This document shows positions 1 to 54,013 of a stretch of DNA of 54,013 nt, in pieces. The notes below the pieces were generated by a model that worked only from the letters and a program-made list of their open reading frames with translations, was not told the origin of the DNA and searched no databases. How positions within the stretch are numbered: position 1 is the first letter of the stretch; each line of letters begins with the position of its first letter. Origin of the DNA: Bacillota bacterium (GTDB taxonomy: Bacteria; Bacillota; Clostridia; Peptostreptococcales; Anaerovoracaceae); the NCBI GenBank assembly GCA_029008005.1, contig JAQXIX010000025.1, forward strand, positions 1-54,013, in the 5' to 3' direction. The translations under genes were made by a program, and so were the position numbers.

Positions 1-32
1 TGCTTTGCGCATACTATAATATTAAATGCCAT
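1..32 (-). CDS. etfB: Electron transfer flavoprotein beta subunit, N-terminal fragment cut by the window edge
   Basis: Only the first ten codons lie in the window. They read MAFNIIVCAK, the usual start of ETF beta subunits (M-x-I-x-V-x-x-K-Q). The ATG at 32 is preceded on the minus strand by a strong GGGAGG site, and the gene starts 21 bases after the stop of the acyl-CoA dehydrogenase. ETF beta with ETF alpha takes electrons from or gives electrons to butyryl-CoA dehydrogenase in the cytoplasm, and the order bcd-etfB-etfA is the normal one in butyrate-forming clostridia. The call rests on a very short stretch plus this context. Confidence 0.7.
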   Translation of the reverse strand, partial: MAFNIIVCAK

Positions 33-53
33 TATATTTTCCTCCCTCTCTAA

Positions 54-1196
54 TTATTTACCAAGAACTGATGCAGCGATAACCATCTTCTGAACTTCTG
101 TAGTACCTTCGTAGATTTCAGTGATCTTAGCGTCTCTCATCATTCTTTCTACCGGATAATCCTTAGTGTAGCCGTATCCACCGTGGAGCTGTACGCACTT
201 AGTAGTAACGTGCATTGCAGTTTCAGCAGCGAAGTACTTAGCCATTGCAGCAGCAGGACCATAAGCAAGGTGCTTGTCCTTCATGTCTGCAGCTCTATAT
301 ACCAGAAGTCTTGCAGCTTCGATTTCTGTTGCCAGTTCAGCTACCATGAACTGAAGAGCCTGGAACTTTGAAAGGCTCTTTCCGAACTGCTTTCTAGCCT
401 TCATGTATTCAACTGTTACATCGAGAGCTCCCTGTGCGATACCCAAAGCCTGTGAAGCGATACCGATACGTCCACCGTCGAGAGTTGACATAGCAACCTT
501 GAAGCCCTGTCCTTCTTCTCCGAGAAGTCTGTCAGCAGGAATTCTGCAGTTCTGGAAGATAAGTTCTGTTGTTGATGATGCGCAGATACCCATCTTGTCT
601 TCTGTTTTACCGATTGAGAAACCTTCATCACCCTTTTCAACGATGAATGCACTGATTCCGTGGTTGCCCTTTGACTTGTCAGTCATAGCCATTACTACGA
701 AAGTCTCAGCATATCCGCCGTTAGTGATGAATACCTTAGCTCCGTTCAGAACGTAGTAATCTCCGTCCTTCTCAGCTCTTGTCTGCTGTCCTGATGCATC
801 TGTTCCTGCATTTGGCTCAGTAAGACCGAAAGCTCCGAGTTTCTTTCCTGAAAGAAGATCCGGGAGATACTTTCTCTTCTGCTCTTCTGTACCCCAGTTA
901 AAGATAGGCCAGCAGCAGAGTGAAGTGTGTGCTGAGCAGATAACGCCTGTTGATGCGCACTTCTTTGAAAGTTCTTCAACAGTGATAGCGTATGAGATGT
1001 GGTCTCCGCCTGCTCCGCCGTACTCAGTTGGGAACGGAACGCCAAGTAATCCGTATTTTGCCATCTTTTCTACAGTTTCAACAGGGAATCTATGTTCCAC
1101 GTCGATATCTGCAGCCAGAGGTTCAACCTCTGTTTCGGCAAAATCTCTTACCATTTTTCTTACGAATTCTTGTTCCTTCGTCAGTGAAAAGTTCAT
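54..1196 (-). CDS. bcd: Short-chain acyl-CoA (butyryl-CoA) dehydrogenase
   Basis: This 380-residue FAD enzyme has the normal length and full architecture of the acyl-CoA dehydrogenase family: N-terminal helical domain, middle beta domain (FGLTEPNAGTD near 123) and C-terminal helical domain ending in the IYEGTTEVQ signature, whose Glu363 is the expected catalytic base. It should interconvert crotonyl-CoA and butyryl-CoA in the cytoplasm, with electrons passing through EtfAB. The start at 1196 has GGAGG eight bases upstream. etfB follows directly, which supports a butyryl-CoA dehydrogenase/ETF complex of the electron-bifurcating type. The rest of the butyrate pathway (crt, hbd, thl) is not in view. 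A Rex-like operator lies just upstream. Chain-length specificity is inferred from context, not from residues. Confidence 0.9.
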   Translation of the reverse strand: MNFSLTKEQEFVRKMVRDFAETEVEPLAADIDVEHRFPVETVEKMAKYGLLGVPFPTEYGGAGGDHISYAITVEELSKKCASTGVICSAHTSLCCWPIFNWGTEEQKRKYLPDLLSGKKLGAFGLTEPNAGTDASGQQTRAEKDGDYYVLNGAKVFITNGGYAETFVVMAMTDKSKGNHGISAFIVEKGDEGFSIGKTEDKMGICASSTTELIFQNCRIPADRLLGEEGQGFKVAMSTLDGGRIGIASQALGIAQGALDVTVEYMKARKQFGKSLSKFQALQFMVAELATEIEAARLLVYRAADMKDKHLAYGPAAAMAKYFAAETAMHVTTKCVQLHGGYGYTKDYPVERMMRDAKITEIYEGTTEVQKMVIAASVLGK

Positions 1197-1227
1197 TATA
1201 TTGCCTCCTTAGATTAATAATAACGTT

Positions 1228-1245
1228 TTGTTATTTTTATAACAA
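1228..1245 (-). promoter_or_regulatory. Rex-type redox operator upstream of bcd
   Basis: TTGTTATTTTTATAACAA is a perfect inverted repeat (7-bp arms, 4-base centre). It differs from the Rex consensus TTGTTAANNNNTTAACAA only at the innermost base of each arm. It sits about 30 bases upstream of the bcd start codon, where a repressor would block transcription. Rex senses NADH/NAD+ and controls butyrate-pathway genes in several clostridia (family knowledge). That this site is used is inferred. Confidence 0.65.
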
Positions 1246-1268
1246 ACCATACGCTATAATTAAACCAT

Positions 1269-1296
1269 AAATCCCCCTTTTTTACAAGGGGGATTT
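1269..1296 (-). terminator. Stem-loop terminator after fbp
   Basis: A perfect 11-bp inverted repeat (AAATCCCCCTT and its complement) with a 6-base loop lies about 75 bases beyond the fbp stop codon. The run of U after the stem is weak on the minus strand, so efficiency is uncertain. It also insulates the bcd promoter region from fbp transcription. Confidence 0.55.
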
Positions 1297-1371
1297 AAGC
1301 TTTTCTCATCTATAAGTCCTTTATTTGCGTCATTTTTGCATCATTTTTGCATCATTTCAGTGCGAGAAAAT

Positions 1372-3327
1372 TCAGATAGTGTTTTTTTCTTTCATCGTAC
1401 CGTTTTTATAGGCTTTTACCAGTTCAATCAGTTCTTCGCGCTCTCTTTTAAGTTCCTGACCGAGATCCGTGTCACCAACCAGCATTCGCCTTTGCATATT
1501 ACGGACAATAGTGATGTGCGGTGAATGGAATTCCTGTGTTCCGTCCGGCTGCAGAGGACTGTACGGTTTATGCTCTGCGAGAGCCATATACCTTGAGTTA
1601 ATGAAGAATGTATATCCGGCAATCCCCGTAGTTTTCTGGTATGCCTTCGACATTCCTCCGTCTATGACGAAAAGCTTGCCTCCTCCTTTAACCGGACTTT
1701 CACCGTCTTTGCTCTTAACGGGAACATGTCCGTTGAGAATTATCGACGTTTCGGGATCCAACCCGAACTCAATAAGAATTTTCTCACAGATATCTTTGCG
1801 GTTAATAAGCTTATAGTACGGCACAGTATATTCCTTATGTGTTCTCTTGTCGGCAACGAAGCATCTTTCAAGAGTCGTCATCTGGTCTTTACCGAACAGC
1901 GGACTGCTTTTGCTCAGCCAGAGGAACCACATAAGATCTCCGTTTCTGCCGATTTCCTCTGATTCGTCAGGATTAAAATATGCATATCTTACCTGAGCAT
2001 CCAGATAGTCGAGATAGGCCTTGCCGCTTGCGGTATGACCGTTTACCGTACATTCTATAAAATTACCGTCTTCATCCATCGGAATGCACCCGTGGAACAG
2101 AAGGTTTCCGTTTACTATCTTGTATAATGCTCCGTATGTGAACATAAATCTTATGTGTGCGTGGAGCTTTTCATTCTGCGTGAAGCTCGCTTCTATAACT
2201 TCAAGCATCTGCTTCTCGTCAGGTGACAGCTTATATGGGTTCTCCGGATCTATAGTCGGGAAATTTGTGTCCATAAGAGGAAATTCCCCGTCACGAAGCT
2301 GAATTGTTCCCTTCTCGTAATCAATCTTATCCAGAAGAAGCCTGTGTTCCAGATTGTATTCGGGATGTGCCATGATTCTCTGGCCTTCGACCTTAAACTG
2401 GCAGATGGAAATCGCCTTGTTCATTTTAGCCGCCAGGTCGTCATCAATCTGGTCGTATTTATTCTCTTCGATTATCTTCGTCTTGAAGCATTCACAAGGA
2501 TCGTCACCGTAAATCTTTTCGGCCATTGTTGCCAGAGGTCTCAGGTTGATTCCGTATCCAACTTCAATCATATCGAAGTTATTGTACTTTATGTTGTTTC
2601 TGAGAACATTCGTGATACACGCCCAGTTTCCTGTGGCTGCACCCATCCAGAGAATATCATGGTTTCCCCACTGAAAATCAACATCATGGTAATCCATGAG
2701 AAAATCCATAATCTTATCGGGATGTGCACCTCTGTCCCAGATGTCTCCGATAATATGCAGCCTGTCAACAGCCAGTCTGCTTATGACATTCGTCATTTCG
2801 ATAATAAAATCTTCTGCCTCGCCGAATTCAACAAGAGTCTTCAGAATCTGGGAATAGTAATCTCCCATATTGGATTTGGAATCCGCATGAAGAAGTTCAT
2901 CGATTATGTATGCATACTGCTTCGGCAGTCTTTTGTGAACTTTTGACTGAGTGTACTTATTCGTTACTGATTTAAGAATCAGAGTAAGCCTCATCATTGA
3001 CTGCTTGCACCACTTGTCAAAATCTCTTTCGCTTTTCTTTCGACGTTCGATTTCCGCCTTGGCATTGTACACAAGCGCCGCCAGATCCTCTCTCTCTTCA
3101 GAAGTCAAATCAGGTCCGAAAATAACATCGATTTTTTCTTTAATCACTCCCGAAGCGCTTTTGAGCATATGTGCAAAAGCCTCATATTCGCCGTGAAGGT
3201 CACTGAGAAAGTATTCGGTCCCTTTAGGCAGACTCAATATGGCACTGAGATTTACAATTTCCTCCGTTGCCGATTTGACATCCGGATATTTCTTGGAAAG
3301 ATGCTTAAGTAAATTCTGATCAACCAA
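1372..3327 (-). CDS. fbp: Fructose-1,6-bisphosphatase class III
   Basis: This is a manganese-type FBPase of the Firmicutes class III family, unrelated to E. coli Fbp. It hydrolyses fructose-1,6-bisphosphate to fructose-6-phosphate in gluconeogenesis. Calcineurin-like metallophosphatase motifs are visible in order: SDLHGEYEAF near residue 42, GDIWDRG near 200, WGNHDILW shortly after, and NGHVPVK near 545. The length of about 650 residues matches the family. I place the start at the TTG at 3327, because an AGGAGG lies nine bases upstream and the protein then begins like its relatives. The reading frame stays open to another TTG at 3366 that has no convincing ribosome site. Gene order suggests the same transcript as the metY-metA-flavin reductase genes upstream. 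Confidence 0.93.
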   Translation of the reverse strand: MVDQNLLKHLSKKYPDVKSATEEIVNLSAILSLPKGTEYFLSDLHGEYEAFAHMLKSASGVIKEKIDVIFGPDLTSEEREDLAALVYNAKAEIERRKKSERDFDKWCKQSMMRLTLILKSVTNKYTQSKVHKRLPKQYAYIIDELLHADSKSNMGDYYSQILKTLVEFGEAEDFIIEMTNVISRLAVDRLHIIGDIWDRGAHPDKIMDFLMDYHDVDFQWGNHDILWMGAATGNWACITNVLRNNIKYNNFDMIEVGYGINLRPLATMAEKIYGDDPCECFKTKIIEENKYDQIDDDLAAKMNKAISICQFKVEGQRIMAHPEYNLEHRLLLDKIDYEKGTIQLRDGEFPLMDTNFPTIDPENPYKLSPDEKQMLEVIEASFTQNEKLHAHIRFMFTYGALYKIVNGNLLFHGCIPMDEDGNFIECTVNGHTASGKAYLDYLDAQVRYAYFNPDESEEIGRNGDLMWFLWLSKSSPLFGKDQMTTLERCFVADKRTHKEYTVPYYKLINRKDICEKILIEFGLDPETSIILNGHVPVKSKDGESPVKGGGKLFVIDGGMSKAYQKTTGIAGYTFFINSRYMALAEHKPYSPLQPDGTQEFHSPHITIVRNMQRRMLVGDTDLGQELKREREELIELVKAYKNGTMKEKNTI

Positions 3328-3371
3328 AATACATGCCCTCCTGTTATTTATCGTATTTACCTGCAACCATT

Positions 3372-3695
3372 CTATTTGTAGCCTTTGAAGCTTCTCTTCT
3401 CGCTTTCGGTCGGCTTCAGTGCTTCAACTGTTCCCGCAACCGGCGCATTCTGTGAATATTCCGGATAATCTCCGGGATTTTTCACAGGTATTATTCCGGT
3501 TCGCATGACATTCTGACCGGAAACATTTATCTTGTACAGATAATTACTCAGCCCTACAGGTCTTATAAAAAACACATCCCATGTTCCTTCATCTGCGCTT
3601 TCGGATCCGACAACTATACTGTTTTTCAGATGGGTCTTTTTCAGCTTGTACTTTACAGTTCTCTCGGCAGACCTGTTTCTTTTTTTCTTCTCCAT
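3372..3695 (-). CDS. Small conserved-looking protein of unknown function
   Basis: A 107-residue protein that I do not recognise. The N-terminus is very basic (MEKKKRNRSAERTVKYKLKK). The middle (GTWDVFFIRPVGLSNYLYKI) looks like beta strands, and the tail is rich in Pro and Glu. No signal peptide or membrane helix is visible. The start has GGAGAAG eight bases upstream. It lies 16 bases after the flavin reductase gene and just before fbp, so it is probably co-transcribed with them. The coding call is supported by the ribosome site, tight packing and the absence of a better frame. Confidence 0.6.
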   Translation of the reverse strand: MEKKKRNRSAERTVKYKLKKTHLKNSIVVGSESADEGTWDVFFIRPVGLSNYLYKINVSGQNVMRTGIIPVKNPGDYPEYSQNAPVAGTVEALKPTESEKRSFKGYK

Positions 3696-3711
3696 ATTCT
3701 TCTCCTTTGTT

Positions 3712-4332
3712 TCAACCTCGACGATTTCCCCTATATTTGCTGCGTTTTTTTGCTGCGTAGCGTTTCTTTGTCTTCGCCTTCATTACAGAGAATCCGAATC
3801 TCCCCAGTTCTCTGCTTTCAACAGGATAATAATGGCCGTGATTATATGTTATAAGTCCCGCCTTTTCAAGATGCAGTTTTCCGCTGCTGTCTATGAGCTT
3901 TTCGTCAACCGAAACACTTACGATTTCAGCCATAAACATATCATGGGAGCCAAGTTCGACAATATCTGTCACTTTGCACTCAATGTTTACAGGTGACTCA
4001 CCGATTCCGGGACACGAAACAACTTTACTTCGTTCTTTCGTAAGTTTCATTTCCGACCATTTATCTACATCTCTTCCGGATTTTACCCCGCACCAGTCGG
4101 TTGCAAAGGCCAGATCTCCGGTTGTCAGATTGATTACGAATTCCCTATCCTTCGAAAGGATTTCATGTGAATATCTTTCTTTTCTTACTGAAACATATGT
4201 CATCGGAGGTTCGGAATTAATTATGCCGGTCCATGCAATCGTAATAATATTCGGGTTCTCGCTGCCGCAGCTTACCATTACTGCCGGAACGGGATTGAGC
4301 ATCGTCCCCGGCTTGAACTCAGTTTTAGCCAT
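3712..4332 (-). CDS. Flavin reductase family protein (FMN-binding split barrel)
   Basis: The 206-residue protein follows the flavin_Reduct family: N-terminal PGTMLNPVPAVMVSCG, then ITIAWTGIINSEPPMTYVSVR and HEILSKDREFVINL, the FMN-binding loops of this fold. Members bind FMN and either reduce flavins with NAD(P)H or act as small flavoproteins of unclear substrate. The last 25 residues are an unusual Lys/Arg-rich tail (KAKTKKRYAAKKRSKYRGNRRG) that is not part of the fold and could bind nucleic acid or be disordered. It starts 12 bases after metA with a good GGAGG site, so it probably belongs to the methionine gene group. The exact reaction cannot be read from the sequence. Confidence 0.82.
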   Translation of the reverse strand: MAKTEFKPGTMLNPVPAVMVSCGSENPNIITIAWTGIINSEPPMTYVSVRKERYSHEILSKDREFVINLTTGDLAFATDWCGVKSGRDVDKWSEMKLTKERSKVVSCPGIGESPVNIECKVTDIVELGSHDMFMAEIVSVSVDEKLIDSSGKLHLEKAGLITYNHGHYYPVESRELGRFGFSVMKAKTKKRYAAKKRSKYRGNRRG

Positions 4333-4344
4333 AAATATCCTCCG

Positions 4345-5301
4345 CTATTCTTCAAAGGCCTGACGCCATGCGTCTTCTTTACCGTCTCTAAGGTCATCGA
4401 GATTGTAAGGTGTTGCCTGATACAGATAATAGTTGAGCCAGTTGCTGAACAGCAGGCTGGCATGGCCTCTCCACCTGAACAGAATTTCATCTTCCGGATC
4501 ATCGTTTCTGAAATAATTTGCAGGCACATCAATATCAAGTCCTTTTTTGACATCTCTGAAATATTCATGAGCCAGTGTTGCCTTATCGTATTCCTGATGA
4601 CCGAGAACGAAAATCTGTCTTCCGTTTTCTGTAGAAATAATATGTGGTCCCACCTCAGGAGAGTCTGCCAGAATTCTAAGTTCTTTCTGGTTTTCGATAT
4701 CCTTTCTGTATATTTCCGTGTGTCTGGAATGAGGAGCATAAAAGTACTCATCGAATCCTCTGACAAGCGGATTATGCGGTCTCACGACTTTGTGCTCAAA
4801 TACTCCGAATACCTTCTTATCCATTATGTGCTTCTGTATGCCGTAGTAATAGTAAAGTGCTGCCTGTGCACCCCAACATATAAACATATTACTGTACACA
4901 TGAGTCTTGGCAAACTCGAATATTTCGCAGAGTTCGCTCCAGTAATCAACATCCTCGAAATCCATCTGTTCGATTGGTGCACCTGTCAGAATCATTCCAT
5001 CAAAATAATCCTTCTTTATTTCGTCAATAGTCTTATAAAATGTACTCATATGTTCTCTTGAAACATTTTTCGACTCATGACTTCCCATTGTGACAAGTGT
5101 CATTTCAACCTGAAGTGGACTGTTTGCAAGTACACGCGCCAGCTGTGTCTCCGTATCAATTTTCGTAGGCATGAGATTAACGATTACAACCTTCAACGGA
5201 CGGATGTCCTGAAGCGATGCGCGTTTCTCATGCATTGTAAATATGTTCTCCTGCTGCAGCGTATCTGCTGCAGGAAGGCTGTTAGGTATAATTAAAGGCA
5301 T
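4345..5301 (-). CDS. metA: Homoserine O-acetyltransferase (MetA family)
   Basis: This 318-residue enzyme is of the MetA/HTS family, which acylates homoserine in methionine synthesis. The nucleophile is Cys142 in FICWGAQAALYYYYGI, and the His of LGHQEYD is also present. Residue 111, which is known to select the acyl donor, is Glu (TGAPIE) rather than the Gly of the E. coli succinyl enzyme. This predicts acetyl-CoA as donor, although the family is often labelled a succinyltransferase. The adjacent metY, which uses O-acetylhomoserine, agrees with that. The start at 5301 has an AAAGGA-type site. The gene lies 24 bases after metY and 12 bases before the flavin reductase gene, consistent with one operon. 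Confidence 0.93.
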   Translation of the reverse strand: MPLIIPNSLPAADTLQQENIFTMHEKRASLQDIRPLKVVIVNLMPTKIDTETQLARVLANSPLQVEMTLVTMGSHESKNVSREHMSTFYKTIDEIKKDYFDGMILTGAPIEQMDFEDVDYWSELCEIFEFAKTHVYSNMFICWGAQAALYYYYGIQKHIMDKKVFGVFEHKVVRPHNPLVRGFDEYFYAPHSRHTEIYRKDIENQKELRILADSPEVGPHIISTENGRQIFVLGHQEYDKATLAHEYFRDVKKGLDIDVPANYFRNDDPEDEILFRWRGHASLLFSNWLNYYLYQATPYNLDDLRDGKEDAWRQAFEE

Positions 5302-5325
5302 TTTTTATTCTCTTTCGCGTCCTTT

Positions 5326-6618
5326 CTATATTTTATCAAGAGCCTGCTCAAAATCTGCAATAATATCTTCCACTGTCTCCAGTCCCACCGAAAGTCTGAT
5401 GAGACCCGGATCAATACCTGCGGCAAGCTGTGCTTCTTCACTTAACTGTCTGTGTGTGGTGCTGGCAGGATGCAGAACGCTTGTATGAATGTCTCCTACG
5501 TGAACAACAACGCTGGCCAGTTCAAGGCATTCCAGCAGCTTCTCTCCAGCTGCTCTGCCGCCCTTAACGCCGAAGCTCATTACTGCACCGGCACCCTTAG
5601 GCATGTATTTACATGCTTCTTCGTAATATTTGTCTCCCTTGAGTCCCGGGAAAACCACCCAGTCGATTTTCGGGTGATTAGCCAGATATTCGGCTACTGC
5701 ATTGGCATTTTTGACGTGTCTCTCCATTCGCACGTCAAGTGTCTGAAGTCCCTGATGTGTCAGGTATGCATTCATAGGAGCCATTGTGCATCCAAGGTCT
5801 CTTACGAGAACTGCTTTAAGTCTCGTACAGAAGGCAGCTTCTCCGAATTTTTCATAAAAATTAAGTCCATGGTAACTTTCGTCCGGTTCCGACATGCTAG
5901 GAAATTTCTTGTTTCCGTTCTCATCCTTAATATTCCAGTCGAATTTACCGCTTTCGATAACGCATCCGCCTACACTTGTTCCGTGGCCGTCTGAAAATTT
6001 CGTTGTCGAATGTGTTACGATATCAGCTCCGAAATCAATAGGTCTGCAAAGAGCCGGTGTTGCCAGAGTGTTATCTACAATCAAAGGAACGCCCATTGCC
6101 TTTGCGGCCTTTGAGAATTTCTCAATATCAAGTACAGTAAGTGCCGGGTTACCCAGCGTTTCACCGAAAAGCACCTTTGTGTTCGGTCTTTTGTGTGCAA
6201 TTATTTCTTCGGCGGAAATATCCTGATCGATAAATTCCACATCAATGCCCATTTTCTTCATTGTAACTGAAAACAGGTTATATGTTCCTCCGTAGATGCT
6301 TGTTGCACTTATTACATGATCTCCTGCTTCGCATATATTCAGAATTGAAATAAGATTGGCTGCCTGGCCTGATGAAGTAGCCATACCTGCCGTTCCGTTT
6401 TCGAGAAGAGCCATTTTCTGTTCCAGCAAATCTACCGTAGGGCTTCCCAGTCTCGTATACATGTGGTTCGGACTGTCAAGGTCAAAAAGCTCTGCAACGT
6501 CTGCTGCGTTGTAGTATCTGTATGTTGTGCTCTGAACGATAGGTATGTTCTGCGGCTGTCCGCTCTCTGCCTTGTAGGCGCCGTGAACACATCTTGTTTC
6601 AAATCCTTTGTTTTTCAT
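5326..6618 (-). CDS. metY: O-acetylhomoserine sulfhydrylase (PLP-dependent)
   Basis: A 430-residue enzyme of the Cys/Met metabolism PLP family. It should convert O-acetylhomoserine and sulfide to homocysteine and acetate. Visible signatures are SSGQAANLISILNICEAGDH (cofactor phosphate loop), VDNTLATPALCRP, and the PLP lysine in DIVTHSTTKFSDGHGTSVGG. The length near 430, with the long insert before YHGLNFYEKFGEAAF, is typical of MetY rather than of the shorter MetB/MetC. The start at 6618 has AAGGAG seven bases upstream. It precedes metA, giving a complete direct-sulfhydrylation route. I saw no SAM riboswitch or T-box in the short gap upstream. Confidence 0.93.
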   Translation of the reverse strand: MKNKGFETRCVHGAYKAESGQPQNIPIVQSTTYRYYNAADVAELFDLDSPNHMYTRLGSPTVDLLEQKMALLENGTAGMATSSGQAANLISILNICEAGDHVISATSIYGGTYNLFSVTMKKMGIDVEFIDQDISAEEIIAHKRPNTKVLFGETLGNPALTVLDIEKFSKAAKAMGVPLIVDNTLATPALCRPIDFGADIVTHSTTKFSDGHGTSVGGCVIESGKFDWNIKDENGNKKFPSMSEPDESYHGLNFYEKFGEAAFCTRLKAVLVRDLGCTMAPMNAYLTHQGLQTLDVRMERHVKNANAVAEYLANHPKIDWVVFPGLKGDKYYEEACKYMPKGAGAVMSFGVKGGRAAGEKLLECLELASVVVHVGDIHTSVLHPASTTHRQLSEEAQLAAGIDPGLIRLSVGLETVEDIIADFEQALDKI

Positions 6619-6663
6619 TATGTTTTCTCCTTACTGTATATAATTGTCTTTTTTTACTGTCAG

Positions 6664-7122
6664 TTACACGCCAAGCTTCTTTCCTTCGGGATGTTCGTAA
6701 TTAACGTGCATAAATGTTCCTGTAGATAAGGCCAGACACTTGCCTGTATCCTCGTCATAAGCTCTGGCTTCAAGTCTGATAACCCGGCTTCCCACCTGAA
6801 CGGCCTCTGACTCAACTATGAATGATTTACCTGTAAAAGGCTTAAGAAAATTAACATTCATATCTGCTGTGGATACATCTCCTTCTGTAAGAGCGATAGC
6901 GTTTATTCCCATTGTGGTGTCCATCATAGCAGAAATCACTCCGCCGTGGACTTCGCCTCTGCCGTTATCTTCCCATTTGAATTTCTTGTATCTTACTTTA
7001 CATGATCTTTTCTCCGGGTCACAGCTTACGTACTGAGGGTCAATCATGTCATTGAGCATACCGAATCCGTACCCCTTGATTTCTTTAATAATTGATTCAA
7101 CTCTTTTTTCGAAGTTTTCCAT
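6664..7122 (-). CDS. PaaI-family hotdog-fold thioesterase
   Basis: A 152-residue single hotdog domain protein. The core motif VHGGVISAMMDTTMGINAIAL matches the PaaI/YigI thioesterase signature (HGG-x(8)-D-x-x-x-G). Members hydrolyse acyl-CoA thioesters in the cytoplasm; the substrate cannot be predicted here. I choose the ATG at 7122 (MENFEKRV) because GGGAGTG lies eight bases upstream. An in-frame ATG at 7146 exists but has no ribosome site. It lies 45 bases upstream of metY on the same strand, so co-transcription is possible without an obvious functional link. Confidence 0.82.
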   Translation of the reverse strand: MENFEKRVESIIKEIKGYGFGMLNDMIDPQYVSCDPEKRSCKVRYKKFKWEDNGRGEVHGGVISAMMDTTMGINAIALTEGDVSTADMNVNFLKPFTGKSFIVESEAVQVGSRVIRLEARAYDEDTGKCLALSTGTFMHVNYEHPEGKKLGV

Positions 7123-7213
7123 TTGTTTATCACTCCCATACATCATATTATACTCAATCAGAATATATTATACACGTAAAGACTCGTTCTTTCCACAAAA
7201 TCTGTTATTACTC

Positions 7214-7246
7214 CTATTAAAAAAGGAAGCGCCTAAGCCCTTCCCT
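7214..7246 (-). terminator. Intrinsic terminator after the XRE membrane regulator
   Basis: On the minus strand an eight-bp stem with one mismatch (GGAAGGGC...GCGCTTCC) is followed by TTTTTT, about 30 bases downstream of the 7277 stop codon. Stem and U-run are both clear. Confidence 0.7.
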
Positions 7247-7276
7247 CATTATGCATATACTTTCTGTTCCCTTATC

Positions 7277-8272
7277 CTACTCCTTTTCTTTGATTATTAT
7301 CTTAACTATCGCTATGGTAACCGGCCACAAAACACCTGCAACCGGCCATATAATCCATGAAGTCTCCCATTTATTTGTTAAAAACGAAATTGACAAGTAT
7401 ATTGCGACTGCAATAAGCCAGTATATTCCGGCAATTCTTCCAATGAGAGGTGCGTTTTTCTTTTTCTCCGTAGTGTAATCACCCTCCTGGAGCAACTTAT
7501 CGTAACTTCCCTTTACAACTCCCACGCGCACGAAAAGGTTCACGGCAGTTGCAACTATCAAAAGCAGTACACCTACCATTGCCGTAATAATATACGCCTT
7601 TTCTGTAATCATCGAAACCGCCAGCAAAGGCAGACAGCTTAAAATACAAAGCACAACACCCAGTACAAGTGCCCGGTTAAAGCTTGGCTCGAATGCATCC
7701 ATTCTCTCCTTCACCATGCCGTCGACACCATATTCCGTGTCAATCTCCTCCTTTTCAAGAAACTCGAATTTCTTAGCCCTGTTCCCGCAGCTGATGAAAT
7801 TGTAAACAGCCATTGCAACCATAATAAGAAGAATGATCACTCCGACAGTTCCCGCAAATTTTTCGGAAATACCGAATATTCCTTTTTCTGCAAATCCCCC
7901 GAATACAATCAGTATTACAGGCGATAAAATGCACAGCGATACGCCCCTTGCAAGCACAGATGCTTGACCTTCCATCAATTTGATAAACTCAGACGCTTCC
8001 TCCATAGAAACTTTTCTCGTCTTTCTGTCTTTCTCTACAGATTCAGACAGTTCATATTTATCTTCGCTTCGCACTTCATTTTCTTTAAGCAGATAATCTG
8101 TAGATACTCCGAAAAGATCTGCCATCTGGATTATTCTGTTTATATCAGGTATTGACTGTGCCCCTTCCCATTTGGATACAGACTGTCTGGATACGTCCAG
8201 TTTCTCTGCCAGCTCCTCCTGGCTCCATCCGTTTCTTTTTCTTTCTTCTATAATTTTGTCTGCCAGTATCAT
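7277..8272 (-). CDS. XRE-family HTH regulator with C-terminal membrane domain
   Basis: A 331-residue protein with a Cro/C1-type helix-turn-helix at residues 6-60 (WSQEELAEKLDVSRQSVSKWEGAQSIPDINRI), a charged linker, and then about five hydrophobic segments (around 110-135, 140-165, 215-240, 250-275, 300-325). This layout is common in Firmicutes for membrane-tethered XRE regulators. The start is taken at 8272, where AGGAGG lies seven bases upstream; the frame continues upstream without a ribosome site. It is transcribed away from the thiamine operon. The intergenic CTTTGCAA/TTGCAAAG repeat could be its operator. The signal it responds to is unknown. Confidence 0.85.
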   Translation of the reverse strand: MILADKIIEERKRNGWSQEELAEKLDVSRQSVSKWEGAQSIPDINRIIQMADLFGVSTDYLLKENEVRSEDKYELSESVEKDRKTRKVSMEEASEFIKLMEGQASVLARGVSLCILSPVILIVFGGFAEKGIFGISEKFAGTVGVIILLIMVAMAVYNFISCGNRAKKFEFLEKEEIDTEYGVDGMVKERMDAFEPSFNRALVLGVVLCILSCLPLLAVSMITEKAYIITAMVGVLLLIVATAVNLFVRVGVVKGSYDKLLQEGDYTTEKKKNAPLIGRIAGIYWLIAVAIYLSISFLTNKWETSWIIWPVAGVLWPVTIAIVKIIIKEKE

Positions 8273-8351
8273 TATGTCTTCCTCCTGTTTTTTCCGGTAT
8301 TTATTATACTCAAATACTACACCGGATGCCGGTTGACAACCATAAACTTTG

Positions 8352-8382
8352 CTTTGCAATATGTAAACCGGCAGTTGCAAAG
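8352..8382. promoter_or_regulatory. Inverted repeat CTTTGCAA-N15-TTGCAAAG between divergent transcripts
   Basis: Two exact 8-bp arms separated by 15 bases lie between the XRE regulator gene and the thiamine leader. They could be an operator of the neighbouring HTH protein. Position and symmetry are seen; function is inferred. Confidence 0.35.
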
Positions 8383-8461
8383 CGCGGTTTTATGCCTTTT
8401 GTAATAATAATACATCAATAATCGCTTCGTTGCCATAAGCTGTTTTATGCTTCGCAGCAAG

Positions 8462-8490
8462 TTGACAAATTCCTGAAGCTGGAATATGAT
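8462..8490 (+). promoter_or_regulatory. Sigma-70-type promoter of the thi operon
   Basis: A consensus -35 box TTGACA (8462-8467) is separated by exactly 17 bases from TATGAT (8485-8490). Transcription would start near 8497, right at the 5' end of the TPP aptamer. Confidence 0.8.
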
Positions 8491-8496
8491 TATTTC

Positions 8497-8592
8497 AGCG
8501 GGAGCTTGTTATGACAGGCTGAGAGGAAGGTGAAACCTTCGACCGATAACCTGATTTGGATAATGCCAACGTAGGGATGCCTGACAGATGAG
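8497..8592 (+). promoter_or_regulatory. TPP riboswitch (THI element)
   Basis: The leader contains the diagnostic thi-box pieces in order: GGGAGCTTG, GGCTGAGAGGA, then CCGATAACCTGATTTGG and ATAATGCCAACGTAGGGA. It binds thiamine pyrophosphate and sits directly upstream of an intrinsic terminator and thiS. TPP binding should favour termination. Confidence 0.95.
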
Positions 8593-8616
8593 TTCAGGGA
8601 AAAGCAATGCATTTAC

Positions 8617-8650
8617 AGGAAGTTTCCAAATCGGAACTTCCTTTTTATTT
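8617..8650 (+). terminator. Riboswitch expression-platform terminator
   Basis: GGAAGTT and AACTTCC (8618-8624, 8635-8641) form a stem, extended by inner pairs (TCC/GG side), followed by TTTTTATTT. It lies between the TPP aptamer and thiS and is the expected regulated terminator. Confidence 0.85.
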
Positions 8651-8671
8651 AGCTTTTGGGAGGTGATTGCA

Positions 8672-8866
8672 ATGGTAACGATCAATGGTGAAAAATGTAA
8701 TGCTGCAGGAAAGACAGTAGCCGAATATCTGTCGGCAACCGAATACGATCCGAAACGCATAGCCATAGAAAGAAACGGTAAAATCGTACCTAAAGCACAG
8801 TACGAAAGTACGGTGCTGGAGGAGGGTGACAGCGTTGAAGTTGTCAGTTTCGTGGGAGGTGGCTGA
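8672..8866 (+). CDS. thiS: Sulfur carrier protein ThiS
   Basis: A 64-residue ubiquitin-like protein beginning MVTINGEKCNAAGKTVAEYL and ending in the essential Gly-Gly (VVSFVGGG). Its C-terminal glycine is adenylated by ThiF and then carries sulfur as a thiocarboxylate to ThiG for thiazole formation. The start at 8672 follows a GGGAGGTG site; the longer open frame from 8588 runs through the riboswitch terminator and is not a real N-terminus. thiF begins one base after the thiS stop codon. Confidence 0.95.
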   Translation: MVTINGEKCNAAGKTVAEYLSATEYDPKRIAIERNGKIVPKAQYESTVLEEGDSVEVVSFVGGG

Positions 8867-8867
8867 T

Positions 8868-9503
8868 ATGATACCCATGAAAGATGAATGGTATGCAGCC
8901 CTTGAAGCACGACATGGCAAGGATCGGCAAAAGCAATTTTACCATGGAACTGTTGCTGTATGCGGGCTGGGCGGACTCGGTTCAAATATAGCTGTCTCCC
9001 TTGCCAGAGCAGGCGTCGGTAAGCTTTACCTCTTTGATTTTGACGTTGTCGATCTGACTAATCTTCATCGGCAGCAGTACAAGGCCGGACAGATTGGAAT
9101 GAACAAAACAGAAGCGCTGGCCGAAAACATCAGGGAAATCTCGCCATATACAGAACTTGAAATCCATACCTTAAGGATTGATGAAGAAAACGCCCCGGAG
9201 CTTTTGCAAAATGCCGATATCGTATGTGAAGCATTTGATGATGCTAATGCAAAGGCAATGCTTACAAACCTTGTCCTGGAGAAAATGCCGGACAAGTATC
9301 TGGTTGCAGCTTCAGGGATGGCCGGATACGGCAGTGCCAATGAAATCAAAACACGAAAAATAACAGATAAATTTTATCTGTGCGGTGATGGAGTCAGCGA
9401 CATCGAAAACGGCGTCGGACTCGTTGCTCCTCGTGTTATGCTTTGCGCTGCACATCAGGCGCATACTGTTCTCAGAATCCTTGCAGGTATGTACGAAATA
9501 TAA
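8868..9503 (+). CDS. thiF: Sulfur carrier protein ThiS adenylyltransferase ThiF
   Basis: A 211-residue E1-like enzyme with the nucleotide loop VCGLGGLGSNIAVSLARAGVG, the acidic strand LYLFDFDVVDLTNLHRQQY and the Arg/Gln cluster after it. These are hallmarks of ThiF/MoeB/UBA1 enzymes. It activates the ThiS C-terminus with ATP. The compact length is typical of the clostridial ThiF in thiSFGH operons. The start at 8868 uses GGGAGG in the end of thiS; the upstream frame overlaps thiS and is rejected. Nearest alternative is MoeB/HesA, but position after thiS settles the role. Confidence 0.93.
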   Translation: MIPMKDEWYAALEARHGKDRQKQFYHGTVAVCGLGGLGSNIAVSLARAGVGKLYLFDFDVVDLTNLHRQQYKAGQIGMNKTEALAENIREISPYTELEIHTLRIDEENAPELLQNADIVCEAFDDANAKAMLTNLVLEKMPDKYLVAASGMAGYGSANEIKTRKITDKFYLCGDGVSDIENGVGLVAPRVMLCAAHQAHTVLRILAGMYEI

Positions 9504-9521
9504 AGAAAGAAGGAATCGAAA

Positions 9522-10292
9522 ATGAAAAACGATAAGCTTGTCATCGGCGGACATGAATTCAGCTCCAGATTTATTCTGGGATCAGGAAAGTATTCAATGA
9601 AGCTGATAGAATCCGCTGTTAAGGACGCCGGTGCAGAAATAATAACCCTTGCTGTAAGACGTGCCAACACTAAAGAGGAAGAAAATATACTGGATTACAT
9701 TCCTGAAGGTGTTACACTGCTTCCTAACACATCCGGTGCCAGAAACGCCGAAGAGGCAGTTAGAATCGCACGTCTCGCCCGTGAACTGGGATGCGGCGAT
9801 TTCGTTAAAATTGAAATAATGAGAGACTCTAAGTACCTGCTCCCGGACAACAGCGAAACTATAAAAGCCACGGAAATCCTGGCCAATGAAGGTTTCGTTG
9901 TAATGCCTTACATGTATCCCGATCTTAATATTGCCCGGGATCTCGTAAATGCCGGTGCAGCTTCCGTTATGCCTCTCGCTTCTCCTATTGGATCGAATAA
10001 AGGCCTTGCAACGAAGGAATTTATACGGATTCTCATTGATGAAATCGATCTGCCGATTATCGTTGATGCCGGAATAGGAAGACCGTCGCAGGCATGCGAG
10101 GCAATGGAGATGGGCGCTGCCGCAATCATGGCTAATACTGCTCTTGCTACTGCAGGTGACTTGCCGATGATGGCTTCCGCATTTAAAAACGCCATTGACG
10201 CCGGCCGCAAAGCTTACCTTTCGGGACTCGGCAGAGTACTTACTCGCGGAGCATCTGCGTCAGATCCTCTCACGGGATTCCTGCGTGATTAG
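9522..10292 (+). CDS. thiG: Thiazole synthase ThiG
   Basis: The 256-residue TIM-barrel protein has ThiG signatures: [12 protein letters not shown] at the start, [17 protein letters not shown] with the Schiff-base lysine region, [18 protein letters not shown], and [31 protein letters not shown], which forms the phosphate site. It condenses deoxyxylulose-5-phosphate, dehydroglycine from ThiH and ThiS-thiocarboxylate to the thiazole. Ribosome site AAAGGAAT is seven bases before the ATG. It lies between thiF and thiH in one transcript. Confidence 0.96.
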
Positions 10293-10303
10293 GGGGTGCA
10301 TTT

Positions 10304-11557
10304 ATGGAAAACAGTTTTTTTGTTGATTCGGAGCATTTATCTCCTGAAGCCATCGAGAAAAAACACAGGCTTGAGAATGATCCTTCGTACCGAAAGAATC
10401 ACATGGAATACATGCCCGGAATGGAGATTATCGATTCCGATGTCTGCGAGAACGTAATCAATCATATGAATTCATATGACTACTCCGTTTATACAGCATC
10501 CGATGTAAGAGCCGCGTTATCTCACGACACGTGTACTGTGGAAGATTTCAAAGCACTCCTTTCCCCTGCCGCCGAGCCTTTTCTTGAGGAAATGGCTCAG
10601 AAAGCAAGGAAGGAAACAGGCAAACATTTTGGAAATACAGTATATCTGTTCACACCGCTTTATATAGCCAACTACTGTGAAAACTACTGTGTATACTGCG
10701 GATTCAACTGCTACAATCACATTAGCCGCATGAAGCTCAGCATGGAGCAGATTGAAAAGGAGATGCAGGTCATTGCCGACAGCGGCATGGAGGAAATTCT
10801 GATTCTTACAGGCGAGAGCCGCAGTATGAGCGATATTGAGTACATTGGTGAGGCATGCAAGCTGGCCAGAAAGTATTTCCGCATGGTCGGACTTGAAATA
10901 TATCCTGTAAATACAGACGAATACAAGTATCTTCATGAATGCGGAGCCGATTACGTGACAGTCTTTCAGGAAACATACGATGCAGATAAGTACGAGCAGC
11001 TGCATCTGATGGGACACAAGCGAATCTGGCCGTACCGATTTGACGCACAGGAACGTGCGCTTCGTGGCGGAATGAGAGGAGTGGCATTTTCTGCTCTTCT
11101 GGGGCTGTCGGATTTCAGAAAAGATGCTCTGGCAAGCGCCCTGCATGTTTACTATCTGCAGAGAAAGTATCCTCATGCAGAAATGTCCCTGTCCTGCCCG
11201 AGACTAAGACCGATAATAAACAACGAAAAAATCAATCCTCTCGACGTTCATGAGAAACAGCTTTGTCAGGTGATTTGCGCATACCGTATTTTCCTGCCAT
11301 TCGTGGGAATTACCGTTTCCTCCCGTGAAAGTGCGGCTTTTAGAAACGGCATAGTTAAAATCGCCGCAACCAAGGTATCAGCAGGAGTTTCCACAGGAAT
11401 CGGAGACCACGAAAGCAAATATAACGGAAAAGAATCTGATGATATCCGGGGCGACGAGCAGTTTGAAATTGATGATAACCGCAGCCTTGACAAAATGTAC
11501 AAGGATATTGCGGAGGAAGGATTACAGCCGGTTCTTAACGACTATCTGTATGTGTGA
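10304..11557 (+). CDS. thiH: 2-iminoacetate synthase ThiH (radical SAM)
   Basis: This 417-residue radical SAM enzyme splits tyrosine to p-cresol and dehydroglycine for the thiazole ring. The cluster motif Cys-x3-Cys-x2-Cys is at 125, 129 and 132 (YCENYCVYCGF). Downstream motifs include EILILTGESRS, VFQETYDADKYEQLHLMGHK and RPIINNEKINPLDV. ThiH rather than the oxygen-using ThiO marks an anaerobic route. It starts 11 bases after thiG with a GGGGGTG site and overlaps the putative GTG start of thiE. Confidence 0.96.
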   Translation: MENSFFVDSEHLSPEAIEKKHRLENDPSYRKNHMEYMPGMEIIDSDVCENVINHMNSYDYSVYTASDVRAALSHDTCTVEDFKALLSPAAEPFLEEMAQKARKETGKHFGNTVYLFTPLYIANYCENYCVYCGFNCYNHISRMKLSMEQIEKEMQVIADSGMEEILILTGESRSMSDIEYIGEACKLARKYFRMVGLEIYPVNTDEYKYLHECGADYVTVFQETYDADKYEQLHLMGHKRIWPYRFDAQERALRGGMRGVAFSALLGLSDFRKDALASALHVYYLQRKYPHAEMSLSCPRLRPIINNEKINPLDVHEKQLCQVICAYRIFLPFVGITVSSRESAAFRNGIVKIAATKVSAGVSTGIGDHESKYNGKESDDIRGDEQFEIDDNRSLDKMYKDIAEEGLQPVLNDYLYV

Positions 11558-11562
11558 TTATT

Positions 11563-12201
11563 ATGAGAAAATTCGACCCAAGTTTATATTTTATTACGGA
11601 CAGCACGAACTACTCAGAAGAGGAGTTCCTGTTCCGTGTTGAGGAAGCGTTAAAAGGAGGCGTAACCCTTCTGCAGCTTCGCGAAAAAAACAAATCTACA
11701 AGAGATTATATCGATCTGGCAGAAAAGGTTCACGCCATTGCCATCCGTTATAATGTACCTCTTATAATTGACGATCGTGTCGATGTTGCCCTTGCCGTCA
11801 ACGCAGAGGGTGTCCATGTAGGCGCAAGTGATATGCCTGTATCAACGGCCAGAAAGCTCATGGGCGAAGACAAGATTGTCGGAGCAACAGCAAAGACCGT
11901 TCCCTGGGCTGAGGAGGCCTATGAAGAAGGCGCAGATTATGTAGGTGTAGGTGCTATCTACCCTACTACAACGAAGGTCAAAACTGTGTTGACTTCCACA
12001 GAAACGCTAAATGACATCTGCAATGCAGTTCCGATTCCCGCCAATGCCATCGGCGGACTGAATAAAGACAATATCGATATTCTGAAAGGAATACCCATTG
12101 CCGGAATCTGTGTTGTATCTGCCATAATGAAAGCCGATTCACCGAAAAAGGCCGCCGAAGAATTAAAAGCACGAGCAAAAGAACTTAATCTGATCAAATA
12201 A
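11563..12201 (+). CDS. thiE: Thiamine-phosphate synthase
   Basis: A 212-residue ThiE joining HMP-PP and thiazole phosphate. Motifs seen: GGVTLLQLREKNKSTRDY, PLIIDDRVDVALAVNAEGVHVG, VGATAKTVPWAEEAYEEGADYVGVGAIYPTTTK and AIGGLNKDNI, together the full pyrophosphate and Mg site. I take the ATG at 11563, five bases after the thiH stop; an in-frame GTG at 11554 would give a four-base overlap. Neither has a strong ribosome site, so translation is likely coupled to thiH. Confidence 0.94.
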   Translation: MRKFDPSLYFITDSTNYSEEEFLFRVEEALKGGVTLLQLREKNKSTRDYIDLAEKVHAIAIRYNVPLIIDDRVDVALAVNAEGVHVGASDMPVSTARKLMGEDKIVGATAKTVPWAEEAYEEGADYVGVGAIYPTTTKVKTVLTSTETLNDICNAVPIPANAIGGLNKDNIDILKGIPIAGICVVSAIMKADSPKKAAEELKARAKELNLIK

Positions 12202-12219
12202 CCGGAAGGAATTATTACC

Positions 12220-13524
12220 ATGAGAAACTACACAACACAAATGGATGCCGCAAGACAGGGCATCATAACTCCAGAAATGAAAATCGTCGCTAAGAAAGAG
12301 TATAGAACAGAAGAAGAAATCAGGGATCTCGTTGCTGCGGGACAGGTTGCCATCTGTGCCAACAGGCTTCACAAATCCATCGATCCCAACGGAGTAGGTT
12401 CCATGCTCAGAACAAAGATTAATGTGAATCTTGGAGTTTCACGAGACTGTAAGGACTACGACATAGAGATGAAAAAGGTTATGGCCGCTGTCGATATGGG
12501 CGCCGAAGCCATAATGGACCTTTCTTCCCATGGCAATACACAGCCTTTTCGCAGAAAACTGACATCCGAGTGCCCTGCAATGATTGGAACTGTTCCTGTA
12601 TATGACAGCGTTATCCACTATCAGCGCGATCTGGCAACTCTCACTGCCAAGGATTTCATCGATGTCATTCGCCTTCATGCTGAAGACGGTGTGGATTTTG
12701 TAACTCTCCACTGCGGCATAACTCGCAAAACCATCGACCAGATAAAGAAGCACAAAAGAAAAATGAATATCGTTTCCCGCGGAGGTTCCCTTGTTTTCGC
12801 ATGGATGAGCATGACCGGCGAAGAAAATCCATTCTACGAATACTTTGATGACATCCTCGAAATATGTCGCGAATACGATGTAACAATTTCTCTCGGAGAC
12901 GCATGCCGCCCGGGATGCCTCGCAGACGGAAGTGATGTATGTCAGATTGAAGAACTCGTTCGCCTGGGAGAGCTTACGAAACGTGCCTGGGCAAAAGATG
13001 TTCAGGTTATGGTAGAAGGCCCTGGCCACATGCCTATGGATCAGATTGAGGCAAACATGAAGATGCAGCAGACAATCTGCATGGGAGCACCTTTCTATGT
13101 GCTCGGCCCGATTGTTACAGATATTGCCCCGGGATACGACCACATTACTTCAGCCATCGGCGGAGCCATAGCCGCAGCAAGCGGTGCAGCATTCCTTTGT
13201 TATGTTACGCCTGCCGAGCATCTGGCACTTCCTAATGTAGATGATGTAAAACAGGGCATTATCGCCTCGCGTATCGCAGCTCATGCTGCCGATATTGCCA
13301 AAAAGGTTCCTCACGCAAGGGATATCGACGATCGTATGGCCGATGCGAGAAGAACCTTTGACTGGGAAAAACAGTGGGAATGTTCAATCGACCCTGAAAC
13401 AGCGAAATCCATTAGGGATGACCGCTCCCCTGAGCACGAGGACAGCTGCTCAATGTGCGGCAAATTCTGTGCTGTCAGAAGTATGAACAAAGCCCTGAAC
13501 GACGAATACATCGATATTCTCTAA
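12220..13524 (+). CDS. thiC: Phosphomethylpyrimidine synthase ThiC
   Basis: A 434-residue radical SAM enzyme turning aminoimidazole ribotide into HMP-phosphate. It has GAEAIMDLSSHGN, VDFVTLHCGITRKT, SRGGSLVFAWM, ISLGDACRPGCLADGSD and MVEGPGHMPMDQIEANM. The C-terminal cluster is CSMCGKFC, a Cys-x2-Cys-x3-Cys spacing, one residue shorter than the CX2CX4C of E. coli ThiC. The protein also lacks the long N-terminal domain of the E. coli form. It is the last gene of the thi operon; thiD and thiM are not present in the window. Confidence 0.96.
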   Translation: MRNYTTQMDAARQGIITPEMKIVAKKEYRTEEEIRDLVAAGQVAICANRLHKSIDPNGVGSMLRTKINVNLGVSRDCKDYDIEMKKVMAAVDMGAEAIMDLSSHGNTQPFRRKLTSECPAMIGTVPVYDSVIHYQRDLATLTAKDFIDVIRLHAEDGVDFVTLHCGITRKTIDQIKKHKRKMNIVSRGGSLVFAWMSMTGEENPFYEYFDDILEICREYDVTISLGDACRPGCLADGSDVCQIEELVRLGELTKRAWAKDVQVMVEGPGHMPMDQIEANMKMQQTICMGAPFYVLGPIVTDIAPGYDHITSAIGGAIAAASGAAFLCYVTPAEHLALPNVDDVKQGIIASRIAAHAADIAKKVPHARDIDDRMADARRTFDWEKQWECSIDPETAKSIRDDRSPEHEDSCSMCGKFCAVRSMNKALNDEYIDIL

Positions 13525-13527
13525 TCA

Positions 13528-13797
13528 TTACTCCCATGCTGAATATGTAATACTACCGCGCATTCTGAAGTCAAAGAAAATCGCAGCCACGACAAACAGG
13601 CTGATAAGTGACACCAGGGAATACACAACATACATGGAAACTTCCGCAAGCAGAACAACGGAAGGTCTCACCGGTGTAACTCGATATCTCTTCAGAATGC
13701 GCTTTTCTCTGTAATCGGATATGACCAGAGGGATCCCCATTAATCCGCCGGCGCAAATTGCAATTGTGCATATGGCTGCTGCTTCTCTTGCTCTTCA
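13528..13797 (-). pseudogene. Remnant of an ABC-2 type transporter permease
   Basis: The minus-strand frame from about 13797 reads REAAAICTIAICAGGLMGIP, then LVISDYREKRILKRYRVTPV and two hydrophobic stretches (VVLLAEVSMYVVYSLVSLIS and LFVVAAIFFDF). This matches the middle of ABC-2 permeases, where a Y/W-REx-G/RxLKRxxxTP motif precedes a membrane helix. It stops 20 residues after the second helix and has an in-frame stop upstream at 13795-13797, so both ends are missing. No ATPase partner is nearby. Likely a decaying fragment left by a deletion. Confidence 0.6.
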
Positions 13798-13892
13798 GAT
13801 TTCAATGTACTCCTCAGCCGAGGCAATGGCCTCGTCGAACTGTGTTAGGGTGTCTTATATCACATAGATTTGCCGTCGTAAATCGTGTTTTT

Positions 13893-13930
13893 TTGTGAAA
13901 TAATCATCTGACTGAAGGATTTATTCACAA
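13893..13930. repeat. TTGTGAA-N24-TTCACAA unit 1
   Basis: Exact 7-bp inverted arms at 13893-13899 and 13924-13930 with 24 bases between, the same geometry as two further units downstream. Arm centres are 31 bp apart, about three helical turns, so both arms face the same side of the DNA. Confidence 0.6.
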
Positions 13931-13944
13931 ATACTTCCGTCTCC

Positions 13945-13982
13945 TTGTGAATGCAAAGGCTATAATCATAGTTTTTTCACAA
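13945..13982. repeat. TTGTGAA-N24-TTCACAA unit 2
   Basis: Arms at 13945-13951 and 13976-13982, again exactly 24 bases apart. The spacer sequence is unrelated to that of unit 1 except for AT-richness, and contains TATAAT at 13961. Confidence 0.6.
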
Positions 13983-14059
13983 TAAAAAGGCACCTTGTAT
14001 CCGCACATGCCTGTTCCGGTATAAAAAAATTTATGTATATGGCTTTTGCGTAAGGTGAA

Positions 14060-14097
14060 TTGTGAATCCAGTCATACGAACACATTATAATTCACAA
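14060..14097. repeat. TTGTGAA-N24-TTCACAA unit 3
   Basis: Arms at 14060-14066 and 14091-14097, exactly 24 bases apart. A TATAAT (14086-14091) overlaps the right arm by one base, so a bound protein could cover a promoter about 100 bases ahead of the next gene. Confidence 0.6.
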
Positions 14098-14192
14098 AAA
14101 ATAAATATTTACGAAAAAACCCATTGCAGCGCAAAGGCATTTCATGTAATATATACCTATATTTACCATTTATTTACATTTAGGGGTGCTGT

Positions 14193-14996
14193 ATGAGAAA
14201 CGATTCACTGACAGAGATGTACTATCCTATGGTTTTTACTCCGCCGGAAAGGCTTTCATATGGGTTGAAGAACCGAGAATCGAGGCTTCTTCGAGAGGAA
14301 CTCAAGCATATCAGAACAGGTTCTCTCTTTATCGACTATTATAAGGACAGGACCTATTTTACCGAGTACAGAAACGGGGCACGCAGGCGGATTACTAAAA
14401 ATACAGACAGGGTCTACGCTCTCGCACGGCGGGCATATATAACAAAACGAATTAAATATCTGCAGGGATTTGACAACGGAGAAATGAAAAAGCTTCTTGA
14501 GAAGTTTCAAGGTGCGGGACTGGAAATATCGCGAATTGTTATGACTCAGGCTCAGTATAAATGGGCAAATGCTAAATACGAGCGAAAGAGCCAGCGAAGA
14601 GATGCTCTTCTTTACAGTTCTCCTAAGGGTGTACGATTCAGGTCGAAGTCCGAATTTCTTATAGGAAGCACTGCAGAAAAATATCACCTTCCCTACAGAA
14701 CAGAACCGCATCTGTATCTTGATGGGCGATGGTATCATCCGGATTTCGTATTAATGCTTCCGGATAACAGACTAGTCATTCTGGAGCATTTCGGGAGGAC
14801 CGATCTGGACGAATACATGATGGATTTAATAGAAAGACTGAGGATATATGAGAACAACGGACTGATTCTCGGAGTCAGCGTTTTCGTTACCTTTGAGCAG
14901 CATACTGTGTCCGAAGATAAGGTCTTAAGCTTACTACGGAGAATCATATCGTCCGATGTTCCCGAAATCTGTGCCAGATATTTTATGGGAAGATAA
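14193..14996 (+). CDS. Orphan PD-(D/E)XK nuclease-like protein ('EHFG' type)
   Basis: A 267-residue protein. The N-terminal half is charged and helical (residues 20-110, beginning with a short strand pair SLFIDYYKDRTYFTEYRNG). The C-terminal half has a PD-(D/E)XK-like core: Glu154 in RSKSEFLIG, Asp184 in YHPDFVL, then Glu198-x-His200 in VILEHFG. The usual Lys is therefore His. Similar Clostridia proteins with the EHFG motif are common and mostly uncharacterised. The start has AGGGGTG seven bases upstream. It stands alone on the plus strand behind the TTGTGAA/TTCACAA array, which may control it. Nuclease activity is an inference from the fold pattern. Confidence 0.75.
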   Translation: MRNDSLTEMYYPMVFTPPERLSYGLKNRESRLLREELKHIRTGSLFIDYYKDRTYFTEYRNGARRRITKNTDRVYALARRAYITKRIKYLQGFDNGEMKKLLEKFQGAGLEISRIVMTQAQYKWANAKYERKSQRRDALLYSSPKGVRFRSKSEFLIGSTAEKYHLPYRTEPHLYLDGRWYHPDFVLMLPDNRLVILEHFGRTDLDEYMMDLIERLRIYENNGLILGVSVFVTFEQHTVSEDKVLSLLRRIISSDVPEICARYFMGR

Positions 14997-15007
14997 TATC
15001 CGAACAT

Positions 15008-18000
15008 TTATTCAGGAATAATTGTTGTTCTGTATATAAATTTTACTGAGCTTTCTGTTCCTGCAGCACTTTCAGAGAATATACTGTAGCTGTTTCCTCC
15101 GGAGAGCTTCTTAAGGTCTCCGGATAAGCCCTTAAGATTGTTTTCATAAAGGCTTACAATTTTTTCGATTGCTTCGCTGTAAAATTCGTTCATACCTTTG
15201 TTAAGTTTGTAGGCTCCCACATTAAGCTTACCTACACCTTCAATAAGTGTTCCTGAACCTTCGTCCATTTTTTCCATACCTGCTGCGAGAGACTTGGCAC
15301 CTTCATTCAGGGCTGCTGTACCGCCCGCCAGTGATTCGGCGTCACTTCCCGTACCCTGCAGGCTCCCGGATAATGACTGTGTTCCCGAGGCAACAGCCGC
15401 AGCACCTCCTACAAGAGTATTTCTGTCTGAAGAATCGGCACTTCCCACTGCCGACTGCAAAGATCCAATACCGCTGCTTAATGACGAAGCGCCGGACTGA
15501 AGGGCACTTAATGTTTCAATTATTTCAGAACGCTGTGCTGACTGCGCCGAAGACGCACTGCCGAGTGCTCCTGCCATTTTGGAATAACCATCTTCGGTAA
15601 TGTCTCCCGATTCCCTGAGACTGTCAAGTACTGTCATGAGCTCCGCGCTTCCTGAAGAATTTTCGACAGCTGACTTAAGCTGTGAAAGTCCACCGTTTAC
15701 GGAATCCGCTCCTGATTTCAGCTGACTTAAAGACTGGGACACATTTTTCGTTCCTTCATAAACCCCCATACTGCCGGACGCAAGCTGTTTCGCTGCGGGA
15801 ATAAGCTTGCTGTTGACTTTCTGAACAAGTGCTTCCGTCCCGGCCGCCAGTGCTTTACTGCCTTTAGCCGCTGAACTTACGCCATCCTTAAGTTCCCCTG
15901 ATTTGTCCTGTAAGGTCTCGAGTCCGGAATAAAGCTGATCTGTTCCGTCGCACAGCTTCCGTGCTGCACTGTCCATGGCCTTTATCTGACCATCTAAATC
16001 CATTGAGGCAATATCCCCGAATTTCTGTCCGTCAAAAATATCACCTGTTACAATTGTCATCATGTCACTTACAGAAAACTTATGCGCCTCACCTGTAATT
16101 TCAACAGTATTGCCGATGCCTGTCAGTTCTTCAGCCTTAGATGAAACTTTTTCGAGTCCCGGTACCGCCAGGGCAACAACTATCTGCTTTTCTCCGTCAT
16201 CAATAACACGGCCGCTTGATATTTTCACATTCCTTAAACAATTATCTTTAACTATCATAGCCGATACCGCCGCGAATGGCATTTCTTCAGAACAACTGTA
16301 TTCTATTGTCATTTTCACCTTCCCGGATTTACCGTCGAGTTCTTTGCCGCTTACTTTCTTTCCGTTAAGAGCGTAACTTATTTTCATGGCAACAGGAGGT
16401 TTTCTGTCTGTCGTTCCCTGATAATATATATCATTTCCTCCCGCATTCCACATGATGTTTTCGCCTTTTATGGTGAATCTCTCGTCACCTTTTGTATTCT
16501 CGATATTTTCAAGATTTGACACATCCTTCAGAGTCTTCTCGCCACCTCTGTTAATAAGGTGATCCGAAACAATAAGTTCCTCCTGTTCCCCGGATGCATC
16601 GGTAACAACATATACGGTTTCTTCCTTTTCCTGTACTGTTGCCGCATCTGCCGTAACAGTCCCGGCTCCCATGGAAAATACAATTATCCCTGCAGAAATC
16701 AATGCGGTTATTTTCCTGTTCCTATTCTTTCGATTCATTTTTTTCTTTCCCCCATTCTTATCTAATCTCGTGGTTTTGCATATCAGTCCGTCAAAAATCA
16801 TAAACATAGACGGCAGCATAAACATTACAATCAGCATGCTTATTACTGCACCTCTGGCCATCAGACTGCACAGCGAGCTGATTATGTCAATATCCGAATA
16901 AATTCCGACACCGAACGTCGCCGCGAAGAAACCAAGAGCACTTACTGCCACCGAAGGCATCGCAGCACTGTGTGCAATCCGAACAGCCTCTTCTTTAACT
17001 TTTCCACGCGCCCGCTCCCTCTGATACCGGACTGTCATCAGTATAGCGTAGTCCACCGTCGCTCCCAACTGAATCGTACTTATACATATGGATGCAATAA
17101 ACGGCAGCACCGTCCCCGTATAATACGGTATTCCCAGATTAATAAATATTGCCAGCTCTATTACCGCTACAAGAATCACAGGAAGACTCGGTGATTTGAG
17201 CACAAAACCTATTATGATAAATATGGCAGCTATAGAGAGCAGGCTGACAACCTTAAAATCTCTGTCCGTTATGTCAATAAGATCTTTAGTGCATGGAGCC
17301 TCGCCTATGACCATACCGGTTCTGTCATATTTGTCTACAATTGCGTTTATCCTGTCAATCTGCCTGTTAACCTTTTCGGACGCAACCTTGTACTCGGAAT
17401 TCACCAGAATCAGCTGATACCTGTCACTTTTCAGAGACTCCTCCAATCCTGACGGAATTATTTCATCCGGCACGGCAGGGCCTACTGCGCTTTCGAGTCC
17501 AAGCACTCCGTTTACACCGGTAACGTCCTCGATCTCATTCATCATGCTGTCTACATCCTTCTTACTCAGGTTCGAATCAATGAGAAGCATATGTGTCGAA
17601 TTCATTTCAAACTCATCACCGAGTTTTTCATTGGCAACAGCAAAAGGCAAATCCTGCGGAACACTCTTATCAAGATTATAGTAAACCTCCGTTTTCTGAT
17701 AGCCGATAAAAGCAGGAATTATCAGCACAACAAACAGAATCGCGAATGCTTTATAATTTTTAGAAACAAAAGCCGAAATCCTGTCAAAGCGCGGCATTAT
17801 CTCACGGTGACGCGTTTTCTCTATCAACCTGTCAAAAGTAAGAATCAGAGCCGGAAGTATTGTCACACTGCCGATTACTCCCAGGAGTACACCCTTCGCC
17901 ATTACAATTCCCAGATCTTTTCCCAGTGTGAATGTCATGAAGCAAAGGGCAAGAAACCCTGCGATTGTCGTTATTGAACTTCCCACAACTGATGAAAGCG

Positions 18001-18817
18001 TGTTGGCAACTGCCTGGGACATGGCTTCTTCCTTGCTGCCGGATCCTTTCGCCCTTTCCTCACAGTAACTGTGCCAGAGGAATATTGAATAGTCCATAGT
18101 CACACCAAGCTGCAGGACTGCACTTAATGCCTTGGTTATATAAGATATTTCTCCCATAAAGGCATTACTTCCCAGATTGTACAGTATAGCCATGCCTATT
18201 CCTGTAATGAACACGAAAGGAACAGCGAAGGAATTCATGAATATCGAAAGAACGATACATGCCAGAACTACTGCCATTGCCACATATATAGGCTCTTCAG
18301 CCTCAGCCAGTTCCTTAAGATCTTCTACGAAAGCAGTCATTCCGCTGACAAAACACTGCTTTCCGCCTATACTTCGTATTTCAGATACTGCATCAAGACT
18401 TTCATCCTCGGATACACCTGTTTCGAAGAATACGGCCATAAGTGTCGTGTCCCCATTATTGAAGCTGTCAATAAGACGGTCGGGCATTATCTCATAGGGC
18501 ACCGATACATCAACAATACTGTCGTACCAAATTACACTGTCCACATGGTCAACAGACTCTATTTCGGATTTCAGCTTCGCTACATCTTTTTTCTCCATGC
18601 CTTCTACCATAACCATGGAGAATCCTCCTTTACCGAAATCCTCCTGCATTATTTTCTGTCCCTTCATTGTTTCAATACTGCCCGGAAGATAACTTAGCAC
18701 GTCATAGTTTATTCTCGTTGCCATTATTCCCATTATGGAAGGAATCAGCAGAAGCACTGCGACTATAAGTATTAACTTTCTTCTTTTTGTAACACCCTTT
18801 CCGAATTTTAGAAGCAT
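15008..18817 (-). CDS. RND/MMPL-family exporter fused to a YhgE-like heptad-repeat ectodomain
   Basis: A 1269-residue membrane protein. Residues 1-690 form a full MMPL/RND unit with about 12 membrane helices in two repeats; GVTMDYSIFLWHSYCEERA and GATVDYAILMTVRYQRERA are the paired helix-4/helix-10 motifs. From Met694 a new section begins with a basic start and a hydrophobic segment ending ADA, just like a signal peptide, followed by an extracellular region. From about 970 on, repeated Leu-x-x-Gly heptads (LYSGLETL, SGASSLSSGIGSL, LAGGTAALNEGAKSLAAGM) resemble YhgE/Pip proteins. A GGGGGAAAG precedes codon 694, so a separate product is also possible. It probably exports lipids, peptides or hydrophobic drugs. 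The TetR gene just upstream is the likely regulator. Confidence 0.85.
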   Translation of the reverse strand: MLLKFGKGVTKRRKLILIVAVLLLIPSIMGIMATRINYDVLSYLPGSIETMKGQKIMQEDFGKGGFSMVMVEGMEKKDVAKLKSEIESVDHVDSVIWYDSIVDVSVPYEIMPDRLIDSFNNGDTTLMAVFFETGVSEDESLDAVSEIRSIGGKQCFVSGMTAFVEDLKELAEAEEPIYVAMAVVLACIVLSIFMNSFAVPFVFITGIGMAILYNLGSNAFMGEISYITKALSAVLQLGVTMDYSIFLWHSYCEERAKGSGSKEEAMSQAVANTLSSVVGSSITTIAGFLALCFMTFTLGKDLGIVMAKGVLLGVIGSVTILPALILTFDRLIEKTRHREIMPRFDRISAFVSKNYKAFAILFVVLIIPAFIGYQKTEVYYNLDKSVPQDLPFAVANEKLGDEFEMNSTHMLLIDSNLSKKDVDSMMNEIEDVTGVNGVLGLESAVGPAVPDEIIPSGLEESLKSDRYQLILVNSEYKVASEKVNRQIDRINAIVDKYDRTGMVIGEAPCTKDLIDITDRDFKVVSLLSIAAIFIIIGFVLKSPSLPVILVAVIELAIFINLGIPYYTGTVLPFIASICISTIQLGATVDYAILMTVRYQRERARGKVKEEAVRIAHSAAMPSVAVSALGFFAATFGVGIYSDIDIISSLCSLMARGAVISMLIVMFMLPSMFMIFDGLICKTTRLDKNGGKKKMNRKNRNRKITALISAGIIVFSMGAGTVTADAATVQEKEETVYVVTDASGEQEELIVSDHLINRGGEKTLKDVSNLENIENTKGDERFTIKGENIMWNAGGNDIYYQGTTDRKPPVAMKISYALNGKKVSGKELDGKSGKVKMTIEYSCSEEMPFAAVSAMIVKDNCLRNVKISSGRVIDDGEKQIVVALAVPGLEKVSSKAEELTGIGNTVEITGEAHKFSVSDMMTIVTGDIFDGQKFGDIASMDLDGQIKAMDSAARKLCDGTDQLYSGLETLQDKSGELKDGVSSAAKGSKALAAGTEALVQKVNSKLIPAAKQLASGSMGVYEGTKNVSQSLSQLKSGADSVNGGLSQLKSAVENSSGSAELMTVLDSLRESGDITEDGYSKMAGALGSASSAQSAQRSEIIETLSALQSGASSLSSGIGSLQSAVGSADSSDRNTLVGGAAAVASGTQSLSGSLQGTGSDAESLAGGTAALNEGAKSLAAGMEKMDEGSGTLIEGVGKLNVGAYKLNKGMNEFYSEAIEKIVSLYENNLKGLSGDLKKLSGGNSYSIFSESAAGTESSVKFIYRTTIIPE

Positions 18818-18890
18818 ATAATCACCTTTCCGTAAAAATCTACAATGTAAATTGTAAACAGGGTTTCAAGGTTCATCCATAGGCAAAAAA
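18818..18890 (-). promoter_or_regulatory. Leader of the exporter gene with a possible TetR operator
   Basis: The short gap between the tetR terminator and the exporter holds ACAATGTAAATTGTAAA, a repeat of TGTAAA-like half sites with ACAAT/ATTGT symmetry. TetR-type operators look like this and the regulator gene is adjacent. No strong promoter boxes were identified. Confidence 0.35.
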
Positions 18891-18920
18891 ACAGCCGTGC
18901 ACAAATTTTGTGCACGGCGC
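18886..18920 (-). terminator. Intrinsic terminator after the TetR gene
   Basis: GCCGTGCACAAA and TTTGTGCACGGC form a perfect 12-bp stem followed on the minus strand by TGTTTTTTTG. It lies about 20 bases past the tetR stop codon and separates tetR from the exporter transcript. Confidence 0.88.
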
Positions 18921-18937
18921 ATCTAATGTATGGTTTT

Positions 18938-19507
18938 TCAAATTGTTCTGATTACTTCTTCCGCACTTTTTAAAGCAGCGTCTACCGTTCCCTTCAGCAT
19001 GATATCACATGTTTTCGCCAGTTTTTCTCCCGAAACATTCATATCTCTGTCTATCCATCTCATTACGGCTCCCACAAAAGCGTTTTTATAAAAGTCTGCG
19101 ACAAGCATTTCCGCTTCTTTGCTCGCTGAAGATTTTGCTGTATGAATCCGGACCAGTTTCAATGCATATTCGCTTACAACCCTGTCCAGGTATTTCTCGA
19201 GAAACTCTCTGTTTAGAGATCTGTATATGTGATAGATGACCGCCTTGTTCTCGTAGAGAAATGTAAGCCCTTCCTCAAAACCCTTTTCCCAGTCCGTTTC
19301 CTTACCGAAAGCTTTGATAATTTCGTCCGCTTTGCTTGTGAGCATCCATCCGAGCAGCTCGTATACATCACTGAAATGATAGTAGAACGCATTTCTCGTA
19401 AGCCCGCATCTGTCTGTTATTTCTTTTATTGTTATTCTGTCCAGAGACTTGGTTTTCAAAAGCTCTGTTACTGATGCCGCCAAGGTTTTTTTTGTAAGAT
19501 TTGACAT
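18938..19507 (-). CDS. TetR/AcrR family transcriptional regulator
   Basis: A 189-residue protein with the N-terminal TetR helix-turn-helix (DRITIKEITDRCGLTRNAFYYHFSDVYELL, residues 20-50) and an all-helical ligand domain. The C-terminal part resembles the TetR_C group found with Pip/YhgE and dhaS regulators. It starts with a GGAGGA site at 19507, 17 bases after the response-regulator gene, and ends at a strong terminator. The next gene downstream is the MMPL-YhgE exporter, the usual type of target. The inducer is unknown. Confidence 0.88.
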   Translation of the reverse strand: MSNLTKKTLAASVTELLKTKSLDRITIKEITDRCGLTRNAFYYHFSDVYELLGWMLTSKADEIIKAFGKETDWEKGFEEGLTFLYENKAVIYHIYRSLNREFLEKYLDRVVSEYALKLVRIHTAKSSASKEAEMLVADFYKNAFVGAVMRWIDRDMNVSGEKLAKTCDIMLKGTVDAALKSAEEVIRTI

Positions 19508-19524
19508 TCGTGTTCCTCCGCTGA

Positions 19525-20892
19525 TTATTTAAGGTTATAGTCATTCATTTTATTAAGCAGCTGCCTTCTCGTTATTGAAAGGATTTCGGCTACAGTATTC
19601 AGATCCGAAGGGTATCTGGCAATCAGCTCTTCAATATATTTCTTTTCGGCCTTCTGCCTATATGCCCTGAGGGATTCGGTATAGTCTGTATATATACCGG
19701 AGGAGCCGTTTTCGCCTTTGTTCCTGAATATTTCAGGAGGCAGATACTCTTCTTTTATCTCTCCGTGTTCCGAAAGTACAAGAAGTCTCTCGATTAAATT
19801 TTTCAGTTCCCTTATATTACCCGGATAACTGTAATTCTCAAGCAGGGTTCTGACACTTTCCGGCACTGTGATATTCTCTTTTTTCATTTCTCTTCCGAAC
19901 TTATCAAGGAAAAAGTCGATGAACAGAGGAATATCTTCCCTTCGTTCTCTCAAAGGCGGAAGTTCAAGAACAATGGTGCTTATTCTGTAAAACAAGTCGC
20001 TTCTGAACGTTCCTTCTTCCATGTCTTTCTGAAGATTTCTGTTTGTGGCAGTAATCAGTCTGAAATCAACATTTACCGGAGTACTGCTTCCCATTCTGTA
20101 AATCACCTTGTTTTCAATGGCCTTCAGCAGTTTGGCCTGAATCCCCATTGAAACGCCCCCGATTTCATCGAGAAAAAGCGTTCCGCCGTTAGCCGCTTCG
20201 AAATGACCGATTCTTCTCTGCGCGGCTCCTGTAAATGACCCTTTTTCGTGGCCGAAGAGCTCAGACTCCAGAATCGATTCGGAAATCGCCTGACAGTTTA
20301 GCTCCATCAGATTTTTGTCACGTCTCTGGCTTTTGCTGTGAATAAATGATGCCAGCACTTCCTTGCCGGATCCCGACTCTCCCAGAATGAGAATATTGGA
20401 ATTGCTCGATGCTGCTCGTTCCACAAGAGTAAGCATGTTGTTATACTTTTCGTTTCTGCTTTCAAGCATGTATTCCACGGAAGTCTTTTCTCTCAGAACC
20501 ATATTCTCCCGGTTAACGTCTCTCATACTCCTGACCTTGGCAACTTCCATAAGAAGCTCCTCGGGATCGTTTCCTTTGGTAACATAGGTGTAGGCACCAA
20601 GTTTCATGGCTTCGACGGCAGTTTCGATAGTTCCGAAGGCCGTCAGCATAATTACCTCAACATCGTACTCCCGCCTCTTTATCTCTTCCAAAAGCTCGTA
20701 ACCTGACATTCCGTTCATTTTAAGATCCGAAATCACAAGATCCAGGTTTGCCCGTTCCAGAATTTCAAGTGCTTCTTTGCCGGAGCCGCACGTTACAACT
20801 GAGTACCCGCAGTTTTCAAGAATCATTTTAATAACCGCACAGTATTCTTTCTCATCATCCACTACCAGTATCTTAAACAGTTCATTACCCAT
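19525..20892 (-). CDS. Sigma-54-dependent response regulator (NtrC/AtoC type)
   Basis: A 455-residue regulator with three domains: receiver (residues 1-120, phospho-acceptor Asp56 in LVISDLKMNG), AAA+ sigma-54 activator (about 140-370; Walker A GESGSGKE, sigma-54 contact loop GSFTGA, Walker B GGTLFLDEIGG) and a Fis-type helix-turn-helix at the C-terminus (NTVAEILSITRRQLLNKM). The contact loop has Ser where GAFTGA has Ala. I choose the ATG at 20892, eight bases after GGAGG; an ATG at 20898 sits too close to that site. The gene overlaps the kinase gene by a few bases, so the two form a pair. Confidence 0.93.
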   Translation of the reverse strand: MGNELFKILVVDDEKEYCAVIKMILENCGYSVVTCGSGKEALEILERANLDLVISDLKMNGMSGYELLEEIKRREYDVEVIMLTAFGTIETAVEAMKLGAYTYVTKGNDPEELLMEVAKVRSMRDVNRENMVLREKTSVEYMLESRNEKYNNMLTLVERAASSNSNILILGESGSGKEVLASFIHSKSQRRDKNLMELNCQAISESILESELFGHEKGSFTGAAQRRIGHFEAANGGTLFLDEIGGVSMGIQAKLLKAIENKVIYRMGSSTPVNVDFRLITATNRNLQKDMEEGTFRSDLFYRISTIVLELPPLRERREDIPLFIDFFLDKFGREMKKENITVPESVRTLLENYSYPGNIRELKNLIERLLVLSEHGEIKEEYLPPEIFRNKGENGSSGIYTDYTESLRAYRQKAEKKYIEELIARYPSDLNTVAEILSITRRQLLNKMNDYNLK

Positions 20893-22852
20893 GTGCATCT
20901 TCCTCCGGATTAATTGACTTCGGCAGAATAACGGTAAACTCCGTTCCCTTTCCCGGTTTGCTGTTTACGCTGATCTCCCCGTTCAGTTTCTCCACTTCGT
21001 TATAGACTATATACAGTCCCAGCCCCGTTCCGTCTGTTCCCTTCGTTGTATAGAAAGGATTGTATATTTCCTCCAGGGACTCCGGCGATATGCCGCAGCC
21101 TGTGTCCTTAACAGAAATCATCACTTTACCTGACGTCTCCCATGCTGATATTTCTATATTTCCCTGACCTTCAATAGCATCCGACCCATTCTGAATCAGA
21201 TTAATCAATATCATATTCAAAGACTCAAGCACCGTGACCATTTCCAGTTTTTCGTCACATGAAATGCTCATTTCAATATTGCCCTCGTCTGCGCTCTTCC
21301 TGATAATCAGAACAATGGATTCTATTACATCTCTGACATTGACCTTCTGGCGGAACCTGCCGGAATCCCTTGAAAACCCCAGGAGATTTGTTATGATTCC
21401 GTTTGAGGTTTCCACAGCCTTTTCTATCTGTTCCACAGCATCGGCCCGTACTTTCTCATCGCTGAAATTCTTAATAACATAGCAGTAATTTCTTATGAGT
21501 CCCAAAGGATTCCGTATCTCGTGGGCCACACCGGCTGCAAGCTGTCCGATTGCTATCATCTTGTTGTCCCGGAGCATCTGCCTTTCGGCCATTCGTTCTC
21601 CCGTAACATCCATTCCCACAAATAGGAGTTTATCAATTTGCCTGTGAGCTCCCTCAATCGGAAAGATATCGACTGAGAAAATTCCGGATCCTATGTTCAG
21701 TTCTACGTTATCCGCAGTCTGTCCACGCGATGCTTTCTCTGCCATGGATTTCATTTCCGATACCGCTTCACCTTCTATGTCCAGTACATCCCATATTTCA
21801 AATCCCCTGACATTTCCTGCCGAATATTCTTCGAAGGCCTTGTTTACATCAAGTATCTTCCCTTCTGTATCAAGTTCGGCAAGCAGATATCCCACACCGT
21901 TAAATGTGGTCTGCAGCTCCTTCCTGCTTTCAAGCAGCTTGTTCATTCTGACCGAAAGTTCCCGGTACATGTTTCTGTCGGACAGATAGTATATGAAAAA
22001 CGCACCGATAACAGCTGCGAATATTATCACTATCAGGAAATAGAATCTCGAATTGTCATTTTTCATGTAAACAGGTGCCTTGCCGTCAAACCATTTCTCC
22101 GCCAGTTCGTAAGAAATCCCATGTCTGTCGGCTTCCTGCAGGCAGCTGTTCAGTATTGAATACAGCGTTTCATTTTCCTGATTCACAATGAAGCAGGCAT
22201 TTCGTTTATACAGTATCTCTTCCTGCTGCAAAAGCACACGTCTGTATTTTTCGATTGAATGGATCGCATCGGTATCTCCTATTACGAAGCCCTTTCCCTC
22301 ATTAACTGTCTTTTCTGCAGCAGACATGTTATCCTTCACAGAGCTATAGCTTATTTTTCGGGAATCCAGCCGCACCTTCTGCAGCTTTTTATCGGTAATG
22401 TGATTTCCAACCACGTACCCTTCATTCTTATTTACGCTGCTGCTGTTAATAAACATAGCACCTTCCACCTGAAACAGCGGTGCCGTGTAACTGATATTAT
22501 CACTTTTCTCCCTGAGTTCCGGCGTGATTATTCTCAAAGTGCAATCGGCGCTTTCTCCTTCCGGTATGAGAAGAGGCTTCAGTCCTGCCGGTTCAAGGAT
22601 TTTTTCGGTGTATTCCTGCAGATAATTGCCTTTGCTGTCACCTTCGGTAAGATACATAAGATTGCTGTCAACCGATATCGTTACAATCTCATCTTGCGAA
22701 ACATATTCCTTTTCCGAACTGTTAAGATCCACCGGAGTCACGGTCGATGTTTTAATGTCACTTGTCCTGCTTACACCCATAAAAATGATTATCACGGAAA
22801 TAAAAAAAACAAGTGCGACGGTAAAAACATTCTGGGCCATCTTACCCTTCAT
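20885..22852 (-). CDS. Sensor histidine kinase with periplasmic solute-binding-like sensor
   Basis: A 655-residue membrane kinase. One helix (residues 5-28), an extracytoplasmic segment of about 250 residues, a second helix near 275-297, a PAS domain (about 315-425), the phospho-acceptor His444 in AGVAHEIRNPLG, and a HATPase domain with NLIQNGSDA, DTGCGI and GTGLGLYIV. The extracellular part has the spacing of an SBP_3-like fold (AGLKPLLIPEGESADCTLRI, YTAPLFQVEGAMFINSSS, GFVIGDTDAIHSIEKY), which fits sensing of an amino acid. The start at 22852 follows GAGGAGGTG and overlaps the permease stop by 11 bases. It partners the NtrC-type regulator downstream. Confidence 0.9.
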   Translation of the reverse strand: MKGKMAQNVFTVALVFFISVIIIFMGVSRTSDIKTSTVTPVDLNSSEKEYVSQDEIVTISVDSNLMYLTEGDSKGNYLQEYTEKILEPAGLKPLLIPEGESADCTLRIITPELREKSDNISYTAPLFQVEGAMFINSSSVNKNEGYVVGNHITDKKLQKVRLDSRKISYSSVKDNMSAAEKTVNEGKGFVIGDTDAIHSIEKYRRVLLQQEEILYKRNACFIVNQENETLYSILNSCLQEADRHGISYELAEKWFDGKAPVYMKNDNSRFYFLIVIIFAAVIGAFFIYYLSDRNMYRELSVRMNKLLESRKELQTTFNGVGYLLAELDTEGKILDVNKAFEEYSAGNVRGFEIWDVLDIEGEAVSEMKSMAEKASRGQTADNVELNIGSGIFSVDIFPIEGAHRQIDKLLFVGMDVTGERMAERQMLRDNKMIAIGQLAAGVAHEIRNPLGLIRNYCYVIKNFSDEKVRADAVEQIEKAVETSNGIITNLLGFSRDSGRFRQKVNVRDVIESIVLIIRKSADEGNIEMSISCDEKLEMVTVLESLNMILINLIQNGSDAIEGQGNIEISAWETSGKVMISVKDTGCGISPESLEEIYNPFYTTKGTDGTGLGLYIVYNEVEKLNGEISVNSKPGKGTEFTVILPKSINPEEDAHG

Positions 22853-24209
22853 TTCCTTCACCTCCTCTGCAGGCGAGGGAAAATACGAACCCCAGAACAA
22901 TCCAGACTGCCAGTATTATCATTTCCGGAGTCTGCGCCGGCTCCATCAGAATATATATTAAATCCGCGGCACAATAACACAGTGCAAAAGCTGCAATGAT
23001 AACAGGAAATGCACGGCCTCCTCCTACTCTGAAAGGTCGTTCAAGCTCCGGCTCCTTCCTGCGTATTGCAACAAAGGATACAGCCACAAGAGCGTATGCG
23101 GCAAGGGCACAGACAGAGCTTGTATCAACCAGCCATACCAGTGCGTTTTTTCCGAGAAACGGAGCCGCCATACATAGAAATCCCACAAACAAAACGGCAA
23201 CCCACGGGATTCTGTTCTTCCTGCTCAGCAGTGCAAAGGCACGAGGCATTGCTCCGGCTCTGCCCATTGCATAAATCAGCCTTGTGGCTCCCATGAAGAA
23301 CCCGTTCCATGTAGTGAATATTCCAAGTATACCGCCAATAACAAACACTGTCACAAACACTTCGTTTCCGAAAAGATATCCGGCAATATCCGCCGTCGGA
23401 ACAATGCTCGATGTTCTTATTTCCACCGGAGCGGCAAGGCCTACTCCTACAATCAGAATGCAGTACCACAATACGCCCATGATAATGCATACCGAAATCA
23501 TCCTTCCTATTTCTTTAGGTTCTATGTTCATTTCTTCGGCAGACTGGGGAATTACATCGAAGCCAATAATCATCGCCGGTATCAGGAAAAGTACATATAA
23601 GAAACCCTTGGCTCCCGTAAACAGTTCTCCGATGTTTTCAGTATCTCCCAGAGAAATACCGCCAAAAAACAGCACAAGCACAACGACAAATATTGCAGCA
23701 GTTGCCATAACCTGAAAAAGCACTGCAGGTCTTATTCCGAAAAGATTCAGCAAAGTGACTGCCAGAGCACCTGCCGCACCTACAATTGCCCACGACATGT
23801 GCACATTGTACCCTGATATTTCCCACAAATGCAGTATCTTAGGAACAGGCAAGATGCTGTCAAGGGCTGTTGCCAAAGCTATCCCTTCCCAAGCTGCCAC
23901 GCCAATGTACGCCAGAACCATTATCCAGCCCGTGACAAAAGCAATTCGTTTGCCGAAAGCTCTGTATGCGAATACAAACTCACCTCCTGCGAAAGGCATC
24001 GCAGCAGTAAGTTCTCCGTACATGAATCCTACCATTAAAATAATGACACCGCCGATAATGAATGCCAGAAGGGCGCCGAGAAAACCGGCTCCTGTTATCC
24101 ATGATGCGGACATTACCATCCAGCTCCAGCCGATTATTGTTCCGAAACCTATTGCAATTACATCTGTTCTTCCAAGCACTCGCGACAGTACCGCTCTGTC
24201 ATCTCCCAT
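22842..24209 (-). CDS. APC-family amino acid permease
   Basis: A 455-residue protein with about 12 hydrophobic segments. The start TDVIAIGFGTIIGWSWM is the APC helix-1 substrate loop, and GGEFVFAYRAFGKRIAF and DVIPQSAEEMNIEPKEIGR are further APC motifs. It should import amino acids or amines by proton or sodium coupling. It is clearly related to the next permease upstream. The kinase gene overlaps its 3' end, so the permease and the two-component pair form one operon. Substrate cannot be told from the sequence. Confidence 0.9.
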   Translation of the reverse strand: MGDDRAVLSRVLGRTDVIAIGFGTIIGWSWMVMSASWITGAGFLGALLAFIIGGVIILMVGFMYGELTAAMPFAGGEFVFAYRAFGKRIAFVTGWIMVLAYIGVAAWEGIALATALDSILPVPKILHLWEISGYNVHMSWAIVGAAGALAVTLLNLFGIRPAVLFQVMATAAIFVVVLVLFFGGISLGDTENIGELFTGAKGFLYVLFLIPAMIIGFDVIPQSAEEMNIEPKEIGRMISVCIIMGVLWYCILIVGVGLAAPVEIRTSSIVPTADIAGYLFGNEVFVTVFVIGGILGIFTTWNGFFMGATRLIYAMGRAGAMPRAFALLSRKNRIPWVAVLFVGFLCMAAPFLGKNALVWLVDTSSVCALAAYALVAVSFVAIRRKEPELERPFRVGGGRAFPVIIAAFALCYCAADLIYILMEPAQTPEMIILAVWIVLGFVFSLACRGGEGNEG

Positions 24210-24281
24210 TGATTTTTCCTTTCATGTGCGTGGTGTTTTCACTTTGCTGTAATTATATATTACCTGCCAAAAAAAGAAAAG

Positions 24282-24311
24282 AAGCACCCATGTGCTCCTT
24301 TTCAAATAAGG
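24282..24311 (-). terminator. Terminator between the two permease genes
   Basis: On the minus strand AAGGAGCAC-ATGG-GTGCTTCTTTT forms a stem followed by TCTTTTTTT. It separates the sigma-54-like transcript of the first permease from the operon of the second. Confidence 0.65.
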
Positions 24312-24321
24312 TGGAGATCGA

Positions 24322-25758
24322 CTAAAATCTCTTGTATTTGTCTCCGAAAATCAGATATTCAATCTGCTCCTTGGTTATCTCATCCTTCTTGGTAATTTTG
24401 TTTACTGTGAAGAAAATTACTCCCAGAACTGCCCAGCCTCCAACGAGAATCCATTCTATTCCCGTGAGAGGAGCAGGACTGTAAATCGGCAGATACAGCG
24501 AGCAGAAGAAGAGAGCCACTCCTACAGCCATGAAGCCAACGAAACCGCCGCCTTTTACCTTGAATGGTCTGTCCAGTTCAGGCTCCTTTTTTCTGAGAAT
24601 GCAGAATGAAAGGGATACCATGAAGTATGCCACAACCGTACCGAATGCTGCTGCGTCAACAAACCATACCAATGCGCTTCTTCCCAGAAGTGGTGAAAGC
24701 ATTGTGAGAACGCCAACCATTGCTACTGCTGCGACAGGTGATCCGTGCTTAGGATGTACTTTAGCGAAAACAGCCGGAAGCATTCTGGCTCTTCCCATTG
24801 AGAAGAGAACTCTCGATGCGCCAACCATGAATCCGTTCCAGGATGTGAGAATTCCGCACATTGCCGCAACTATCATGAGTTTTCCTACCAGAGGGCTGCC
24901 TGTAGCGTATGCGAAGCAGTTTGCAACAGGAACGCATGTAGGGTCGTTTACATATTCAGCGAGTACTTCACCCGGAGTTGAGATGGCAACGCCAAGTATC
25001 ATAATCATGTACCATCCGGCAGCCATGCAGATGGCGATTATCATTACCTTTCCTATCTTGCCAAGAGGAATATTCATTTCCTCCGCAGCCTGAGGAATTA
25101 CGTCAAAGCCAACGAACATTGCAGGTACTGCCAGCAGTACTGCTACAAGACCTGTGGAAGTTGTAAACATCGGCTGAATATTCTCTATTTCCCCTGTGGC
25201 TGTACCGCATACGAAGAAAGCGATTCCTCCTATTGCCATGGCAACTGTGGCCATCGTCTGAAATATTGCCGAAGCCTTGGCTCCGAAGAAATTAAGAGCA
25301 GTCATTATTACCGCTCCGCCTATACCTATGAGCAGAAAGAATCCTGTAACCTCTGAACCTTGTATAGTGTACAGATGTCCTAAATCAGGAAGAAGTCCTG
25401 CGAATAAAAATCCGAGAGCGTTTGCCAGTGCCGGACCTTCCCAGCAGGCAACCCCCAGATATGCCAGGGTAATAAACCATCCCGTAAACCATGATGCATT
25501 GTATCCCATCGCTCTGTAAGAAAATACAAGTTCGCCTCCCGAAAGCGGAAGTGCCGGAGTAAGCTCAGCATATGTGAGGCCAACGAATATTGACATTATT
25601 CCACCAAGTGCAAAGGCTATAATCGCACCGAGTGTTCCTCCGTTTCCTACCCATGAACCTGCCAGCATTATCCAGCCCCAGCCTATCATTGTTCCGAAGG
25701 CCAGCGCCAGAACATCCTTCATGTTCAGAGTCTTTTTTAATTCCTGTCTCTGCTCCAT
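24322..25758 (-). CDS. APC-family amino acid permease behind a sigma-54-like promoter
   Basis: A 478-residue, roughly 12-helix APC transporter. LALAFGTMIGWGWIMLAGSW carries the helix-1 motif, and GGELVFSYRAMGYNASWFTGW and DVIPQAAEEMNIPLGKIGK match its neighbour, so the two probably arose by duplication. The start at 25758 has AAAGGAG eight bases upstream; the longer frame to 25806 has none and covers the promoter spacer. The TGGCAC-N5-TTGAA element upstream, together with the NtrC-type regulator nearby, suggests that this gene is the regulated target. Confidence 0.9.
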   Translation of the reverse strand: MEQRQELKKTLNMKDVLALAFGTMIGWGWIMLAGSWVGNGGTLGAIIAFALGGIMSIFVGLTYAELTPALPLSGGELVFSYRAMGYNASWFTGWFITLAYLGVACWEGPALANALGFLFAGLLPDLGHLYTIQGSEVTGFFLLIGIGGAVIMTALNFFGAKASAIFQTMATVAMAIGGIAFFVCGTATGEIENIQPMFTTSTGLVAVLLAVPAMFVGFDVIPQAAEEMNIPLGKIGKVMIIAICMAAGWYMIMILGVAISTPGEVLAEYVNDPTCVPVANCFAYATGSPLVGKLMIVAAMCGILTSWNGFMVGASRVLFSMGRARMLPAVFAKVHPKHGSPVAAVAMVGVLTMLSPLLGRSALVWFVDAAAFGTVVAYFMVSLSFCILRKKEPELDRPFKVKGGGFVGFMAVGVALFFCSLYLPIYSPAPLTGIEWILVGGWAVLGVIFFTVNKITKKDEITKEQIEYLIFGDKYKRF

Positions 25759-25809
25759 CAGATAATCTCCTTTCAATTCCGTTAACAAATTCAATTGTAT
25801 ATACATATA

Positions 25810-25826
25810 TTCAAGACCTGTGCCAA
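25810..25826 (-). promoter_or_regulatory. Sigma-54-like (-24/-12) promoter of the permease gene
   Basis: The minus strand reads TTGGCACAGGTCTTGAA. It matches TGGCAC-N5-TTGCW in everything except the C of the -12 GC. It lies about 52 bases upstream of the start codon. Upstream of it are two TTTTGACA copies that could be activator sites. Confidence 0.6.
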
Positions 25827-25904
25827 AGGCCCGGCGCCTGTCAAAATATTGTCAAAAAAATCTCAAACATCTCTCTGATCATTGTATTTAGCGGTTTTGC
25901 AACA

Positions 25905-25940
25905 TAAAAAACACAGCCGCTTCAATGCGACTGTGTTAGA
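25905..25940 (-). terminator. Terminator of the moeA operon
   Basis: On the minus strand AACACAGTCGC-ATTGAA-GCGGCTGTGTT (one mismatch) is followed by TTTTT. It lies about 75 bases downstream of the last moeA-type gene and ends the long minus-strand run starting near 33.9 kb. Confidence 0.75.
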
Positions 25941-26013
25941 TTATTATCATTATACGAGCAGAAAATTTCTCCTCGAGAAGAAAATTTCATGTCAATCGGA
26001 AATTTATTTCCGA

Positions 26014-27927
26014 TTATATTATCACAATATTTCCGGCATTTTCTGCGCTGTATCCTCCAAGCTCCTCGACTCTTCCTCTGAATTCGTCGCTTTGGAGAAT
26101 TTCCGTAAATGCCTTTATATGCGGCAGCTGCAAATACTTTGCAGGTATGGCGAAATCATACTCTTCGGGACCGACCTCAATAAAATCAAGATTCATCGCC
26201 CCTGCAGCTGACATGACACCCATCCCCGCATCTGCACTGTCACTGGCAACTGCAGCTGCTACAGCCATATGGGTTGCCATTTCCCGGTCATACCCTGTTA
26301 TTGATTCCGGATTTATGTTTTCCTGCTTAAGTCTGTAATCAAACAGCACTCTGGTCCCCGCTCCTCGCTGTCTGTTTACATATCGAACCGAGCCGTCTGA
26401 CGCTGCCAGATCCGCGATACTTCTTATTCCCAGCGGATTTCCCTTTTTAACCATAATTCCCTGTATTCTGCTGACACCCTTGATGATAGCCATAGGTTCA
26501 TTGAACATTTTCTTTATATAAGATACATTATACTCTCCTGTTGTTTCATCAAGCAGATGTATCGGTGCCATATGAGCCTCACCGCGCCTTAAAGCCATAA
26601 GGCCTCCCATGCTGCCTACGTGAGTACTTGATACAAACATATTACCGTATCTGTTCGGCATTATGTCTGCAATAACATCAAGTATCAGATCGTGGCTTCC
26701 GATAACCACAACGGTATTTTCTATTTCGCTGCGACTGCGATACAGATCGATATTCACTTTTTCTCCGGCTTCAACACCTTCGCTGTTCTGTTCTATCACG
26801 CAGAAACCGTCAGCACGAACCAGGGACATTGCGGCGCCGGCACCTCTGGCAAGGGGAGCCGCAACAAATTTGTCTCCAACCTTACCGACCTTAACGCGAA
26901 CGTATTCTTTATGCTTAAGGCTTGAAACAAGTCTTTTCGAAATATGAGCTTCGATAGTTTCGGTAAGCTTTTCAGTGCGCTTTGCCATCATCTGAATTAT
27001 CGGTGTCACGAAATTTTCGAAACCTATATATGCCGATACAGGATATCCCGGGAGACCGATAACAGGCTTACCTCTGACAATTGCCAGTATCACCGGTTTT
27101 CCGGGTTTTACGGCAACTCCGTGCACAAGCACCTCTCCGAGCTCACGGAGTACGTGAACTGTATAATCTTCGGTTCCCGCACTGGAGCCGGCATTTACTA
27201 TTACCATATCATGAGTGTCAACCGCTGCCGAAACCTTGTCTCTGATCTGATCGTAATCATCTATTATCGGAGGGAATCTGTAACCGATACCGCCTGCCGC
27301 ATTAACCATATTTTCAAACATTCTTGAATTGGATTCAATAATGCTGCCATCTTCTATCTCCCCATCCGGCTCTATTATTTCTGTGCCCGTAGGGAAAATT
27401 GCCACCTCCGGCTTTTTCACCACATCTATTTTCAGTATACCTGCGGACAGGAGCACACCGATATCAATCGGTCTTATTTTATGGCTGCTAGGAAGTATCA
27501 TTTCGCCGGCCACTATATCTTCTCCTATCGGTCTGATATGCTGCCACGAATGAGCAGACGCGTTTATCCTGACTCCCTCATCAGTTTCAACTATATCCTC
27601 AGCCATTATTACTGCATCGTACGGCGGATGGATAGGATCACCTGTATCCACCACAACATACTGCTCTTCCCTGAGGATTACAGGGTCGGTTTCCGTCGCC
27701 TCGCTTGTATCTGCAGCTTTTACGGCTATTCCGTCCATGGCTGATGCGTTAAAAAGCGGCGAACTGTATCTGGCATAAACCGCTTTATCTGTAACCCTGT
27801 CGAGGCTGTCTGTTACGTTTATACTTTCGAATTTCGAATCGATAATCTCTCTCACGGCAGACAAGTATTTTTCTCTTGCCACTTCAACCGGTATAGTCTG
27901 TAAATAAAGGTTTCTCTTCTTTCCCAT
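26014..27927 (-). CDS. MoeA-type molybdopterin protein with C-terminal PBP-like domain
   Basis: A 637-residue two-part protein. Residues 1-400 are a MoeA-like molybdotransferase (SSPLFNASAMDGIAVKA; DAVIMAEDIVE; GSSAGTEDYTVHVLRELGEVLVHGVAVKPGKPVILA; GLPGYPVSAYIGFENFV). From about 400 a periplasmic-binding-protein-like domain follows (VVIGSHDLILDVIADIMPNR, RYVNRQRGAGTRVLFDY, ADAGMGVMSAAGAMNLDFI), the type seen in LysR- and ModE-like molybdate sensors. No signal peptide, so this domain is cytoplasmic and may bind molybdate or tungstate. Such MoeA-PBP fusions are known in clostridia and archaea. It follows a plain MoeA gene by 22 bases. Confidence 0.88.
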   Translation of the reverse strand: MGKKRNLYLQTIPVEVAREKYLSAVREIIDSKFESINVTDSLDRVTDKAVYARYSSPLFNASAMDGIAVKAADTSEATETDPVILREEQYVVVDTGDPIHPPYDAVIMAEDIVETDEGVRINASAHSWQHIRPIGEDIVAGEMILPSSHKIRPIDIGVLLSAGILKIDVVKKPEVAIFPTGTEIIEPDGEIEDGSIIESNSRMFENMVNAAGGIGYRFPPIIDDYDQIRDKVSAAVDTHDMVIVNAGSSAGTEDYTVHVLRELGEVLVHGVAVKPGKPVILAIVRGKPVIGLPGYPVSAYIGFENFVTPIIQMMAKRTEKLTETIEAHISKRLVSSLKHKEYVRVKVGKVGDKFVAAPLARGAGAAMSLVRADGFCVIEQNSEGVEAGEKVNIDLYRSRSEIENTVVVIGSHDLILDVIADIMPNRYGNMFVSSTHVGSMGGLMALRRGEAHMAPIHLLDETTGEYNVSYIKKMFNEPMAIIKGVSRIQGIMVKKGNPLGIRSIADLAASDGSVRYVNRQRGAGTRVLFDYRLKQENINPESITGYDREMATHMAVAAAVASDSADAGMGVMSAAGAMNLDFIEVGPEEYDFAIPAKYLQLPHIKAFTEILQSDEFRGRVEELGGYSAENAGNIVII

Positions 27928-27949
27928 TTTTTCTCCTGATTATTCTACT

Positions 27950-29203
27950 TTAAAACAGTATCACTTTTATTTGCCGGCCTTCTTTGAGACCCTCATCATT
28001 CACATCTATCATTGTATATCCGTCGGCTCTCGTCAATGTTGTCATCAGTCCCGACTTTCCGAGAATCGGATAGGCTTTGCATAAATTGCTGTTTTTCGCA
28101 CCATCCGAAGATTCCTGTTCCTTGAGTTCTACGAGCAGACATGTTGTCTTACCGCCTGCCGCAGCAACGTTTTCTGTAATTTCCGCAATTGCCGTCTTTG
28201 GTTCCGGCTGACCCGTCAGCTGTCTGTAAAGCCATACTGCAGTCAGTTCAAAGACCATCAGTGCTGCCGCCGGGTGCCCCGGCAGTCCTATCATTACCGT
28301 TTCCGTTCGATTGTCATATCCGAGTATAGTCGGTTTGCCCGGTTTCAAGGCAATACCATGGGTAAAAACACCGCCACCGGAGAGTCTGTCCATCACATCT
28401 GCCGTGTAATCTTTCTCACCCTGTGAGCTTCCTCCGGATGCCACTACCATATCGCTTGTTTCCATAGCTTCCCTGATTGCCTCTTCAATGAGCTTTTCGT
28501 CATCTTTAATAACTTTCGTTTCAACAATCTCAAAGCCATGCTTCATTGCCGATGCCATCACCGAATAAGTGTTAATATCTCGAATCTGGCCTTTCTCCGG
28601 TGTATCATATGCTCCAACAAGTTCATCCCCCGTGGATATTACAGTTATTTTCCAAGGCTTATACACCTCGGGTTCTGTAATTCCCGCCGACGAAAGAACA
28701 CCTACCTCCTGAGGTCTGATAATACTTCCTCTCCTGAGAATAATCTGATCTCTGCTTATGTCTTCACCTTCTGAAATAACATTTCGTCCCGGTGAAACAG
28801 AATCGTAAACTGCTATGCCTGTTTCATCAAACTTCTCGCAGTATTCAATCATCACCATTGCATCGGCTCCCTCAGGAAGCATACCTCCGGTAGGTACGTA
28901 CACGGCCTGTCCCGGGTTAAGGGTTTTGCTCGGTGCACTGCCGATTGCCACTTCTTCGATTACATCGAGAAATACCGGTATACTTTCCGTTACTCCCTGT
29001 GTATCCGCCGATCTTACTGCATATCCGTCGACGGTGGATTTCCTGAATCCGGGAATGTTTTCATTTGATTTCACATTCTCTGCCAGAACTCTTCCCATAC
29101 TCTGTATGAAAGGAACTCTTTCGGTCTGTGGTATTTTGCCTGACGATGCCTTCAGCAGCTTCGCCCTCGCTTCGTTTAATGTGTCTACTTTTAATAATCT
29201 CAT
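27950..29203 (-). CDS. moeA: Molybdopterin molybdotransferase MoeA
   Basis: A 417-residue MoeA without extra domain. Motifs: FRKSTVDGYAVRSADTQG (substrate loop), YVPTGGMLPEGADAMVMIEY, GRNVISEGEDI, GGSSQGEKDYTADVMDRLSGGGVFTHGIALKPGKPTILG and GLPGHPAAALMVFEL. It inserts molybdate (or tungstate) into adenylylated molybdopterin. Having this and the PBP-fused version side by side suggests one for each metal or two insertion steps. It begins 43 bases after the FAD oxidoreductase gene. Confidence 0.92.
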   Translation of the reverse strand: MRLLKVDTLNEARAKLLKASSGKIPQTERVPFIQSMGRVLAENVKSNENIPGFRKSTVDGYAVRSADTQGVTESIPVFLDVIEEVAIGSAPSKTLNPGQAVYVPTGGMLPEGADAMVMIEYCEKFDETGIAVYDSVSPGRNVISEGEDISRDQIILRRGSIIRPQEVGVLSSAGITEPEVYKPWKITVISTGDELVGAYDTPEKGQIRDINTYSVMASAMKHGFEIVETKVIKDDEKLIEEAIREAMETSDMVVASGGSSQGEKDYTADVMDRLSGGGVFTHGIALKPGKPTILGYDNRTETVMIGLPGHPAAALMVFELTAVWLYRQLTGQPEPKTAIAEITENVAAAGGKTTCLLVELKEQESSDGAKNSNLCKAYPILGKSGLMTTLTRADGYTMIDVNDEGLKEGRQIKVILF

Positions 29204-29245
29204 AATGTATATAGTTTATCAGATAATAATAACTTAGTCTATCGG

Positions 29246-30556
29246 CTACGCATACCATGTAGCCACAAGATTCGCACCGGTTCCCCCTATGTCCGACGCC
29301 AGCACCTGTCCCGGCGTAACGGGTTTATCGGCTTTTATTCGCTTAACCGCCTTCATAACCTTAAAAACATCTGCTTTATCAACGGGTCGGTCAGTTCTCG
29401 CCGATACCGTTGAATCTCCCGCCTTAACAACTGCAGTCACGACACGCTTCGGTGATTCGAGTTCCTGCTTTGCGAAGAACTCACCCTTTTCACACTGATT
29501 TCCGGAAACTTCAAAGGGCTCGCGTTCCACCTGCATTACACATCCCTTAGGACATATCGTACATATCATATTCCCGTGCCTGCCTGTCAGTTCTCCCTTT
29601 CTACAGCAAAGGCCGTTCAAATAATCAGGCGCTTTCTTTCCAAGATATACGGCTGTTTTCGCACCCACATGCATTCCTTCCTCTGTGACATGATCAGCCA
29701 GGTCATGCACTCTGTTTGCATTACCGCATACAAACAAGCCGCATGATTGCATCTTATTTATGTCAAGTCCTCTGCATATCTCAAGTTCAGGTATCAGCCC
29801 CGTCGCAACAAGCAAAGTATCGCACTGTATGTACTTGCTGCGTGTTCTGTCAGGTATGCCATCCTCATCGAAGGGAGCGATAGTAACACCTTTGAGACGT
29901 TCGTACCCGTGAGTTGATACAACTGTCCATCCGTAATGCATCGGAATATTGTAATCTTCAACACACTGAACAATATTTCTGGCCAGTCCGGTTGCCTCCT
30001 GACCGAGAATCATCCTGACATTTATTCCTTCAAGTGTCATGCGCCTGGCCATAATGAGACCAATATCACCGGAGCCCAGAATCACTGCGCTTTTGCCGGG
30101 CAGATAGTTTTTCATATTCATCATAAGCTGAGCTGCGCCTGCTGTAAACACCCCCGCAGGTCTGCTGCCCGGAATAAGCATCTGAGGTAAAGTCCTCTCT
30201 CTGCATCCTGTAGCAATAATTACTGCATCAGCCTCCAGTTCCTTTGCACCCAGGTTCCCATTCACGCATTTGACAATCCATCTCGTCTCGACATGTGAAA
30301 CCGAAAGCACAGTTGTACTAAGCATTACCTCAACCCCGGAGTTCTCGGTTTTTTCTTTCCATATCCGGGCATACTCGCCTCCGGTATAATCTTTCTCGTA
30401 CAGCTGTGTTCCGAAACCGTTATGAATACATTGAGGAAGTACGCCGCCCAGGTAATCATGGCGTTCCAGCAGCATAACATTCTCCACACCGCATTCCAGG
30501 GCCGTGACTGCAGCAGCCATTCCGGCCGGTCCTCCGCCTACTACTATCAGATTCAT
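29246..30556 (-). CDS. FAD/NAD-dependent oxidoreductase fused to DUF1667
   Basis: A 436-residue flavoprotein. Residues 1-310 are a pyridine-nucleotide disulfide reductase-like unit: FAD loop VVGGGPAGMAAAVTALECG, second Rossmann loop ILGSGDIGLIMARRM, and FVCGNANRVHDLADHVTEEG near the end. From about 325 a DUF1667 domain follows, with Cys-x2-Cys-x3-Cys (ICTICPKGCVM) plus NQCEKGEFFAKQE. In most bacteria these are two genes beside the glycerol-3-phosphate dehydrogenase; here they are one protein. It pairs with the upstream FAD enzyme and starts 13 bases after it. The electron acceptor is unknown. Confidence 0.85.
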   Translation of the reverse strand: MNLIVVGGGPAGMAAAVTALECGVENVMLLERHDYLGGVLPQCIHNGFGTQLYEKDYTGGEYARIWKEKTENSGVEVMLSTTVLSVSHVETRWIVKCVNGNLGAKELEADAVIIATGCRERTLPQMLIPGSRPAGVFTAGAAQLMMNMKNYLPGKSAVILGSGDIGLIMARRMTLEGINVRMILGQEATGLARNIVQCVEDYNIPMHYGWTVVSTHGYERLKGVTIAPFDEDGIPDRTRSKYIQCDTLLVATGLIPELEICRGLDINKMQSCGLFVCGNANRVHDLADHVTEEGMHVGAKTAVYLGKKAPDYLNGLCCRKGELTGRHGNMICTICPKGCVMQVEREPFEVSGNQCEKGEFFAKQELESPKRVVTAVVKAGDSTVSARTDRPVDKADVFKVMKAVKRIKADKPVTPGQVLASDIGGTGANLVATWYA

Positions 30557-30569
30557 GAATAAAGTCCTC

Positions 30570-32009
30570 CTATGGTCTGAGCTTGCCTTTCACAATTGAA
30601 CTGCCCGGTCCTTTTTTCATTATTTTTTCGGGAGATACATTCCACTCTCTACAGAGAATTTCTATTATCTGCGGTGTGCAAAATCCACCCTGACATCTTC
30701 CCATCCCCGTTCTCAAACGTTTTTTCAATCCATTGAGGTTATGAGGCGGCAGCGGAGAATCAAGGACCGAAAGGATATCACCTTCAGTTACTCCCTCACA
30801 TCTGCACACTGCGTTCCCATATGCGGAATTTTCAGCAAGCAGACGCGCTTGAACCTCCGGAGAAGCCTTTAGAAACAGCGGCTTAGCTCTGTAAACAGGG
30901 TCGAAGTCTTTATTAGGTTCACATTGTAATCCCGATTCCTGAAGGAGACTGATAATCAGCTGTACAAGATACGGGGATGCCGTCATCCCCGGATTTTTTA
31001 TTCCCAGTGCACTAACAAATCTGTCACCACTGAGGCGGACAATAAAGTCCTTTTCCTCCTTCGTCAGATTCTCTATATTTGCTCTTATTCCCGCAAAGGA
31101 TGCTATAACCCTTCCAAGATCAAGATCCGGAAGTATTTTCTTTGCAACGTTAATTATGTGATTAATTCCTGCTTCTGTAGTTTCGGTGCTTTTATAACTT
31201 CGCGCATTGTAGGAGGTCGGTCCTGCCAGCATATTACCGTCAACTGTAGGTGCAATCAAAGTCCCTTTCTCATCATTTTCCTGAGCCTGATAAATTACAT
31301 GGCGTATCGGTGACGGACAGTCGAAGACCAGATACTCTCCACGCTTTGGTTTAATCACAAGATCTCTCGGACGTACGAAACGTTCCAGATCTGCTGCTCC
31401 TTCACCTGACGTATTGACAATAAACGATGCTTTAAATTCGCCGCGATTAGTATTAACAATGTAACATCCCTCTTCACTGCAGATATCTTCCACCATAGTA
31501 TCGAACATAAACTGCACACCGTTCACAGCAGCATTTAAAGCTGTATGCAAAATCAGCTTAAAAGGAGAAATAATACCGGTCGTCGGTGCGTACATTGCAC
31601 CGATAATGTCACGGGACAGAAGGGGTTCAATCACCCGGGCTTCATCTCCGCTTATCATACGCATACCCGGCACACCGTTTTCGATGCCCTTTTTCATTTT
31701 CTCTCTTATGGCTTCCACACCTTCATCATGAAAAGCCACAAACAGTGATCCTGTATATTCTATCGGCACGTCAAGCTCTGCACAGAGCGTTTCGTGCATC
31801 CTGTTGCCTCTGGCACATGAAATCCCTTTGAGACTGCCGCCACGCGGGTGGAATCCTGCATACAAGACACCTGAATTTGCCTTTGTGGCGCCCTCACCTA
31901 TATCCGATTCTTTGTCGACAACCAGTACATCCAGCTTGTATTTCATAAGCTCCCGGGCTGTCAGGCAACCTAAAATGCCGGCGCCTACGACTATAACATC
32001 ATATTTCAT
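30570..32009 (-). CDS. FAD-dependent oxidoreductase with BFD-like [2Fe-2S] domain (anaerobic G3P dehydrogenase type)
   Basis: A 479-residue enzyme of the DAO/GlpA family. It has the FAD loop VIVVGAGILGCLTARELMKY, an ATKANSGVLYAGFHPRGG substrate region and a C-terminal BFD-like domain with Cys residues in VCRCEGVTEGDIL and RCQGGFCTPQIIE. Anaerobic glycerol-3-phosphate dehydrogenases look like this, but L-2-hydroxyglutarate oxidase-like enzymes share the fold and no glycerol genes are near. The ATG overlaps the stop codon of the large surface-protein gene by one base (TAATG), so translation is coupled. Substrate is therefore open. Confidence 0.8.
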   Translation of the reverse strand: MKYDVIVVGAGILGCLTARELMKYKLDVLVVDKESDIGEGATKANSGVLYAGFHPRGGSLKGISCARGNRMHETLCAELDVPIEYTGSLFVAFHDEGVEAIREKMKKGIENGVPGMRMISGDEARVIEPLLSRDIIGAMYAPTTGIISPFKLILHTALNAAVNGVQFMFDTMVEDICSEEGCYIVNTNRGEFKASFIVNTSGEGAADLERFVRPRDLVIKPKRGEYLVFDCPSPIRHVIYQAQENDEKGTLIAPTVDGNMLAGPTSYNARSYKSTETTEAGINHIINVAKKILPDLDLGRVIASFAGIRANIENLTKEEKDFIVRLSGDRFVSALGIKNPGMTASPYLVQLIISLLQESGLQCEPNKDFDPVYRAKPLFLKASPEVQARLLAENSAYGNAVCRCEGVTEGDILSVLDSPLPPHNLNGLKKRLRTGMGRCQGGFCTPQIIEILCREWNVSPEKIMKKGPGSSIVKGKLRP

Positions 32010-33931
32010 TATCGCTTGGCTCTCCTCATATCCATTATTCCCTTTAATGCTGCAAATACCCCAATGACAGCAAGCAGACCGGCAGCAAAAATCAGTATTG
32101 TCGGATTGCTCTCCTTCCTCACATCATTGCTGAAGGTTGCCATGTTGGCATTTCTTTTAAGTATCTTATTGAGAGGATCCTTGAATTCTTCCTTTTTCTT
32201 TTTTTCCTTTTCAAGGCGGCTTTCTTTATTTTCAGCCTGCTCCTTCTCTTTCTGTGCAAGGAGATTTCTCATTCTCTCGCCTCTTGCCTCTGCTTTTTCC
32301 TTTTCTGACGCAGTGCTGCCTGCCAGAACAAAGGCTGACAGTTTACCTGTCTTGAAGAAATGCATGCCATTGGCCTTTGCTGATTTAAGCTTAGTAAGCT
32401 TGCCTTTGGAATTCACCGAATAAACCAAGCTTCCCTTCTCGCTGATACTGTCGGGAACAGGCATTTGAACCTCCACGCTCTTTGTCGGTTGTATATTCCT
32501 GTCACCCTCATAAAACTGCATCTTGTAATAAACGGCTTCCGTCTCTTTCTCTGACAGGCTACTCTCCATTGATTTATATTCGCCGGTTTCCTTACCCATA
32601 ATTCTTACGAAGAGTTTGGTATCCTCTGGCAGCGAATCTATCGGAGCCACAACATATATTCCTGTCACCTTATCATAGAACCTGAGCATTTCCTCCATAA
32701 CCTTGGATGCGAGAACCTCCCTTATGGCATTATCCAGAGCTTCAACCTCATTGTTTATCTCGTTCTGAGGATAAAACCTGTCCATCTTTGAAGCCCTGTC
32801 TATTTCCTCCCTGAGGTTTTCCACCTCAATCTGTCCGTACTGCCCTATATCTATGCCTATATTGACACTTGCCTTTGCGTAAAGATCCTTTGCCTCTTTC
32901 AGCTTTGCCTCCAGTGATTTGGTGTCAGCCGGTTCCGGCTTGTCACTCTGAGCCTTCTGAAGCATGGCATTAAGTTCGTTTATCATTGATTTCATACTGG
33001 AATTTGCCGCCGGCTGCAGCTTAAACCGCACTTCGTCCTTAGCCTTTTTGTTGAGACTGATCAGCAAAATCCTCAGCTGCTCCACATTGGAACGCTTGTA
33101 TTTCCCCTCTTTGAAATCCTTTTCCGTAACAGTATCAAGCCACGCCTGTGCCTTGTCGGCAGCATTCTCCCAGTTACTGAGATCCGCATAGGTCTGCACC
33201 TTGAATCTCATAGGCACTGTATTTACTTTATATCCCTTACCGTCATCTTTTTTGTACCAGCTTGAAATGAACTCAAATTCCCTGTTCTTCTCTGCATTGT
33301 ATTTGGCTTTTTCTTCTGCTGTGAGTCCCTCGTCTGTCTGCTGTATATATCCAACAGTATTGCCTTCTTCATCCTCGGCCAGCACTAAAGTTATTCCGTT
33401 GTTAGCCTGCATTCCCCTCAGAAAACCGAATTCATACAGGCACCCCGGCTCAAGCTCTAATCCTTCTATTTTGAAGACATAACATGTTCCCTGTCCTGAA
33501 GGATCCACCTTGTCGCCTCTCGTGGCAGGCGTCTTCACATAATTAGTGAAATTCGATATTCTCGCGCCGTTCTTATATGCAAACATATATTTCTGTCCGT
33601 AACCTATCCAGTCTTTCTTGTCTGTCCATGGATTTCTGTCGGTCATGGCATAGAAAGTATAATTGCTTCCGTCGCTCTTCTTTGCATCCAGATAGTCCAC
33701 GCCATTGCGTACGCCTGTATATCTGATGTAAAATCCGCTGTTGTCATATGTGCTGCTGAGCCAGTGCACACCTTTTTCGGTTTCAACAAGGTATCCTCTG
33801 GGGGTGAAAGGTTTCTGACCTTTACCCTCTGTACCGAACTCCCACACGTCTGCATTAACTGCAGCAGCCGCTGAAGCCCAGAGCATCAGCATCACTAATA
33901 ATATTCCGGTTATTCTGTAAAGCTTTCGCAT
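32009..33931 (-). CDS. Large secreted, C-terminally membrane-anchored protein of unknown function
   Basis: A 640-residue protein I cannot assign. It has a signal peptide (about 1-28, ending AVNA) and a C-terminal helix (TILIFAAGLLAVIGVFAALK) followed by MRRAKR, so it is anchored in the membrane with the bulk outside. Residues 40-185 are Trp/Tyr-rich. Residues 240-400 are helical. Residues 410-545 resemble the segment in clostridial surface and NEAT-containing proteins (KLFVRIMG...VEVQMPVPDSI...LVYSVNSKGKLTKL...FKTGKLSAFVLA). Residues 550-600 are a Lys/Glu-rich coil. The start has GGAGG. It heads the run of FAD and moeA genes, which is an odd partner for them. Confidence 0.72.
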   Translation of the reverse strand: MRKLYRITGILLVMLMLWASAAAAVNADVWEFGTEGKGQKPFTPRGYLVETEKGVHWLSSTYDNSGFYIRYTGVRNGVDYLDAKKSDGSNYTFYAMTDRNPWTDKKDWIGYGQKYMFAYKNGARISNFTNYVKTPATRGDKVDPSGQGTCYVFKIEGLELEPGCLYEFGFLRGMQANNGITLVLAEDEEGNTVGYIQQTDEGLTAEEKAKYNAEKNREFEFISSWYKKDDGKGYKVNTVPMRFKVQTYADLSNWENAADKAQAWLDTVTEKDFKEGKYKRSNVEQLRILLISLNKKAKDEVRFKLQPAANSSMKSMINELNAMLQKAQSDKPEPADTKSLEAKLKEAKDLYAKASVNIGIDIGQYGQIEVENLREEIDRASKMDRFYPQNEINNEVEALDNAIREVLASKVMEEMLRFYDKVTGIYVVAPIDSLPEDTKLFVRIMGKETGEYKSMESSLSEKETEAVYYKMQFYEGDRNIQPTKSVEVQMPVPDSISEKGSLVYSVNSKGKLTKLKSAKANGMHFFKTGKLSAFVLAGSTASEKEKAEARGERMRNLLAQKEKEQAENKESRLEKEKKKKEEFKDPLNKILKRNANMATFSNDVRKESNPTILIFAAGLLAVIGVFAALKGIMDMRRAKR

Positions 33932-33985
33932 TTATTCCTCCGTATGTGTTATGATAGATTTAATACTTTTCAAAGGAGCTGTTTT

Positions 33986-34708
33986 ATGTTTAATCATAAT
34001 AAATCATACATAATAACGATTATCCTGTGTATTATCATGGCCTTTGCATCTGCACCGGTTTTCGCCGACAACGGAGACGGCACGGGAGACGGTGACGGTT
34101 ACGGAAACGGCAAAAACCGCGATATTCCTCTCACACTGGAAAGTGCCTCCGTATCAGACGGAGCTCGGGACGTGGCCCTTAATGAAACATTCCAGTTGGA
34201 CTTCAACAAGAATATCTGTAACATTACCGTTCTGGCAAACAACAAGCTCTGCTTCCATCTTACCGATGCAGACGGCAATGCAGCTGCCATCAAGCTGATA
34301 TTCCCCGACAATCAGGTCCAGAAGGACTACAAACGACAGGTATTTATCCGGCCGGCAGAGAATCTGAAGCCTGAGACAGAGTATCGTATAGCCGTAGACA
34401 GTACTGTCATGGCCAAAAACGGAACAGTCATTGACAATGCTCACACAATCAGCTTCACTACAGGAACTGATTTCACCGATAAAGAAAACAGTATCCTCAA
34501 GGAACTGGGCGATTATGTCGTCACCTATGAAACGGCTTCCGGAGAAAATGCCAATTCCGTCCCTGTAAACAAAGACGGTCTCGACGATGTATCAGAAGCA
34601 TCAGGTTCAGATATCGCTTCTATCGCACGTATCGCCACTGTTATTCTAATTGCTCTTATTATCATATTCACCGTGATATTTATCGCGATCAGACGTAGAA
34701 AACAATAA
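33986..34708 (+). CDS. Membrane-anchored Ig-like (Big_5-type) surface protein
   Basis: A 240-residue protein with a signal peptide (IITIILCIIMAFASAPVFA-DNG), a Gly/Asp-rich linker (GDGTGDGDGYGNGKNRD), one SbsA/Big_5-like Ig domain (VSDGARDVALNETFQLDFNK ... RPAENLKPETEYRIAVDS ... HTISFTTG), and a C-terminal helix followed by RRRKQ. The start at 33986 follows AAAGGAG by seven bases; the longer frame upstream lacks a site. It diverges from the large surface-protein gene with a 54-base gap, and its 3' end overlaps the end of the transglutaminase-like gene by 20 bases on the opposite strand. Confidence 0.8.
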   Translation: MFNHNKSYIITIILCIIMAFASAPVFADNGDGTGDGDGYGNGKNRDIPLTLESASVSDGARDVALNETFQLDFNKNICNITVLANNKLCFHLTDADGNAAAIKLIFPDNQVQKDYKRQVFIRPAENLKPETEYRIAVDSTVMAKNGTVIDNAHTISFTTGTDFTDKENSILKELGDYVVTYETASGENANSVPVNKDGLDDVSEASGSDIASIARIATVILIALIIIFTVIFIAIRRRKQ

Positions 34709-37067
34709 ATTTCATTATCAGTTTCCTGATACGATTCTGTCTGTCATAAACTCGGCTGCCTATGTATTTCACATATGCGGCTGTTTTTTTATGCTCCTCT
34801 TCCGTCAGGCTTACACCTCCGAAACGCACACTGCTGACGGTACTAAGGAATTCTGCGAAGGTCATTGCTTCGCCGCTGTCATAGCATGCTGATATTTCAT
34901 CAAGTTTATCAAAAGGATCTGCCGTCAGCTTATGTTTATCAAAGGCCATAAGCCTGCATATATGCCTATACATATCATAAACAACTGCAGCATCAAAGAC
35001 TGTCTCGAATTTTCTGTTCCTTCTTCTCACATGCCTTCTGCCTGCCAGCTCATAAATAATAACTGCAAGCAGAACGAGCAATGTCACCGAAATCAGAGGA
35101 TTGATTCTCTGAGGTTCCTCCTCCTGATGTTTCTCAGGCTCCGATTCCTCCGGTGCCTGATCCTCATACATCTGATTTGTTTCTTCTTCTATCTTTTCGT
35201 CATCCTGTACCTCATTGGTTTCCTGTTTTTCCATATCATAGAATCCCGGTATAACCTCTACAGGGAACCAACCGATTTCGTCGATATATATCTCAACCCA
35301 ACAGTGAGCATTGGAATCCAACACGCTGTAACTGATATCGCTCATCTCCGTATACAGATTCATCTCCTTCGGCGATAAATAATATCCTTCTGCATACCTT
35401 GCGGGGATTCCGGCACTCCTGAATACCAGTGTCGCTGCAGTAGCAAAATGCATGTCATTTCCTACACCCTTCTTCAGGAAATTCTCCAGTTCGCCTGTGC
35501 CTTCACCGGCCGCTTTGCACTCAATATCGTATTGGTATTTTTCATCAAAAACAGAACGTATGTAATGCAAAGTATATGATATAGTCTTTCCCAGGCATTT
35601 GTCAGCGTCAAGGGCTTTAAGCAGCTCCCGTTCTTTTTCGGGAACATACACATACGTATCGTATACATATCTTCTGTATACCGCTTCAGGCTCTGCATAT
35701 TTGCTCCAATCGGAACTCTGTTTAACTTCGTTAAGCCACCGAGCGGTTTCCTGCTCATCGTAATCCTCCATACGTGCCAGAAACGCCTTGAAAGTATATT
35801 CTCTCTGACCGGTAATTCCTTTCGTCAGGGCTCCGGTATCTTTCTTGTAATTCACCTTGTCCGGTAACGTATCGCCTGTCAATGCAGCCTCGTATGGCAG
35901 ATACATATACTTGCTGCTTCCATTTACGTTAGTAACATCCACAGATACATAATCATAGTTCTTAGACATACGATACAGCCTCTCCTGCTGCATCCACGGA
36001 TAGAAATTCTGCTGTTCAAGCCATTCCATCATCCCTGTGTATTCACCGGAATAAGCGCCTTCCTCCGCTTCTGTCCATTTGTCATCTGCGTAACTGCCTC
36101 CGGCGAAACCCCTCAAATACATTGGCTGAGGCATTTGCATTTTAAGCTGCAGCACAGTATTGTCCGTGTATTCCATAGGATGCGTCTCAGTCAGATTGCC
36201 TCTGCCCAGCTGATCAATATCATCTCCACCCAGCTTGTCGTATCTTATGTGTTCTTCAGCAGCAATCACGTCAGCCTTTGCTTCGTCCACACTCTGTGGA
36301 GGCCTGTAATCGTCCCCTGAAAATGCCAGTATATATCCCAGCAGCATAATAAGGGTTATGCTCATGAAAATATATGGTAATGAAGACTGTCTGGGATTCT
36401 GTATATATATGACTCTTCGTTTTCTGCTGCTTGCAGGCTTCGCAACAGCAGACAGCACCATCAGTCCCGCCCAGCATATCAGCATAAGCGCCAGAAGCCA
36501 TACTGAAGGCTTCCCTTTAAGGCAAAGTCCTGTAACTACAGGCAATGCAGTTATTACAAAGCCTATAAGCGGCTCCTTATAATGTACACTGTAAACAATT
36601 GCCGCAGAACTGAGCAGCGTTACAGGAATCAGAGCCATCATTGTATCCCTGCTCCAGTCAGCAATATCTCCCGTAATCTCATACGGTATAAGTCCCGCAT
36701 TCAGCTGGTTATTCAGCACCTCCACAACGATATTTGCCAAAACCAGGAACCCGTTCCACACAGAACTGTAAAAGAGACCGAAAAATACTGCTGTGATTAT
36801 GAATACATAGAACACCATAAACCGCCCAAGCAGCGGCCTTCTGCATATGCAGTACAGCACTGCCGGAAGAATCACTATAAGTAATCCCGACACCGTATCG
36901 TTAACGGGATTCGGGAACATGGAAAAGAACGTGTACCAGCATGCCACAGATGTTGCAACAGTCAAAAGCAGCTCAAATAAGACCCTCAGAACCTGATGGT
37001 CTTTATCTGTATCTGTTATCTGAATCAGATCCATTGCTGATTCCTGTTGCCTGTTAAATAATTTCAT
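34689..37067 (-). CDS. Transglutaminase-like membrane protein (TgpA type) lacking the catalytic Cys
   Basis: A 792-residue protein with N-terminal membrane helices (about six between 25 and 250), an extracellular transglutaminase-core domain (about 500-620), a Glu-rich linker and a membrane helix near 660, then a cytoplasmic tail. This is the DUF3488/TgpA layout. The catalytic positions look degenerate: where relatives have G-Y-C-E-H-F-A it has GNDMHFA (Asp538 in place of Cys), His588 is kept (AHCWVEIYI), and the Asp of the FPVD motif is Glu604. It is the third gene of a MoxR-DUF58-TgpA set and overlaps DUF58 by four bases. Probably non-catalytic. Confidence 0.88.
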   Translation of the reverse strand: MKLFNRQQESAMDLIQITDTDKDHQVLRVLFELLLTVATSVACWYTFFSMFPNPVNDTVSGLLIVILPAVLYCICRRPLLGRFMVFYVFIITAVFFGLFYSSVWNGFLVLANIVVEVLNNQLNAGLIPYEITGDIADWSRDTMMALIPVTLLSSAAIVYSVHYKEPLIGFVITALPVVTGLCLKGKPSVWLLALMLICWAGLMVLSAVAKPASSRKRRVIYIQNPRQSSLPYIFMSITLIMLLGYILAFSGDDYRPPQSVDEAKADVIAAEEHIRYDKLGGDDIDQLGRGNLTETHPMEYTDNTVLQLKMQMPQPMYLRGFAGGSYADDKWTEAEEGAYSGEYTGMMEWLEQQNFYPWMQQERLYRMSKNYDYVSVDVTNVNGSSKYMYLPYEAALTGDTLPDKVNYKKDTGALTKGITGQREYTFKAFLARMEDYDEQETARWLNEVKQSSDWSKYAEPEAVYRRYVYDTYVYVPEKERELLKALDADKCLGKTISYTLHYIRSVFDEKYQYDIECKAAGEGTGELENFLKKGVGNDMHFATAATLVFRSAGIPARYAEGYYLSPKEMNLYTEMSDISYSVLDSNAHCWVEIYIDEIGWFPVEVIPGFYDMEKQETNEVQDDEKIEEETNQMYEDQAPEESEPEKHQEEEPQRINPLISVTLLVLLAVIIYELAGRRHVRRRNRKFETVFDAAVVYDMYRHICRLMAFDKHKLTADPFDKLDEISACYDSGEAMTFAEFLSTVSSVRFGGVSLTEEEHKKTAAYVKYIGSRVYDRQNRIRKLIMKFIVFYV

Positions 37068-38218
37068 ACTGTAATCTCCGGTATACCCTCAGCCGCCTCT
37101 TTTACTGAAACCGTAACGGCTTCAATTTCCTGCTCCGCAGCTTTGGCTTCCGACTCATCCTCATAAATCAGAATCGTCTGCATCCGCTGATTGACCTCAA
37201 GCTCAGCAATTTTGTCAAGCTTCGGTTCAGTAACAACATACAGCAATATGTTGTTACTGCTTCGATATCCGCTGGCTATGTAAAAGTCAATGGCCGCACC
37301 GCTTTCTTCTGCGGCATAGGATGACAGCACTTCGGCTGTTGCCAGCTCCAGCTCCTGAAAATCGTCAAGTTCCTCTACATGGAATTTCTCTTCCGCGGCA
37401 TCATACCATCCCATATTATGACTTATACCGTTTTCCAGAAGGGTTCTTGAAATCGTCAGAAATATTTCGACCTGAGCATCCACAAGCTCCTCGCTTCCCC
37501 GCGAAAGTTCCAGCAGAAGAAATACCGAATAGTTCAGAGGCAGACTGAAATCTCTAACCATGGTTCTGTCTGTTTTACCGGAAAGCTTCCAGTGTATTTT
37601 TCTTATCTCATCTCCCGGCACATATTCCCGCAAAGCGAATATTTCACTGACATCCCAGCCCGGTTTATCAGGAAAATACCTGCTGCCGTCACCGGTATTT
37701 TCCACCGGTTTTTCCATATATACCTCGACATTGCGCATATCGGGATAAATGATAACTGCATGATCCGGTAAATCGGTTTTTCTGAAAACAAAAAGTCCGA
37801 AGGCGTCATAGACACGTATTTTAGTCGTAGACACCACAACCGTTCCCACCTTGCTGTTCTGCAATGAAAGCTCGGCAGACACAGTTTCTCTGCTGCCTGC
37901 AGTTGCACTTACTCTCCGCTCCCTGACAGCTCCTGTCATCTGGTTTTCCATCCTTATGCGAAAGGTTATTCCGGCAACAGGATAACGGCTCGGATTATTA
38001 ATTCGGTAGCTGAGATTCGCAGCATTTTTTTCTGCTGTCTGGGGCAGTTCAAGGCCAATCGTAATTTTTCTTCCGGCAATAAGCATGAGCACCAGTGAAA
38101 CCAAAGGCAGCACGACGCAAATCGCCAACAGAGTCAGCGTATAGTATGTATTTGTAAAAACGTATATCAACGCTGTGACTGCTAGAAGCAGCACATAAAA
38201 CACTCTGTTCTTAAGCAT
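37064..38218 (-). CDS. DUF58-domain protein
   Basis: A 384-residue protein with two N-terminal membrane helices (about 5-50), a beta-rich region and the DUF58 core: SEIFALREYVPGDEIRKIHWKLSGKTDRTMVRDF. DUF58 proteins work with MoxR ATPases and carry a von Willebrand-like fold with a possible metal site. The start overlaps the MoxR stop by eight bases, and the stop overlaps the next start by four, so the three genes form a coupled unit. Role is likely assembly or maturation of an envelope complex. Confidence 0.9.
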   Translation of the reverse strand: MLKNRVFYVLLLAVTALIYVFTNTYYTLTLLAICVVLPLVSLVLMLIAGRKITIGLELPQTAEKNAANLSYRINNPSRYPVAGITFRIRMENQMTGAVRERRVSATAGSRETVSAELSLQNSKVGTVVVSTTKIRVYDAFGLFVFRKTDLPDHAVIIYPDMRNVEVYMEKPVENTGDGSRYFPDKPGWDVSEIFALREYVPGDEIRKIHWKLSGKTDRTMVRDFSLPLNYSVFLLLELSRGSEELVDAQVEIFLTISRTLLENGISHNMGWYDAAEEKFHVEELDDFQELELATAEVLSSYAAEESGAAIDFYIASGYRSSNNILLYVVTEPKLDKIAELEVNQRMQTILIYEDESEAKAAEQEIEAVTVSVKEAAEGIPEITV

Positions 38219-39185
38219 TCTTTCCGTCCGTTTTCTTCTTTCTTACTGCTATCTGCGGAGGCTTCACTTCTGCCATAATTCCCTGCAGCACCTTTTCTTC
38301 GGTTTCCTTCCTGATCTTTGCTCTGGCGGTCAGAACAAGTCTATGAGCACAAACGTCAATAAATACACTCTTGATATCATGCGGTATCGCATAATTCCTG
38401 CCGTCCATCAGCGCCGCTGCTTTAGCCATCTGCACCAGTGCCAGCACTGCTCTCGGGCTGACACCCTGCTCCACAGCTTCTGCGCTTCTCGTCTTCTCGC
38501 AAAGCTCAGCTGCATATCTGATAACCTCATCCTCCATATGCACTGTCTGTACAGCTTTTCTCACAGCCTTTATATGTGTCGCGCTGATAAGAGGTCTTAC
38601 TGTATCCATCGGATCCGTCAGCTGCCTTTGCTTGACTATATCCACCTGGCTTGCCAAATCCGGATATCCCATGGAAAGCCTTGCCGTAAATCTGTCCAGC
38701 TGTGAATCCGGAAGCTTCTGTGTACCTGCGCTTCCCAGCGGATTCTGAGTGGCAATGCATACAAATGGATCCGGTGTTTTGTGGGTTACACCGTCAACGG
38801 TCATTCCGCCTTCTTCCATTACCTCCAGCAATGCCGCCTGTGTCTTGGCTGAGGTTCTGTTGATTTCATCTGCCAGGAACAGATTGCACATTGCTGCTCC
38901 CGGTTTGTATTCAAGCTGTCCGGTTTCCTTGTTGTATACGGAAAATCCCATAATATCGCTTGCCATTGTATCCGGCGTGAACTGCATTCTTCTGTAATCC
39001 AGATTCATGACCTTGGAAAGCCCCAGCGCCAGTGTTGTTTTCCCTACTCCCGGTACATCCTCCAGCAGTATATGACCTCCCGCAATCACTACCATCAGAA
39101 CCTTCCTGATTACATCATCCTTACCTACGATGACTTTTCTCAGTTCGTTCACTACTGCTTCCATTATCTTCTGCATCTGTTCCAT
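38211..39185 (-). CDS. MoxR-family AAA+ ATPase
   Basis: A 324-residue AAA+ ATPase: Walker A LLEDVPGVGKTTLALGL, RRMQFTPDTMASDIMG, Walker B NLFLADEINRTSAKTQAALLEVMEE and sensor motif CIATQNPLGSAGTQKLPDSQLDRF. MoxR ATPases act as chaperones for DUF58/VWA partners; both such partners follow directly. The start is at 39185 with TGAGGTG upstream. It lies 16 bases after the ABC lipoprotein gene, so importer and MoxR genes may share one transcript. Confidence 0.93.
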   Translation of the reverse strand: MEQMQKIMEAVVNELRKVIVGKDDVIRKVLMVVIAGGHILLEDVPGVGKTTLALGLSKVMNLDYRRMQFTPDTMASDIMGFSVYNKETGQLEYKPGAAMCNLFLADEINRTSAKTQAALLEVMEEGGMTVDGVTHKTPDPFVCIATQNPLGSAGTQKLPDSQLDRFTARLSMGYPDLASQVDIVKQRQLTDPMDTVRPLISATHIKAVRKAVQTVHMEDEVIRYAAELCEKTRSAEAVEQGVSPRAVLALVQMAKAAALMDGRNYAIPHDIKSVFIDVCAHRLVLTARAKIRKETEEKVLQGIMAEVKPPQIAVRKKKTDGKNA

Positions 39186-39201
39186 AACATTTCACCTCAA
39201 T

Positions 39202-40296
39202 TTACTGAATCGGCGAATTGGACATTCTCATTCCCTCGCCTGCAAGTATTTTGTCAGTTGTCTTATCGTCCAGTTCCAATCCGAAATATTCCCTGTAATA
39301 GTCCGCTGTATACTGATTCATGTTAAAATCTTTGAATTTATCGGGATAGAACTGTAATGCCACTGCCAAAACACCCATATGCGCTTCCATTGAACCCGGA
39401 TGACACCAGCGAGTTGCTCCTACAGGTAAAGTATAAACTTTCCCGTTTTTTACGGCTGTAAGTCCGCTCCACTTAGAGTCTGACAGTATGTAGTCCGTAA
39501 CGGAATATTCGTTGGCAATGAAAGCATCAGGGTCCCAGTTGTATATTTCCTCCAGAGTAACGTATGCGTTCTTCCCTGCAGAAAGAGTTCCCTTCGCAAC
39601 AGAAACATCCTCCACCTTGGCTCTCTCCATTATTTCGCTGCAGACAGAGCCTTCCGGGTCTGTACGTATCGCTTCATTTACAGAATGATATACGCTCGGT
39701 GCATCCTTTATGTCAACATCTGCAAGTCGCCGGTCTACCATGGCCAGCGTTTCATCAAAGAATTCAAGATAAGACTGTGCTTTGTCCTCTTTTCCGAAAA
39801 TTTCTCCCGCAACTTTAACGGCCTCCTTCAGTTCCTCAATTGTTGTATAATCAATTACTGCGTACGGTATTCCCAGTTCATCAAGCTTGGCCATCTCGCC
39901 TTCGCTGGCTGCCAGCGAAAAGCTTACAAGAGCCAGATCCGTATCTATCCTCAGAAGCTCCTCTGCATTGACGGATCCTTCCTGATGGGGTGTCGCTGTT
40001 TCTGTAATTTCAGGATACTTCATCTGCATCAGAACATCAGACTTGACACCGTTAGGACAACCCACTATTTTGCCTCCTTCATCAAGCATTGCCATCATAT
40101 GAGCCGCCGTGGCATAAAGACATGCTACATTCTCAGGGTCTTCCGGAATTTTCACCTGCCTGCCTGCGCAGTCAGTAACGGTTTTATCTCCCTGTTCTCC
40201 GCTGCCGGCTTCTCCGCAGCCTGTAAATCCCGTAACGGAAAAGGCCATCATCAGAGTCAGTATCACTGCTATAATTGCTGTTTGTCTTTTTTTCAT
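39202..40296 (-). CDS. ABC transporter substrate-binding lipoprotein (FepB/BtuF type)
   Basis: A 364-residue class III binding protein. A lipobox VTGFTGC gives acylation at Cys27. Two lobes are visible: VTDCAGRQVKIPEDPENVACLYATAAHMMAM, and GKNAYVTLEEIYNWDPDAFIANEY followed by AVKNGKVYTLPVGATRWCHPG. This family binds siderophores, haem, corrinoids, or molybdate/tungstate (MolA-like). The gene order permease-ATPase-binding protein and the leader upstream favour an oxyanion or metal substrate, but this is not proven by residues. Confidence 0.88.
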   Translation of the reverse strand: MKKRQTAIIAVILTLMMAFSVTGFTGCGEAGSGEQGDKTVTDCAGRQVKIPEDPENVACLYATAAHMMAMLDEGGKIVGCPNGVKSDVLMQMKYPEITETATPHQEGSVNAEELLRIDTDLALVSFSLAASEGEMAKLDELGIPYAVIDYTTIEELKEAVKVAGEIFGKEDKAQSYLEFFDETLAMVDRRLADVDIKDAPSVYHSVNEAIRTDPEGSVCSEIMERAKVEDVSVAKGTLSAGKNAYVTLEEIYNWDPDAFIANEYSVTDYILSDSKWSGLTAVKNGKVYTLPVGATRWCHPGSMEAHMGVLAVALQFYPDKFKDFNMNQYTADYYREYFGLELDDKTTDKILAGEGMRMSNSPIQ

Positions 40297-40298
40297 AA

Positions 40299-41102
40299 TT
40301 ACCTCTTGTTACGTAACGGCAGTATGTATTTTCGTACTCCGCTTCCATCCGATACGATTTCCGCCACTATGTTAAAAGTTTTCTCCAGATTTTCCGTGGT
40401 GAGAACTTCAGACGGTCTGCCAATCTGCGAGAAATTTTCGCCGTTTATCAGTGCCACTCTCGTATCTACTCCTGCATTTTCCAGATAGTATGCCTGATTA
40501 AGAAAATGTGTCGCCATAATGATAGAGATCTTTTTCTCCTTCACAAGCTTCGCAACGATTTCCATAACTGTAAGCTCGTGAGTAAAATCAAGATGCGCCG
40601 TCGGCTCATCCATAACGAGAAGCTGGGACTGCTGGGCTATTGCCCTGGCTATTATCACAAGCTGCAGTTCTCCTCCCGAAAGTTTCGTATACTCTCTGTC
40701 TTCAAAACCCTCAAGCCCTACCTGTCTCAGTGCATCGCGGGCTATTTCCTTCTCCTTCTCGTCCGGAGGTGAAAACATTCTTGCCGCATATGTCCTGCCC
40801 ATTGTCACCACATCAAGTACTGTGTATGCGAAGGTTGTCTTGTGTCCCTGGGGAACATAGGCAACATGCTCGGCAAATTCCCGCGGTTTCATATCTTCAA
40901 TACTCCTGCCGCCGATAGTAATCCGGCCTCTTTTCAGTTTTTTTAACCCCAGCAGACAGTCTATCAGTGTGGATTTGCCGCATCCATTAGGACCTATAAT
41001 GCATAGGATTTCTCCCTTTTTTACATCGAAATCAATTCCGTCGAATATCATTCTCTTATTGTCATATGTAAAGGCTGCATCCCGTACTTCCATCAGTTTC
41101 AT
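40299..41102 (-). CDS. ABC transporter ATPase (FepC/BtuD type)
   Basis: A 267-residue ATPase with Walker A GPNGCGKSTLIDCLLGL, signature YTKLSGGELQLVIIARAIAQQ, Walker B LLVMDEPTAHLDF, and the following switch His in MATHFLNQAY. VAYVPQGHKTTFAYTVLDVV is the Q-loop. It powers the adjacent FecCD-type permease. Two bases separate it from the binding-protein gene and four from the permease gene. Confidence 0.94.
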   Translation of the reverse strand: MKLMEVRDAAFTYDNKRMIFDGIDFDVKKGEILCIIGPNGCGKSTLIDCLLGLKKLKRGRITIGGRSIEDMKPREFAEHVAYVPQGHKTTFAYTVLDVVTMGRTYAARMFSPPDEKEKEIARDALRQVGLEGFEDREYTKLSGGELQLVIIARAIAQQSQLLVMDEPTAHLDFTHELTVMEIVAKLVKEKKISIIMATHFLNQAYYLENAGVDTRVALINGENFSQIGRPSEVLTTENLEKTFNIVAEIVSDGSGVRKYILPLRNKR

Positions 41103-41106
41103 TTTA

Positions 41107-42150
41107 TCACCAGCTGCTTCCTTTCGTTTTCTTCAAAAGGTAAATAAAGAATGGCCCGCCTACAATGGCAGTCACTATGCCCAGCGGTATTTCAGCTCCC
41201 GTAATGGTTCTGCATATGGTATCAACAAATATCATAAAACATGCTCCTATTGAAATTGCCGCCGGTATGAGCCATTTGTTGTCACTGCCTATTACCATTC
41301 TGCACATATGCGGAACAACAAGTCCCACCCAGCCTATTACTCCGCTGACACATACAGCTCCGGCTGTTGCCAGTGTGGCGAATCCTATTACAATGGCTTT
41401 ATTCAGTCCCACGTTCAGTCCTAAGGTCTTTGCTTCTCTGTCTCCCATAGAAAGCACATTGAGTCTCCATCTGAACAGCAGCATACCGATTATTCCCGCC
41501 AGCATCGGAATCGAAGAAAAAGCCAGCTCTATGGTTTTAGTTGAACCCATGCCTCCCATAAGCCAGAATGTTATTGCCGGCAGCTGACTGTAAGGGTCGG
41601 CAACATATTTTATCAGAGACAGAAGCGCCGAGAAAATCGACTGTACTATCGTCCCTCCAAGGACGAGGGTTATAGTTGGCGTTCCTCCGCTTACTTTTCC
41701 TACCAGGTAAGCCAGTACTACTGCCAGCACTCCGAAACCAAAGGAAAACAGCGAAGTCATTACCATACTGTTAAACAACAGTATGGATAACGCTGCTCCG
41801 AATCCGGCTCCGTTAGATACTCCAAGCATACCACTTGATACAAGGGGATTCCTGAACAAGCTCTGGAAACATGCACCGCTTACTGCCAGAGAAGCGCCTA
41901 CCAGTATTCCCTGTATCGCTCTCGGAAGACGCAGGTTTATAACTACACCTACAGTCTGTTCGTCAACGCCCAAATCTGCTCCTGTAACGGCTGTCACCAG
42001 GCTTTTGAAAACATCTGCCGGATTTATACTGTATCTTCCTATGCATATGGTTCCGATAAAGAATACGAGAGGAAGCGCTATAAGCACTGCAGCTTTTATT
42101 AAATTGTGATTCTTTTCTTCCGATTTCACTCTTGTTTCCCTATCAATCAC
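41107..42150 (-). CDS. FecCD-family ABC permease
   Basis: A 347-residue type II importer permease with about ten helices. Family signatures: RLPRAIQGILVGASLAVSGACFQSLFRNPLVSSGMLGVSNGAGFGA, GVIGWVGLVVPHMCRMVIG and AEIPLGIVTAIVGGPFFIYLL. The start is a GTG at 42150 that overlaps the stop of the preceding gene (GTGA), which ties importer translation to that gene. Substrate class: metal-chelate, corrinoid or molybdate/tungstate. Confidence 0.93.
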   Translation of the reverse strand: MIDRETRVKSEEKNHNLIKAAVLIALPLVFFIGTICIGRYSINPADVFKSLVTAVTGADLGVDEQTVGVVINLRLPRAIQGILVGASLAVSGACFQSLFRNPLVSSGMLGVSNGAGFGAALSILLFNSMVMTSLFSFGFGVLAVVLAYLVGKVSGGTPTITLVLGGTIVQSIFSALLSLIKYVADPYSQLPAITFWLMGGMGSTKTIELAFSSIPMLAGIIGMLLFRWRLNVLSMGDREAKTLGLNVGLNKAIVIGFATLATAGAVCVSGVIGWVGLVVPHMCRMVIGSDNKWLIPAAISIGACFMIFVDTICRTITGAEIPLGIVTAIVGGPFFIYLLKKTKGSSW

Positions 42151-43025
42151 TTAACACAGCAGTAGCCTTCTGCTGTCCATCGCCTGTAAAGGCAGTTGTA
42201 GCATGCGTTTTCTGAGTCATCATAGCATTCCTCAATATCATTATCCTGCCGGAAATCCTCACAGGCTGTTGTCCATTTGGTTATGCGTTTATCTCCTTGA
42301 TAAAGCTCCTTTTTTTTGCAGGCCTTGTAGCGGTCTCCCTTCGCGGACGATATTAATGTCACCTTGTGATCCACCATTGATGTCTTCAGCTGGTCATCGA
42401 CTTCGATTATATCTGTGTCTTTCAGGACATTTCCTTCAAAATCCAGGAACAGCTCGATATCCGTAAGTTTCTTCCACTCTGCCACCGTATGAATCTGTCC
42501 GTCGAATTTACCGTCTTTGCCGCCTCTGAAAACTCCGTCGCATCCGGAAAGTCTGAGTCCTATTCCTGCCAGGGCTCCTATAACTCCGCAGCCTGTACCA
42601 CCGTATTCCTCCAGTACGGTACCTCCAATCTGTGCAGCCAGGTCATAAGCTTCCTGCTTCTGTATTACTTCCTTCTGCGCTCTCTTGCCATATGCGATAA
42701 GCTGCTCCGGTTCTGTCAGCTGATCGAGCCTGCATAAGCAAAGTCCCGGATCAGAGCTTTCAGCCATATTATCCTTCAGCACTTTGACAGCAGCCTCCTG
42801 CATCTGAGAAATCTCAACTCCTTCTATATCAATTACCATGCACATGGAACTGTTATGGGATGTGTAATCTATGTCATCATGAAGCAGCAGCTGATGGCGT
42901 GTTACCCCCTTGTCCATTGTGCCGCCCATCTTCACTATCTCCTTTGCTATCATATCGGCTATCTTGCCTGTGCTGGTCCTCTTAGTCAGATCATCTGTAT
43001 CATCTACACAAATATATACTCTCAT
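42147..43025 (-). CDS. TiaS-like 'DDTDD' protein linked to the ABC importer
   Basis: A 292-residue cytoplasmic protein. The N-terminus YICVDDTDDLTKRTSTGKIA and the later TRHQLL, YTSHNSSMCMV and DPGLCL follow the pattern of the N-terminal kinase-like domain of archaeal TiaS (tRNA-Ile2 agmatinylcytidine synthetase). A glycine-rich block (GTGCGVIGALAGIGLRLSG) comes next, and the C-terminus has a Cys-rich knuckle (CYNCLYRRWTAEGYCC). No anticodon-modifying role is expected in a bacterium that would use TilS. The start at 43025 has AAAGGAAAAG upstream and follows a terminator-equipped leader. The four-base overlap with the permease gene indicates a role tied to transport or metal handling. Confidence 0.65.
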   Translation of the reverse strand: MRVYICVDDTDDLTKRTSTGKIADMIAKEIVKMGGTMDKGVTRHQLLLHDDIDYTSHNSSMCMVIDIEGVEISQMQEAAVKVLKDNMAESSDPGLCLCRLDQLTEPEQLIAYGKRAQKEVIQKQEAYDLAAQIGGTVLEEYGGTGCGVIGALAGIGLRLSGCDGVFRGGKDGKFDGQIHTVAEWKKLTDIELFLDFEGNVLKDTDIIEVDDQLKTSMVDHKVTLISSAKGDRYKACKKKELYQGDKRITKWTTACEDFRQDNDIEECYDDSENACYNCLYRRWTAEGYCCVK

Positions 43026-43069
43026 ACTTTTCCTTTCATGCTGCGTTTCAGTTAAAACATAACACGCCA

Positions 43070-43103
43070 CAAACAAAACTCTTTCCTTGAGTACAGGAAA
43101 GAG
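43070..43103 (-). terminator. Terminator of leader copy A
   Basis: CTCTTTCCT and AGGAAAGAG form a perfect 9-bp stem followed on the minus strand by TTTTGTTT. It is placed between the conserved leader core and the TiaS-like gene, as in a riboswitch expression platform. The CTTTCC arm can pair with the GGAAAG of the core, giving an antiterminator option. Confidence 0.75.
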
Positions 43104-43171
43104 TGGTTTATCTGTTAGTATTCCATTCCTTTCCAAATGCGGGAGGCAATGCCGTTTCCGGCATTACCCAT
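43104..43171 (-). promoter_or_regulatory. Leader copy A: 3' core of a Moco/Tuco-riboswitch-like RNA
   Basis: The minus strand has a GAAA-capped hairpin (AATGCCG-GAAA-CGGCATT) followed by GCCTCCCGC and GGAAAGGAATGGAATA. This order resembles the Moco riboswitch core (GNRA-capped stem, CCTCC, GAAAGGA-x-TGG). It precedes an ABC importer operon. Its 5' half appears to be replaced by the end of the surface-protein gene, whose stop codon abuts it, so function may be reduced. Family assignment is by eye. Confidence 0.5.
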
Positions 43172-46100
43172 TATTTCAGCTTGTACTTTTTAGGGGTTGA
43201 GAAACTGCTGTACACTGTTTTCCCGCCTATGTTCTTGTAGGCTCTCACCTTATAGTAATATGTCTTGCCTCTCTTCGTCTTTATCTTGGCATAGGGATAC
43301 AGAGATGATGCCATTTTCACGGATTTCACTCTGCTGTACTTGCCATTTAGAGAAGTCGCTCTGTACACCTGATATCCCGTTTCTCCCGAAATGCCTTTCC
43401 ACTTTACCTTAACGGCTGTCCTCGATGATTTGCTCACCGTCGGTGTCGACGGTTTTGAAAGGGTCGGAACTCCTGCCTTCAGTGGAGAATAATCACCGTA
43501 ATAGTTTACTCCGTCTACTGTCTTAAAGGCACGCACTTTGTAATAATATGTTGTTCCTGTAGCAAGACCTGCAAATGTATAGTTTCTTACCGCAGAGTTC
43601 AATGTAATTGCATTACCTGTAGTGTTTCCCCTGCTGTCACATCTGAACAGCTGATATTTCTGTGCACCGCCTACTCCGCTCCAGGATACTTTCACACTGT
43701 TATATGATGCCGAAGCCACACTTATCGACGGTGCCGGAAGGTTCCTGACCGTTACCCTGCAGGTTGCCTGTGCAGCGCCGGTACTGTCTTTAATTGTAAT
43801 CGTAGCTGTGCCGGATTTTTTGGCAATTACTGTATTTGTTATACCTTCCGCCTTTTCTAAATCCACAACATTTGTGTTGTCAGAATACCAGTAAATCGTC
43901 CTGCTGTCACCATTGTAAGTTTTCACATCGACAGTCAGCTCTCCTTTGTCCGGAAGTTCCAGGCTCATGCTTTCCTTATCCAATGTAATCGATATATCCG
44001 GAATAATCTCAAAATTCTTCCAGCCATTAGATGATTTATATTGTTCTACGCTTTGAACAGGTACAACAAATGCCTTTACTGTTTCCAGATCAAAAGGATT
44101 TCCCTCGACATACGGAGGATCTACACACCCCAGATACATCGTACTCGGCAATTTCTTACAGTTTCTGAATGCTCCGTCATTTATTTTTCCTATTTTACCG
44201 GGAAATTCAACTTCACTTAAATTTACACATCCTGCGAATGCAGACTGGCTTATGGATTCAATAGGATCCGGCAGTCTTACGGTTTTTAAGGCTACCCTGT
44301 TCACAAAGGTGTTAGCCTTGATTTTGGATTCAGTTGCATCTGCACTGTCCTTCATTGCAGCCATAGATAAATCAAGTTCTGTGGCATTAAGGCAATTGGT
44401 GCGAAGCCACTGGATATCCTGCCATTCCAGGTAACTGTCACCTGTTTTTATAATTACTCTGTCTATACTGCTGTCATCAAGCTCAGTTGTCTCTAATTCC
44501 TCTTCTGCCCGCTGTTCCAGAGTGCCGTTTCGGACATCCTTAAGTTCAAGTGTTCTTATATCTGCTTCAGAAATATCAATTCCGCAGTTCCATCCTTCTG
44601 CATTCTTATAGTCTTCACTGCTCTTGTAAGGAACTTTAATTGACGATATATTGCATCCGATGAACAGTTTATTACCTGAAATGGAATCTCGCTCTGTTAA
44701 TTCCGGAGGTGTAACTCCCCAAACAGAAAGCTCCCCGGACAAATTTGTGCATCCGGCAAATGCTTCACAGCTTATAGATTTAACAGAAGCCGGGATTTCA
44801 ATTTTCTGCAGCCCTGTGCACCCTGAAAGTGTGTCTTTGCCGACGGTCGTTATACTCTCCGGCAAAATTACTGTTTGTAAAGAGCTGTTTGCAAGTTTTA
44901 TTTCGGAGCAGTCTGCTTTAAACAAATCAAGTTTAACCAGTCCACTCATCCCATTTATATACTCTATATCCTGTGCTGATAAAGTTACTCCCGAAGCTGT
45001 ATATACCTTTAATTTTAATTTTTCCAGTGGTTGTGTACCGAATCGTTTTTCGACAAGGGATTCAAGTGTATCCTTTTGACCAATGTAAATCTCTGCAACA
45101 TTCTCATTTCTATCCTTTACTGTTACAGTTCTGCTGGAAACAACGCTGCTTCCATCAGCATCTGATGTGGCTATAATGTCAGCACTTCCCGCATATTTCG
45201 CACTCCACTCTCCTGTTTCCGAGTTTATACTTATACAACCACCTTCCGGGGAAACCGACCATGCAACAGATTTGTATTTTTCCTCGTCCGGTATTACAGA
45301 TATCTGCACTTTGGCTGTTCCTGTATCCCCTACAAAAACAGACTCACCGGGCTGAGCAATATTTATGGCACTAACCTTGACAACAACTTGCTCTTTAAAT
45401 GCCTTAAATGCATTATAGAGTTCTGCTGCGGCGGCTTTACGTGTAGCTTTATCCTCTTCATTCTCAGGATCTGTTTCCTCTGCTGTCTTTGCTGCTTTAT
45501 CAATTTTTGTCTGGAATTCTGTAAGCGCACTTTCCGGATAAGCTCCCGGTTCACTCTGTTCCCCATCAGCAAATGTTTTGATTTCACCGATGAAATCATT
45601 TACTTCATTCAGCATTTCAGCCAGTTCCGGCACTACCTCGAGTTCAAAATGAAATTCAATAGGTACCCCCAAAATTTTCATTGTGTTGTTACCGCATACG
45701 TCCTTGTCAAACTGCAGTATGTAGCTTCCCTCAGGTAATATGCCTTTATCCACCTCAATTACTACAGAAGCCGAGCTTTTATCATCGCCGGTTTTACCGT
45801 GAGACAATTCTTCGTTAAGGTGCAAACTGCCATTTCCGCTGTCATATTCTGCAGCAACGCTTCGATCCTCATGCAGAATCTTTATGTGATTCATACACTT
45901 GGCATTAAATGTCGATGGCATGAAATTACCCATTCCGGAACTCATTGCAAATGTAAAGCTGACTCCCTTTGAACCATCAACAGGTGCCGTAATCCTGTTT
46001 TCATAATAATCATCATAACCTTGTGCTGTATGAACCACTTCAATCCGATCTGCTCCCGGTTCTTTAAGCAATATCTGATTTATATTAGCAGGGCTATCGG

Positions 46101-46248
46101 GATTTCCCAACCCCTGCCACGTATATGAACCTGCGGCCTCATCTGCAAAAGCAACCGCAGAAATGTTGTTTGAAACAATCGGAACGCTGCACGAAACAGT
46201 CAAAGAAACAGCTATTAAAACAAATAATATTTTCTTTATAAACTTCAT
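43171..46248 (-). CDS. Large secreted surface protein with leucine-rich (BspA-like), Ig-like and FN3 domains
   Basis: A 1025-residue protein with a signal peptide (about 1-36). After an N-terminal beta region and a helical FIVAR-like block (about 215-295), there is an Ig-like domain (295-380). BspA-type LRR_5 repeats follow (LQTVILPESITTVGKDTLSGCTGLQKIEIPASVKSISCEAFAGC near 455-500, and again near 655-705), then a bacterial Ig domain (755-840), and two fibronectin III domains at the end (ASYNSVKVSWSGVGGAQKY; RTAVKVKWKGISGETGY). No LPxTG anchor is visible. Likely a surface-associated adhesin or interaction protein. The last codon touches leader copy A. Confidence 0.85.
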   Translation of the reverse strand: MKFIKKILFVLIAVSLTVSCSVPIVSNNISAVAFADEAAGSYTWQGLGNPDSPANINQILLKEPGADRIEVVHTAQGYDDYYENRITAPVDGSKGVSFTFAMSSGMGNFMPSTFNAKCMNHIKILHEDRSVAAEYDSGNGSLHLNEELSHGKTGDDKSSASVVIEVDKGILPEGSYILQFDKDVCGNNTMKILGVPIEFHFELEVVPELAEMLNEVNDFIGEIKTFADGEQSEPGAYPESALTEFQTKIDKAAKTAEETDPENEEDKATRKAAAAELYNAFKAFKEQVVVKVSAINIAQPGESVFVGDTGTAKVQISVIPDEEKYKSVAWSVSPEGGCISINSETGEWSAKYAGSADIIATSDADGSSVVSSRTVTVKDRNENVAEIYIGQKDTLESLVEKRFGTQPLEKLKLKVYTASGVTLSAQDIEYINGMSGLVKLDLFKADCSEIKLANSSLQTVILPESITTVGKDTLSGCTGLQKIEIPASVKSISCEAFAGCTNLSGELSVWGVTPPELTERDSISGNKLFIGCNISSIKVPYKSSEDYKNAEGWNCGIDISEADIRTLELKDVRNGTLEQRAEEELETTELDDSSIDRVIIKTGDSYLEWQDIQWLRTNCLNATELDLSMAAMKDSADATESKIKANTFVNRVALKTVRLPDPIESISQSAFAGCVNLSEVEFPGKIGKINDGAFRNCKKLPSTMYLGCVDPPYVEGNPFDLETVKAFVVPVQSVEQYKSSNGWKNFEIIPDISITLDKESMSLELPDKGELTVDVKTYNGDSRTIYWYSDNTNVVDLEKAEGITNTVIAKKSGTATITIKDSTGAAQATCRVTVRNLPAPSISVASASYNSVKVSWSGVGGAQKYQLFRCDSRGNTTGNAITLNSAVRNYTFAGLATGTTYYYKVRAFKTVDGVNYYGDYSPLKAGVPTLSKPSTPTVSKSSRTAVKVKWKGISGETGYQVYRATSLNGKYSRVKSVKMASSLYPYAKIKTKRGKTYYYKVRAYKNIGGKTVYSSFSTPKKYKLK

Positions 46249-46285
46249 GATAACCTTCGTAATAATACTTTTCCTTTTATCATAA

Positions 46286-46311
46286 CAGGAGATTCGTAAC
46301 CGAATCCCCTG
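46286..46311. repeat. Stem-loop between the two surface-protein genes
   Basis: CAGGAGATTCG and CGAATCCCCTG pair with one mismatch around a 4-base loop. Neither side has a good run of T, so it may be a weak terminator or an mRNA processing or stability element between two co-oriented genes. Confidence 0.4.
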
Positions 46312-46348
46312 TCTTTTACATTATTATTCTGTTCTTAATATATGCAGA

Positions 46349-47632
46349 CTATTTTACTCTTACAGTCTTTACCGGGCTGTAGCTTCCATATATGTAGCTG
46401 TTGCCTGAAACCTTTACATAAGCTCTGACTTTAACTCTGTATTTCTTTCCTTTTTTCAGCTTCTTGATTGTCTTGGAAACATTTGATGTATTTATTGTCT
46501 TATAAGCTTTTTTTGCTGAACGCTTATAAGCTACCTGATAGCCGGTAACACCCGTTGCGCTCTGATTCTTTACAGTTACTGTAAACTTTTTAGAACCTCT
46601 CTTTACTTTACTGATTACCGCCTGAGCCGGTTTTATCTGGAAAGTTTTTGAAACAGTTCCGGTATAATCGTTGATACCTGTTACCTTAGCAGTAGCAACA
46701 CCACACTTCACATTATTGATGTACTCAACTTCATAGTCGATGTTCATTTTAAGCTTGTTTCCGTTTTCGTTTCTTACTGTCACCATAGGTTCCTTCTCGT
46801 TGCCGTTATATATCAGCGTGTCGGAAGGCAGTGTTACCTTAGTATCAGACAGGTTCTTGTATATATGGAAAGTTTTCTCGATAGTGCCTGCGTAAACACC
46901 TATACCGATTACCTTTACCTTTGCTGCACCACAATCTGTGTTATTTTCATATTCTACTTTATAATCTGTATCTTTAACCAACTCTGTGCCTTCAGCTGTT
47001 ACTACAGTAATTGCAGGTTCAATCGGCGCTCCTGTATAAGTGAAATTATCTCCTGCCATTGATACTTCACAATCACTAAGCTGATTATAGATATCAATGT
47101 TAAACTTGACATCATTTAGGAGTGTTACTTTTCTCGAAATAGAACCGGCTAAAATAACTAAAGTATATCTGCCATATTGAACATCTCCAGTCTCTGGCTT
47201 ATTAATAGTAAGATTCAAAATAGCATCTGTGCCGGACTGATTTGCTTCGATATACCCTGCCTCATCTTTTTTGGCATCGCTCGCATAACTGTCACCTGCG
47301 ATACATGCACTTCCAACTACTTTATTTTCAGGGTCAACTAAATTCACATTATATTTACAATACTTCCTACTACCCCCACCTGTAAATGTGAACTTGATTT
47401 TGTCTCCAAATGAAAATTCTTCGTTAACCACATAAGTATTTGTGCTATCTCCCTTTACGACATCTGCCGCCTGACCATTTACCTGCAGATCAATAACATC
47501 AAATCCCTCAGTGCCTGTGCTGATAGGATTGTCTGCTGTTGCTGTATCTGCGAAGATTGCTGATGGTATAAGAGTTATCACCATCATTAATGAGATCACC
47601 AAACACAATAAATTCCTGTTTCCTGACTTCAT
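46349..47632 (-). CDS. Secreted surface protein with tandem Ig-like repeats and FN3 domain
   Basis: A 427-residue protein with a signal peptide (LLCLVISLMMVITLIPSAIFA). Two similar modules of about 77 residues occur at 183-260 and 262-338: each runs LSD-x-x-V-x-x-x-x-x-F/L-x-Y-x-G, then DYxVEYxNN, CGxAxxKVxG, YxGTxxKTFxI. This is the MBG-like surface repeat. A C-terminal fibronectin III domain has the same Lys-rich ending as the neighbouring protein. No cell-wall anchor seen. Start AAGGAGG. The gene lies downstream of leader copy B and its terminator. Confidence 0.85.
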   Translation of the reverse strand: MKSGNRNLLCLVISLMMVITLIPSAIFADTATADNPISTGTEGFDVIDLQVNGQAADVVKGDSTNTYVVNEEFSFGDKIKFTFTGGGSRKYCKYNVNLVDPENKVVGSACIAGDSYASDAKKDEAGYIEANQSGTDAILNLTINKPETGDVQYGRYTLVILAGSISRKVTLLNDVKFNIDIYNQLSDCEVSMAGDNFTYTGAPIEPAITVVTAEGTELVKDTDYKVEYENNTDCGAAKVKVIGIGVYAGTIEKTFHIYKNLSDTKVTLPSDTLIYNGNEKEPMVTVRNENGNKLKMNIDYEVEYINNVKCGVATAKVTGINDYTGTVSKTFQIKPAQAVISKVKRGSKKFTVTVKNQSATGVTGYQVAYKRSAKKAYKTINTSNVSKTIKKLKKGKKYRVKVRAYVKVSGNSYIYGSYSPVKTVRVK

Positions 47633-47757
47633 GTATTCCTCCTTGTTTTCAATAAATAATTGTGATTGTTATATAGCAAAACCATCTTTTGACCAATGAA
47701 GCCATGCAGTGCTCCTTGGCTCAAGATATGATTTTTTCTGGTTATCTGTATCACATT

Positions 47758-47789
47758 AAAAAACTCTTCCCACGCACACATGGAAAGAG
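47758..47789 (-). terminator. Terminator of leader copy B
   Basis: CTCTTTCCA and TGGGAAGAG pair with one G-U, followed on the minus strand by TTTTTT. It lies between the conserved leader core and the surface-protein gene, and its 5' arm again has CTCTTTCC, complementary to GGAAAG in the core. Confidence 0.75.
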
Positions 47790-47925
47790 TCGTTTCTCTT
47801 CATAATATCATTATTGTGATATTCCATTCCTTTCCAAATGCGGGAGGCAATGCTGTTTCCGGCATTACCCATAGACGATCGACCATAAGCTACACAAACC
47901 CGCATGCCTTAGGTCTTCACGTTCG
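47790..47925 (-). promoter_or_regulatory. Leader copy B: candidate Moco/Tuco-type riboswitch with full 5' domain
   Basis: The core (47820-47872) is identical to copy A in 52 of 53 positions. Upstream in the RNA a hairpin GACCTAAG...CTTATGGTC (one bulge) exposes ATGCGGG (47905-47899), which is complementary to CCCGCAT (47844-47838) of the core: a 7-bp long-range or pseudoknot pairing. In this copy the GAAA-capped stem has one C-A mismatch. The Moco-like pattern is CCTCC followed by GGAAAGGAATGG. It would control a surface-protein gene, which is unusual. Family assignment by eye only. Confidence 0.52.
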
Positions 47926-47955
47926 GAATTATTTTTTATTCTTTTGTTATTTAGT

Positions 47956-47983
47956 ATTATAACACAATTCCCCGCCTTTTAAA
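47956..47983 (-). promoter_or_regulatory. Candidate sigma-70 promoter of leader copy B
   Basis: On the minus strand TTTAAA (47983-47978) lies 16 bases before TATAAT (47961-47956). Transcription would begin near 47949, shortly before the structured leader. The -35 box is weak. Confidence 0.5.
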
Positions 47984-48040
47984 GTTATCACAACAACTTT
48001 TCTCGTACCGGATACAGTTTGATAAGCTGAATGCCATGAC

Positions 48041-48625
48041 CTAATGGGATTTGCCGTTTCTAAGCTTGCAGATAAGCTGTGTCATTGTTCCCATCGGGCA
48101 AAAAGCACACCATGTTCGCGGTTTGAAAAAAATCATAACTATCAGTCCGATAATAAATGACGTGAGCATGATGCTGTAAAATCCGAAGCTGAATTGCGCG
48201 ATCCAGTCGGCTGTCATTCCTGCGGTATATGTCCACCCCCACGGCACTTTAACTGACCAGAACAGCTTGATGACTTCTTTCAGCGTACCTGCTCCGGCAA
48301 AAACAATATATGTCTGGAATACCATATTTCCGAACATTATCATGAAAAACGCAAGAAATCCGTATCTGAACCATTTCGAATATATCCACGAAGGTGCAGG
48401 CTTATTCAGCGAACAGCCCAGTTTACCTCCAACCAGTGAAAACAGCTGACCTCTGCCGCAGAAATTATTACAAAACCACTTGTTTCCTCCTATTACAGCA
48501 ATTGCCAGGGGAAGAAAAAAGTCTATCATACCCAGCCATGCGAAAAGAATATTGAAAAAGCCCAGGGAGAAATATATTATCGCCCATATCCAGAGATAGT
48601 CATACCAGTGTCTTTTTCTATTCAT
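48041..48625 (-). CDS. NapH/CcoG-like membrane Fe-S protein
   Basis: A 194-residue membrane protein with about five helices. Two Fer4_5-like Cys motifs sit at helix ends: CNNFCGRGQLFSLVGGKLGC (about 52-71) and WCAFCPMGTMTQLIC (near 173-187). This is the NosR/NapH/CcoG pattern, in which the cluster-binding loops face the cytoplasm and pass electrons to the membrane or quinones. CcoG itself reduces Cu(II) (family knowledge). It overlaps the small ferredoxin gene by eight bases and is the last gene of the copper operon, suggesting a redox role in copper handling. Confidence 0.78.
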   Translation of the reverse strand: MNRKRHWYDYLWIWAIIYFSLGFFNILFAWLGMIDFFLPLAIAVIGGNKWFCNNFCGRGQLFSLVGGKLGCSLNKPAPSWIYSKWFRYGFLAFFMIMFGNMVFQTYIVFAGAGTLKEVIKLFWSVKVPWGWTYTAGMTADWIAQFSFGFYSIMLTSFIIGLIVMIFFKPRTWCAFCPMGTMTQLICKLRNGKSH

Positions 48626-48827
48626 TAACAGCCTCTCTTTCTCTGACAGTAATACACGATACAGGGCAGACGCCTGCGCATTTGCCGCATCCTACACACA
48701 ATTCTCTGTCTACAACTGCATAGCAGCCTTTGTATACGCTTACTGCTTCCGGCGGACACACCTTCGTACATGTGCCGCACGAAACGCAAACCTTCTTGTT
48801 ACAAATCGCAATTTTTTTCGATAACAT
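48618..48827 (-). CDS. Small 2[4Fe-4S] ferredoxin
   Basis: A 69-residue ferredoxin with two canonical motifs, CVSCGTCTKVCP and CVGCGKCAGVCP, each Cys-x2-Cys-x2-Cys-x3-Cys-Pro. It starts one base after the copA stop codon and overlaps the membrane Fe-S gene, so the three are translated together. It probably delivers electrons to that membrane protein. Confidence 0.92.
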   Translation of the reverse strand: MLSKKIAICNKKVCVSCGTCTKVCPPEAVSVYKGCYAVVDRELCVGCGKCAGVCPVSCITVREREAVNE

Positions 48828-48828
48828 T

Positions 48829-51039
48829 TCAATTGCCTTTCTTCCACTTAAACAAATTCAATCTCAAAGCATTTGTTACGACACAAACGCTTGACAAGCT
48901 CATGGCAGCTGCTGCGAACATAGGATTAAGCTGCCATCCAAGCAGAGCAATAAATGCACCTGCCGCTAAAGGAATACCGATAACATTATATATAAATGCC
49001 CAGAACAGGTTCTGATGAATATTCCTCAAAGTAGCACGGCTGAGGCGTATTGCCGCCGGCACGTCAGACAGACGGCTTTTCATAAGAACTACATCTGCTG
49101 CATCAATGGCAATATCAGCTCCTGCTCCTATTGCAATACCTATGTCGGCTCTCGTAAGCGCCGGGGCATCATTTATCCCGTCACCTACCATTGTAACCTT
49201 GCCTTTTTTCTGCAGATCGGCTACTGCCGTTTCCTTCTCATCCGGAAGCACTCCGGCTATTACTTCATCTACGCCTGCCTTATCGCCTATTGCCTTTGCA
49301 GTACGTTCATTATCTCCCGTCAGCATGACAACGCGGATTCCCATATTCTGAAGTTCACTGACTGCCCGGGGGCTGTCCTCCTTAATCGTATCTGCTACAG
49401 CTATTATGCCGCAAAGCACTCCATCAGCCGCAAACAGCAGCGGCGTTTTGCCTTCTTTCGACAGTTCTGCAGCCTTTTCTTTCATGTTTTCGGAAACCTT
49501 TGCATTTCTGCTTATGAAGTTCTCACTTCCTCCCGTCAGTACGCTGCCGTTTAATGTTGCCGTCAGTCCATTGCCGGGAAGCGCCCGGAATTCCTTAACA
49601 TCAGCCGCCTCTAATCCGTCTTCTTCAGCCCTCGCGCAAATTGCCAGAGCCAGAGGATGTTCACTTTTCTTTTCAAGGTTGTATGCGATAGACAGAAGCT
49701 CGGATTTGCTTGTTCCCTCTGCGGGAATTATGTTCGTCACTCTCGGCTCACCCTGAGTAATCGTTCCTGTTTTGTCCAGGGCCACAATCTGTGTTCTGCC
49801 AACTTCCTCAAGGGAAACCGCTGTCTTAAACAGTATCCCGTTTTTCGCACTTACTCCGCTGCCTGCCATAATTGCCACAGGTGTAGCAAGCCCCAAAGCA
49901 CATGGGCAACTGATTACCAATACTGATATTCCGCGAGCAAGTGCAAATCCCGCTGTCTGACCGGCAAGGAACCATATTATTATTGTCAATGCTGAAATGC
50001 CGATTACTATAGGTACGAATACTCCGGAAACTCTGTCTGCGACTTTAGCAATCGGCGCCTTTGTTGCGGCCGCATCGCCGACCATGCGTATTATACGCGA
50101 AAGAGTTGTGTCTGCTCCGACAGCAGTTGCTTCACATTTTATGAATCCGGATTGATTTATTGTTCCTGATGAAACTGTGCTTCCGGCCACCTTATCTGCC
50201 GGAATGCTTTCTCCTGTAAGAGAAGATTCGTCAACGGCGCTGATTCCTTCTAATACGATTCCGTCCACAGGTATACTTTCTCCGGGGCGCACTACGAAAA
50301 CATCCCCTTCAGCTACCTGTTCCACCGGAACTGTGATTTCCTCTCCGTTTTTCAGCAGAGCAGCCGTCTTCGGTGCGAGTTTCATCAGACCTTCAAGTGC
50401 ACCGGTGGTCTTTCCTTTCGAATGTGCCTCCAGCAGCTTCCCCAGAGTAATTAAAGTCAGTATAGTTGCGGCGGATTCAAAATACAATTCATGACTGCCA
50501 TGCTGTACCTCCGTCTCAGCAAACAACGCGAAAAGGCTGTATACAAAAGCAGCGGAAGCTCCCATAGCAACAAGTGTATCCATATTCGGCACGCGATGAC
50601 ACAGACTCTTAAATCCGCTGACAAAAAACCTCTTATTGATTATCATGATAATAACCGTCAGCAGAAGCTGAATAATCCCTGTTGCCATGTGGTTTTCCTC
50701 AAGAAATTCCGGCAGGGCACCGTTCCATATCATTGGCCCCATGGAAATGTACATCAGCAAAATCCAAAAACCGAGAGAAGTAAATAATCGCGTTCTCAAG
50801 GCAGGAATTTCATCCTCCGACTCGCTGTTATATGTATTATCGGCATTAAGTGCCGCATCAAAGCCTGCTTCACGAACTGCCCTTATTATTACTTCCGGCG
50901 AGGCAGTCCCCTCTACACCCATGGACTTTGTCAGCAGATTCACCGAACACGATGAAACACCGCGAATATCCGATACTGTCTTTTCCACTCGTGCAGCACA
51001 CCCGGCACAGTTCATCCCCGTTACTGTATATTGTTTCAT
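48829..51039 (-). CDS. copA: Copper-exporting P1B-type ATPase
   Basis: A 736-residue heavy-metal ATPase. One N-terminal HMA domain with Cys11-x2-Cys14 (GMNCAGCAARVEK), the membrane CPC metal site (VLVISCPCALGLATPVA), the phosphorylation motif DKTGTITQGEP, the SEHPLALA loop and GDGINDAPAL. The CPC plus the C-terminal NVIGIPLAAG and MFAAAAMSLSSVCVVTNALRL patterns are those of Cu(I) exporters. It lies 22 bases after csoR and starts the Fe-S pair after it. Confidence 0.95.
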   Translation of the reverse strand: MKQYTVTGMNCAGCAARVEKTVSDIRGVSSCSVNLLTKSMGVEGTASPEVIIRAVREAGFDAALNADNTYNSESEDEIPALRTRLFTSLGFWILLMYISMGPMIWNGALPEFLEENHMATGIIQLLLTVIIMIINKRFFVSGFKSLCHRVPNMDTLVAMGASAAFVYSLFALFAETEVQHGSHELYFESAATILTLITLGKLLEAHSKGKTTGALEGLMKLAPKTAALLKNGEEITVPVEQVAEGDVFVVRPGESIPVDGIVLEGISAVDESSLTGESIPADKVAGSTVSSGTINQSGFIKCEATAVGADTTLSRIIRMVGDAAATKAPIAKVADRVSGVFVPIVIGISALTIIIWFLAGQTAGFALARGISVLVISCPCALGLATPVAIMAGSGVSAKNGILFKTAVSLEEVGRTQIVALDKTGTITQGEPRVTNIIPAEGTSKSELLSIAYNLEKKSEHPLALAICARAEEDGLEAADVKEFRALPGNGLTATLNGSVLTGGSENFISRNAKVSENMKEKAAELSKEGKTPLLFAADGVLCGIIAVADTIKEDSPRAVSELQNMGIRVVMLTGDNERTAKAIGDKAGVDEVIAGVLPDEKETAVADLQKKGKVTMVGDGINDAPALTRADIGIAIGAGADIAIDAADVVLMKSRLSDVPAAIRLSRATLRNIHQNLFWAFIYNVIGIPLAAGAFIALLGWQLNPMFAAAAMSLSSVCVVTNALRLNLFKWKKGN

Positions 51040-51061
51040 AATCTTTTCTCCAAATTCCCTT

Positions 51062-51340
51062 TTATTTCATAAGTTTCTGCAATATTGCCACAAGCTCATC
51101 AATAACCTCGTCATTGCCTTCCCGAATATCATTGACGACACAGCCGCGTATATGAGCTGCCAGCAGTTCCTTGTTAAAAGCATTTACCGCCGCATTTACC
51201 GCCGCAGACTGTACCAGAATATCCGTGCAGTATGCATTGCTTTCGATCATGCCGCGGATACCCCTGATCTGCCCTTCTATTCTGTTCAGGCGGTGAATCA
51301 GTTTTTTACGTTCCTCTTCCGGGCGATTTGTGTAATCCAT
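51062..51340 (-). CDS. csoR: CsoR-family copper-sensing repressor
   Basis: A 92-residue all-helical DUF156 protein. The Cu(I)-binding triad Cys38, His63, Cys67 (AYCTDI; AAHIRGC) is complete, as in CsoR and unlike the formaldehyde sensor FrmR. The start at 51340 uses GGAGGG nine bases upstream; the frame extends to an ATG at 51352 that overlaps that site. It represses from the palindrome upstream and releases on copper. Confidence 0.93.
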   Translation of the reverse strand: MDYTNRPEEERKKLIHRLNRIEGQIRGIRGMIESNAYCTDILVQSAAVNAAVNAFNKELLAAHIRGCVVNDIREGNDEVIDELVAILQKLMK

Positions 51341-51385
51341 TTTTCCCTCCATCCTGGAATCTTTTCTTTTTTTCTATAACATAGA

Positions 51386-51430
51386 CATACCCCCATAGGG
51401 TATATATACTATATACCCTATGGGGGTATG
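51386..51430. promoter_or_regulatory. Double CsoR operator (perfect palindrome)
   Basis: A 45-bp element of two exact 21-bp arms around a 3-base centre (51407-51409). Each arm contains ATACCCCCATAGGGTAT or its complement, itself a CsoR-box-like pseudo-palindrome, so two repressor sites face each other. It lies about 45 bases before csoR, overlapping the expected promoter (TATATA... in its centre). Confidence 0.8.
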
Positions 51431-51453
51431 TGTCAACACATTTAATTTGAAAA

Positions 51454-51939
51454 TCACATTATCTCTTCGGCAAACGCCCTGATTTTCTTATCGGTCTCTT
51501 CACTCTGTACTGCTTTAGGATCTATGAAAACCGCTTCCGCAGCGAAGTCTTTAATACCAATACACTTTTTCAATGCGACAAATGCTTTTTCGGCGCCACG
51601 ACCGCTCTGGCACGCAAAGGCGGCAACCGGCTTTTCTCTTAACATTTCTTTGTTTTCTTCAATGAATGTGCGCAGAGGCGGAGTGAATTTCGATGCCCAC
51701 ACCGGGAATCCCAGCACGAACATATCATATTTTGTAAGATCAACATCATACAGCTCCAGTTCAGGTTTTTCTCCCATAACTGCACTTTTCCCGCCCCATA
51801 TGAATTTCGAAAAACCTTTGCTGGGATATGTTTTTTTCGCGTTAATACGCAATAAATCCGATCCGGTAATCTCTGCGATCTTCTTTGCCGCATAATCTGT
51901 ATTTCCTTCAAGGGAATAGTATACAATCACAGTCTTCAT
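51454..51939 (-). CDS. Flavodoxin
   Basis: A 161-residue flavodoxin-like protein. The FMN phosphate loop YYSLEGNTDYAAKKI is at the N-terminus; FVLGFPVWASKFTPPLRTFIEE and AAFACQSGRGAEKAFVALKKC follow. It is a cytoplasmic one- or two-electron carrier. The ribosome site is weak (GTGAGAAA). It precedes the copper operator on the same strand. The upstream region carries the ATGGCAG-type repeat array. Confidence 0.88.
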   Translation of the reverse strand: MKTVIVYYSLEGNTDYAAKKIAEITGSDLLRINAKKTYPSKGFSKFIWGGKSAVMGEKPELELYDVDLTKYDMFVLGFPVWASKFTPPLRTFIEENKEMLREKPVAAFACQSGRGAEKAFVALKKCIGIKDFAAEAVFIDPKAVQSEETDKKIRAFAEEIM

Positions 51940-52245
51940 TTACAATTTCTCACTTTCATTTATTGATTTATATTGCGGTACTGCCATATGAACATTTTAC
52001 ATGGCAGGTTTTGGCAAAAATTATACAAACATAAAGCTATTTTTTTCTATATGGCAGTTTTTCCTTGAAATCGCAGGTTTTTATGAGAATTTTGCCATAT
52101 TCTATTACTTCAAAACGTATAATGGCAGTTTTAGCCCTAAAATTGCCATATACGTTAAATTAAGCATTGTTTTGTATAATTTTTGACATATGTCAAGCCA
52201 ATGAATCCTATTATGGCAATCATCAGGAATCGAATCAAAAACAGT
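51940..52245. other. AT-rich non-coding region with repeated ATGGCAG/CTGCCAT boxes
   Basis: No gene is seen in these 306 bases. It contains at least seven copies of the box TGGCA(G/A) or its complement: 51981, 52001, 52051, 52092, 52122, 52143 and 52213. One pair forms an almost perfect palindrome (52122-52149: ATGGCAGTTTT against AAAATTGCCAT, one mismatch). Several boxes are followed by TTTT on the G side. The region lies ahead of flavodoxin. Confidence 0.5.
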
Positions 52246-52323
52246 TTATATTCTCGTTAAAGACGCGTTTTTGTATTCAGCATACTCCTCGCCGAAATCA
52301 GCTTCCAGCCGCTTCATATTCAT
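52246..52323 (-). pseudogene. 25-codon remnant with a strong ribosome site
   Basis: The minus strand has TAAGGAGGATGAATATGAAG, starting right at the stop of the CYTH-fusion gene. The encoded peptide contains LEADFGEEYAEYKN. That resembles the C-terminal FGEEYxEY motif of isoprenylcysteine-carboxylmethyltransferase-like proteins, without the conserved membrane part. It is either a deletion remnant or a small peptide. Confidence 0.4.
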
Positions 52324-52328
52324 CCTCC

Positions 52329-53639
52329 TTACAAATTGGCCAAAGACACATTTTTATATGAGTTGTCATCGGTTACTTCCTTGATAATCTTTATAAACTT
52401 TGGAATCTGTATTTGTTCCTGCTCACTAAGAAGTTCAATTTCAACGATCGCCCGATCTTTCCAGAACGGATAAATATCGATTTCAAAATACTGGCTCTTA
52501 TAAGTGAGACAATAACGGGTCTTTCGAATCTGATGCATAGAAGTATCCGCATCCATAAGAAGTCTCAGATACTCTGCCTGAGAAAGTCTTTCTTCAATTT
52601 CAACACGAGTGGTGTCCGTCATATTTTTCTTAATTGTCTTAAAGTAGATATAGCTGCCATTAGCTCCACGCTGACGGACTCGAATCTCCTCATCCTCTGT
52701 TGCTCTCAGATAAGTCTGTATTATTTCGACTTTCTGACAATCAGCACGTTTTTCAAGCGCCGCGATGTCAGGATACTCAATCAAGAATTTGCGCTCAATT
52801 TCATAAGGCTCAGGTTCACCGAGAAAACCTGCAATTTCTGAAATCAAACGTTTCATTTTATTTTCGAACCCCGTTGAGTTGTCGATCACTCGCAAATGAG
52901 GATGACCAGTCCAGGCGGAAATCAGTTTGTTGTCCAATTTAACCGCTTGTTCCACCGTTTCAGTACGAGCCGGATTACTTTCCTTATTCTTCAAATAGAT
53001 TTCCGGTGCGCCGTTCGCAGCAGACACTAAGTGAAATACTGCATCATAGCTGTCACGAATTTCAACTACATTCTTCTGAATGCGATCAAGAACAATCCCA
53101 AAATCTATTTCAGTCATATAGGCACGATTATCCATCATACCGCGGTCACAAACAATCAGAATTTTCTCGTCAACCATTGTTTCTGAAGCAGCTAAGAATA
53201 TCTTTTCTTTTTCTATTTGAAGGCGCATCTGACAGCACTGGTAATCCAGATTGGAACCACAGGTCCAAGGAGCAACACCACCGGTAATGAGTTCTGTTGC
53301 CGTTTCCGGAACAAACAGAACCTTGTACCCTCTCTCGGTAAATGCGTTTTGGATCCAACTCATGGCCGTTGATTTTCCCGCACAAGGTCCACCTGTCAGA
53401 ACAATTTTTGTAATACTCTTCCTTTTTCTTTCCTCGCATTTCATTAGTAAGATCTCCGGCGATATCTGGTATAGCTCAGCAAGTTTTCTGATCAGCTGAA
53501 CTCTCGGTTTTGTTTTTCCGTTTTCCCATTTGGAAACGGCTTTATTACTGACTCCGCAAAAGGCTGCAACTTCCTTTTGACCGAAACCTGATTGTTTACG
53601 CAATTCATATAGATAGTTTCCAAAACGATAATCGCTCAT
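52329..53639 (-). CDS. Three-domain fusion: XRE-type HTH, P-loop ATPase/kinase (AAA_28) and CYTH
   Basis: A 436-residue protein. Residues 6-60 are a Cro-type helix-turn-helix (FCGVSNKAVSKWENGKTKPR). Residues 77-250 hold a P-loop with GGPCAGKST (Lys89) and LIVCDRGMMDNRAYM (Walker B-like), the AAA_28 pattern. Residues 278-430 are a CYTH/triphosphate tunnel domain: the Glu-x-Glu-x-Lys motif is Glu280, Glu282, Lys284 (EIERKF), followed by RVRQRG, YFKTIKK, RVEIEE and IYPFWKDRAIVEIEL. CYTH enzymes hydrolyse triphosphates or cyclise ATP. The start has AAGGAGGG upstream. It is probably a self-regulated nucleotide or polyphosphate enzyme. Confidence 0.85.
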   Translation of the reverse strand: MSDYRFGNYLYELRKQSGFGQKEVAAFCGVSNKAVSKWENGKTKPRVQLIRKLAELYQISPEILLMKCEERKRKSITKIVLTGGPCAGKSTAMSWIQNAFTERGYKVLFVPETATELITGGVAPWTCGSNLDYQCCQMRLQIEKEKIFLAASETMVDEKILIVCDRGMMDNRAYMTEIDFGIVLDRIQKNVVEIRDSYDAVFHLVSAANGAPEIYLKNKESNPARTETVEQAVKLDNKLISAWTGHPHLRVIDNSTGFENKMKRLISEIAGFLGEPEPYEIERKFLIEYPDIAALEKRADCQKVEIIQTYLRATEDEEIRVRQRGANGSYIYFKTIKKNMTDTTRVEIEERLSQAEYLRLLMDADTSMHQIRKTRYCLTYKSQYFEIDIYPFWKDRAIVEIELLSEQEQIQIPKFIKIIKEVTDDNSYKNVSLANL

Positions 53640-53905
53640 TCGGAGCCCTCCTTCGCCTATATTATAAATTCTTATTCTTTTAGATAACAGTTCAAAAAGT
53701 CGCCTGCAGGTAGAATCTGTGTTGTTCTATGCTCCTGCAGTCGAACCGCTAATTCAATAACATTTATCTGTTACGTGACAGAAGACATACCGTCTCCACA
53801 TGGGGTCGAGACAATGACATTGATACCATGTGTCATAGGTAAGTTATCCAAGATTTACATCTTTGCAATCTGGAATTTATTTAGTATTATCATTATTATG
53901 CTAAA
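53640..53905. other. Non-coding region upstream of the CYTH fusion
   Basis: No convincing gene. One stem-loop candidate at 53704-53740: CTGCAGG-TAGAA against TTCTA-CCTGCAG with a 4-base bulge. An open frame at 53775-53975 (plus) is judged spurious. The promoter of the CYTH gene must lie here but no good boxes were found. Confidence 0.45.
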
Positions 53906-54013
53906 TCATCTAATAAAATGGGTCCAAGCATGCTCCTCTGATTCTGGTAATCCATATTTCTCCTTACCAAGTTGAATGCTTCTCATTAAGAAAATCATAT
54001 TTCTTGCCAGTAC
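53906..54013 (-). CDS. C-terminal end of an unidentified gene, cut by the window edge
   Basis: The minus strand stays open for 35 codons into the window edge and ends at a TGA at 53906-53908. The peptide contains MRSIQLGKEKYGLPESEE and ends EEHAWTHFIR, which looks like natural protein. It has no recognised motif. It could be chance, given the short length. Confidence 0.35.
   Translation of the reverse strand, partial: VLARNMIFLMRSIQLGKEKYGLPESEEHAWTHFIR

Follow-up and report, generated by a model that had tools for sequence, protein, structure and literature searches.

Phased inverted-box arrays beside a PD-(D/E)XK-type nuclease family suggest an independently built REPIN/RAYT-like system in Anaerovoracaceae

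We describe a family of proteins which, judged from their sequences, is diverse and joins an N-terminal domain to a conserved C-terminal domain of PD-(D/E)XK type. By genome comparison we find arrays of inverted boxes associated with its genes and phased with the DNA helix, alleles that differ in sequence, in presence or absence and in orientation, and copies of the boxes dispersed in genomes. Our preferred reading, to which we assign a probability of roughly 0.58, is that array and gene form one unit of a system which resembles REPIN/RAYT and arose independently around a PD-(D/E)XK nuclease. On a more specific account, about which we are evenly divided, the reader domain of the nuclease and its array are exchanged as a block and the enzyme spreads the phased inverted-box units as small mobile DNA elements, the number of which can reach the hundreds. 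Binding of the boxes, cutting and the nuclease being the cause of the spread are the inferred parts of this proposal.

Results

Three identically spaced units precede a nuclease-like gene

The window, i.e. the whole stretch of 54,013 nucleotides analysed, contains the array that drew attention to the family. An earlier note on this DNA had reported six boxes forming three N24 units, and these are exact in sequence and position:

13893..13930, no strand assigned: unit 1, TTGTGAA-N24-TTCACAA, exact match
13945..13982, no strand assigned: unit 2, TTGTGAA-N24-TTCACAA, exact match, 52 bp past unit 1, about 5 helical turns
14060..14097, no strand assigned: unit 3, TTGTGAA-N24-TTCACAA, exact match, 115 bp past unit 2, about 11 helical turns

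The inner sequences (spacers) differ between the units, and the same-orientation box distances of 52 and 115 bp are counted in turns of 10.5 bp. By chance 0.00 such units were expected (100 dinucleotide shuffles of the window), and across the own assembly of 1.63 Mb (86% complete) exact pairs with this spacing are confined to these three places, against 0 for the reversed-pattern control. Allowing up to two mismatches gives nine places in the own assembly versus three for the reversed-pattern control, the six additional places being scattered, one of them on the own contig at 3450. TTGTGAA is what we take to be a half-site of the redox repressor Rex, the operator of which presumably reads TTGTGAA-N4-TTCACAA; a Rex operator was rejected because the spacing is N24 in 3/3 units, not N4, and the boxes of the paralogues are unrelated. 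As to the surroundings, short minus-strand reading frames lie at 13528-13771 between thiC and the array, and a gene for a 1,269-aa MMPL-like transporter (by eye), the C-terminal region of which is repetitive and rich in Ser and Gly, occupies 15008-18817, convergent to the nuclease gene.

The gene belongs to a diverse family with a conserved nuclease-type domain

Downstream of the array, the gene and its two domains are placed as follows:

14193..14996, plus strand: 267-aa protein of the PD-(D/E)XK-like family associated with arrays (open reading frame; family searches)
14244..14462, plus strand: N-terminal alpha-beta-beta-beta-alpha domain, residues 18-90, proposed box reader (structure models; most divergent part among similar alleles)
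14610..14906, plus strand: C-terminal PD-(D/E)XK-type domain, residues 140-238, conserved E154, D184 and E198 (conservation; fold match; PADLOC C-terminal match)

The window protein matches no Pfam family above cut-off and no NCBIfam model. Across the family the acidic residues are nearly invariant (E154 and D184 each in 66/67 members, E198 in 67/67), and the lysine usual for PD-(D/E)XK enzymes is absent. The fold of the C-terminal domain matches TnsA and the homing endonuclease I-Bth0305I, the class of which we take to be EDxHD or Vsr-like. The family thus has the PD-(D/E)XK core fold together with conserved acidic active-site residues and, through I-Bth0305I, the nuclease fold of a homing family.

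When 61 genomes were searched with the protein, matches appeared in 34/37 genomes of the same genus (own included) and in 0/24 genomes of other families, with up to nine matching stretches per genome and four in the window's genome. The description of the gene as PD-(D/E)XK-like in the earlier note therefore holds, whereas "orphan" has to be dropped. Searching 198 genomes of the order with a profile returned matches in 26/42 genomes of the same bacterial family, four of which (G061, G113, G156, G181) matched in the nuclease part alone; the same applies to five matches outside the bacterial family, lying in frames of 728-1240 aa. Full-length members are confined to one bacterial family among the genomes searched. 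The relatives that carry a name come from metagenome binning, several of them from the gut of goats and horses; RUG bins are presumably of rumen origin, and one relative is named UBA1191, which we take to be the GTDB genus UBA1191 of Anaerovoracaceae. An origin from phages or plasmids is unsupported: no relative was confirmed among the viral contigs searched (0), the plasmids searched gave no match, and the phages searched gave one weak partial match, to the nuclease part.

Arrays accompany the family and follow the DNA helix

A gene was scored as having an array when one 6-mer and its reverse complement were found two or more times at one fixed distance in either 740-bp flank. By this test, two or more identically spaced inverted pairs accompany 35/69 genes of the same genus and 15/26 genes of other genera. 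Three or more pairs were found for 23 of the 69 and 6 of the 26; for the other genera the latter figure (6/26) is the safer one, as some of their two-unit calls (e.g. L081, L098, L099) resemble terminators or chance. None of 174 control tiles of 740 bp (70 from the window and 104 from downstream of groEL) was positive, a comparison to be made with at most 138 same-genus flanks (36 positive), each gene contributing two. None of the shuffled flanks reached two pairs (60 shuffles per flank). Together with the genome count, shuffles and tiles rule out a chance origin of the window units and of the family arrays. The search near homologues proposed by the earlier note has a divided outcome, TTGTGAA itself not being conserved while the spaced-pair arrangement is, and falls short of the chance frequency or complete lack of conservation that it had named as counting against its claim.

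The strict test was negative for 34/69 same-genus genes, among which L014 and L035 show looser arrays by eye. Same-genus arrays lie upstream only in 19 cases, downstream only in 15 and on both sides in one (L037); by eye, L042 also has boxes on both sides. The boxes differ widely in sequence among relatives (TGCCACAA, AAGTACAAAA, AACCACA, TTAACGAAA, TTGTACACCTAGA, TTTCTACCTG) and measure about 6-13 bp across the family. Inner sequences recur between copies and, in several arrays, between different species.

The periods of the arrays, by contrast, follow 10.5 bp. Same-orientation box distances cluster at 52-53, 62-64, 72-75, 84, 93-94, 104-106, 114-116 and 126 bp, with outliers including 23, 29, 40, 66, 86, 123, 128, 133 and 170 bp (duplicate loci removed by box and period). 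Weighted by array, the 31 arrays with three or more units give a resultant R of 0.75 at 10.5 bp, a value reached in 0/20,000 trials with a random phase per array, likewise in 0/20,000 for a reduced set of 27 arrays, and a scan of 6-20 bp places the best period at 10.55 bp. The window distances agree with this phasing, which points to double-stranded DNA held on one face and fits the geometry that the earlier note had read from the window, i.e. a protein gripping inverted half-sites on one face of the DNA.

Further loci with different arrangements were noted. At L045 (G022 C28) a member that lacks an ordinary array is bracketed by the palindrome AGTTTTTCGACAAAAACT, and the corresponding site of G023 (L064) has the gene in inverted orientation. 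In G204, a 1,165-bp inverted stretch (99.8% identical) adjoins two members about 40 kb apart (L106/L107).

Alleles downstream of groEL differ jointly in array and N-terminal half

Some of the places compared here carry two labels (L125 = L038, L126 = L011, L128 = L008, L022 = L165, L013 = L129, and others), and the box consensi used for comparing alleles were read by eye. L008 (box AAGTACAAAA) and L011 (AACCACA) occupy the same site downstream of groEL. They are 94% identical on the groEL side and 87% identical in the C-terminal half and downstream sequence, and their array and N-terminal half give no blastn alignment. The nuclease domains are 98% identical (dN 0.009, dS 0.224, dN/dS about 0.04), and residues 40-90 are 41% identical at a nucleotide identity of 0.49, with dS saturated and not computable. 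Such saturated synonymous change beside a near-identical nuclease domain favours block exchange of array and N-terminal half by recombination over quick divergence in place.

L038 and L011, with AACCAC common to both, are 67% identical in residues 40-90 and 94% in the nuclease domain. L008 thus differs from both in box and N-terminal domain at a nuclease identity of 94-98%. L006 and L035 (83%) both have TGCCACA-type boxes, degenerate in L035. Across all 378 pairs N-terminal domain similarity and box similarity do not correlate, as would be expected of saturated boxes, so that the coupling of array and N-terminal domain rests on few pairs.

The site is also polymorphic in occupancy and orientation. 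L155 and L156 are empty alleles, having the same flanks and neither gene nor array between groEL and hslO. L125, L126, L127 and L128 share the order groEL-terminator-array-gene in plus orientation, and four members downstream of groEL are inverted (L157, L165, L129, L168). Of these, L157 (G007 C22) has nine exact TTGTCAAA boxes in five units on the groEL side, the array being intact next to a degenerate nuclease gene; in L165 three units lie between the inverted gene and groEL, and other genes follow farther on; a single box is exact in L129, where others were read by eye; and L168 has no array by the same test. A set of 26 groEL-downstream regions (L155-L180) contains three with a member (L157, L165, L168) and the two empty alleles, the remaining 21 having other neighbours, no member found or the contig end reached. 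In a tree of the nuclease domain the plus-orientation alleles form one group (100/96), and the inverted ones fall in two places, L022 with L168 and L013 beside alleles of another shared site, which implies that the groEL site was occupied more than once or that the gene was replaced.

These loci bear on the reading of the array as an autoregulatory operator only, according to which the protein represses its own gene, the array serves as its multi-site operator and the dispersed arrays would be further operators or remnants. In its favour, the array of the window precedes the gene, and in L081/L082 a TATAAT-like sequence ahead of the gene is enclosed by the boxes of an inverted pair (by eye). 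However, an array lying solely downstream, as in the 15 of 69 same-genus genes, and arrays on the groEL side of both plus-orientation and inverted genes, which puts them downstream of the inverted ones (L157, L165), argue that the array is not simply an operator. The conserved acidic nuclease residues, the dN/dS of the L008/L011 domain and the 232 places of one box pair in genome G141, on many contigs, also speak against it, as does, weakly, a strict sigma-70 scan without a promoter-like site at 13500-15100, which says little about the promoters of this organism. We consider an operator function on its own unlikely; the proposal of the earlier note that the array is the operator of this protein agrees with its position in the window and is insufficient for the family.

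Cognate units are dispersed in three of five cases

Genome-wide counts of five boxes revealed three to be dispersed (in G141, in G030 and, for the paralogue on contig C32, in the window's genome G000); the window box and that of L027, found at its own locus only, are not. The most extensive spread is that of the L085 pair in its own genome G141, with the 232 places at up to two mismatches and a control of 1; two other genomes have 5 and 19 places (control 1 each), the listed ones all with one or two mismatches. Twelve loci fetched from G141 contain 78 units with 67 different inner sequences, and 9 of the 11 solo loci are no more than about 400 bp away from where their contig ends, as repeats should be. 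For one array in G141 the flanks can be matched to the relative G070, in which they are 96 bp apart with no box pair between them, as against 1,164 bp in G141; compared with G070, this junction contains other extra sequence besides the array.

In G030 the L017 10-mer occurs 26 times forward and 24 times reverse (control 7 and 6), with five occurrences in G029 (control 2) and 0 in G000. Thirteen G030 loci comprise 32 units (up to three mismatches), as single 40-bp units and as arrays with a period of 72 bp. Four loci have the same inner sequence with no more than one change, unit 3 of the L017 gene's own array recurs with few changes at two other loci, and 7/12 loci overlap no frame of at least 100 aa. 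A larger repeat in four copies with similar flank and hairpin, varying in unit number, was seen by eye in the same genome (L183/L193).

The pair of the C32 paralogue has 15 exact places in G000, 11 of them away from the C32 gene, and 25 places at up to three mismatches (control 3). The gene itself (L037, contig 10107-11362) lies between direct copies of a 168-bp two-unit element, 166/168 identical. L230 and L235 have their near flanks in common, the difference between them being one unit with a spacer. An additional flanking sequence resembling GAAAAAACTCCACAACAAC recurs in L229, L230, L231, L234 and L235 (by eye), and the dispersed element may accordingly extend beyond the box pair. The suggestion of the earlier note that the array is a mobile-element end or recombination array comes close, although dispersed arrays elsewhere are invisible from a single window.

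Dispersal is also what a homing-type selfish nuclease does not account for. On that reading array and gene would co-insert at gene ends, and the enzyme would cut allelic chromosomes lacking the insert or differing in it; insert-free alleles exist in L155 and L156. It leaves the 232 dispersed places unexplained, and the proposed recognition sites adjoin the gene in the carrier, so that the carrier itself would be cut. The sequence identity to I-Bth0305I is 14%, and the present family differs from it by a cognate array, dispersed units and a different N-terminal domain. We regard homing as improbable.

Discussion

The closest parallel are the REPIN/RAYT systems. According to the cited part of PMC2817692, RAYT genes are flanked by two inverted REPs, evolve fast, co-evolve with REPs and correlate with REP abundance, and REPs may cluster in alternating orientation; the cited part of PMC3116915 describes REPINs as inverted REP doublets in extragenic space. 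Judged against these accounts, the likeness extends to a fast-evolving gene adjoining its own inverted-pair repeats, to arrays of alternating orientation and to cognate copies dispersed between genes and abundant where the cognate gene is present (PMC2817692, PMC3116915), the dispersal in the carrier genome holding for 3/5 boxes tested and not for those of the window and L027. There are also differences. The enzyme is PD-(D/E)XK-type, whereas RAYT is an HUH/Y1 tyrosine transposase, and 63 members gave no Y1 transposase match at E 0.01 (Pfam, NCBIfam). The boxes lie at whole helical turns and (by eye) have no common head, the GT(A/G)G head being absent; alleles that resemble each other in the rest differ jointly in array and N-terminal domain; and arrays are mostly one-sided, being both-sided in 1/69 same-genus genes. 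By analogy, the present system appears to work like REPIN/RAYT and is, on these differences, not a member. Among the open-licence papers surveyed, none was seen to link such a nuclease to cognate arrays. As to TnsA of Tn7, the fold matches, but no transposition partner (TnsB-type DDE transposase or other tns gene) was noticed by eye among the open reading frames listed at 9000-20000.

That the nuclease serves in phage defence, a toxic enzyme for which the array would be a decoy or a place of sequestration, we consider very unlikely. The model of PDC-S68, a candidate defence protein in PADLOC, is matched by 63/63 members tested (best E 5e-36), the C-terminal domain corresponding to its C-terminus, and genomes contain several diverse copies, both of which would suit defence. 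But the window member aligns to the C-terminal end of this model with its nuclease part alone, and the PDC-S68 models span about 1,200 positions, against 240-420 aa in the open frames of most members, which differ in their N-terminal domain and often have an array; nor does defence predict the dispersal of units.

An RNA-guided system, with arrays transcribed into hairpin guides like those of TIGR-Tas or CRISPR, shares with the present one a locus-specific repeat array adjoining the gene of a protein, here a nuclease, and the spacers of the window differ; yet the periods track the DNA helix and inner sequences recur between copies, in several arrays across species, on which grounds RNA guides were rejected as hardly credible, and, Tas proteins being defined by the Nop domain and RNA guides (cited part of PMC12045711), 63 members gave no Nop, RuvC or HNH match at E 0.01 (Pfam, NCBIfam).

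The REPIN/RAYT-like reading can be put as a model according to which the N-terminal domain of the nuclease would recognise the gene's own box, with an inverted box pair holding two molecules and extra pairs at whole helical turns building up a multi-protomer complex along one face of the DNA duplex. Bound units, or the sequence next to them, would be cut or nicked by the conserved C-terminal nuclease, and host repair of these breaks would copy, delete or relocate whole units. In this way units would spread as miniature dispersed repeats, and array and reader domain would be swapped as a block. The window locus would then represent a member with a three-unit array whose units have not spread.

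If this is true, enzyme-tied dispersed repeat families would have arisen more than once in bacteria and would not be peculiar to HUH transposases. The family would furthermore offer dozens of natural pairs of protein domain and DNA box, including near-identical nucleases with different boxes, from which a DNA-recognition code may be derivable, and it would make testable what holds repeats and their enzyme together.
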